Shown here: positions 1 to 36,097 of the stretch, one piece after another
How positions within the stretch are numbered: position 1 is the first letter of the stretch
Layout of the letters: each line of letters opens with the position of its first letter
NCBI GenBank assembly: GCA_017534425.1
Contig: JAFXWB010000023.1
Coordinates: forward strand, 1-36,097
DNA length: 36,097 nt
From: Bacilli bacterium
GTDB taxonomy: Bacteria; Bacillota_I; Bacilli_A; RFN20; CAG-826
Direction of reading: 5' to 3'
Program-made: the position numbers and the translations under genes
The notes under the pieces: generated by a model
Told to the model about the DNA's origin: nothing
What the model saw: the letters and a program-made list of their open reading frames with translations, nothing else
Database searches by the model: none

Positions 1-1192
1 AAATACACCAGTCATCAACGTTTTCCATCCATTGTTTAAAAGTGTGGTTAAAACGTTCTGGTACAAAGTTAACCTTAGATTCTCTAAGTGCTTGTTCAGC
101 AAGTGGTCTCATTTTGACAAACCATTGTTTCATAAGCATTGGCTCAACAACGCAATGGCTTCTTTCGCTGTGGCCGACTTGGTGAGTGATGTCTTCAATT
201 TTAATTAAACGACCATCTTTTCTAATTTGTTCCACCACGGCATCTCTACATTCATAACGATCCATGCCTTTGTATTTGCCGCACACTTCATTCATCTTTG
301 CGTCTAAATCCATACATTTAATGAATGGCATATTGTATTTCTTTGCCAATGCAAAGTCGTTTGGGTCATGGGCTGGAGTGCATTTCATCGCGCCTGTACC
401 AAATTCGATATCAACGTATTCATCTCCCATAATTGGAAGTTCGTCTTCATTAGCAGGATTAATTACCTTTTTACCGATAAGATGTTTATATCTTTTATCG
501 TTTGGGTTAACAAAAACAGCTGTATCACCAAACATTGTTTCTGGACGAGTTGTAGCGACAGTTAAATATTCATCACTTCCAACAATTGGATATTTGAAAT
601 AATAGAACTTACCTGGGTCATCACTATATTCGACTTCAATATTAGACAAAGCTGTCTTAAGTTCCGGGTCGTAATTGATAATTCTTTCACCTCTATAAAT
701 GAGTCCTTTGTCATATAACGTCTTAAAGACGTGAAGAACGGCTTTATTGAGTTGCTCGTCAAGAGTGAATCTTTCACGGCTATAATCAAGCATTAAACCC
801 ATTTTAGCCCATTGTTTATGGATAAAGTCGGCATATTCATGTTTCCACGACCATGCTTTCTCTAAAAATCCTTCTCTACCAAGATCATAACGAGAAATTC
901 CTTCGCCACGGAGTCTTTCTTCGACTTTGGCTTGGGTTGCAATACCAGCGTGGTCCATACCTGCGAGCCACATGACGTCATAGCCTTGTAACTTTTTATA
1001 TCTAGCGGTTATATCTTGAACTGTTGTGTTCCAAGCGTGACCTAAATGGAGTTTACCTGTTACATTTGGAGGAGGAATCACCATTGAAAATGGGTTTTTT
1101 GTTTTATCTCCGGCAGTAAAATAGCCTTTCGATTTCCAATTTTCATATTTTCCTTCTTCAACTTTCTTTGGATCATATCTTTTGTCTAGCAT
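1..1192 (-). CDS. valS: Valine-tRNA ligase, N-terminal part (cut by window edge)
   Basis: Cytoplasmic class I aminoacyl-tRNA synthetase that charges tRNA-Val. About 397 codons are present, read from the ATG at 1192 to the left edge, which is roughly the first half of a normal ValS (about 880 residues). The N-terminus reads [19 protein letters not shown]. It is followed by [15 protein letters not shown], the class I HIGH-type signature in its ValS form, and near the left edge by [10 protein letters not shown], which begins the conserved ValS segment that continues in the family as SRQLWWGHRIP. The start is fixed by a strong GGAGGA ribosome binding site a few bases upstream. A T-box leader lies directly upstream, which independently supports a synthetase. 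The KMSKS region and anticodon-binding domain lie outside the window. No defect is seen in the visible part. Confidence 0.97.
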
Positions 1193-1215
1193 AAGTTGTC
1201 CTCCTTGCAATATAT

Positions 1216-1242
1216 AAAAAGCGCCCTATTTAAGGACGCTTT
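1216..1242 (-). terminator. T-box attenuator terminator
   Basis: On the minus strand the arm AAAGCGTCCT pairs with AGGGCGCTTT (one T-G wobble) around a 5-nt loop and is followed by TTTTT. It is the terminator alternative to the antiterminator, about 25 nt before the valS start. Confidence 0.92.
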
Positions 1243-1415
1243 AACGTGGTACCACCTTAATTCTCTTATTTATTAAGAGCACTTAATTAAGCTATAACGT
1301 AGCAACCGTGATGTTCCCATCAAGCCTCGCAAGCGACAATGATTAGTTTCTAGGTGGTTATTTCACCGTTGCACCACTCTCTAATGCTAGAAATAGCTAA
1401 TCAACCTCTTGGTCT
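1216..1415 (-). ncRNA. T-box leader of valS, predicted specifier GUC (Val)
   Basis: A tRNA-sensing transcription-attenuation leader. On the minus strand it ends with the T-box sequence AAGGTGGTACCACG (1258-1245) just before the intrinsic terminator. Upstream is the conserved stem I stretch AGAGAGTGG...GGTGAAA. The helix GATTAG/CTAATC and the helix TTTCTAG/CTAGAAA delimit stem I. Between CTAATC and the lower CAAG/CTTG pairing sits ATTGTCG, so the specifier is read as GTC (1337-1335), a valine codon matching the downstream gene. The UGGU of the antiterminator bulge could pair with an ACCA tRNA end, as expected for a tRNA with discriminator A. Uncharged tRNA-Val should stabilise the antiterminator and turn valS on. 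The stem boundaries were folded by eye. Confidence 0.93.
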
Positions 1416-1427
1416 TTGACTTGTATT

Positions 1428-1456
1428 ATTATAGCAAAAATTTATTATAATAAAAC
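1428..1456 (-). promoter_or_regulatory. Probable valS promoter
   Basis: There is a perfect TATAAT -10 box on the minus strand (1433-1428). With a 17-bp spacer the -35 position is GTTTTA (1456-1451), a weak match. Transcription would start just upstream of the T-box stem I, the correct place for a leader of this type. Confidence 0.65.
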
Positions 1457-1516
1457 ACTTTATTTTTAATGTCCTTAAACAAAACCTTTTTAAAATAATA
1501 TAATCATTTTTTAAGT

Positions 1517-1559
1517 AAAAACCCCTTGCTGAAGGAGTAATCCTTTAACAGGGGGTTTA
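1517..1559 (-). terminator. Rho-independent terminator of the secreted-protein gene
   Basis: On the minus strand AAACCCC pairs with GGGGTTT. An inner AAGGA/TCCTT helix extends the hairpin, and a T tract follows. It lies about 20 nt after the stop codon of the 1581-3920 gene. The A-rich opposite side could let it act weakly in the other direction. Confidence 0.85.
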
Positions 1560-1580
1560 TTCGTTTGAACTAATCAAATA

Positions 1581-3920
1581 TTAGAAATATGTGATGTAAT
1601 CAAGTACAAGTGGTTGAGCACCTGGATTGGTGAATACACCAATAGCAATATTCTTGTTCTTTTCTTTTGGAACACCACAGTTAACATAATGCCATCCTGG
1701 TTCAACGCCAGTGCCATCATCCTTGTATACAACAGATGTTAATTGTTGGTAATTACCAGATGTTGGAGTGTAATTATCATATGAGAATAATGAAACAGTG
1801 TAATTATATCCAGCTGGAATATAGAACCAGAATGCAACTGATTCAACTGCTAAGCTTTGAGCTTGTGCAACGGCAGGATTAATAATTGCTCTTGTTCTTG
1901 TTGTTCCGTTTACGCCCATCTTAATAGCGCTATTACCTTCAATATAGTAATCAGTAATTTGTGTCATTCTATCATTTGCGGTGTATGCATCCCAGGAACT
2001 ACTTCCTGATTGATTTGAGAACATACCTTGAAGAGTTGCAGTATCTTGTGTACCGTTTGCAAGAACATTATCTTCAACTAATGTAAATGAAGAATCATTA
2101 ATAATACTTGCAATCGAACCAGTAATATCACTCTTATTTATTGTGACAGAAGTCTTATCTGCATTAAATGTGCCAGTCCAATTTCCGAAATCATAAGAAT
2201 CTTCATCAAAATATGTTTTGTATTCATCTGGAACATCAAATGAGCCGTTTGTCTCAATTAACAATTGATCACCATTAATGGTGTGATTTGTTGGTTGCAT
2301 GTTTGCGCCAGCGTAAGCATAAGTATACCCATTAGCACCTAAACCAACTTTGACTGTGTATGCCAGGGCAGGAACATTATTTGGTTTAATATGAACTGTA
2401 CCATGATATGTCTTGGTAATATGTGTAGCAGACTCGTTATATTGTTTTGTTGGAACGAAAACTGGTTCTGTATAAACTGTGATATCATCAATTGGCATAA
2501 ATACAAAGTCGGTCGATATGCCTGAGTTATTAATCATGATGTTAATAGCATAAACTTGTTTATCAGGATTAATATTAATTGTGCATTTTGTCCAATCGGC
2601 ACCAGAACTAATGGTAAAGTCTTTTGTTCCTGTACCATAGGTTGAAGAGTTTCTATTACTGTCTGTCAAAACAAAGTTTTGATAATAAACTTGTGCTCTA
2701 ATTATAACATTACTTGCATTAACTCCTGTTCCATCAGGATTATTACGTCCGCTATGAACCCAGAATGATAATCTATTACCTCTACCAAAATTATAATGTT
2801 GATTTTGATCCCAAACTTCTCTACTCCAAGCTCTAACCCAACCAGCTTTTTGGCCTTGTAAAAGCATAGCTTTATTTCCACTATGTACTGGACCTGTGCC
2901 ATTAGTACTTAAATTAAGATAATTTGATGTACTTGGAATTTTGAAACTTGAGCCAGAAACCCATGTTGCACCGCTACCAGAGCCTGCGTCAACATAATAT
3001 GCAGCTCTTAAATTACTTGCTGTAAAAATTGAGGTTTGATCACCTGAATAACCTGTTCCTCTGTCTGGATAACTTTCAAAGTCGTCCAAAACATAAACAC
3101 GATTCATTTCACCAATTGTTGGAGCAAGAGCCGCACCTGCACCACTCTTTTCAGAGAAGTTTAATGTTCTATAGTCACTTGAAACTGAACCTGTATAAAC
3201 AATGTTTCCGCTAGCTAATGTCATTGTGAAATTACCTAAATTATCAAGTGCGATTGTACCTGTTTGACCAGCGACAGAAACGTTCGAACCTTCTCTAGTA
3301 AGCTCATAGGTGTTTCCGTCTTGTGCTTTACCATTATAGGTTACACCTAATCTTTCAACATCCCAACCAGCTTCAACACATGAATATTCTACTGTTAATG
3401 CTGTAATGGTTGTTTCTGCAGATGCATTTGTAATCATCACATAGTTAGGACTTGAAATTAATTCTTTTTCTGTCCCAGAAACCAAAGCACTCTTAGGACC
3501 ATAATTTTCATAACTTCCGGCTAAGCCTTCTTGGATGAATAAAGAACCACCACTATACTGGACTGTAACAGATTTAATGTTTGTAATCTTTCCATTAAAT
3601 TCGGCAGTTTTGTGATAATTGAATACTCTTCCAGATGGAGCAAGAACTAAGTTGTTGTTTGCGTCCTTCTTTGCTAATGAGTAGTTCATTACCAGTGGTA
3701 AGCTTTCACCAAAACTTTGTTGGACATTTTGCTGATATGTAGTTGTTAAACTAGACATTGCAAAAACATCACTATTCAAAGTTCTCGTATAAGTTGGTTC
3801 ATTTGCATTTGTTCTCGACGTTGATCTTTTTGACTTTACACCAGCAATGACAGCACAAACTGTCAAAACTGAAACAGTCGTCAAAGAAAGAAACATCGTC
3901 AATAAAGTCTTTTTCTTCAT
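1581..3920 (-). CDS. Large secreted beta-sandwich protein with DDFESY-type module
   Basis: A 779-residue exported protein of unknown function. The chosen start (MKKKTLLTMFLSL) follows AAAGGAGGC. An upstream in-frame ATG at 3959 overlaps the -10 box and cannot be the start. The N-terminus is a Sec-type signal or membrane anchor. LTVC is a poor lipobox, so lipidation is doubtful. The rest is Ser/Thr/Asn-rich and beta-predicted. About residues 245-440 form a module beginning LDDFESY and ending PIDDITVY that resembles carbohydrate-binding jelly rolls. A similar module, also preceded by a small beta domain ending in LAP-x-I, occurs in the 963-residue lipoprotein at 19167-22058. The C-terminal roughly 170 residues form another sandwich ending in LDYITYF. 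No catalytic motif was recognised. It lies downstream of the sugar-uptake operon but has its own promoter. A glycan-binding surface protein is the best guess. Confidence 0.85.
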   Translation of the reverse strand: MKKKTLLTMFLSLTTVSVLTVCAVIAGVKSKRSTSRTNANEPTYTRTLNSDVFAMSSLTTTYQQNVQQSFGESLPLVMNYSLAKKDANNNLVLAPSGRVFNYHKTAEFNGKITNIKSVTVQYSGGSLFIQEGLAGSYENYGPKSALVSGTEKELISSPNYVMITNASAETTITALTVEYSCVEAGWDVERLGVTYNGKAQDGNTYELTREGSNVSVAGQTGTIALDNLGNFTMTLASGNIVYTGSVSSDYRTLNFSEKSGAGAALAPTIGEMNRVYVLDDFESYPDRGTGYSGDQTSIFTASNLRAAYYVDAGSGSGATWVSGSSFKIPSTSNYLNLSTNGTGPVHSGNKAMLLQGQKAGWVRAWSREVWDQNQHYNFGRGNRLSFWVHSGRNNPDGTGVNASNVIIRAQVYYQNFVLTDSNRNSSTYGTGTKDFTISSGADWTKCTININPDKQVYAINIMINNSGISTDFVFMPIDDITVYTEPVFVPTKQYNESATHITKTYHGTVHIKPNNVPALAYTVKVGLGANGYTYAYAGANMQPTNHTINGDQLLIETNGSFDVPDEYKTYFDEDSYDFGNWTGTFNADKTSVTINKSDITGSIASIINDSSFTLVEDNVLANGTQDTATLQGMFSNQSGSSSWDAYTANDRMTQITDYYIEGNSAIKMGVNGTTRTRAIINPAVAQAQSLAVESVAFWFYIPAGYNYTVSLFSYDNYTPTSGNYQQLTSVVYKDDGTGVEPGWHYVNCGVPKEKNKNIAIGVFTNPGAQPLVLDYITYF

Positions 3921-3957
3921 TATAAAGCCTCCTTTATACAATAAACAACTTACTAAC

Positions 3958-3986
3958 ATTATATGTTAATTATGAAGTTTTTGAAA
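3958..3986 (-). promoter_or_regulatory. Promoter of the secreted-protein gene
   Basis: The minus strand shows TTTCAA (3986-3981), a 17-bp spacer and a perfect TATAAT (3963-3958). A leader of about 30 nt containing AAAGGAGG leads to the ATG at 3920. Together with the terminator at 4047-4074 this separates the gene from the ABC operon. Confidence 0.7.
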
Positions 3987-4046
3987 GACTATTTTAATCG
4001 GGCACTTTAAAACAGTAGGACAAGTCTAATTTTTAAATATTTTTAC

Positions 4047-4074
4047 ACAAAAAAGCGTTATTTTAAAATAATGC
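4047..4074 (-). terminator. Terminator overlapping the ATPase stop codon
   Basis: On the minus strand GCATTATTTTAAAATAACGC is self-complementary (GC ends, one A-C mismatch, then TTA/TAA with a TTTTAAAA centre) and is followed by TTTTTT. The hairpin contains the last codons and the TAA of the ATPase gene. The stem is AT-rich, so efficiency is uncertain. Confidence 0.6.
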
Positions 4075-6154
4075 TATCTCCTGGAATATGGATTTTGAAC
4101 TTATCCATTGCATAGACTGAGAAATTATTCTCAACATGGAATGTAGCGTAATTCTCGATTCCTTTAACAACACCATAAATGAAGTTCTTATTTGAAGATT
4201 TATCTTCATCATATGCTGTAAATGTGATGAGGTTTTTCTTAAGTTCAGGTCTAGGAGTAAATAATTCCTCACGAAGATTAGCAAGATATTCTGTATTTTT
4301 ACTAATGCGTTCTTGCGCATCAGATAAATCATTTTGAGCTTCATTAAGTTTTTCTTGTAAAGCTTGTTTGTTTACATCATCAACTTTTTCTAAAGCTTTC
4401 TCAGTCTTTAAAATTATTCTATTAGCAAGTTTGGCATCTTTTCTTGCTTCTAGTAAAGCTGCATTAGCAGGATCTGAGGCAAGTTTCTCTTTAAGAAGTT
4501 TTTTGCTTAAGATAACAACTGCATTTTCTGGAGAAATCTCCACAGTGCATTCGCCTTCAATATGAGCAAATTCTGGTCTATCTTTAACTTCGAGAGTTGT
4601 TCCGCAAGCTTTAACGAACAAACGGCCGTCTTTTCGGAATGCATGCCCAGATGTTTCGTTTTTATAAACGATTTCGTGGGATTTGACTAAATCATGATTT
4701 TCATCATAAATCTTCATGTTCTTGACCGGCATATAGATATAGTCAACTTTAGCAGGTTGATCGAGTTTAAGTTTCATGACGAAATATTCGTCTAAACCAT
4801 TAACCTTGAAGAATGCTGCGACATAATCAGTCTTATCTTCGGTAAACTCAATCTTAATTGGTAGTTTAATGCTATTTGGAATTTCTTTAAGTGAAATTTC
4901 ATTAACATTTGCAACAAGTTGCAATTCTTTATTAAATGCAGTGCCTAAAAGTTTACTCTTTAAATCTGCTGGTAAATCAATAACGTTTTTACCAATAGTG
5001 ACTTCATTATCACTAAATGTAGCTTTAAAGCTATTGCAAGTACGAACACCTAAAATAGAATTTGTGGTTTCTTTATCGAATAGGTAAGCGGCATCCATAT
5101 CAAATGTGAGTTTAATCTTCTCTTTAGTTTTGACTCTACCTTTGAATGGGGCTTTAACGATAACGTTACCTTTAATTCCAGGAATTTGACAATAATAAAT
5201 TGTTTCATCACCAAGTTGTTCAACAACATCGATAATGCCTTCAATATTTCCGTTTTCATCAACTTTAATATTTTCTGGTCTAATACCAAATTTAACATCT
5301 TTTCCTATATAGGAACTATTGACGAGTTCTTTAGTTTTAAGATTAGAGAACTTGAGCAATGGTTTTGCCTCTGCATCAGTTAGTGTAGCTGTTAAAACTG
5401 CACCGTCTTTGCCAAGTCTAGCATTCAAAATGTTCATTTGTGGTGAACCTAAGAATGTTGCGACAAATAAGTTTGCTGGATCGTTATATAAGGCAACTGG
5501 AGAATCTACTTGTTGAATAAAACCATCTTTCATAACAACGATTCTTGTACCCATTGTCATAGCTTCAGTTTGGTCGTGAGTAACATAAATGAATGTTGTT
5601 TTTAGTTTCTCGTGAAGTTTTGTAATTTCACTTCTCATTTGAACTCTTAACTTAGCATCTAAGTTTGATAATGGCTCGTCAAGAAGGAAGACTTTTGGTT
5701 CACGAACGATAGCTCTACCTAAAGCAACACGTTGTCTTTGACCACCAGACAAAGCTTTAGGCTTTCTGGTTAATAATTCTGAAATTTCAAGGATTTCTGC
5801 TGCATTTTTAACACGTTTTTCAATTTCTTCTTTTGGAGTGTGTCTTAATTTAAGACCAAACGCCATATTTTGGAAAACTGTCATGTGTGGATAAAGAGCA
5901 TAATTTTGGAAAACCATGGCAATATCTCTATTTTTGCTCTCAACGTCATTAACAACTTCATCATCAATGTAAAGTTTGCCTTGAGTAATATCTTCAAGAC
6001 CCGCAATCATTCTTAAAGTTGTGGATTTTCCACACCCAGATGGACCAACGAAAACGACAAATTCTTTGTCAGGGATATCGAGGTTAAAATCATTAACAGC
6101 TCTAACACCGCCTTCGTATACTTTGTATACATTTTCTAGTTTTACTTTTGCCAT
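4058..6154 (-). CDS. MsmX/UgpC-like sugar ABC transporter ATPase with long C-terminal extension
   Basis: The cytoplasmic ATPase that energises CUT1-type sugar importers, presumably with the permeases at 16316-18165. Residues 1-240 are a complete nucleotide-binding domain: Walker A GPSGCGKST (37-45), Q-loop Q83, signature LSGGQ (135-139), Walker B VFLLDEP (155-161) and H-loop H193. Residues 240-367 are the MalK-type TOBE/OB region (FGIRPENIKV near 289; DAAYLFD near 354-360), where ordinary family members end at about 365-370 residues. Here about 330 residues follow: further beta-rich sequence (370-550, with a TOBE-like YIYMPVKNMKIYDENHD stretch), a charged probable coiled coil (555-632), and a last TOBE-like piece (640-698). 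It is the final gene of the operon, 2 nt after the preceding stop, with AAGGAG inside that gene's end. Extended UgpC-type ATPases are known in mycoplasmas (from memory); this one is longer than usual. The ATPase function is certain; the role of the extension is unknown. Confidence 0.95.
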   Translation of the reverse strand: MAKVKLENVYKVYEGGVRAVNDFNLDIPDKEFVVFVGPSGCGKSTTLRMIAGLEDITQGKLYIDDEVVNDVESKNRDIAMVFQNYALYPHMTVFQNMAFGLKLRHTPKEEIEKRVKNAAEILEISELLTRKPKALSGGQRQRVALGRAIVREPKVFLLDEPLSNLDAKLRVQMRSEITKLHEKLKTTFIYVTHDQTEAMTMGTRIVVMKDGFIQQVDSPVALYNDPANLFVATFLGSPQMNILNARLGKDGAVLTATLTDAEAKPLLKFSNLKTKELVNSSYIGKDVKFGIRPENIKVDENGNIEGIIDVVEQLGDETIYYCQIPGIKGNVIVKAPFKGRVKTKEKIKLTFDMDAAYLFDKETTNSILGVRTCNSFKATFSDNEVTIGKNVIDLPADLKSKLLGTAFNKELQLVANVNEISLKEIPNSIKLPIKIEFTEDKTDYVAAFFKVNGLDEYFVMKLKLDQPAKVDYIYMPVKNMKIYDENHDLVKSHEIVYKNETSGHAFRKDGRLFVKACGTTLEVKDRPEFAHIEGECTVEISPENAVVILSKKLLKEKLASDPANAALLEARKDAKLANRIILKTEKALEKVDDVNKQALQEKLNEAQNDLSDAQERISKNTEYLANLREELFTPRPELKKNLITFTAYDEDKSSNKNFIYGVVKGIENYATFHVENNFSVYAMDKFKIHIPGDSIILK

Positions 6155-6156
6155 GA

Positions 6157-7017
6157 TTAATTCTCCTTACTCTCCTCAGCTATATAGAGACCCTTTTTAT
6201 AGTAATCAGGGTAGTTTAGTCGATTAATGTATTTGTCAAAGGCCTCGTGGGATAGTAATGTCCACGCTATCATCATAAATGAAGATAGGAATGCAATTAC
6301 TATAATAATAACAATTTGGGCAATAAAATCAACAAACATTAATCCCACAACTAAACCTGTTGTTAACACAAAAAGTAATAAATTTTTGAAAAACTTTGCC
6401 ACGAAAAAGATGAAAGAATTTCTAAAAACTTGCCAACATGAATTCGTGTAATAGCAATCATATGTAAGTGTGTAGACACAAATTATAGATAATACAATGA
6501 ACTGAATAATGCATAAACCCATGCCAATACTTTGCACCCAAGGTTGTTCTGAACTTTGTTGAGTTCTTAACATAAAAAATGAGCCAACCACTAATAAAAA
6601 AAGTGAAACTCCCCACACAAAACCAAACACTAAAGCGTGCTTCCAGTTTTTCTTAATTCCGACAAAAAATTCTGGACCTGTCAACACTGCATTTTGCCAA
6701 GCAATTTGTTTACAAACTTGCGCTAGTCCAGCAAGGCCAATAAAGCCAATCATTGAACACGGAATTGCAATTATCATCATGTAAAAAATCATCGAAAAAA
6801 CTAGAGATGAATAGTTAGCTTCATCGGAAGGAATTCCAATAATAAACATATCAAAAATTAGAATATCTACTACCAAAGGTAGTAAAAACACAAATAATAA
6901 CATGGATAATGATACCATTTGTCTTTTTTGATTTTTCAAAAGATCAAGGAAAATTTGTCTCCTAGTATGAGGAAGCTCTTTAACACTAAAATCTGTTTTT
7001 CTTTCCTTGTTTTTCAT
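6157..7017 (-). CDS. Polytopic membrane protein, resembles YesL/DUF624
   Basis: A 286-residue integral membrane protein with about six hydrophobic segments. The ATG at 7017 is chosen because the frame upstream of it starts only at a TTG inside the preceding gene. The ATG lies one base after the preceding stop, which suggests translational coupling. A middle stretch (GLAGLAQVCKQIAW, then EFFVGIKKNWKHAL) resembles the YesL/DUF624 family, whose genes commonly sit beside LplABC-type sugar transporters. It is longer than a typical YesL (about 210 residues). Its place between the importer genes and their ATPase suggests an accessory role in transport or in assembly of the surface system. The function of the family is not established, so no symbol is given. 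Confidence 0.75.
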   Translation of the reverse strand: MKNKERKTDFSVKELPHTRRQIFLDLLKNQKRQMVSLSMLLFVFLLPLVVDILIFDMFIIGIPSDEANYSSLVFSMIFYMMIIAIPCSMIGFIGLAGLAQVCKQIAWQNAVLTGPEFFVGIKKNWKHALVFGFVWGVSLFLLVVGSFFMLRTQQSSEQPWVQSIGMGLCIIQFIVLSIICVYTLTYDCYYTNSCWQVFRNSFIFFVAKFFKNLLLFVLTTGLVVGLMFVDFIAQIVIIIVIAFLSSFMMIAWTLLSHEAFDKYINRLNYPDYYKKGLYIAEESKEN

Positions 7018-7018
7018 C

Positions 7019-7612
7019 TTATTTTCCCAATACATATTGCATAAATTTAAATGCATTTTCTGTGTGTTTTTTTGATTGAGAATATTCACCAATATTCCAA
7101 CTTTTTGCAGCTATAAAGGCATAGTAATTTATGTTTTCTTTCAAGTTTGCAATTTCATTTATTGGTGTTACTTTAGGCACTGCAACACCATAGCCAGATT
7201 CATCGATCGTTTCGTCTGTAATTTTGCATAATTCTTTAACTTCACTAGTAAGTTCAAGAACAGCTGTTTCAATTCCGATGCTTTGTAATTTTTCTTCTGG
7301 AAGAATGATTAAATCACATCTATTGTAAGCAACAACTGAAATCTTTTTTGCAAATGTAACTTCATCTTCTAAATAATCGGCTTCAATAACTTCTGTTTTC
7401 CTAATTCCTAAATCTTTCAAATCAGTGAATAATTTATCTTCAGCGTTCTCTTTAGCATAGCAAGGAACAAAAATTGACAATGTTTCATTCTGTTTTGCCC
7501 GATGCATAAAAGAATAAGAAAGTGGGAATAAAACAACAGGAACCACTATTGCAAGCAAATACAAATACCAGGTGTAAGAAAATGACTTTTTAAATTGAGT
7601 AGAAAATTTCAT
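7019..7612 (-). CDS. Single-pass membrane-anchored protein, possibly binding-protein-like
   Basis: 197 residues of unknown function. An N-terminal positively charged segment leads into one hydrophobic helix (about residues 16-36, YLYLLAIVVPVVLFPLSY), so the remaining 160 residues are probably outside the cell. The outer part alternates strands and helices (LSIFVPCYAKENAEDKLF, CDLIILPEEKL) and ends in ENAFKFMQYVLG. The last is reminiscent of the C-terminal helix of family 1 solute-binding proteins. I therefore suspect a tethered, shortened binding-protein-like fold, but this is an impression only. The start codon overlaps the previous gene's stop as ATGA. Confidence 0.75.
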   Translation of the reverse strand: MKFSTQFKKSFSYTWYLYLLAIVVPVVLFPLSYSFMHRAKQNETLSIFVPCYAKENAEDKLFTDLKDLGIRKTEVIEADYLEDEVTFAKKISVVAYNRCDLIILPEEKLQSIGIETAVLELTSEVKELCKITDETIDESGYGVAVPKVTPINEIANLKENINYYAFIAAKSWNIGEYSQSKKHTENAFKFMQYVLGK

Positions 7613-8094
7613 TTTCTTAACTCCACATTAATAACTATAGAACCATAAACCTGAATTCTGGCCTTTTGGTTCTTCTTAAATGAAAATTTACTTGGAAGAT
7701 AGAAGAATTTATCTTCTTCCTTTAAATTTTCATCAACTTTTGCCTCTAAAACATAGTATTCACGCCCATTATATTCTTTAATATTTTCAGAAATACTTTG
7801 TATTTCAACATCATACTCGCTTAGTTCGACTTTAGAAGCTCCTTCAAAAAAACGAACGTCAGCTTTTAAAACTCGACGAATAACCGTGAAGTAGAAGACA
7901 GCATAAATTAAGTAAAAAACGCTGATTAATATAGTAAAAATTAACTCTAAGATGTACTTTTGTTTTGATGTTAACATCAAAAGTATAATTAAAGCGAATG
8001 TAAGAATAGTAGATAAAATAAAAAGTATAAAATGGCGTCGTTTTTTATATTCGGCGCCATATAAACCTTTTTCAATATCAACTAAATTAAGCAT
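7609..8094 (-). CDS. Small membrane protein with two transmembrane helices
   Basis: 161 residues, not recognised. The ATG at 8094 overlaps the end of the SGNH lipoprotein gene by 8 nt. The only alternative further upstream is a TTG at 8115. A basic stretch (EYKKRRH) precedes two long hydrophobic helices (about residues 20-43 and 47-70). The C-terminal roughly 90 residues are hydrophilic and beta-rich (YYVLEAKVDENLKEED, then a short barrel-like end VYGSIVINVELRK). If the positive-inside rule holds, both ends are cytoplasmic. It is co-transcribed and start/stop-coupled with the tethered protein downstream, and these two plus the YesL-like gene look like one functional sub-cassette. Confidence 0.7.
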   Translation of the reverse strand: MLNLVDIEKGLYGAEYKKRRHFILFILSTILTFALIILLMLTSKQKYILELIFTILISVFYLIYAVFYFTVIRRVLKADVRFFEGASKVELSEYDVEIQSISENIKEYNGREYYVLEAKVDENLKEEDKFFYLPSKFSFKKNQKARIQVYGSIVINVELRK

Positions 8095-9409
8095 TTTGTT
8101 TTCTAAAATCTGCAATTAATTTATCTTTGATAAACTTACCCCAAATTGCATAACCAGCAAGTGACATATGTAAACCATCAAGTAAGAAATATGCTTGATT
8201 TGGTTCTCCGTTTGCTTTTAATAAACCTTCTCCCGCATTTAAAATGGTTACATAGTCATGAGTTTTTTCGTAATTTTTTGCAGCATTATTAACTACATCA
8301 AATTCTGCTTGCCTATTTCTGTAATTTGGAAGTTCATTAATTAAAACATAATAAATATGAGTATTTGGAAGATGAGAATGAACATCATCAAACATTTCCC
8401 TTAGCCATGTGCTTGTTTGTGAAGCACTTGTGCCTGTGTTAATAATATTATTAACACCAACATAATAAATCACGATTTTTGGAGAATATGGATAAACAAG
8501 TCTTTGGTTAAGCTTATCTTTCCATTGTTCAACTGTTGTTCCACCAATACCATGGTTAAATGTTATCATTGGATCTAAATCATCTTTCGAATTGACCCAG
8601 TTCTCCATTGATGATGAACCGGCCAACATGATATGGTGATCTTCAATCTCAACATCTCTAGTTTCATAATTAGCCGCTTTTGTCTCATAATTTGTATCTT
8701 CAAGCTTTAAGTTATTTGAATAATTTTGAACGGTGATAGATCCTTCAACATTACTTTCTCCTTCTTTTGAGGCAGAATAGCTAATCTTTTTTGCTGAATC
8801 ACTATATGAGGCAGTAAGAGTTACTCCAGTTTTAATCTTGAAATTTAAAACATCAACCACGTTACTTGGAGTCCTTTTTAATCTAGAAATTGCCGAATTA
8901 GAAAGTTTAACTTTTCCATCATTTACTGGAATATTTACTACACCGGAAATTGATACTAATGTATCAATTGAATCATCAATATGAGATGGTTCGACATATT
9001 CAGGTTCCACAAAGTCTTCGTCCGGATTTTGTTGAGACCAATGCGCATACAAAATTAAATTTGCGGTTATAGAAGTATTAAAATCAAAAGGAGAATTAAC
9101 AATTGGATCAAGATGCCAACCATCAAATTCATAATTGACTCTCATTGGATCTCTTTCTGGTCTAGAAACTTTATTGTTTTTATCAATTACATCAACTTTT
9201 AATGCGGTCGAACTTGTTGAAGCATACATACCACTATTAAGATCAAGTTCTTCTTTCCCGATATTTTTATAGAAAGAAACCGTGACTTTTTCAGCATCAA
9301 GTTGTTTCATTGAATAACCTTCATCTTTGTAATCAATGATTTTTGTTTTACTTCCACAACCTGTTAAAACGAATCCTGAAACAAGGAGTAATATTAAATT
9401 TTTTCTCAT
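8087..9409 (-). CDS. Lipoprotein with InlB-type repeat and C-terminal SGNH/GDSL hydrolase domain
   Basis: A 440-residue surface lipoprotein. The lipobox LTGC has its cysteine at residue 18. Residues about 41-125 match a Listeria-Bacteroides (InlB B / Flg_new) repeat, with the hallmark YEFDGWHLDP...LYAHW. After a linker rich in Glu/Pro and a beta domain (150-235) comes an SGNH hydrolase domain (about 255-440): block I AGSSSMENW with probable nucleophile Ser266, block II NHGIGGTTVEQW, block III VGVNN with Asn320, and block V DGLHMS with Asp411/His414. All four SGNH elements are visible. The family cleaves O-acyl groups, and here deacetylation of a polysaccharide outside the cell is the natural inference. 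The ATG directly abuts the stop codon of the GH130 gene before it. Confidence 0.9.
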   Translation of the reverse strand: MRKNLILLLVSGFVLTGCGSKTKIIDYKDEGYSMKQLDAEKVTVSFYKNIGKEELDLNSGMYASTSSTALKVDVIDKNNKVSRPERDPMRVNYEFDGWHLDPIVNSPFDFNTSITANLILYAHWSQQNPDEDFVEPEYVEPSHIDDSIDTLVSISGVVNIPVNDGKVKLSNSAISRLKRTPSNVVDVLNFKIKTGVTLTASYSDSAKKISYSASKEGESNVEGSITVQNYSNNLKLEDTNYETKAANYETRDVEIEDHHIMLAGSSSMENWVNSKDDLDPMITFNHGIGGTTVEQWKDKLNQRLVYPYSPKIVIYYVGVNNIINTGTSASQTSTWLREMFDDVHSHLPNTHIYYVLINELPNYRNRQAEFDVVNNAAKNYEKTHDYVTILNAGEGLLKANGEPNQAYFLLDGLHMSLAGYAIWGKFIKDKLIADFRKQNA

Positions 9410-10420
9410 TTATTTACCCTCCTTAACGAATTTAAGTAATTCATTTAAATCGCAGGTTGCAACACCAATGCATTTATCTCCAGCGCCATAATAGATGAAT
9501 AGTTTTCCGTCTCTATTAACAATGCCTGTCGGGAAAACGCATCCATTGTAATGGCCATCAGTTTCAAATTTTTCTTCTGGTTCAAAGATAAAATCTTTGG
9601 TTCTATATAAAATCTTAGTTGGGTCATTTAAATCAAGAAGAGCAACACCTACACGGTAATTGTTATCTTTAAGACTTACTCCGTGATATGTCATAAGCCA
9701 ACCATCTTTTGTTTTAATTGGAGGAGTAGATGCACCAATCTTTAGAGATTCCCAGTCCTGTTCGCCTTCCATAAGTAACTTATAGTTATCAAAATATTGA
9801 AGGTCATCGCTAAAGGAAATATAAATGGCAGGGTTCTTATTTTCGTATCCTTTTCCGCATCTTTCCATTCCACGTGATAACATTACAAATTTTCCATTAA
9901 TCTTCTCTGGGAAAAGAATGACATCTCTATCATCAAATCTTGGATCAGTGATATGACCAAGCTTTTTCCAGTGTTTCAAGTCTTTTGAGACTGCAAGATG
10001 AGTTAATGTGTTGTTATAAATAAGTGATCTTGGACCAAATTCTGGTTGAAAACCAAAATATTCTTTATCTTCTCTCCAATATTGGCCTGGATGAAATACT
10101 CTAGAAGCGTATGTGAGGTAGTAATAAGAGCCCATTTTAATAATTCGTGGGTCTTCAATGCCTCCCTCGTCTACACCGCCTTCTTGGCCCTCTAAAATAG
10201 GTTTGTCACTGTATCTAGTGAAATGTATACCATCACTAGAAGTAGCAAGACCTAAAGATATAGTGTGTTTCTTATCATTTGCTGCTGCTCTATAAAACAT
10301 ATAGAACAGATTGTCTTCATCATTAAAGATGACAGCAGGATTTAAGACACATAATTCTTCCCAAGTGTTTTTTGGATTAGCACTTAGAATTGGGTTTTCT
10401 TTTACTCTTTGAAGTTTCAT
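9410..10420 (-). CDS. Glycoside hydrolase family 130 enzyme (beta-mannoside phosphorylase or mannosidase)
   Basis: A 336-residue cytoplasmic protein (no signal) with the five-bladed-propeller pattern of GH130. Characteristic segments are VLNPAVIFNDEDNLFYMFYR, GLATSSDGIHF, GGIEDPRI (with Asp90 in the conserved EDPR), LSRGMERCG, GASTPPI, WLMTYHGV, GVALLDLNDPTKILYRT and VFPTGIV. GH130 enzymes are inverting phosphorylases that turn beta-mannosides plus phosphate into mannose 1-phosphate; one branch is hydrolytic. The sequence differs clearly from the GH130 at 18169-19149, so the two probably act on different linkages or chain lengths. It follows the 912-residue lipoprotein by 10 nt containing GGAG. 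Linkage specificity cannot be read from the sequence. Confidence 0.93.
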   Translation of the reverse strand: MKLQRVKENPILSANPKNTWEELCVLNPAVIFNDEDNLFYMFYRAAANDKKHTISLGLATSSDGIHFTRYSDKPILEGQEGGVDEGGIEDPRIIKMGSYYYLTYASRVFHPGQYWREDKEYFGFQPEFGPRSLIYNNTLTHLAVSKDLKHWKKLGHITDPRFDDRDVILFPEKINGKFVMLSRGMERCGKGYENKNPAIYISFSDDLQYFDNYKLLMEGEQDWESLKIGASTPPIKTKDGWLMTYHGVSLKDNNYRVGVALLDLNDPTKILYRTKDFIFEPEEKFETDGHYNGCVFPTGIVNRDGKLFIYYGAGDKCIGVATCDLNELLKFVKEGK

Positions 10421-10430
10421 AAGTGTCTCC

Positions 10431-13169
10431 TTATTCTACTGGGATTAAAGTCGATGAATAAGTATCATAACTATCATCAAGACTAAATTTGATATTATCA
10501 ACATAAACTGAGGATACAGCCGCAGTATTAGCATTTTTACTTAAACCAAAGGTTAATCTTTGTAGTGTTTGCATTGATCGTTTGCCTAAAGAAGGAGCAC
10601 CAGTAGTTAATCTAGACCAGTTATCATCACCAAATCCAATTATGTATCTCGTCCATTTATTACTCACATTTGGAATTAAGAATCTATATTGATGAGTTGT
10701 CGTACCGTTTTTAGTATAAAGATTAATAATGAAGTTTGCTTCGCCATCACCTTTGATATCTAGTTGAATTGCACGGCACTCAACATCATCACCTACTGTT
10801 GGATAACAAGCATATGCTGGACTTGCAAAAACATTATAATGTTCATCACGCCCTTTCTTATAATCAAGTTTTACAGAATGTTCTCCACCTTCGCTAGAAA
10901 CCTCATCACTTAGAGTCGAATTTTCGTATTCTAAGTTATTTAAACCAAGCCAATGAATATCAAGTTCATCTTGACTTGAATATTCAAAATCATCTAAAAG
11001 AGTTATTCCATTTTCATCTGGGTGAAGTTCTTTTTCGATTTGAAGAATACTTGTGTCAGTTGCATTAGCAAGCATAATATTATCGAAATAAACAGGATTA
11101 TTTTGAACGTAAAGTGGATGGGCAACTTTTTCGCCTGCAACTTCTACATAGTAGAAATATTGCATTCCAATAGCAAAATTGACCACATTTTTACTTTCTA
11201 GTGGCGTAGTATCATTTGGATTTCCTTGATAAATCTTAAGATTCTTAAATGGTATTACATATTCGGTCCATACTCTTGGAGCTTTTTCAATTTCATAGCG
11301 ATACCATCTACCATCTTTAAATGCAACTTGTATGACAACTGATGGAGAAACATCTTCGCCTTTATAATCTGCAAATAATGGATCGGTAGAGTTAGGAATT
11401 GATGCATCCTTAATCCAGAATTTAATAGAATTAAATCCTTCAGCCTTAACATCTGTATAAATGTCATATGTAGCCATTGACATATCTGCTTTATAGGTAA
11501 ATTTACCAGCATGTACGTTTGTAGCGTTATGGAATTTAGCTTCATCTTCTAAGAAGATACCTTCATCTTTATTATCGTATGAAGTTTCCCATTGCTCATA
11601 AGCCTGGCTTCGATAAATATATGAATCAAAGTCTTCAATAATTCCGTCGTCTTGGACAATTCTTGGATTTGTTGAAACACTTGGAAGTTGAATAATTTCA
11701 AAATCTTTAAATGAAAGTGATCCACTACTATAACAGCCATTTAACCCAAATTGAATTTGTGAAATAAAATAAAATTGACGTTTTCCTTCAACGATTGAAC
11801 TCTGGCCAAATGCTTGATATGGAACAGTAATTTCAGTGAATTCATTTTGAACTAACGTGGTTAAAGGTTGTTCAACACTCCACCTATCTTTATCAGGTTC
11901 ATATAGTCTTATAACAGCATTAATGCTGCTTGCACCACCGGTATACTTAATTTTTACTCTAACTGCGTTTCCATCGCTAAAGTATTTTTCAACAGGAATT
12001 TTAGCAAAGCCATAACCATAACTATTAATTCCTTTTTCGTTACCATTAAATCCTGCTACTGTTGAATATTCCAAAGTTACTCCGGTAGCAAATTCAGGAT
12101 TTTCTAAATCATCTTTAATAAGAGTTTTTTTGAAATTATAAGATTCATTAATCCATTTATTTTCTGGAATAACACTAAAATCTAATTTTTTGATAAAAAT
12201 ATCACTATAGTCTTCAGCTTTGACACCTTTCATTCCGCCGATAATACAACAACCATCGCCAAATGTTTTTTCAAAACAAACTTCAATGGCTTGAATGTGT
12301 TCATAATTAAATACTTCGTTTTGAACAACTGTATCCCTTGTTCTAAGTATAAATTCGTCAAATCTTAATAGAACAACCTGTCTTGCATCCATTGTAAATT
12401 TAACTTGCTTATACCAAAGTTCTCCATCTTGATCGATGATACGAATTAAAATAGTTGAATCATGACCCATGAAATAGAAGTTACAATAAAACGCATCGGC
12501 TCCAATAAACTCAACTTCAATTGCTTTTTGAACATCTAACCAACCGATTGAAGTAACAGGACCAACACTTGTATTTTCTTTTTCAAATGAAATTTTTAAA
12601 GAGTCTTGGTCACCTGTACCAAAGAAATCACTATGATCAATGGAAATATCGGCATAAGAACCAACTTTATGAAGTTGCCAATCTTCTACATCGCCAATTG
12701 GAACTGGAATTTCTCCATTTCCTTCCACTTTTAAATGGAAAGAACGGACTTCTGAAAGTTTTTCTTTTCCGACACTTTTTGAATTATATTCGTTAACTGA
12801 TGTAACTCTCCAATAATAATCAATATTTTTTTCTTTTAAAGTTCCGGTGACTTTAAATGAGGTAGATTTAATATTTGTTTCGCAAATATAAACAATGCTA
12901 GAAGAGGTATTATCAAAAGATGTTGATGAGCAAACTTCAAGAGTATAACTCATAGCGTTTTCTGATTCTGTCCAAGAAAAAGTTGGAGTCTCACCGACAA
13001 CAACGCCATCTCCAGGAGCAACAAGAGAAAAATCACCGAGCGCTCCTTTTTTGAATGTTTGAGTTATATCTTTTCCGCTATCAAAACTAAGATTGATAAT
13101 ATCAATTTTTCCACACCCTGCGAGAAGTGAGGCAAGTATTGGAATTAGAAATAAACCACGCTTTCTCAT
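10431..13169 (-). CDS. Large multi-domain lipoprotein with Fn3-like and several carbohydrate-binding-like modules
   Basis: 912 residues, with lipobox LLAGC (Cys19). Residues about 45-150 look like a fibronectin-III/Ig domain (PTFSWTESENAMSYTLEV; DYYWRVTSVNEY). Three to four beta-sandwich modules of 150-190 residues follow. Their spacing and phrases such as VEDWQL, IEDFDSY, LLDDFEY, IKFWIKD, WTEYVIPFKNL, PVYFDNIMLAN and VYVDNIKFSL are typical of CBM11/CIA30-like jelly rolls. No catalytic acid pair or hydrolase motif was found, so it appears to be a non-catalytic glycan-capture protein anchored to the membrane. It lies between the GH-A enzyme (3 nt gap) and a GH130. Module boundaries are judged by eye; membership in a defined CBM family is not established. 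Confidence 0.88.
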   Translation of the reverse strand: MRKRGLFLIPILASLLAGCGKIDIINLSFDSGKDITQTFKKGALGDFSLVAPGDGVVVGETPTFSWTESENAMSYTLEVCSSTSFDNTSSSIVYICETNIKSTSFKVTGTLKEKNIDYYWRVTSVNEYNSKSVGKEKLSEVRSFHLKVEGNGEIPVPIGDVEDWQLHKVGSYADISIDHSDFFGTGDQDSLKISFEKENTSVGPVTSIGWLDVQKAIEVEFIGADAFYCNFYFMGHDSTILIRIIDQDGELWYKQVKFTMDARQVVLLRFDEFILRTRDTVVQNEVFNYEHIQAIEVCFEKTFGDGCCIIGGMKGVKAEDYSDIFIKKLDFSVIPENKWINESYNFKKTLIKDDLENPEFATGVTLEYSTVAGFNGNEKGINSYGYGFAKIPVEKYFSDGNAVRVKIKYTGGASSINAVIRLYEPDKDRWSVEQPLTTLVQNEFTEITVPYQAFGQSSIVEGKRQFYFISQIQFGLNGCYSSGSLSFKDFEIIQLPSVSTNPRIVQDDGIIEDFDSYIYRSQAYEQWETSYDNKDEGIFLEDEAKFHNATNVHAGKFTYKADMSMATYDIYTDVKAEGFNSIKFWIKDASIPNSTDPLFADYKGEDVSPSVVIQVAFKDGRWYRYEIEKAPRVWTEYVIPFKNLKIYQGNPNDTTPLESKNVVNFAIGMQYFYYVEVAGEKVAHPLYVQNNPVYFDNIMLANATDTSILQIEKELHPDENGITLLDDFEYSSQDELDIHWLGLNNLEYENSTLSDEVSSEGGEHSVKLDYKKGRDEHYNVFASPAYACYPTVGDDVECRAIQLDIKGDGEANFIINLYTKNGTTTHQYRFLIPNVSNKWTRYIIGFGDDNWSRLTTGAPSLGKRSMQTLQRLTFGLSKNANTAAVSSVYVDNIKFSLDDSYDTYSSTLIPVE

Positions 13170-13172
13170 AAT

Positions 13173-14720
13173 TTATAAAACCTTATTTGAGATAACTACA
13201 AAAGTACTCGCAGGAATAGTTAACTCATTAATTTTATTTAGTGATCCTTCAACTTCGTAATTAGGAACAATAAAACCATCTTCTCCTAATAAAGCTGATT
13301 TTTCGTTGAAAAGATAAACATATAATTTTTCGTCATTATTGTATTTTTCGTCTAAAACGAACTTAACTTGTTTTGAATTTATAACATCAGTATTACAGAA
13401 CATAACACCCGCTAAATTTCGATCATTTGAAATAGTAGCAAGTGAACGTAATGTTGGATTTTTATCGCTTCCATTATCACCAGAATCAAAAACAACATTG
13501 TGTCTTCTAAGTAAATTCATAAGTAACATTGAAGAATGATACCAAGGTCTAAGTTGTTGTTTTTTAGGAAGTGCACTACCAAGAGAAGAAAACATCCCCC
13601 ATTCTTTCGGAGTAGAAGTTCCGTCCGCGTTATACATAAAGTGCATTCCATCATCAAAATCCCAATAAGCAATGCCATTTATACCAGCTGCTAAAGCAGT
13701 CAATGTATAATTTGCCATTGATTTAGCGTATGGATATGTACGAATATTGCCTTGGCAGTCTGTTACTTGGTTTTTACCATCTTGTAATCCGGCTTCCCAA
13801 ATGTGCATTTTTCGTTTTATGCCAAATTCAGGGTCATATTCTTTAATCTTGCTAGTTCTTTCGTTATATTGATTAAGCATCGTGCCATTATCTAAAGGTT
13901 CTTTATATGGATAAACATGAATTCCATAATCTCCAACTGCATTTTTTAAAGCTTCATCTTGAGCAATACCATAAAGGTATGTATCCATTGAGCCATCAGA
14001 GGTTGCGGTTGCATCTGAACCGACAATTTTAATGTTGTTAAGTCCTAAACTATCGAGTTTTGCACGAACATTTAAAACGCCTTGTCTCCATTTTTCAAAG
14101 GTATTATGGGCATTTTTACTTGAATTTGCTCTACCTAAGTAGTTAGGTTCATTTGAATTTACAACGTATTTTATACAAGTAAAACCCTTTTTTATGACAA
14201 GATACTCAATAATATCACCCATCATTTTTGCCCATCTTGGATCACTTGTAACATCATCCATCATGCCCCAAGTGTCGTTAGGGAAGGAGCCAATAACATT
14301 CCATGCTCCAAAAGCAACTGTGATGTCATGAGCTTGGCAATACGATAAGACTTGCTCGGTTGATTGCATCCACTTATTCGTGAAATTATATGTCCAAGTA
14401 TCGTTTGTTTTATCTTTATCACCTTTTTTGTCTAAATTTTCACAGAACCAGTCAAAGTTCACCATACAACGTACTAAAGACATTCCGTCCATTCGTTCAG
14501 CATACTTTGTAATGGTTTGCCATGCGTCAGGTTGCAATTTATTTAAATCTTCATAAGCACCCCACTCAACACCAAGACCGTCAAAATCATCATTAATTAA
14601 ATTAATTTGTGGCGAAAATACCATGACACCATCAGGTTTTTTGATGTTGCTTTCAAGTTTAGAACATCCTGGAAGCACCATCGTTACAAGTAGCAAGAAT
14701 TTTTGTATTCTTTTTACCAT
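13173..14720 (-). CDS. Clan GH-A glycoside hydrolase lipoprotein
   Basis: 515 residues, lipobox VLPGC (Cys19), so a surface enzyme. Residues about 40-400 fit a TIM-barrel glycosidase: DDFDGLGVEWGAYEDL at the start, VNSNEP (Glu191, preceded by Asn, the usual acid/base pattern after strand 4), YGIHVYPY, and WEAG (Glu309, candidate nucleophile at strand 7). AYWDFDDG fits the strand 8 region. The last roughly 90 residues form a small beta-sandwich, as in GH30/GH39-like enzymes. The exact family is not clear; the GLG start is reminiscent of GH30/GH39. As the only evident extracellular depolymerase of the locus it should supply oligosaccharides for the adjacent importer. Endo-mannanase activity is an inference from the neighbours. 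Confidence 0.85.
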   Translation of the reverse strand: MVKRIQKFLLLVTMVLPGCSKLESNIKKPDGVMVFSPQINLINDDFDGLGVEWGAYEDLNKLQPDAWQTITKYAERMDGMSLVRCMVNFDWFCENLDKKGDKDKTNDTWTYNFTNKWMQSTEQVLSYCQAHDITVAFGAWNVIGSFPNDTWGMMDDVTSDPRWAKMMGDIIEYLVIKKGFTCIKYVVNSNEPNYLGRANSSKNAHNTFEKWRQGVLNVRAKLDSLGLNNIKIVGSDATATSDGSMDTYLYGIAQDEALKNAVGDYGIHVYPYKEPLDNGTMLNQYNERTSKIKEYDPEFGIKRKMHIWEAGLQDGKNQVTDCQGNIRTYPYAKSMANYTLTALAAGINGIAYWDFDDGMHFMYNADGTSTPKEWGMFSSLGSALPKKQQLRPWYHSSMLLMNLLRRHNVVFDSGDNGSDKNPTLRSLATISNDRNLAGVMFCNTDVINSKQVKFVLDEKYNNDEKLYVYLFNEKSALLGEDGFIVPNYEVEGSLNKINELTIPASTFVVISNKVL

Positions 14721-14725
14721 AAATT

Positions 14726-16303
14726 TTATTTTCCTATTGCTCTATTAACTTCAGCGATTGTGTTATTCCATTTTGCAGTATCAAATTTAGCAACATATTC
14801 GGAAATATCTGGATAATTTTTATCAAAGGCAAACTTAAGTGCATAGTCATTACCATCGCCAATCATAGAAGATGTATTTTGATCTTTAAGATTTGTTGAT
14901 AACCATTTAACGTGTGGAGGTTCACCAAAGGTGACTAATTGATTTGCAGCTTTTGCAGCTTTCATATCATTAGTCCACTTTGTGATAATTTCATAACTTT
15001 TTTGTTCAGTATATGGATCATAAGAAGATGTATCGTTACCTAAAGTAATCATCTTTCTTAAATACTTAGCACCATTATTTTTTTCAACATATTCGCCATC
15101 AGTCATGGTCCAACTATCTGAAATGAGTTCAATATCTCCATTTTCATCAACAAAGTAGTCGACATCTTTTTTGCCATAAATGGCAAGATTTGTGCCCTCT
15201 TCACCTAAAAGGAATTCTAAAATATCAAGAATCTTTTCTTGTTTTGAATCAGAAATATCGGCATTAAAGAATGTCATTGAGAACCAGTTTTCACTTCCTT
15301 CAAGATGGAATTTTCCATCTGGTCCTTTAACTTTCATAATTGCAGTGTAGTCATCTAAATCTTCTTCAGAAATACCAGTTTTAATCCCTTTTACATCCTT
15401 TCTTAAGGTTGCATAATTAGAAAGAGATAAGTTTTCATAATAAATACCCATATGGCCACCCTTATATTCATCATAAGCCTTAGTATTTTTAGTATTAGAA
15501 ACTTGGTCAAAATATTTAGTTGGATTTGCCATTGCATAGCTTCTTGTTAATTCTAGACCCTCTTTATAACCTGCAGTTGTGAAAGCATTCACGACAGTTC
15601 CATCAGGTTGGACTGAATAACAGTGAGGTGAGTCCTTATAGAAATTAGTTAATGATGGGAAGCCCCAAGCAACATCACCAATTGCACATGAATTTCCTTC
15701 TTTAACATCATCTCTATTTGCAAATAATTCAATAATATTTTTGAATTCTTCCCAAGTATAAACATCATCATCGTGAACTAATGTTGGATCAATTGCTCTT
15801 AACCAGTCACGTCTATAGACGTAAGTAAATGAAGAGAAGTCTTTTGTTGGGTCATCTTGATTATATGCAAGAGGAATTCCATATAAATCTCCATCAATTT
15901 TTAAGTATTCAATATTTGAGGTTTGTTCAATTAGTTTTTTAATTTTTGGCCACTTAGATAAATCTCTTGGTAAAGCTTTAACAACTCCACCTTCTGCCCA
16001 GTTTTTATATGTATTTCCAAAGTTAAATGATTCAAGGTCAAAATGGAAAACATCGCCGATGTTATCACCATTAACTTCGCCCATGACTTGTTCGCCCCAA
16101 GAGTTGTAATCATATGAAGATGGTTCGATTGTAACACCAAACTTTTCTTCAATTACATCTGTATAAGGATCTGAACCATCCCAAGATGAGAAATATAAAT
16201 TTCTAAGTTTTAAAACGTGTTCTTGATTTTTCTTTTTACAGCCTGTTAGGCCAACAATTGAACAACATAGAAGTGCTGAAACAGTTAATAGTTTTTGATT
16301 CAT
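14726..16303 (-). CDS. Extracellular sugar-binding lipoprotein of a CUT1 (LplA-type) ABC importer
   Basis: 525 residues with lipobox GLTGC (Cys22). The mature part is a family 1-type solute-binding protein: VIEEKFGVTIEPSSYDYNSW, DVFHFDLESF, IDGDLYGIPLAY, TYVYRRDWLRAID, YTWEEFKNIIELF and ENWFSMTF are typical of the long LplA/YtcQ-like oligosaccharide-binding proteins that pair with LplB/LplC-type permeases. The two permeases are encoded immediately upstream in transcription, with a strong AGGAGG in the 12-nt gap. The ligand is probably an oligosaccharide released by the GH-A enzyme encoded next. Aromatic residues are abundant in the predicted cleft regions, but the ligand cannot be named from sequence. 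Confidence 0.93.
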   Translation of the reverse strand: MNQKLLTVSALLCCSIVGLTGCKKKNQEHVLKLRNLYFSSWDGSDPYTDVIEEKFGVTIEPSSYDYNSWGEQVMGEVNGDNIGDVFHFDLESFNFGNTYKNWAEGGVVKALPRDLSKWPKIKKLIEQTSNIEYLKIDGDLYGIPLAYNQDDPTKDFSSFTYVYRRDWLRAIDPTLVHDDDVYTWEEFKNIIELFANRDDVKEGNSCAIGDVAWGFPSLTNFYKDSPHCYSVQPDGTVVNAFTTAGYKEGLELTRSYAMANPTKYFDQVSNTKNTKAYDEYKGGHMGIYYENLSLSNYATLRKDVKGIKTGISEEDLDDYTAIMKVKGPDGKFHLEGSENWFSMTFFNADISDSKQEKILDILEFLLGEEGTNLAIYGKKDVDYFVDENGDIELISDSWTMTDGEYVEKNNGAKYLRKMITLGNDTSSYDPYTEQKSYEIITKWTNDMKAAKAANQLVTFGEPPHVKWLSTNLKDQNTSSMIGDGNDYALKFAFDKNYPDISEYVAKFDTAKWNNTIAEVNRAIGK

Positions 16304-16315
16304 ATTTTTTTCCTC

Positions 16316-17224
16316 CTAACCTTTAATAGCACCAACAACGATTCCTTTTACAAAGAATCTTTGTAAGAAAGGATAAAATGACATCATCGGAACAATTGTG
16401 AAGAATACCGCAGCCATTTGTAATCCTTGAGAATAAATTTTCTTATTATCTCCACCATCAATCTTTGTAGATGATGTGACAATCATTTCACGAAGTACTT
16501 GTTGAAGCGGTTTATACTTGGCAGTTTTGATAAATAGCATACCGTTATACCAGGAGTTCCAGTTACCAACTGCAAAGAATAAACCGATTGTCGCAAGCAT
16601 CGGAAGTGATAAAGGTAAATAAATCTTCGCGAAAACAGTGATATCATTAGCGCCATCCATCTTCGCTGATTCTTCCATTTCTTTTGGCAAGGATGCAAAG
16701 TAGTTCCTCATCAAAAGCATGTTAAACGTATCAATAGCACCAGGAATAATCATGACTAAAATCGAGTCATAAAGTCCCAAAGATACTATTAAATAATAGT
16801 ATGGAACAAGGCCACCACCAAAAAACATCGTGACCAAGATCATATTCATAACAAAGTTTTTACCAAACCAATTACTTCTACTTAAGGCATAACCTGTAAT
16901 AACAGTGAAGAATAATTGGTAGGCTGTGCCTACTATAAGAAGTATCATTGTGACTGAAAAACCAGACCACAATAACTTATTATTGAAAACTTCTCTATAC
17001 GCATCAAAAGTAATTTCTTTTGGATAAATTAAGAAAGGAGTCTCAAGTACAACACGCTCAGGTGATAAAGAAATAAGGAACGCGTTATAGAACGGATAAA
17101 TAATCATTAAGGTAAATAGGCCTAAAATAACGAAGATAACCCAGTCTAAAGGACCGAGCCTATTATTTGCGTTGCTCGTTATTTTTCTAAGCGGTAATCG
17201 TTCTATTCCAACATCTTTTCTCAT
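16316..17224 (-). CDS. LplC/YtcP-type sugar ABC permease
   Basis: 302 residues, six transmembrane segments, MalG/LplC-type inner-membrane component of a CUT1 importer. It begins with a hydrophilic cytoplasmic tail, then DWVIFVILGLFTLMIIYPFYN. The EAA-loop that docks the ATPase reads EMEESAKMDGANDITVFAKIYLPL, with the conserved Gly. The C-terminus (YPFLQRFFVKGIVVGAIKG) is almost a family consensus. Its ATG overlaps the preceding permease's stop (TAATG), so the two should be made in equal amounts. Confidence 0.95.
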   Translation of the reverse strand: MRKDVGIERLPLRKITSNANNRLGPLDWVIFVILGLFTLMIIYPFYNAFLISLSPERVVLETPFLIYPKEITFDAYREVFNNKLLWSGFSVTMILLIVGTAYQLFFTVITGYALSRSNWFGKNFVMNMILVTMFFGGGLVPYYYLIVSLGLYDSILVMIIPGAIDTFNMLLMRNYFASLPKEMEESAKMDGANDITVFAKIYLPLSLPMLATIGLFFAVGNWNSWYNGMLFIKTAKYKPLQQVLREMIVTSSTKIDGGDNKKIYSQGLQMAAVFFTIVPMMSFYPFLQRFFVKGIVVGAIKG

Positions 17225-18165
17225 TAGATGATTCCTCTTTCACCGCATGCCTTAGCGATTCTATCTGTTGCAATAACTAAAATAAACGAGACAACAGACT
17301 TAAATAAACCAACTGCAGTACCGATTCCAGGATTTCGATATGACTGGAATGTTTCACGGTAGATATATGTATCTAAAATATCAGCTTTTTCATAAACAAG
17401 TGGATTATATAAATTGAAAATCTGGTCAAATCCAGCAGATAAAACACCACCAACAGACATAATTAAGAGTAATATCGCTACTGACTTAATACCTGGCAAT
17501 GTAACATGCCAAATCTTTTGTAGACGTGTAGCACCATCAATGTCTGCAGCTTCATATTGATCCTGTGGAATTCCAGCCATAGTCGCGAGGTAAACAATTG
17601 AACCCCAGCCGGCTTCTTTCCAAATATCAGCACCAAAAATTAAGCCTAGGAAGAAATTGCCGTTTGCCATAAACATGACACGTTCTCCACCTAAAACATA
17701 TATGAGGTCATTTATCGACCCGCTTGTTGTAAACAAGGACGAAACAAAGCCAGCAATAATAACCCAGCTTAAGAAGTGTGGGAATGTAACAATAATTTGA
17801 ATAACTTTTTTAACTCTTCTCATTCTAAGCTCGTTCAAAAGAAGAGCGGTTGTAACTGCGCCAACAAAGGCTAGAACAATCTTAATTGTTCCAATCTTTA
17901 TTGTATTTAATAAAACAGTCCAGAAATATGGGTCTTCAAATATAACTTTAAAGTTATCAAATCCAATCCATTTAGAACCAAAAATACCAAGTTTTGGATA
18001 ATATTTTTGGAACGCCATCAAAACGCCATACATTGGTACGTAGCAGAAAATAGCATAAAATGCTATCGCTGGAATAATCATTGCGATTAAGAACCCAGAC
18101 TTTTTGAGTCTAAGCTTTGCTAGGTGACCAAATGATCTTTTGTGGCGAATCGTTACAAGTTCCAT
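17224..18165 (-). CDS. LplB/YteP-type sugar ABC permease
   Basis: 313 residues, six transmembrane segments, the MalF/LplB-type partner. Family landmarks are the long first helix followed by YVPMYGVLMAFQKYYPKLGI, SKWIGFDNFKVIFEDPYFW, LLLNELRMRRVKKVIQ, TFPHFLSWVIIAGF, and the EAA-loop QYEAADIDGATRLQKIWHVTLP that contacts the ATPase. The end (YRNPGIGTAVGLFKSVVSFILV) is also typical. It starts 3 nt after the GH130 gene. Relatives import pectin, xylan, mannan or host-glycan fragments, so the family alone does not define the substrate. Confidence 0.95.
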   Translation of the reverse strand: MELVTIRHKRSFGHLAKLRLKKSGFLIAMIIPAIAFYAIFCYVPMYGVLMAFQKYYPKLGIFGSKWIGFDNFKVIFEDPYFWTVLLNTIKIGTIKIVLAFVGAVTTALLLNELRMRRVKKVIQIIVTFPHFLSWVIIAGFVSSLFTTSGSINDLIYVLGGERVMFMANGNFFLGLIFGADIWKEAGWGSIVYLATMAGIPQDQYEAADIDGATRLQKIWHVTLPGIKSVAILLLIMSVGGVLSAGFDQIFNLYNPLVYEKADILDTYIYRETFQSYRNPGIGTAVGLFKSVVSFILVIATDRIAKACGERGII

Positions 18166-18168
18166 AAA

Positions 18169-19149
18169 TTAACGAGCATTTTTAACAATGTAATCTAAAA
18201 CTGTATCAATATCTGTGAATAATAATTCAACGTATGTATCAGCAGCTCCTGCATAAATAGCTATTCTTCCTGTTTCTGAATCAGCTAATGCACAAGTTGG
18301 GAAGCAAACATTTGGAACAAAACCGTTTGTTTCATAATCCATTTCTGGAGTTAAAAGATATGGAGAACAGCGGTATAAAACTTTACTTGGATCATCTTTA
18401 TCTAAGATAATTGCTCCAATTGAATAAACATAACCATTGCAAGTATTTGTTGTTCCGTGAATGAAACACAACCAACCCAAGTTGGTTTCAATTGGGTTAC
18501 AACCTGCCCCAACTTTAAGTCCGCACCACCATTCATAACCGCTTTCCATAATGTGAGAATGTCTTCCCCAGTCAATCATGTCTTTACTTCTTGAAAGGAA
18601 GATGTCTCCAAATGGAGTGTGGCCATTATCGCTTGGTCTAGAAAGGAGCAAATAATCTCCATTTATACGTTTTGGGAAGAAAACTCCATTACGATTACAT
18701 GGAAGAACTGGGATTGACACGAATGTGAATTTTTTAAAGTCGTGTGTCTTAATAACAGCAACAGTTGGACCATGCATATGAGTGCAGAAACTTACATAGT
18801 AAGTTCCTTCAATCTCAATTAGACGTGGGTCGTAGCAATAATCAAACTTCATGAGATTTCCTTTTTCATCAAAAATCTCGATTGGTTTTTCTTCAAATTC
18901 AAAATGAATTCCATCTTTACTTCTGCCTAAGTATAAAAAAGGAATTGTAGTAAATGTATCGCCTCTAAAAACTCCGATAAATCCGTCTTCGTATGGTAAC
19001 AGTGCAGAGTTAAAAACTCTGGAAACTCCTTTTATTGGATTTCTTTTAATAATTGGGTTTTTTGAGTAACGCCAAATCGGAGAAGCACAATCTTTTGGCT
19101 TTTCTTCCCAAGGAATATTAATTTTTGGACCAATAATTCTATTTTTCAT
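18169..19149 (-). CDS. GH130 phosphorylase, subfamily 2-like (beta-1,4-mannooligosaccharide phosphorylase type)
   Basis: 326 residues, cytoplasmic. Conserved blocks are NPIIKRNP, SRVFNSALLPYEDGFIGVFR, YDPRLIEIEGTYYVSFCT, NRNGVFFPKRINGDYLLLSR, PSDNGHTPFGDIFLSRS, KVGAGCNPIETNLGWL, GYVYSIGAIILDKDDPSK, GFVPNVCFPTCALADSETG and AIYAGAADT. These closely follow the GH130_2 group, which includes beta-1,4-mannooligosaccharide phosphorylases and mannosyl-GlcNAc phosphorylases. Asp107 in YDPR matches the catalytic proton donor described for the family (Asp104 in UhgbMP, from memory). The reaction would be beta-mannosyl-sugar plus phosphate to mannose 1-phosphate. The gene lies directly before the permeases, as in known mannan loci of gut Firmicutes. 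The main doubt is mannan versus N-glycan core as substrate. Confidence 0.94.
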   Translation of the reverse strand: MKNRIIGPKINIPWEEKPKDCASPIWRYSKNPIIKRNPIKGVSRVFNSALLPYEDGFIGVFRGDTFTTIPFLYLGRSKDGIHFEFEEKPIEIFDEKGNLMKFDYCYDPRLIEIEGTYYVSFCTHMHGPTVAVIKTHDFKKFTFVSIPVLPCNRNGVFFPKRINGDYLLLSRPSDNGHTPFGDIFLSRSKDMIDWGRHSHIMESGYEWWCGLKVGAGCNPIETNLGWLCFIHGTTNTCNGYVYSIGAIILDKDDPSKVLYRCSPYLLTPEMDYETNGFVPNVCFPTCALADSETGRIAIYAGAADTYVELLFTDIDTVLDYIVKNAR

Positions 19150-19166
19150 AATTAACCATCCATCAT

Positions 19167-22058
19167 TTATAGATAACTTAAAGCAAGATTATCGAAATAA
19201 AGAATTGCAAAACCATTATCACATTTTGCAGTAATTTCGAGTTTATAGCCTGCAGATAATGTGAAATCAAAACCAACATGTGCTAAAGCACTACCTGAAT
19301 TTATTTCAACATAACCTGAATTGCCTTCAGTCCCAGCAATATATGAAACGACATTATCACTTGCATCAAGAATTGCGATTTTATACTGAATAGCTCCTGA
19401 AGCGAAGAAATAATCATTGCCTAAATCAATATCAAAATGATTAACAGGACCAAATGGTAATTCTGGTGTGTAAATAAGTTTCCTTAATTCTTGGTCACAG
19501 TTAAAGCTAATAGCTTTGCTACCACCTTTTTCTTCACTATTCATTTCAACTGGATTTACATTATTCCAACTTGAAGTGTACTTTTTCTCACTCCAATGTT
19601 CATTAGTATAAGTTCCACTTCCAGAGCCGTCTTCAAAATTAACGGCCAAATCTACATATTGAGAGAATGAATTTCCTACAAATGAATAGTTAGAAGCGTT
19701 TGTTCCAGTAACACTTGTGACTGAAATATTGCTGTCATTATCAAGAGTTCCGCTAATTGTTAAGTTTGCACCTGATGTCGCACTATCTTTCAATGTGACA
19801 GTAGTTTCGTTAAGTTCAAAGTCAAGTGAAACCGAAGTACCATCTGCGCAATTAAGAAGACTTGCACTCGCAAATGAATCATCAATATTTAATTTATATG
19901 CATCAGTAGAATTATTATAAATATAATAATCTTTAGGAATTCCTGCAAATTCTACTAATGGATCACCTTCGCCATGAAGAATCATATCATCAACATAAAA
20001 ATATTCATTTGACTTGGTTGGAGTAATCATGATTCCAAATACTTCACGATTCGGGTCAAGAGGAATACTGATTCTTGTCCATTCTGTAGAAATTGGAATG
20101 TCTTTAATAAACTTGCAATCGCCACCTTCATAACCTTGATTTAATGCAGTAACACCTTTAACATACCAAACTCTAAGAGCTAATTTTTGATTGTTTGCAG
20201 TAGATTTCATGAAACATGAAAAATTAGAGCCTCTTCCAATAGCCAAAGCGTTTCCGAAAGCAAGTCCCATTGTCATATAACGAACTTGATTCGAAGAGTG
20301 GTTTCTAAATTTTAAGCATTTTCCGTTATGGCCTGCATTCGCAAGTTCAATATAATCTGGCCAACCAGATGCATTTAACAAGTTCCAGTTTGTATCGATT
20401 TTCCCAGGTATTCCGGAACTTCCAGAATACATATCACCATAATATTGGCCTCTAAGACCAGAAGTTGAGCTACGAACAGTATTTCCACTATCAAAACCTT
20501 GGCCACTATTTTGGTATGATTCAAAGTCATCAACCCTTAACAATTCTTCAAAATGTTTATCTTCAAAATCAATATGACTAGCGATTGGAGCTAAATATTC
20601 TATATCGCCTGTTGGGTCATCAGAAAATGTTAAAACATTGCCATTAAAGGCAATATCCATCTTAAAAACAATTGATTTATTGTTTGCAGGGACAGCAGTT
20701 AACGTTAATTCATCACCCTCAACACTAGTACTGCAAGGGAACGAAATGTTGTTCATTAAGTTAAGTGATTCAATTCGCGAATTTTCACCATTTAAAGTTA
20801 ACTTAAATACTGTTCCATCAGCGGAAGCAATTGTATAAACTCTTCCATCTAATTTAACAAAGCGTTGTTCTTTTCTTGTTTCACTTGTACGAATTAATTT
20901 AATATTATCAACATATGTTTTAATATTGCCGTTGGCAATATAATTAGGTGTCATAATAACAGCAACTTTATCAATATAAACAGACAATTCTTCAGCGCTT
21001 AATCCGAGAGTTTTAAAAGCTGCAGTTATAGTTGTGCTACTAGCTATTGATAATGTCTCATCATCAAGAGGAATTTCCCAATGAGTCCAATTTGTAGACG
21101 CGTTTTTGCTTAATGTATAAGTAGCATAAGTATTTTTATAACCGCTGTACCTTTCAGGGAGCGGTAAGTCTTTAAACCAAAATTGCACTTTTACGTCGGT
21201 GCTTGCACCGTCAGCACGGCCATCTATAAAAGTATCAATGGCAAAGCCATTATATTTTTTTGTAAGTGGTTCAATATCAATTGTTGCTTTAAAAGCTCTG
21301 CCTTGGTGAGTCAAATTCATTCTCATGGTATTTGTGCCATCACCAATTACTTGATTTTTATACACTTCTAAAGAAGCAGTGTTCGGAATTGTCCAACCAC
21401 TATCGCCATAATATTCAAGAACAAATTGATCATATAAATCGTTATTTGTAAAACCTTCAAAATCAGCCACCATAAATGATTCAGTTGCGTTTTCTGTAAC
21501 AATTGTTAAAGTGGCCGTTCCAGTCCAAGATGTATAACCTTCCATTGTAACGGTTGCAGTAATAACATGGCTTCCAGGTAATGTAAAAGTATTACCTTCT
21601 GTACCATAGCTAATTACTGCTCCTTCAGGAATATCGCCTGTGACAGAAATGGAGTGTGGCTGAGCATCATATGTAACTGTTGCGCCAACAAATGTATAAG
21701 AACCTGGTAGTTCAGCAGGATTTATCGTAAGTGTGGCAGTTAAAGTTAAAGTCGTATAACCATTACAAGTAATGGTCGCAGTTATAACATGATCGCCAAC
21801 CGAACTAAATGAGTTCCCTGATTCTCCATAACTAACAGTAGCGCCCTCAGGAAGTTCACCTGAAACAGAGATTGAATGTTCTTGTCCGTCATATGTATAT
21901 GTAGAATTATTGAAAGATAAACCGGTAAAAGTTTTGTCCGTTTGTTGTTGCTGTTGTTCTTCATTATTATTGTTATTTGAATTATCTTTTCCCTTACAAC
22001 CAGAAAAAAGCATTGCAACTATTGGAAGCAAGAATATTAATTTACCTTTTTTCATCAT
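19167..22058 (-). CDS. Giant surface lipoprotein with tandem MBG-type repeats and carbohydrate-binding-like modules
   Basis: 963 residues from the ATG at 22058, chosen because AAAGGA precedes it; the frame further upstream starts only with TTG and lacks a signal. Lipobox LFSGC (Cys21) is followed by a low-complexity Asn/Glu/Gln tract. Next come two tandem MBG-type Ig-like repeats of about 75 residues (YTYDGQEHSISVSGELPEGA and VTYDAQPHSISVTGDIPEGA). The rest is beta-sandwich: a module starting VADFEGF, a small beta domain, the DDFESY module (partner in the protein at 1581-3920), another beta domain, and a C-terminal sandwich ending ILYFDNLALSYL. No catalytic site was seen. As first gene of the operon it is probably the main glycan-capture protein, with the MBG repeats acting as a stalk. 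The role is inferred. Confidence 0.88.
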   Translation of the reverse strand: MMKKGKLIFLLPIVAMLFSGCKGKDNSNNNNNEEQQQQQTDKTFTGLSFNNSTYTYDGQEHSISVSGELPEGATVSYGESGNSFSSVGDHVITATITCNGYTTLTLTATLTINPAELPGSYTFVGATVTYDAQPHSISVTGDIPEGAVISYGTEGNTFTLPGSHVITATVTMEGYTSWTGTATLTIVTENATESFMVADFEGFTNNDLYDQFVLEYYGDSGWTIPNTASLEVYKNQVIGDGTNTMRMNLTHQGRAFKATIDIEPLTKKYNGFAIDTFIDGRADGASTDVKVQFWFKDLPLPERYSGYKNTYATYTLSKNASTNWTHWEIPLDDETLSIASSTTITAAFKTLGLSAEELSVYIDKVAVIMTPNYIANGNIKTYVDNIKLIRTSETRKEQRFVKLDGRVYTIASADGTVFKLTLNGENSRIESLNLMNNISFPCSTSVEGDELTLTAVPANNKSIVFKMDIAFNGNVLTFSDDPTGDIEYLAPIASHIDFEDKHFEELLRVDDFESYQNSGQGFDSGNTVRSSTSGLRGQYYGDMYSGSSGIPGKIDTNWNLLNASGWPDYIELANAGHNGKCLKFRNHSSNQVRYMTMGLAFGNALAIGRGSNFSCFMKSTANNQKLALRVWYVKGVTALNQGYEGGDCKFIKDIPISTEWTRISIPLDPNREVFGIMITPTKSNEYFYVDDMILHGEGDPLVEFAGIPKDYYIYNNSTDAYKLNIDDSFASASLLNCADGTSVSLDFELNETTVTLKDSATSGANLTISGTLDNDSNISVTSVTGTNASNYSFVGNSFSQYVDLAVNFEDGSGSGTYTNEHWSEKKYTSSWNNVNPVEMNSEEKGGSKAISFNCDQELRKLIYTPELPFGPVNHFDIDLGNDYFFASGAIQYKIAILDASDNVVSYIAGTEGNSGYVEINSGSALAHVGFDFTLSAGYKLEITAKCDNGFAILYFDNLALSYL

Positions 22059-22230
22059 TTTTCCTTTAATCGCTAGACAAAAAATAAAGCGTTCACTCAA
22101 ATTAATGCATAGACCGCATTGACAAAAGAGCAAACGCAACTTTTTGTTTCATAAAGATATTGATATTTTAATACGTACGCGTTCATTTGTATAGCAAATG
22201 CGTGCATAAATATAGCAATAAAAGATAAAA
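22059..22230 (-). promoter_or_regulatory. Intergenic control region of the sugar-uptake operon
   Basis: The only sizeable gap (172 nt) between the two sugar units. It holds no credible gene or clear terminator. Its most striking element is CATTTG-TATAG-CAAATG (22184-22200), a 6-bp inverted repeat with a 5-bp centre. On the minus strand TTGCTA and TATTAA are spaced 18 bp apart and overlap the repeat. Further down there is TTGTCA with only poor -10 candidates. The promoter is therefore likely but not pinned down. The inverted repeat is a candidate operator for a regulator encoded elsewhere. Confidence 0.45.
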
Positions 22231-23190
22231 CTAACGAATAATAGAAGTTATTTTTTCCATTAAAACTTCAGCCATTTTCTTGTGGTGGGACACATGACAA
22301 TGAAAATCGATTCCGTCATTGTCGCCAGGAAGTTTTACAATGTAAAGATTATCAAATATTTTAGATAATTCTGTGTATGTTTTTTCAATTAAAGGGTAAA
22401 CACAATCTTCTTTCAAAGTTCCATAAACCATAAGGATTGGAACGTTTGGATTAATTTCTCTTTCTTTTTTTACAAATTCTCGATACGAATCGATAAATTT
22501 TCTTTCTAATTCGACTTTTTGATCAAGGTGTTGATTAATATATGAAAAATCGTTTGTGCCTAATGACAGAAGTAATAAATCTGCCTTTTTATCAACCCAT
22601 TTTTCATCGTTTTTGACACATAAACAATCTTGATATTTTTCAAGGCCAACAGTCATTGGGTCTGTGTATGGAGAAAATGTAACTCCCCATCCAGAACCAC
22701 AGAAAATATCATAGTCAAAATGAAGACTATAAAGTGCTCTAAAACAGAAGTCTTCTACACCATCACTTGTATCGTAATCTGGAACTCCAGAATGCTGTAA
22801 AATTCCATACCCTGCAACTGAGGAATCTCCATATACTTTTACAAATTTATCAGGTTTTTCCGTGTATTTTAAAATTTTACCATTAAATTCAATACTTTTT
22901 AGAACTAAAGTATTATCAATGGCTTCGTTAGCTTTTACTAAGTCAATATAGTGTGCTTTATTGTCGTTAAATGTAACTTTAAGTTCGCCGTTTTTATCAA
23001 TCAAAAACTTTTCTTTTTGATTATAATCAAAATCTTTAATAATATAGACAAAACAAGGTTTATTTATTGAAGCCAAATTAAAGGTTAAACTTTTGCCTTG
23101 AAAGCATAAGGAAACACCAGATCCGGTGTTAAAAAAGAAGGTGTTTTCTTTTTCTTTTTTGTATCGACCTCTAAGTAGTAAATTTTCCAT
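22231..23190 (-). CDS. CE2-like carbohydrate acetylesterase
   Basis: 319 residues without signal peptide. The two-domain layout is that of carbohydrate esterase family 2. Residues 1-110 form a beta-sandwich (GRYKKEKENTFFFNTGSGVSL). Residues 115-319 form an SGNH hydrolase with VYGDSSVAGYG (Ser123 in GDS), GSGWGV, LGTNDFS (Asn213) and DFHCHVSHHKKMAEVL. His299 in the latter fits the CE2 histidine motif upstream of a conserved His-x-x-Met-Ala. CE2 enzymes remove 6-O-acetyl groups from mannosyl or xylosyl units; intracellular versions act on imported acetylated oligosaccharides. It is the last gene of the kinase-manA unit, 3 nt after the DUF4886-like gene. Confidence 0.85.
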   Translation of the reverse strand: MENLLLRGRYKKEKENTFFFNTGSGVSLCFQGKSLTFNLASINKPCFVYIIKDFDYNQKEKFLIDKNGELKVTFNDNKAHYIDLVKANEAIDNTLVLKSIEFNGKILKYTEKPDKFVKVYGDSSVAGYGILQHSGVPDYDTSDGVEDFCFRALYSLHFDYDIFCGSGWGVTFSPYTDPMTVGLEKYQDCLCVKNDEKWVDKKADLLLLSLGTNDFSYINQHLDQKVELERKFIDSYREFVKKEREINPNVPILMVYGTLKEDCVYPLIEKTYTELSKIFDNLYIVKLPGDNDGIDFHCHVSHHKKMAEVLMEKITSIIR

Positions 23191-23193
23191 AAA

Positions 23194-23922
23194 TTAGCGC
23201 AAATTATTTACGAAATCCACTGCTTTTTCGCACATTTTTTTGTCTAATTCTTTAGGCACTAAAATGTTAGAAATTTTCTTATTTAATAAGAGTTTTACGA
23301 GGTTTGTTCCAATTAAATAACAGCCGAGTTCGTTAAGATGAAAACCTTCAGAATCATATAAATCATCAAACACTTTCATGCCTTCAAAAACGACATCACC
23401 ACTATTAACAATAAGATCGATTTTGTACTCTTTTTGAATCTTACTTAAGCATTCATCGATGCCCTTTTTCATTTCGATATCATTCTTAAAATTAAAGGAT
23501 GGAAGCCATTGTTTTACTTCGCCGTATTTGTAAGGATTTTTTCCAGAATAGGCCCATGTTTGGTGCCACATAATTTTAGCTTTTGGACATTTTTCACGTA
23601 CATAGGTGTATACGTTATTAAAATATGGATAATAAGAATCAACAATTCCGCTAACATGTGAAGCTTGTTGAAGTGAGACGTAATCCCAGTTATCCATTAA
23701 TAAAGCTTCATTTATTGAAACAAAGCGCCCTGTTGAGGCTCCGTTATTAAAAAGTTCATAATCTTTTTTGTTTTCTTTAATATTGGCATCATGACTTCTC
23801 AAAGGACAGCCGCCAATAAACAAAGTATAAATATCTAAGTCAAGTCCATTGAGTTTAGCAATGTCTCTTGCATAAATTTGGAGATTAACTCCAAAACTAT
23901 TAGAAATAAGTAAAAGTTTCAT
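23194..23922 (-). CDS. SGNH-fold hydrolase, DUF4886-like
   Basis: 242 residues, cytoplasmic. The N-terminus LLLISNSFGVNLQIYARDIA is the SGNH block I variant found in DUF4886 (Ser9 as nucleophile). NNGAST, DYVSLQQASHVSG and DSEGFHLNELGCYL (Asp190, His195) complete the set. The family is annotated as putative esterase; its substrates are not settled. Its location between an alpha/beta hydrolase and a CE2-like esterase in a sugar-catabolic unit suggests another sugar deacylase. The gene starts 1 nt after the preceding stop. Confidence 0.8.
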   Translation of the reverse strand: MKLLLISNSFGVNLQIYARDIAKLNGLDLDIYTLFIGGCPLRSHDANIKENKKDYELFNNGASTGRFVSINEALLMDNWDYVSLQQASHVSGIVDSYYPYFNNVYTYVREKCPKAKIMWHQTWAYSGKNPYKYGEVKQWLPSFNFKNDIEMKKGIDECLSKIQKEYKIDLIVNSGDVVFEGMKVFDDLYDSEGFHLNELGCYLIGTNLVKLLLNKKISNILVPKELDKKMCEKAVDFVNNLR

Positions 23923-23923
23923 G

Positions 23924-24664
23924 TTATTTAACCCATCCTAAAACTATATCTACGAATCTATAACTTCCATCTTTTTCTGGACGACATGTGCCTTCACAAT
24001 GTGTTCCGTGTAATTCCATAATTTCAACATCTAAATCAGGTTTAAAATGTTTTAAAGTTTCATAAAATAATAAGTTTTGTTCTTTTCTCATTGGAAGATC
24101 GTTATCGTAGTAAAGAAGTAATAATCTTGAGATATCAATGCTTTTATCTACATAGTAGAGAGGGGCTATTTTAGTGATTCTTTGAATCCACGGATCCATT
24201 TTTAATTCAATTTCTTGAACATTAAAGTGGTCGGTCATTTGACCATCATCACTAATCCAGCCTTTTATCATTTTATAGTCTGCACCAGCTTCTTTTAAAT
24301 AATGCTTATCAACGCAAAGCATCATTATGATATAGCTTCCTGCAGATGAACCAGAGATATAAGTATCTCTACTTAAGTTATATTTTTCTAAATTGTCTTG
24401 TAAAAACTTAATACTTTGGGCAACTTCTTCAATGTAGGAAGGCCATTTAGCGTTTGGATAAAGATTATAATCAACCGAAACAAATGCATAGCCGTTATCA
24501 GTAAAGGTTTTGCCAAATCTTTCCATGTGCTCGTTATGTTTATCGCCTTCTACTAGCCCACCACCATGAACATAAACAATCGTTTTGTTTGCTTTAAAAG
24601 AATCTGGCAAATAGATGTCTAACTTGCAGTTTTTGTAGTAAGTTAAATCGAAATAAGTTTTCAT
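23924..24664 (-). CDS. Alpha/beta-hydrolase fold esterase
   Basis: 246 residues, cytoplasmic. Features are the oxyanion-hole motif VHGGG (33-36 HGGG), a GxSxG nucleophile elbow SGSSAGS (Ser107), and a late His222 in ELHGTHCEG. The acid is probably one of the Asp residues in YYDNDLP. The pattern fits the HSL/BD-FAE-like carboxylesterases, which often deacylate sugar esters. It is packed within the kinase-manA-esterase unit (3 nt gap before, 1 nt after). Substrate is unknown; deacetylation or deferuloylation of imported oligosaccharides is a guess from context. Confidence 0.83.
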   Translation of the reverse strand: MKTYFDLTYYKNCKLDIYLPDSFKANKTIVYVHGGGLVEGDKHNEHMERFGKTFTDNGYAFVSVDYNLYPNAKWPSYIEEVAQSIKFLQDNLEKYNLSRDTYISGSSAGSYIIMMLCVDKHYLKEAGADYKMIKGWISDDGQMTDHFNVQEIELKMDPWIQRITKIAPLYYVDKSIDISRLLLLYYDNDLPMRKEQNLLFYETLKHFKPDLDVEIMELHGTHCEGTCRPEKDGSYRFVDIVLGWVK

Positions 24665-24667
24665 AAA

Positions 24668-25573
24668 CTACTTAATTGTAGTAAGTAAGTATTTTCCATT
24701 TCCTTTAATTACTGCTTTTTTACTGGCAGGAATAAAGAAAGTATCGCCTTTAGCATAGCTAATATTATTAACTAAACCACTTCCCTCTATAAATGTAATT
24801 GAGATAAATGAACCTTTATTGGCGTTAATCTCACTAGTTCCATCTACTTTCATTTCAAAAGTTGAGAAGTAATCACATTCTCCTAAAAGTGGACGTTTAA
24901 ATTCTTCAGGTTTAAACTTTTTAAAATTCATAACCTTAAGTGATTTATCGATATGAAGTTCTCTTGGTTTTCCATCCATTCCAAGTTTTCCCCAGTCATA
25001 TAACCTATAGGTTAAGGCTGAGTTTTGTTGGACTTCAAAAAGGGTAATGCCACCGCCGATAGCATGGACAGTTCCAGATTTAACAAAATAACAATCCCCT
25101 GGTTTTACTTTTATAAAATTAAGTAAATCTACGAGAGTATTATCTTTAATTTTTCGTTCTACTTCTTCTTTTGTGGTATCACGTTTAAAACCAAGATAGA
25201 TTCCAGCATCTTTTTTAGCTTCAAGAATGTACCACATTTCGGTTTTGCCGAAAGAATTCTCATTTTTAAGAGCATATTCATCACTTGGATGGACTTGCAC
25301 TGATAATTCTCTGTCAGCATCAATTAGCTTAATTAAAGTTGGGAAAAATGGGAATTTCTCGCATTTTTCACCACAATCCTCTTTAGTTAAAACATCTGCT
25401 AAAGTTTTTCCTTTTAGCTCTCCGCTATCTACGATAGAAGAGCCTTCTTTATGAAGAGAAAGTTCCCAACATTCAGCGATGTTTTTAGTGTCTGAGACTT
25501 TACCATAACTACGTAGTGTATTTCCGCCCCAAACGATTTCTTTTATATAAGGTCTAAGTTTAACTACTTCCAT
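24668..25573 (-). CDS. manA: Mannose-6-phosphate isomerase
   Basis: Interconverts mannose 6-phosphate and fructose 6-phosphate, the entry of mannose into glycolysis. 301 residues, the short Firmicute type I form. The N-terminus is LRPYIKEIVWGG. The zinc site is visible: SVQVHPSDEYA (Gln93, His95), GKTEMWYI (Glu112) and GTVHAIGGGITLFEVQQ (His170). NSALTYRLYDWG provides the catalytic arginine (Arg190). It lies 2 nt after the ROK kinase gene. Its presence is the main reason for thinking the pathway yields mannose phosphate. GH130 enzymes would give mannose 1-phosphate, so a mutase from elsewhere in the genome is needed to connect them. Confidence 0.96.
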   Translation of the reverse strand: MEVVKLRPYIKEIVWGGNTLRSYGKVSDTKNIAECWELSLHKEGSSIVDSGELKGKTLADVLTKEDCGEKCEKFPFFPTLIKLIDADRELSVQVHPSDEYALKNENSFGKTEMWYILEAKKDAGIYLGFKRDTTKEEVERKIKDNTLVDLLNFIKVKPGDCYFVKSGTVHAIGGGITLFEVQQNSALTYRLYDWGKLGMDGKPRELHIDKSLKVMNFKKFKPEEFKRPLLGECDYFSTFEMKVDGTSEINANKGSFISITFIEGSGLVNNISYAKGDTFFIPASKKAVIKGNGKYLLTTIK

Positions 25574-25575
25574 AA

Positions 25576-26511
25576 TTACTTAAGTAAAAGTGTTGCGGCT
25601 CCAATAATTCCAGAGTTATATCCAAGTGAAGCAATCTTAATTTCAACTTTAACTTCAGGAAGATATCCATAATGTTCTTTTTCTAGATAAGCGACTAATT
25701 TATTAAGCAAATAGTCGCCTTGATTTGCGATTCCGCCCGATAAAACAATTGAAGAAGGTCTAAAAACGTTACAAATATTAATTAAGCCTTCGCCTAAGTA
25801 TTTAATGTAATTATCAACGACTTTTTGAGCTGTTGTGCATCCTGCTTTTGCGGTTTCAAAAATGAGTTTTCCGTTAACTTCTTCACCATTTTTAGCAATT
25901 AATGCTAATTTACATTCAGGATTTTCTTTAATAGCTTCGTTTGCTTGACGAACTAAAGCGGTAGCAGAAGCATACATTTCAAAGCAACCTTTTCTGCCAC
26001 AAGTACACGGAATTCCATCTAAAACTAAGACTTGATGACCAAGTTCAGCACCACGTCCATGATTACCTTCGTAAAGTTTTCCGTTAATGATAATTCCGCT
26101 ACCAATACCAGTTCCTAAAGTAATCATAACGACATCTTGTTCGTTTTTAGCTGATCCAAACTTTGCTTCGCCTAAAGCTGCAGCATTGGCATCATTTGTC
26201 ATTGCAACCTTTTTGCCTGGGAAAGAATGTTTAAGCATTCTACCAATTGGAAGATTTTCCCATTTTAAGTTATTTGAGTACATAACTACGCCTAAAGTGT
26301 TATCGATTGCGCCTGGAATACCTAATCCAATTCCTTCAAACTCATTATCATTATATGTTTCTTTAATTTTCTTAATTAAAGCTTCAATTTGTTCTTCTTG
26401 TGATAATTCTTTATCAATAGGCAATGAGAAGAGTTTATCTACTTGCCCATATCGATAAACTAAACCTCCTTTAATTGAGGTTCCACCAATATCAATTCCT
26501 AATATAGCCAT
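25576..26511 (-). CDS. ROK-family sugar kinase (glucokinase-like)
   Basis: 311 residues, cytoplasmic. ATP-binding DIGGTSIKGG (7-16), sugar-binding TNDANAAALGEAKFG with catalytic Asp107, TLGTGIGSGIIINGKLYEG, and the ROK zinc site GHQ (His159) with CTCGRKGC (Cys169, Cys171, Cys176). There is no N-terminal DNA-binding domain, so it is an enzyme rather than a repressor. It phosphorylates a free hexose at C6: glucose by default, with mannose or fructose possible. The pairing with manA suggests it handles mannose and/or glucose freed from a (gluco)mannan. It is the first gene of the unit, with its own promoter and an AAAGGA ribosome binding site. Confidence 0.93.
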   Translation of the reverse strand: MAILGIDIGGTSIKGGLVYRYGQVDKLFSLPIDKELSQEEQIEALIKKIKETYNDNEFEGIGLGIPGAIDNTLGVVMYSNNLKWENLPIGRMLKHSFPGKKVAMTNDANAAALGEAKFGSAKNEQDVVMITLGTGIGSGIIINGKLYEGNHGRGAELGHQVLVLDGIPCTCGRKGCFEMYASATALVRQANEAIKENPECKLALIAKNGEEVNGKLIFETAKAGCTTAQKVVDNYIKYLGEGLINICNVFRPSSIVLSGGIANQGDYLLNKLVAYLEKEHYGYLPEVKVEIKIASLGYNSGIIGAATLLLK

Positions 26512-26535
26512 AAATTTTTCCTTTATTACCTTGTT

Positions 26536-26565
26536 ATTATAGCACTTCCTTAAAAATATTTTTAA
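26536..26565 (-). promoter_or_regulatory. Promoter of the kinase-manA-esterase unit
   Basis: There is a perfect TATAAT on the minus strand (26541-26536). The -35 is weak: TAAAAA at 17 bp or TTAAAA at 18 bp. It lies just after the toxin-antitoxin terminator and 24 nt before the kinase ATG. Confidence 0.7.
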
Positions 26566-26583
26566 CTATTGCTTTATAAAAAG

Positions 26584-26607
26584 AAAAAGGCGATAGCGGC
26601 GCCTTTT
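26584..26607 (-). terminator. Terminator after the toxin-antitoxin pair
   Basis: A perfect 8-bp stem AAAAGGCG/CGCCTTTT with a 7-nt loop, followed by Ts on the minus strand. The flanking A/T runs make it potentially bidirectional. It starts 2 nt after the toxin stop. Confidence 0.85.
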
Positions 26608-26609
26608 CA

Positions 26610-26867
26610 TCATTCGTAATGTGACCACATCCTAAGAATAACAATTAAGTTTTCCTTTTCACGTACTTCATAAACGAGTCTGTGCTGAATGTTAATTCTT
26701 CTAGAATAAACATTTTCAAAACCCAAAAGTTTCTTATATGCAGGCGGACTCACGAATGGATTTTCGCTGATCAAATTTATTAAAGCTTTAACAGTTTTTG
26801 TAAGTGCAGGAAATTGTTTAATCTTTTCTGAATCTTTAATGGCTTGTTTTGAGTATTTTATTACCAT
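26610..26867 (-). CDS. yoeB: Type II toxin, YoeB/Txe-family ribosome-dependent mRNA interferase
   Basis: 85 residues, normal for the RelE-superfamily YoeB/Txe group. The C-terminal half carries the family pattern YSRRINIQHRLVYEV, followed by a strand and the terminal SHYE, which ends in the His-Tyr of the active-site tail. YoeB cleaves mRNA in the ribosomal A site. The start overlaps the antitoxin stop by 7 nt, the usual coupled arrangement. It is intact and presumably functional. Confidence 0.92.
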   Translation of the reverse strand: MVIKYSKQAIKDSEKIKQFPALTKTVKALINLISENPFVSPPAYKKLLGFENVYSRRINIQHRLVYEVREKENLIVILRMWSHYE

Positions 26868-27100
26868 TCAATATCCAAAAGTTCAGAAGATGGAGTCTCA
26901 ACACCTTCTTTAATACTTTCATACATGCCTGGAATTGAAGACAAATATAAAGATTCAAGAAGATTGTTGTAATCCTGTTCACTAAGCATGATAAAATTAC
27001 CATCTTTCGTAGAAACGGTGATTCTATCATTAAATTTGATACAAGCGTTTGCTAGTTTAAATAACTCTTGTCTAGCATTGGTAATGTTAACAGTTGTCAT
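26861..27100 (-). CDS. yefM: Antitoxin, YefM/Phd family
   Basis: 79 residues. The N-terminal DNA-binding part (MTTVNITNARQELFKLANAC...ITVSTKDGNFIMLSEQDYNNLLESLYL) matches the YefM/Phd fold. The C-terminal acidic tail would wrap the toxin. It is first in the pair, with a good AGGAGG site 8 nt upstream. It is expected to repress its own promoter together with YoeB; TGTAC-containing repeats over the -10 box support this. Confidence 0.92.
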   Translation of the reverse strand: MTTVNITNARQELFKLANACIKFNDRITVSTKDGNFIMLSEQDYNNLLESLYLSSIPGMYESIKEGVETPSSELLDIEW

Positions 27101-27118
27101 TTACTAATTCCTCCTAGC

Positions 27119-27153
27119 ACGTACATAATAACGTACATATTTCTTTTTGTAAA
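27119..27153 (-). promoter_or_regulatory. Promoter and likely YefM operator
   Basis: The minus strand has TTTACA (27153-27148), a 17-bp spacer and TATTAT (27130-27125). Two direct copies of TATGTACGT, 12 bp apart (27139-27131 and 27127-27119), flank and enter the -10 box. The YefM operator of E. coli is built on a TGTACA core, so these TGTAC repeats are probable antitoxin sites. Confidence 0.78.
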
Positions 27154-27154
27154 C

Positions 27155-27180
27155 AAAAATCCTCTTTCTTCAAGAGGACT
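27155..27180 (-). terminator. Terminator of tig-lon-engB
   Basis: On the minus strand TCCTCTT pairs with AAGAGGA around a 5-nt loop and is followed by TTTTT. It begins directly after the engB stop codon and runs right up to the antitoxin promoter. Confidence 0.88.
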
Positions 27181-27759
27181 TTATTCGTTTATAAGCTTTG
27201 AAATTTGGCTTCTTAATTCTTCAATTCCTATGTTTTTCACGGTTGAAATTGGAATAAATTGAGGAATTTTTAAATCTTGAGTTATATGTTTTTTCATTGC
27301 AGCTTTTTCGCTTTGATTAAGTTTGTCGATTTTAGAGGCAACAAGTAAGAATGGAACATCTTTCTCTACAATATAATTGTAGAAGTCAACATCATCTTTA
27401 CTTAATTTATGACGAGAATCAACAATGAAGACAACACCTGCAAGTGAAGGATTTTCAAAGTAAGTTTCCATCATTTTGGAGAAGGAATCTAATAACTTTC
27501 CTCCACTTGCGGTGTATCCATATCCTGGTGCATCCACTAAATAAAACTTTTCATCAATCTCAAAATAATTGAGAAGTTTAGTGTAACCTGGTTTTGATGA
27601 GGTTTTAGCTAAACCTTTGTTTTTCACCAAAGCATTTATTAAAGAACTCTTACCAACATTTGATTTGCCAACGAATACAATCTCTTTGAGATTTTTCTCC
27701 GGTTTTTGGCTATAGGTTTGAGCAGACTTAATAAATTTTGCCTTAGCGAAATTAATCAT
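27181..27759 (-). CDS. engB: Ribosome-biogenesis GTPase YsxC/EngB
   Basis: 192 residues, an essential GTPase for 50S subunit maturation. G1 GKSNVGKSS (31-39), G2 threonine in KPGYT (60), G3 DAPGYG (76-79 for DAPG) and G4 SKID (142-145) are all present. The N-terminal FAKAKFIKSA is also typical. It starts 1 nt after the lon stop; lon-engB adjacency is common in Firmicutes. Confidence 0.96.
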   Translation of the reverse strand: MINFAKAKFIKSAQTYSQKPEKNLKEIVFVGKSNVGKSSLINALVKNKGLAKTSSKPGYTKLLNYFEIDEKFYLVDAPGYGYTASGGKLLDSFSKMMETYFENPSLAGVVFIVDSRHKLSKDDVDFYNYIVEKDVPFLLVASKIDKLNQSEKAAMKKHITQDLKIPQFIPISTVKNIGIEELRSQISKLINE

Positions 27760-27760
27760 T

Positions 27761-30079
27761 TTATTTAACGAGTGCCACCTTTAGTGCATCGTCAACATTT
27801 TTCATGTAAACGATGTTTAAACTTGTTTTAACTTCCTTAGGAAGTTCTTCGACAGCTTTCTTATTTTCGTGTGGGACAATAATTGTCTTAATTCCGCTTC
27901 TAAGAGCTGCCATTGATTTCTCACGGAGTCCACCAATTGGGAGTGCATTACCGCGAAGTGTTACTTCGCCAGTCATTGCTACATCATTGCTAACAGGAGA
28001 TTTTGTATAGCTTGAGATGATGGCTGTCGTAATTGCAACACCAGCGCTTGGTCCATCTTTTGGAACTGCGCCTTCTGGGACGTGAATATGAATGTCATTG
28101 CTTTCGAACAATTTTGGATCAATTTTGTATTTGTCTGCATTTGAACGAACGTAAGAATAAGCAATAGTTGCCGATTCTTTCATAACTTCACCTAACTTAC
28201 CAGTGAGAATGAGATTTCCCTTTCCAGGGAAATAATTAACCTCAATTGGAAGAATATCGCCACCATATTGGGTGTAGGCTAAGCCAGTTACAACACCAAC
28301 TTGTCCTTTTTCTTCTTTCTTGGTGTTATCGAAAATTGGAGCGCCTAAATACTTTTCAACAAGTTCAGGTGTGACTTCAATCTTTTTAAGTTCTTTGTTG
28401 GTTAATAACTCAACAACTGCTTTTCTCATAACAGAAGCAATTTTTCTTTCAAGTTCACGAACACCAGATTCTCTAGTGTAACTACGAATGAGATGTAAAT
28501 ATGCTTCTTCAGAGAAAGAAATTTGTTTGGCTTTAAGACCATTTGCTGCAAGTTCTTTCTTATATAAGAAACCTTTAGCAATTTTTACCTTTTCAAGCTC
28601 TGTATATGAATTAACTTCAATAAGTTCAAGTCTATCACGTAATGGAGCTGGAATATTTTCAAGGTAGTTTGCGGTACAAATGAACAAAACATTACTCAAA
28701 TCGTAAGGTTCTTCAAGATAATTATCATTGAAGGCAAAGTTTTGTTCAGGGTCTAAAACCTCAAGAAGTGCGCTTGCTGGATCACCTTTATAAGATGAGG
28801 CAAGTTTATCAACTTCATCAAGTAGGAAAACTGGGTTAGTAACACCAACGCGTTTCATACCTGAAATAATTCTACCTGGCATAGAGCCAACATAGGTTCT
28901 TCTATGACCACGGATTTCGGCTTCATCAGAAATACCACCTAAACTAGCCTTGAAGAATTTTCTTCCAAGTGCTCTTGCGATGGATTTACCTAAGGAAGTT
29001 TTTCCACATCCTGGTGGGCCATAGAAACATAAAATTGGAGCCTTTAAGTTACCAGTCATTTTCTTGACTGCTAAGTACTCAACAATACGTTTTTTAACAT
29101 CAGTAAGACCATAATGGTCTTCGTCTAATATTTTCTTAACGTTTTCAAGGTCATCATTATCTTGAGTTTCTTCAAACCATGGCACATCCATAAGTGTTTG
29201 AATATAACTCATAATGAGTGACGATTCGAGGGATGCTTGAGGCATCATTGAATAACGTTTGAGTTCACTTAAAACTTTAGCTTTAACATGCTCTGGATAA
29301 GGATTTTCTTCAAGACGTTTCTTGATATTTTCCTCATCAGTTGAACCATCTGGGTCATCACCAAGTTCTTTCTTAATAGCGCGTAATTTTTCACGTAAGA
29401 TGTAATCTCTTTGTTGTTTTTCGGTTTGTTCAGAAACATCTTTTTGGATTTCTCTATCAACTTCCGCTTCTTTCTTAACATCTTTAAGAGCTTGGAGAGT
29501 TAACTCTAAACGTTTTTCTAAAACGAGTTCACTTAATATACGTGAACGACCTTCATCTGTAAGAGGGATAAATGGAGCTAAAATATCTGCCAATTTGGTT
29601 GGATCAGCACCTTTGGACGTAATTTCTTGGAAGGTTTTGATCGGCATGATTGAGTTAATCTTTGGCATTTCCATCACCATTTGCATAATCGCTTTGCAAA
29701 GTGCAATAACTTTTTGGTTATCAGTGATGACATCTTCCACTGTTTCAGCATCTGCTACAAAGTAGCCAGCTTGATCAAATGTAAGATTATGAATTTTAAC
29801 TCTCTTTGTTCCGTTAATATGAACTCGAATGTAAGTCTTCATATTTGAATATGAAGTGATGCGGCATAAAGTACCAATCTCGTTAACGTCTTTAGAGGTT
29901 GGAACTTCGATGGAAGCATCTTTTTGAGTAACGACTAAAAGGAGGGATGAATTAAAATCCCTTGAAGCATTAATTGCTTTAATGGAAAAATCTCTACCAG
30001 CATCAACTTGTAAATTTCTTTGTTCAGGAAAAACACTAAATTGTTTGGTAATGAGTAATGGTAAAGTCATCTTTGCCAT
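27761..30079 (-). CDS. lon: ATP-dependent Lon protease
   Basis: 772 residues, full-length LonA. The N-terminal substrate-recognition domain (LPLLITKQFSVFPEQ) covers about 1-200 and a helical region runs to about 300. The AAA+ module has Walker A GPPGCGKTS (354-362) and Walker B VFLLDEVD (417-424). The C-terminal protease domain has KDGPSAG with catalytic Ser678 and the partner Lys721 in GGLREKSMAA. It degrades misfolded and regulatory proteins in the cytoplasm, and could also be the protease that destroys the YefM-type antitoxin encoded nearby. A strong AAAGGAGG precedes the start, 35 nt after tig. Confidence 0.97.
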   Translation of the reverse strand: MAKMTLPLLITKQFSVFPEQRNLQVDAGRDFSIKAINASRDFNSSLLLVVTQKDASIEVPTSKDVNEIGTLCRITSYSNMKTYIRVHINGTKRVKIHNLTFDQAGYFVADAETVEDVITDNQKVIALCKAIMQMVMEMPKINSIMPIKTFQEITSKGADPTKLADILAPFIPLTDEGRSRILSELVLEKRLELTLQALKDVKKEAEVDREIQKDVSEQTEKQQRDYILREKLRAIKKELGDDPDGSTDEENIKKRLEENPYPEHVKAKVLSELKRYSMMPQASLESSLIMSYIQTLMDVPWFEETQDNDDLENVKKILDEDHYGLTDVKKRIVEYLAVKKMTGNLKAPILCFYGPPGCGKTSLGKSIARALGRKFFKASLGGISDEAEIRGHRRTYVGSMPGRIISGMKRVGVTNPVFLLDEVDKLASSYKGDPASALLEVLDPEQNFAFNDNYLEEPYDLSNVLFICTANYLENIPAPLRDRLELIEVNSYTELEKVKIAKGFLYKKELAANGLKAKQISFSEEAYLHLIRSYTRESGVRELERKIASVMRKAVVELLTNKELKKIEVTPELVEKYLGAPIFDNTKKEEKGQVGVVTGLAYTQYGGDILPIEVNYFPGKGNLILTGKLGEVMKESATIAYSYVRSNADKYKIDPKLFESNDIHIHVPEGAVPKDGPSAGVAITTAIISSYTKSPVSNDVAMTGEVTLRGNALPIGGLREKSMAALRSGIKTIIVPHENKKAVEELPKEVKTSLNIVYMKNVDDALKVALVK

Positions 30080-30114
30080 AGCTTTTCCTCCTTTCTTTGT
30101 GATTTTGGTTTAAA

Positions 30115-31392
30115 TTAAGCAATATTTTCTTTTGCTAGGAAGTCTTGGATCTTTCTTTGACGAAGTTCTGCTTTGAATCTTGCTAAATCTTTACCAAGGA
30201 TTTCTTTGACTCTGTCAACAGGCATCTTGTACATATCTGCGATTGATTGCATTTCTTTGTCAACATCAGCTTCCGTTACATCAAGCTTCTCTTGTTTGGC
30301 AATTTCTTCCATACAGAGAATGGTGCGAAGATTCTTATCTGCTTCGATTTTCATCTTCATTTCGGTTTCTTGAGCTGATGAACCAGTGATTTGATAGTAT
30401 TGTTCAAGAGTTAAACCACGTTGTTTGATTTGTTCTTCCATGTTTTTCTTCATGCCATCAACTTCTTCAAGAAGAATTTCTTGGGCAATTGTGACATCAG
30501 CATGGGCAACGATTTCTTCTAAAACTTTGTTTAAAGCATCACTTTGAGCTTTATTTTCTTTTTGTTGAAGAAGTGTTTTCTTTTCATATTCACGAAGGCT
30601 TGCTTCATCTTTAACTTCTGGGATGTTTAAATCCTTGATTAAATCTTCATCAAGTTTTGGTAAAACTTTTTCTTTCACTTCGTGAATCTTACATTTGAAC
30701 AATGCTTTTTTACCTGCTAATTCTGGGACGTATTGAGTTGGGAAAGTGACATTAACTTCAACATCTTCGCCAGCTTTGTGACCGACTAATTGATCTTCAA
30801 AACCTGGAACGAATTGATTTGAACCGAGCTCTAATGAATAGTTATCAGCTTTGCCACCTTCAAATTCTTTTCCGTCAACTGAACCGACGAAATCGAAGAC
30901 AACTGTATCACCTTTTGCTGCTTCACCTTCTTTAACAACTAAGGAAGCGTTTTGGGCGACGAGTTTTTCGATTGCTTCGTCAATTTCTTTCTCTTCAACT
31001 TTAACTGCATCTTTCTTGATGGCTAAACCTTTGTAGTTTCCAAGTTTGACTTCTGGAGCAAGAACGATAAGGAACTTTAATTGAAGTTCGGTATCACTTA
31101 CTTTAGTAACATCAACACTTGGTCTAGCAAATGGTTGAAGCTTTTCTTCTTTTAAGACTTCCTCGAACGCTGGTTGAAGGCTTAAATTAATAGCTTCGTT
31201 GAAGATTGAACCTTGGTCGATATGTTTTTTAGCAATATCAGTTGGAACTTTGCCTTTGCGGAATCCTTTAACTTCTAGATTACCTGCAAGTTTTGTGAAA
31301 GCTTTGGCTTGGTATTCTTTCCAAGCTTCAGTTTCGATATCGCAAATAACTTCGACTTTTGAATTTTCAAGTTTGTTAACAACTCTTTTCAT
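30115..31392 (-). CDS. tig: Trigger factor, ribosome-associated chaperone and prolyl isomerase
   Basis: 425 residues, usual length. The ribosome-binding signature GFRKGKVP lies at residues 43-50. The FKBP-type domain spans about 150-240 (GDTVVFDFVGSVDGKEFEGG, FVPGFEDQLVGHKAGE). A long helical chaperone domain follows to the end. Directly followed by lon; in many Firmicutes clpX lies between them, but not here. It has its own consensus promoter and an AAAGGAGAT ribosome binding site. Confidence 0.97.
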   Translation of the reverse strand: MKRVVNKLENSKVEVICDIETEAWKEYQAKAFTKLAGNLEVKGFRKGKVPTDIAKKHIDQGSIFNEAINLSLQPAFEEVLKEEKLQPFARPSVDVTKVSDTELQLKFLIVLAPEVKLGNYKGLAIKKDAVKVEEKEIDEAIEKLVAQNASLVVKEGEAAKGDTVVFDFVGSVDGKEFEGGKADNYSLELGSNQFVPGFEDQLVGHKAGEDVEVNVTFPTQYVPELAGKKALFKCKIHEVKEKVLPKLDEDLIKDLNIPEVKDEASLREYEKKTLLQQKENKAQSDALNKVLEEIVAHADVTIAQEILLEEVDGMKKNMEEQIKQRGLTLEQYYQITGSSAQETEMKMKIEADKNLRTILCMEEIAKQEKLDVTEADVDKEMQSIADMYKMPVDRVKEILGKDLARFKAELRQRKIQDFLAKENIA

Positions 31393-31428
31393 AATTTATT
31401 TGTAATCTCCTTTAATTTGCAAATTAAA

Positions 31429-31457
31429 AGTATAAAGGTTTGGCTCTTTATACGCAA
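31429..31457 (-). promoter_or_regulatory. Promoter of tig-lon-engB
   Basis: The minus strand shows TTGCGT (31457-31452), exactly 17 bp, then TATACT (31434-31429). The leader is about 30 nt and carries AAAGGAGAT before the tig ATG. No HrcA/CtsR-like operator was recognised nearby. Confidence 0.82.
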
Positions 31458-31504
31458 GTAAGAAAAATACTTTTTAATGGTTGGTTATCTTCGATACAAC
31501 GATA

Positions 31505-32407
31505 TTAGAGTCTAATTTCTGGAGTAGACTCAATAATTTTCTGAATTTTTGAGGCCAATTCTATGATTTCTTCATCATTAGATGAATGTAGCTTATTTAG
31601 GTAAGATTCAGCAATTCTAACGAATGCTGAAGAAAGAAGTTTTACTGAATCGACATAAATATTTTCTGGATAGGTGTCGATTACATAGCAATTAAATAAA
31701 TGTAATGCAGTCTCTATCATTGAAACATCATGATTACATTTTTCTGCAATTAATCTACATGTTTCGTTGAACGCTGGAGTCATAAATGGAGGAGTGATTC
31801 TAGCAGGGTTAACTGCGATTAATCCGTTACGTGACAAGAACCCAACTTCTTCATCAAATTTAGCGTCCACTAAAACGATTAAAGCATAGGTTCTAAAGTT
31901 TGGATTTACATCCTCTCTTTTCATGAAAATTTTAAGTGAATCAATATAAATATTGAGATTGTAATTTTTAAGTGAGAAAAGAACTTGTGAAATCTTTGCC
32001 GAATCAGTCTCTTTTTCTAGCACATCAAAGATCTCATCTAATTCAAAAGTTTGATGTGATTTTGGGTGCGCTTCTTCTTCGATTCTGTCCTTCATGTCTC
32101 TCATAAATTCTTCAACTTCTTGAGAAACATATGGAAGATTTTCGTAATGTTTTAAAGCAAGTCGAGCTTCATCAAAAAGCTTTTTGGACATAAGAAGTTC
32201 AAAATGAGTTTTCATTAAACGAAGTTGATAGGTTTTTTCAATCAAAGATTGATTTGATTCAATTTCATCTAAAGCGGTATCGATTTTACCTTGAATAACT
32301 AAACAAGAAATACGCATTAAAAGTTCTTTTGGATCCGTTGAGTCTTTCGTAAGATCCAAAATTAAGTTGTATTCTTTTTTGTTAAATAGTGATTCTAAAT
32401 TGTCCAT
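31505..32407 (-). CDS. TPR-like helical repeat protein of unknown function
   Basis: 300 residues, cytoplasmic, almost entirely alpha-helical. Short helix pairs such as LFNKKEYNLILDL, ELLMRISCLVIQGKIDTALDEIE and LFDEARLALKHYENLPYVS suggest TPR-type repeats in the first 110 residues. An acidic linker and a second helical domain (130-300) follow. It resembles the DUF3196-type proteins of Bacilli and Mollicutes, but I am not sure of that assignment. It may be a scaffold or adaptor. It is monocistronic, with a consensus promoter only 12 bp before the start codon and no Shine-Dalgarno sequence. Confidence 0.8.
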   Translation of the reverse strand: MDNLESLFNKKEYNLILDLTKDSTDPKELLMRISCLVIQGKIDTALDEIESNQSLIEKTYQLRLMKTHFELLMSKKLFDEARLALKHYENLPYVSQEVEEFMRDMKDRIEEEAHPKSHQTFELDEIFDVLEKETDSAKISQVLFSLKNYNLNIYIDSLKIFMKREDVNPNFRTYALIVLVDAKFDEEVGFLSRNGLIAVNPARITPPFMTPAFNETCRLIAEKCNHDVSMIETALHLFNCYVIDTYPENIYVDSVKLLSSAFVRIAESYLNKLHSSNDEEIIELASKIQKIIESTPEIRL

Positions 32408-32419
32408 TTGTCTGGAAGT

Positions 32420-32448
32420 ATTATATAGAATTAAATAATTCTAGGCAA
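32420..32448 (-). promoter_or_regulatory. Promoter of the TPR-like gene
   Basis: The minus strand shows TTGCCT (32448-32443), 17 bp, then TATAAT (32425-32420). Only 12 nt separate the -10 box from the ATG, so the transcript would have a leader of about five bases. Confidence 0.78.
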
Positions 32449-32490
32449 ATCAAAGACTAAAAAGATTATGAATTTTTGCTTATCTTTTTA

Positions 32491-32496
32491 TATAAT
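32491..32496 (+). promoter_or_regulatory. Likely -10 box of the acyltransferase-like gene
   Basis: A perfect TATAAT lies 17 nt before the ATG on the plus strand. The -35 region is not recognisable. The short leader has no Shine-Dalgarno sequence. Confidence 0.5.
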
Positions 32497-32513
32497 TTTC
32501 GCATAAAGTCAAA

Positions 32514-33263
32514 ATGAAAAGATACATATACAAGAAACAAAAACAGCCAATTTATGGCGCATTTAAAGGTTTATTTAAATTATTTTTACATAAACCTAAA
32601 TTCATAAATCACAATGAAAATTTACCTGAAGATGGTTTAATGGTTGGTTTACACATGGGCAAGTTTGGTCCATTTTATATGTCTCAATATATGCCATTTA
32701 AGTTCGCTATTATTGGAGCGCATCAAATGCTTGAATCATATAAAGAACGTTTTTTATATTTAAAAAATGTTTTGTATATTGAAAAACAACATAAAAGCAA
32801 ATTTGCATCAACTTTAAAAGCAACATTTGAAGCGTGTTTTTCAAAATATATTTATAAAGGGATGCATATTATTCCTTCATATCAGGATATGCGTTTACTT
32901 CACACAATTCATAATGCCGCTAAAACTATGGATAACGGATTACCTGTTATGATTTTTCCAGAAAACAGTGATAACGGATATCAAAAAACATTACAAGAAT
33001 GTCATGATGGTTTTATTACTATTGCAAAATTCGTTAGTAAAAACCGCAAAAAAGAAACTCCAATTTATCCTTTTTATACTCATGTTAAAAGAAAAATTAT
33101 TATAATTGGAAAACCATTCTATTTATCAGAACTAAAAGGAAAAAGTAATGAGGAAATTATTGCATACACTAGAGATAGAGTTAATGATCTAAATCCTTGG
33201 TATGAAGATGATAAAAAAGATAATCAATTATTCCCTATTAAACATAAAAGAAAGGCCGATTAA
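32514..33263 (+). CDS. PlsC-like lysophospholipid acyltransferase family protein
   Basis: 249 residues. Order and spacing of motifs resemble the PlsC/LPLAT acyltransferases: GLHMGKFGPFYM takes the place of the catalytic NHxxxxD (His but no standard Asp at +5), and MIFPENSDNGY takes the place of the FPEGTRS glycerol-phosphate motif. The C-terminal PIYPFYTHVKRKIIIIGKPF also fits the fold. No long transmembrane helix is obvious, so membrane contact would be peripheral. Because both motifs deviate, the donor and acceptor may be unusual (for example a glycolipid). Very A/T-rich codons, and on the opposite strand to its neighbours. The stop overlaps that of the convergent gene. Confidence 0.6.
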   Translation: MKRYIYKKQKQPIYGAFKGLFKLFLHKPKFINHNENLPEDGLMVGLHMGKFGPFYMSQYMPFKFAIIGAHQMLESYKERFLYLKNVLYIEKQHKSKFASTLKATFEACFSKYIYKGMHIIPSYQDMRLLHTIHNAAKTMDNGLPVMIFPENSDNGYQKTLQECHDGFITIAKFVSKNRKKETPIYPFYTHVKRKIIIIGKPFYLSELKGKSNEEIIAYTRDRVNDLNPWYEDDKKDNQLFPIKHKRKAD

Positions 33264-33277
33264 GCTTCGACCTTTTT
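33251..33277. terminator. Bidirectional terminator shared by two convergent genes
   Basis: AAAGG-c-CGA pairs with TCG-a-CCTTT (one mismatch) around a 7-nt loop. On the plus strand a T7 run follows; on the minus strand CCTTTCTTTTATG follows. The hairpin contains both stop codons: TAA at 33261-33263 (+) and TAA at 33262-33260 (-). Confidence 0.8.
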
Positions 33278-34180
33278 TTGTGATTTATTTTCTTTAATTA
33301 GACGTCCAATATTTAGCCCCAAATTGATACCAGAATATAACAAACAGAAGGCATACATTATGATAAATCCATATGGTTTTGTAAGTAGTCTTTCTAGTTG
33401 TAAAACTGGTGAAAGTGGGTTGGCAATTAATTGATAATTTTCGTGTAAAATATTGCCCAACACAACCATGTAAATTAGTGACAAAATTGAGTAGCTAAAT
33501 GCGATAGAAAGAAGGAGTATATTTTTCTTCTTATCGTGAAGCCATTGACGGTCAACAAAGTAAGCACAAACTAAGAATGCTGGGACTAATAATTGGAAGT
33601 AGAACGGAAGGACATAAACGCTATCATATGAGCTCCAATAAAGTGGTAGTAAAACGAATCCACCAAGCTTCTCTAGAGCAAACATAAGCATAAATGCAAA
33701 TAAGACTTCTCTAACCCAATAAAATCTGCCGTTTTTCCAGGTTTTTTCCGGTTTTTCCTGAAAAATTTGTTTAAGAGCGATAATTGCAGCATATACGGAA
33801 ATTCCTAGGAAAATGGCATGAATTATGAGCATAAATAACGGAAATGCTGAGAAAATATAGTCTCCAACAAATGTGTGGTAAACGATAGTTCCATCTAAGA
33901 TAGAAGTGACTATTCCAACTACTGCAAATGAGGCAATAATTAATGCATATTTACGGAAGAAATAGGCGTCTCTTCTTTTCAAACAAACATAGTTATAAAT
34001 AGCGAAAAGCAAGACATAAATTTCAATCATAAATAAGACCATTGGAAGACCAGATAAAGCGACCAAAGACATTGATTGATAATTAGAAACAACAGAGGAA
34101 ATTAAGTTCCAAGTAAAGAATGTAATTACACTAATCATGAGCACCAAAACGGTGGCTAAAATATTCTTAAAAAGTTTCAT
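33260..34180 (-). CDS. Polytopic membrane protein of unknown function
   Basis: 306 residues with about eight hydrophobic helices. The start MKLFKNILATVLVLM at 34180 is chosen because its ATG overlaps the preceding stop (TAATG) and a GGGTGGG stretch precedes it; further upstream only a GTG is available. Short loops and a basic C-terminal tail (IGRLIKENKSQKKVEA) are seen. No family recognised. Translational coupling to the phosphoesterase lipoprotein suggests the two work together at the membrane. Confidence 0.72.
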   Translation of the reverse strand: MKLFKNILATVLVLMISVITFFTWNLISSVVSNYQSMSLVALSGLPMVLFMIEIYVLLFAIYNYVCLKRRDAYFFRKYALIIASFAVVGIVTSILDGTIVYHTFVGDYIFSAFPLFMLIIHAIFLGISVYAAIIALKQIFQEKPEKTWKNGRFYWVREVLFAFMLMFALEKLGGFVLLPLYWSSYDSVYVLPFYFQLLVPAFLVCAYFVDRQWLHDKKKNILLLSIAFSYSILSLIYMVVLGNILHENYQLIANPLSPVLQLERLLTKPYGFIIMYAFCLLYSGINLGLNIGRLIKENKSQKKVEA

Positions 34181-35229
34181 TATTTTGCCCACCCTTCTGC
34201 TGGTGTTTCAAGCACTTCATCATTTGCATAATTTGCATAGTAATTTTTGAAAGAGAGTGAGAGGTCATTGTGATCAATTTTGATGACTTGTCCACCTAAC
34301 TTTTTGCCTTCATCATCGCAATAAATTCTGTTAGTAGCGTGGACTCCATAACAAAGGTAAACACCTTCGTATTTAATGACTGAATCGTTTGAGTGGTCAT
34401 GGCTACAAGAAACTGATTGAGTTGAGCCCAATTCTTTAATCTTAGTAAAGATGCCTTTATCTGATGATGGGCTACCGGCCCATTCTTGCATATCTCCAAT
34501 AAGTGGAGCGTTTTCTTGCTCTTCTGCAGATTTACTTTGATCCCAAATCTTTGTGAATTCTGGGAAACCTATATGCATATACATTGAAGACTTAACTACT
34601 TCTCCGCCTCCATAGTTATCTTTAGAGTAATTAACCATTCTTTCATACCAATCAATTTGATCTTGTTTGATAAAGTCATATTCCCCAGTATCGAAATTGT
34701 AGTTGTGCGAATCTAAGAAATAAAGTTGGTATTCAGCTTTGGTGTTATCGTTATTCTTTCTTAAATTAATAACAAAATTACTTCTTCCTTCTACATCATC
34801 ATCTTCAAGATTTACAAAGCGACAATGTTGTCGATATCTACTTGAAGCACAAAGTCTTTGAATATAAGTATCAGAATAATAACCTTGGTCATCGTGATTA
34901 CCAAAGATATATGTCCAATAAATGTTGTGAGATTCGATAAAATCGAATAATTTCTTTACTGTGTGCTTATCAGCATATGTAAAACAGTCGCCTGTAAGTG
35001 CGATAAAATCTGGGTTTGATGCTTTAATTGTTCTATCAATAAGAGCAAAATGCTCCTCATGAAGATCAGACTGTGACATATGAATATCACCTAGTTGGAG
35101 AATCTTGTAATCTTCGGTTCTATCCCAAGGTAAATATCTCACATATTCACTTTCAGCATAATGTTTCGTTCCTCTACAGCCACCCAAAAGAATTGCTACT
35201 AGAGGCAAGAATATTAGTGATTTTCTCAT
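34180..35229 (-). CDS. Calcineurin-like metallophosphoesterase lipoprotein
   Basis: 349 residues, lipobox LLGGC (Cys18), so attached to the outer face of the membrane. The metal-binding motifs of the family appear in order: LGDIHM (Asp48, His50), LTGDCF (Asp81), FGNHDD (Asn111, His112), MHIGFPE (His) and CSHDHSND (GHDH variant). FLDSHNYN fits the usual middle segment. It would hydrolyse phosphate mono- or diesters, or phosphorylated surface material, outside the cell. The substrate is unknown. It is the first gene of a two-gene unit with a membrane protein and has a good promoter. Confidence 0.9.
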   Translation of the reverse strand: MRKSLIFLPLVAILLGGCRGTKHYAESEYVRYLPWDRTEDYKILQLGDIHMSQSDLHEEHFALIDRTIKASNPDFIALTGDCFTYADKHTVKKLFDFIESHNIYWTYIFGNHDDQGYYSDTYIQRLCASSRYRQHCRFVNLEDDDVEGRSNFVINLRKNNDNTKAEYQLYFLDSHNYNFDTGEYDFIKQDQIDWYERMVNYSKDNYGGGEVVKSSMYMHIGFPEFTKIWDQSKSAEEQENAPLIGDMQEWAGSPSSDKGIFTKIKELGSTQSVSCSHDHSNDSVIKYEGVYLCYGVHATNRIYCDDEGKKLGGQVIKIDHNDLSLSFKNYYANYANDEVLETPAEGWAK

Positions 35230-35251
35230 ATTTATATATAACCTCGACTTT

Positions 35252-35280
35252 ATTGTAAAAAACTTTTAAGTTTTAGTCAA
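35252..35280 (-). promoter_or_regulatory. Promoter of the phosphoesterase unit, with inverted repeat in the spacer
   Basis: The minus strand shows TTGACT (35280-35275), 17 bp, then TACAAT (35257-35252). The spacer holds AAAACTT-TT-AAGTTTT (35259-35274), an inverted repeat filling almost exactly the interval between the two boxes, so it could be an operator. Confidence 0.82.
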
Positions 35281-35300
35281 AAAGTATTACACTTATACTC

Positions 35301-35936
35301 ATGATACGTAAAGACATTAAGGAATTTTTAAATACTCTTCCAAAAAACGTAACTTTAGTGGCCGCGACAAAATATATCGGTCCAGAAGATATGGAAGTTT
35401 TACTCCTAAACGGAGTTAATAATTTTGGCGAGAATAGAACGGACTCATTTTTAGCCAAATATGCATGTTTACTTGGTAAAGGTGCTATTTGGCATTTCAT
35501 TGGTCATTTACAACGTAATAAAGCAAGTGAAGTTATTAACAAGATTGATTATCTTCATTCACTTGATTCACTTAAACTTGCGGAACTTATCGAACAAAAA
35601 CGTGAAAAACCGCTTAAATGTTTCGTTGAAGTTTCAATTAACCTAGAAGAAAGTAAAAACGGAGTCCCTTATTACGAGACAAAGCAGTTTATTAAGGAAC
35701 TTCTGAGATTCAAAAAGATTGAACTTGTCGGATTAATGATGATGGCAATTAAAGAAAGTAATGAAAACTCGCTTGAAGAGCAGTTCGCTAAACTCAGAAT
35801 TCTAAGAGATGACATTGAAAAAGAGTTAAATATCAAGCTTCCTTATTTATCAATGGGAATGTCTGACGATTATAAAGAGGCTATCAAAGAAGGCGCAACT
35901 CATATTAGACTTGGTCGAATTCTATATAACTTATAA
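35301..35936 (+). CDS. yggS: PLP homeostasis protein, YggS/YlmE family
   Basis: 211 residues, slightly shorter at the N-terminus than usual (about 225-230). The PLP lysine is Lys24 in TLVAATKY. Other family blocks are NNFGENR, WHFIGHLQRNK, FVEVSINLEESKNGV, LVGLMMMAIKE, LSMGMSDDYKEAIKEGATHIRLGRILY. The protein binds pyridoxal phosphate and keeps free PLP and amino/keto-acid pools balanced; it has no known catalytic activity. A TATACT hexamer ends 1 nt before the ATG and there is no ribosome binding site, so either the mRNA is leaderless or the promoter lies elsewhere. Just downstream lies an insertion sequence end. Confidence 0.95.
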   Translation: MIRKDIKEFLNTLPKNVTLVAATKYIGPEDMEVLLLNGVNNFGENRTDSFLAKYACLLGKGAIWHFIGHLQRNKASEVINKIDYLHSLDSLKLAELIEQKREKPLKCFVEVSINLEESKNGVPYYETKQFIKELLRFKKIELVGLMMMAIKESNENSLEEQFAKLRILRDDIEKELNIKLPYLSMGMSDDYKEAIKEGATHIRLGRILYNL

Positions 35937-35957
35937 AGTAAAAGCAGCCACCTAGAT

Positions 35958-36097
35958 TGATGGGTACCCAGTTTCCTAGACAATAATTGTTTGTTAACTG
36001 GATTATATCATAAGGCTAATATGGATGCTTCTCGGAATTTAACCGGAGGCATCCATTTTGTTTTGCCTTTAATTCTTCTATTGTTGTAATAATCGAT
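35958..36097 (-). mobile_element. End of an IS3-family insertion sequence (rest outside window)
   Basis: The transposase 3' end, about 40 nt of trailer, and a probable terminal repeat lie between yggS and the window edge. The likely outer end, in the TG...CA style of the family, is at 35958-35982 (TGATGGGTACCCAGTTTCCTAGACA on the plus strand in two parts: TGATGGGTACCCAG then TTTCCTAGACA). The exact border (35958 or 35961) and any target duplication cannot be fixed without the other end. Confidence 0.75.
36008..36097 (-). CDS. IS3-family transposase, C-terminal 29 residues (cut by window edge)
   Basis: Reading inward from the right edge gives IDYYNNRRIKGKTKWMPP, then VKFREASILAL and TGA (36010-36008). 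The YYNNRRIK...PVxFR pattern is the standard C-terminus of the IS3/IS150 OrfB integrase (rve domain, after the final catalytic Glu). The catalytic DDE core lies outside the window. Confidence 0.88.
   Translation of the reverse strand: MDYYNNRRIKGKTKWMPPVKFREASILAL

Follow-up and report, generated by a model that had tools for sequence, protein, structure and literature searches.

The window (the whole stretch of DNA that was analysed, 36,097 nucleotides) lies on contig C48 of the source genome (G000), which comprises 1.34 Mb in 72 contigs. The relatives of this genome in the public collection are uncultured rumen or gut Bacilli (named there as 'uncultured Bacillales', 'Erysipelotrichaceae', or 'Bacilli bacterium'). 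Between about 26.5 kb and 4.06 kb, the window is taken up by a single-strand operon on the minus strand. It encodes a ROK kinase, a phosphomannose isomerase, esterases, two mannoside-type GH130 phosphorylases, two CUT1-type permeases, large lipoproteins (one of which matches solute-binding proteins, or SBPs), an SGNH lipoprotein, three membrane proteins that we will term A, B, and C, and a long MalK-type ATPase (Table 1). Because the operon encodes GH130 and phosphomannose isomerase, the substrate of the importer is probably a beta-mannoside.

Table 1. Features of the window that are discussed in the text, in order of position.
Feature	Position	Strand	Details
Large protein	1581-3959	(-)	792 aa; no Pfam match; in or adjoining the operon
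MalK/UgpC-type importer ATPase, long	4058-6154	(-)	698 aa; C-terminal extension of ~330 aa
C	6157-7017	(-)	Six helices; ATG at 7017, stop TAA at 6159-6157
B	7019-7612	(-)	197 aa, one helix; ATG at 7612-7610, stop TAA at 7021-7019
A	7609-8094	(-)	161 aa, two helices; ATG at 8094, stop TGA at 7611-7609
SGNH lipoprotein	8087-9409		Directly upstream of A
Solute-binding lipoprotein of the operon	14726-16303	(-)	PF13416 (SBP_bac_8), E = 5e-8
CUT1-type permease, MalG/LplC side	16316-17224	(-)
CUT1-type permease, MalF/LplB side	17224-18165	(-)
Large protein	19167-22139	(-)	990 aa; no Pfam match; in or adjoining the operon
Toxin/antitoxin-like pair	26610-26867 and 26861-27100	(-)	ParE/YoeB-type toxin gene directly after an overlapping antitoxin-like ORF of 79 aa

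The three genes of the trio are tightly packed. The start of A overlaps the 3' end of the SGNH lipoprotein gene, the start of B overlaps the stop of A by 4 nt (ATGA), the ATG of C lies 1 nt past the stop of B, and the ATPase gene begins 2 nt past C. (Mechanically, the open reading frame of C opens upstream, at a TTG at 7092; the conserved N-terminus agrees with the ATG that we list.) The original prediction, which was that these three genes are start/stop-coupled and sit just before an importer ATPase, was correct in both respects. It also placed them between the sugar enzymes and that ATPase. This needs two corrections: besides GH130 there is the SGNH lipoprotein gene, which is the one directly upstream of A, and the ATPase, although of the MalK type, is unusually long. 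Pfam and NCBIfam gave no match above cut-off for A, B, or C of the window.

The extension of the ATPase, which lies past the TOBE region, matches no family and no solved structure. The versions of this ATPase in relatives are mostly 626-657 aa. The extension may be a regulatory domain. Outside the sugar operon, the toxin/antitoxin-like pair sits between the operon and a gene for a ribosome-binding-type GTPase.

Conservation and gene neighbours of the trio

We ran three profile searches, for A, B, and C, over one set of 146 genomes from the source's family. There were 42 copies of B; A was adjacent to 41 of these, and 39 had C. The order was A-B-C in 37 of the 38 complete sets, with gaps of a few bases. 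(The exceptions to the standard trio include a truncated copy in G164 and a rearranged one in G259, where the order is C, ATPase, A, B.) The trio is a real, repeatedly inherited unit that is conserved far beyond chance. The pairwise distances of A, B, and C are also correlated (rho of 0.35 to 0.44; in the full set, this was higher than in every permutation), but this is only supportive, as the kinship of the genomes was not corrected for.

The trio is unevenly distributed. It is carried by about a quarter of the family's genomes, and many importers within one genome do without it. When the phylum was sampled more widely, clear matches were confined to a handful of families, all in the source's class. 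Trios were found in many genomes among the relatives and in the class, and a search of the public collection with a profile from a sub-alignment of C found more. Genomes of Clostridia encode proteins that resemble C, but these lie in another kind of cluster and have no A or B with them. The source genome has two complete trios, whose surrounding genes differ, as well as a third A where a contig ends. (This is an A-like start, G000:C29:24097-24300 or L246, that follows a 488 aa ATPase; it is probably the genome's third trio.) Other genomes also have two or three trios, so the trio looks system-specific and not housekeeping.

An operon that is this long and all on one strand could carry along unrelated membrane genes, and the trio might be no more than that. 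We find this hardly credible because the same trio, in the same order, is found at paralogous and distant loci alongside different enzymes, and because the synteny counts contradict it.

Instead, the trio travels with sugar importers. Among 43 distinct trio loci, 36 have an ABC ATPase no more than four genes away, and at least 25 have importer permeases in the DNA analysed around the trio. As a rough estimate, the 1.34 Mb genome contains about 12 permease clusters, which means that one would fall within a random stretch of 18 kb in about a sixth of cases; about 7 loci with permeases would then be expected. No ATPase lies within four genes at 7 of the 43 loci, and no permease was seen in the analysed DNA at 18, several of which are on short contigs. 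The original prediction had called for this search of gene neighbourhoods and had named a trio found mostly without sugar transporters as the result that would count against it; in these 43 loci, the reverse was found.

There are three arrangements of ATPases around the trio. In the first, which is that of the window, the order is SGNH lipoprotein, A, B, C, and the long MalK; an ATPase of the short type was not seen. In the second, a short ATPase of 240-255 aa precedes A-B-C, which is sometimes followed by a second ATPase of the MalK type. In the third, a MalK of 467-483 aa precedes A-B-C and a GH30 enzyme follows. The short ATPases retain Walker A, and nearly all of them retain Walker B. Four of the operons (L024, L028, L069, and L071) have two ABC ATPases, the short one before A and the MalK-type one after C.

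The family's 146 genomes also contain 23 further copies of C without A or B. In a sample of 14 of these C-only loci, an ATPase directly adjoins C in 13, and at many C-only loci it is the short ATPase that is retained beside C. Since the ATPase adjoins C even where A and B are missing, the ATPase and C look like the core of the system, with A-B as an optional pair. At four C-only loci (L112, L150, L245, and L248), a small Ig-like (BIG2-type) lipoprotein is encoded ahead of the short ATPase and C, seemingly in place of the A-B pair.

The short ATPase raises the question of whether A-B-C and an ATPase of their own make up a separate ABC machine, either a second motor or another transporter, that sits beside the sugar importer. 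At many loci a dedicated and mostly motif-intact ATPase lies directly before A, in some cases (the four operons above) together with a MalK-type ATPase, and at C-only loci it often stays next to C. In contrast, loci of the window's type show only the long MalK, after the trio. The fold of C, which we discuss below, is the other evidence that bears on this reading.

Predicted features of A, B, and C

Comparing the profiles of A, B, and C to solved structures by sequence gave nothing usable. We describe A by its composition and B and C by their AlphaFold models. A has two helices and, at its C-terminus, a beta-rich domain of about 85 aa. On average, there are 4.7 lysines and arginines before helix 1 and 3.7 after helix 2, as compared to 1.5 in the intervening loop. 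As positive charges flank the helix pair, the positive-inside rule implies that the C-terminal beta-like domain is probably cytoplasmic.

B is modelled (pLDDT 82) as a helix (residues 2-37) and an outer domain (residues 42-197). When the outer domain was compared to known structures with VIA-align, the top rows were NgtS, a beta-1,2-glucooligosaccharide SBP, YesO, and MalE, with Z of 10 to 10.5 over 127-131 residues at about 3 Å. (The best Z of 10.5 was reached by NgtS, with 127 residues at 3.1 Å, and by the beta-1,2-glucooligosaccharide SBP.) Of 1000 compared chains, 880 had Z ≥ 5, and the rows were all solute-binding proteins. Foldseek alone gave weak hits (best E of 3.1e-3), in part to MBP fusion tags, which are themselves SBPs. 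The model spans residues 40-345 of NgtS, yet only 127 residues are aligned, which indicates that it corresponds to the first and last parts of one lobe and that the other lobe is skipped. Similarly, the 155-residue outer domain aligns to 120-138 residues of SBP chains that have 300-450 residues, and it does not form a two-lobed cleft. Thus, the outer domain of B models as one lobe of a sugar SBP that is anchored by a helix and that is missing lobe 2. The original prediction had noticed a faint resemblance of B to a truncated SBP, and had proposed a structure prediction for B that might have turned out unlike any binding protein; as far as the fold goes, the resemblance was right.

The sequence of B gives fewer clues. 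No member of a 27-member alignment has a Pfam SBP match, and the profile of B reaches real SBPs only at E of about 1e-5, beside a chance match of equal size. Among the weak matches beyond the family (L154-L158), L155, L157, and L158 are genuine SBPs, but L156 is an undecaprenyl diphosphate synthase, and we dropped this group as proof of kinship. Profile-profile comparison of B with two of the operon's lipoproteins (515 and 525 aa) gave no significant match, so the link of B to SBPs rests on its fold. Across the 27 members, only Asp100 and Ser171, both of which are at strand ends, are nearly invariant, followed by Glu43, Phe48, Gly142, and Tyr164. This conservation pattern looks structural: the alignment has no conserved sugar site and no conserved aromatic or acidic cluster. 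As the alignment has no conserved lipobox either, the helix is the anchor. At its inner end, the helix often carries Trp15 and Tyr18, which fits its packing against a partner.

These features bear on the specific role that was originally predicted for the trio, which was a capture relay: B would take sugar from the lipoprotein SBPs and pass it to the permeases. B does appear to have an SBP-type lobe on the outer face, and the operon does encode lipoproteins that include a solute-binding protein. But a single lobe provides no cleft between two lobes, and the two nearly invariant residues are probably structural, so that no sugar site is visible in the 27 members. The relay is possible, but we consider it unlikely, and we favor it less than the docking or coupling role that we describe below.

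The model of C (pLDDT 88.9) has six helices. VIA-align matched it to PNS1 (Z 15.1), CTL1 (Z 14.2), and CysZ (Z 13.1); this group ranged from 10.7 to 15.1, and after a clear gap came rhodopsins and others at Z of 6.5 and below. Hence C models with a CysZ/CTL-like fold. We also considered an ABC permease fold for C and found no support for it: C has no match to BPD_transp_1 or anything else in Pfam, and no ABC importer permease is among the structural matches in a listing of limited length. This also argues against the separate ABC machine, which we judge to be improbable. A role other than transport has been argued for the CTL family (PMC13160678), so a fold of this kind does not imply that C is a channel.

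The original prediction described C as YesL-like, and profile matches point the same way. The MusI_fam profile (NF052431) matches 12 of 26 members of C, with a best E of 5.5e-9, although all of these are far below the curated cut-off of 160 bits; C of the window scores 18.5 bits, and no match in 41 genomes exceeds the cut-off. DUF624 (PF04854) matches 2 of the 26 members at E ≤ 0.1 (best, 7e-4). C of the window has no match to this family, whose Pfam cut-off is 24.2 bits, but a C-like protein of a related genome (L145) passes at 30.6 bits. So, C is a distant relative of MusI and DUF624 (the YesL type).

The invariant parts of C are Leu-Pro-x-x-Arg near the N-terminus, E..DF..GIK.N after helix 2, and FD..IN....KGL at the C-terminus. 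Most of its invariant residues fall into these three clusters, in segments that are predicted to be cytoplasmic. If so, the partner of C is probably cytoplasmic as well, and the ATPase is the obvious candidate.

Another potential role is assembly or quality control, in which the trio would be a chaperone-like membrane complex that inserts or stabilises the permeases. The genes are coupled, no catalytic domain was recognised in them, and C is related to a family (DUF624/MusI) of unknown biochemical role, all of which would fit such a factor. This seems quite unlikely to us because it leaves both the SBP lobe on the outer face and the conserved cytoplasmic face of C, beside ATPases, unexplained.

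Possible role and relation to known importers

With slightly better than even confidence, we propose that A, B, and C together form an accessory subcomplex in the membrane that serves CUT1-type sugar ABC importers of uncultured gut Bacilli, and that it couples docking to the ATPase. C would be the hub, with its invariant cytoplasmic face docked on the importer's ATPase or on the ATPase and a permease together. The small beta domain of A would lie on the cytoplasmic side, beside the ATPase. The helix of B would hold a single SBP lobe at the outer face, beside C or the permeases, in a position to mimic one lobe of an SBP that docks there or to accept such a lobe. In this way, the complex would link the state of docking outside to the activity of the ATPase inside (through gating, stabilising, or coupling), without being the channel through which the sugar passes. 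The part of the original prediction that this preserves is a complex that assists the importer, which agrees with the conservation of the unit and its association with importers and ATPases; the capture relay is the part that we do not favor.

We favor the accessory role because of the conservation of the trio as a unit, its link to importers, the paralogous trios within single genomes, the position of C beside ATPases, the predicted cytoplasmic placement of its invariant residues, the MusI_fam matches and the membership of MusI in a maltose importer, and the SBP lobe of B. Several observations count against it. The loci that lack a nearby ATPase or permease are one; the low MusI_fam score of C is another. 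Also, the second, short ATPase before A in some operons might point to a separate machine, and the trio is not only patchy across the family but also missing from many of the importers that a genome encodes. More tentatively, the trio could be a docking sensor that is built from half of an SBP, in which the tethered lobe (B), the MusI-related hub with a CysZ fold (C), and the cytoplasmic beta domain (A) report or drive the docking of the SBP to the ATPase. That would be a class of accessory complex that is so far undescribed.

What MusI/DUF624-type proteins do in sugar importers is poorly understood. The cassette ties a protein of this type to ATPases, to a membrane-fixed half of an SBP, and to a conserved cytoplasmic face, and so leads to a testable model of docking and coupling. 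If the model is true, then the CUT1 importers with which gut and rumen Bacilli take up complex glycans have new subunits. In the libraries that we searched, which cover few subscription papers, we came across no account of a single SBP lobe tethered to the membrane, nor of an A-B-C trio.

Each protein with a recognizable fold can be compared to known systems. The predicted fold of C is like that of the CysZ sulfate permease and CTL1/PNS1, but C has no sequence match to them. The outer domain of B superposes on one lobe of sugar SBPs such as NgtS, YesO, and MalE; unlike them, it has no second lobe and no Pfam SBP match, and it has a membrane helix instead of a lipoprotein anchor or secretion. 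Like YesL/DUF624, C is a helical membrane protein of a carbohydrate locus, although C of the window itself does not match PF04854.

MusI is reportedly needed for uptake by the maltose importer. By the published name of the complex, MusEFGK2I, it is a component of the maltose ABC importer of Corynebacterium glutamicum (PMC10101108). C resembles MusI in being a polytopic membrane protein that is encoded with a CUT1 importer; the permeases (16316-18165) and the ATPase (4058-6154) are in the same strand run as C, as would be expected for the MusI family. Unlike the MusI_fam profile, which has 194 positions, C has about 286-300 aa, and its matches are far below the 160-bit cut-off. Also, the description of MusEFGK2I in PMC10101108 names no counterpart of A or B. 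Overall, C is close to a known kind of protein, the MusI/DUF624 accessory of CUT1 importers, though it is below the cut-offs of both families, and the trio points to an additional, so far undescribed accessory module that would assist the uptake of sugars.
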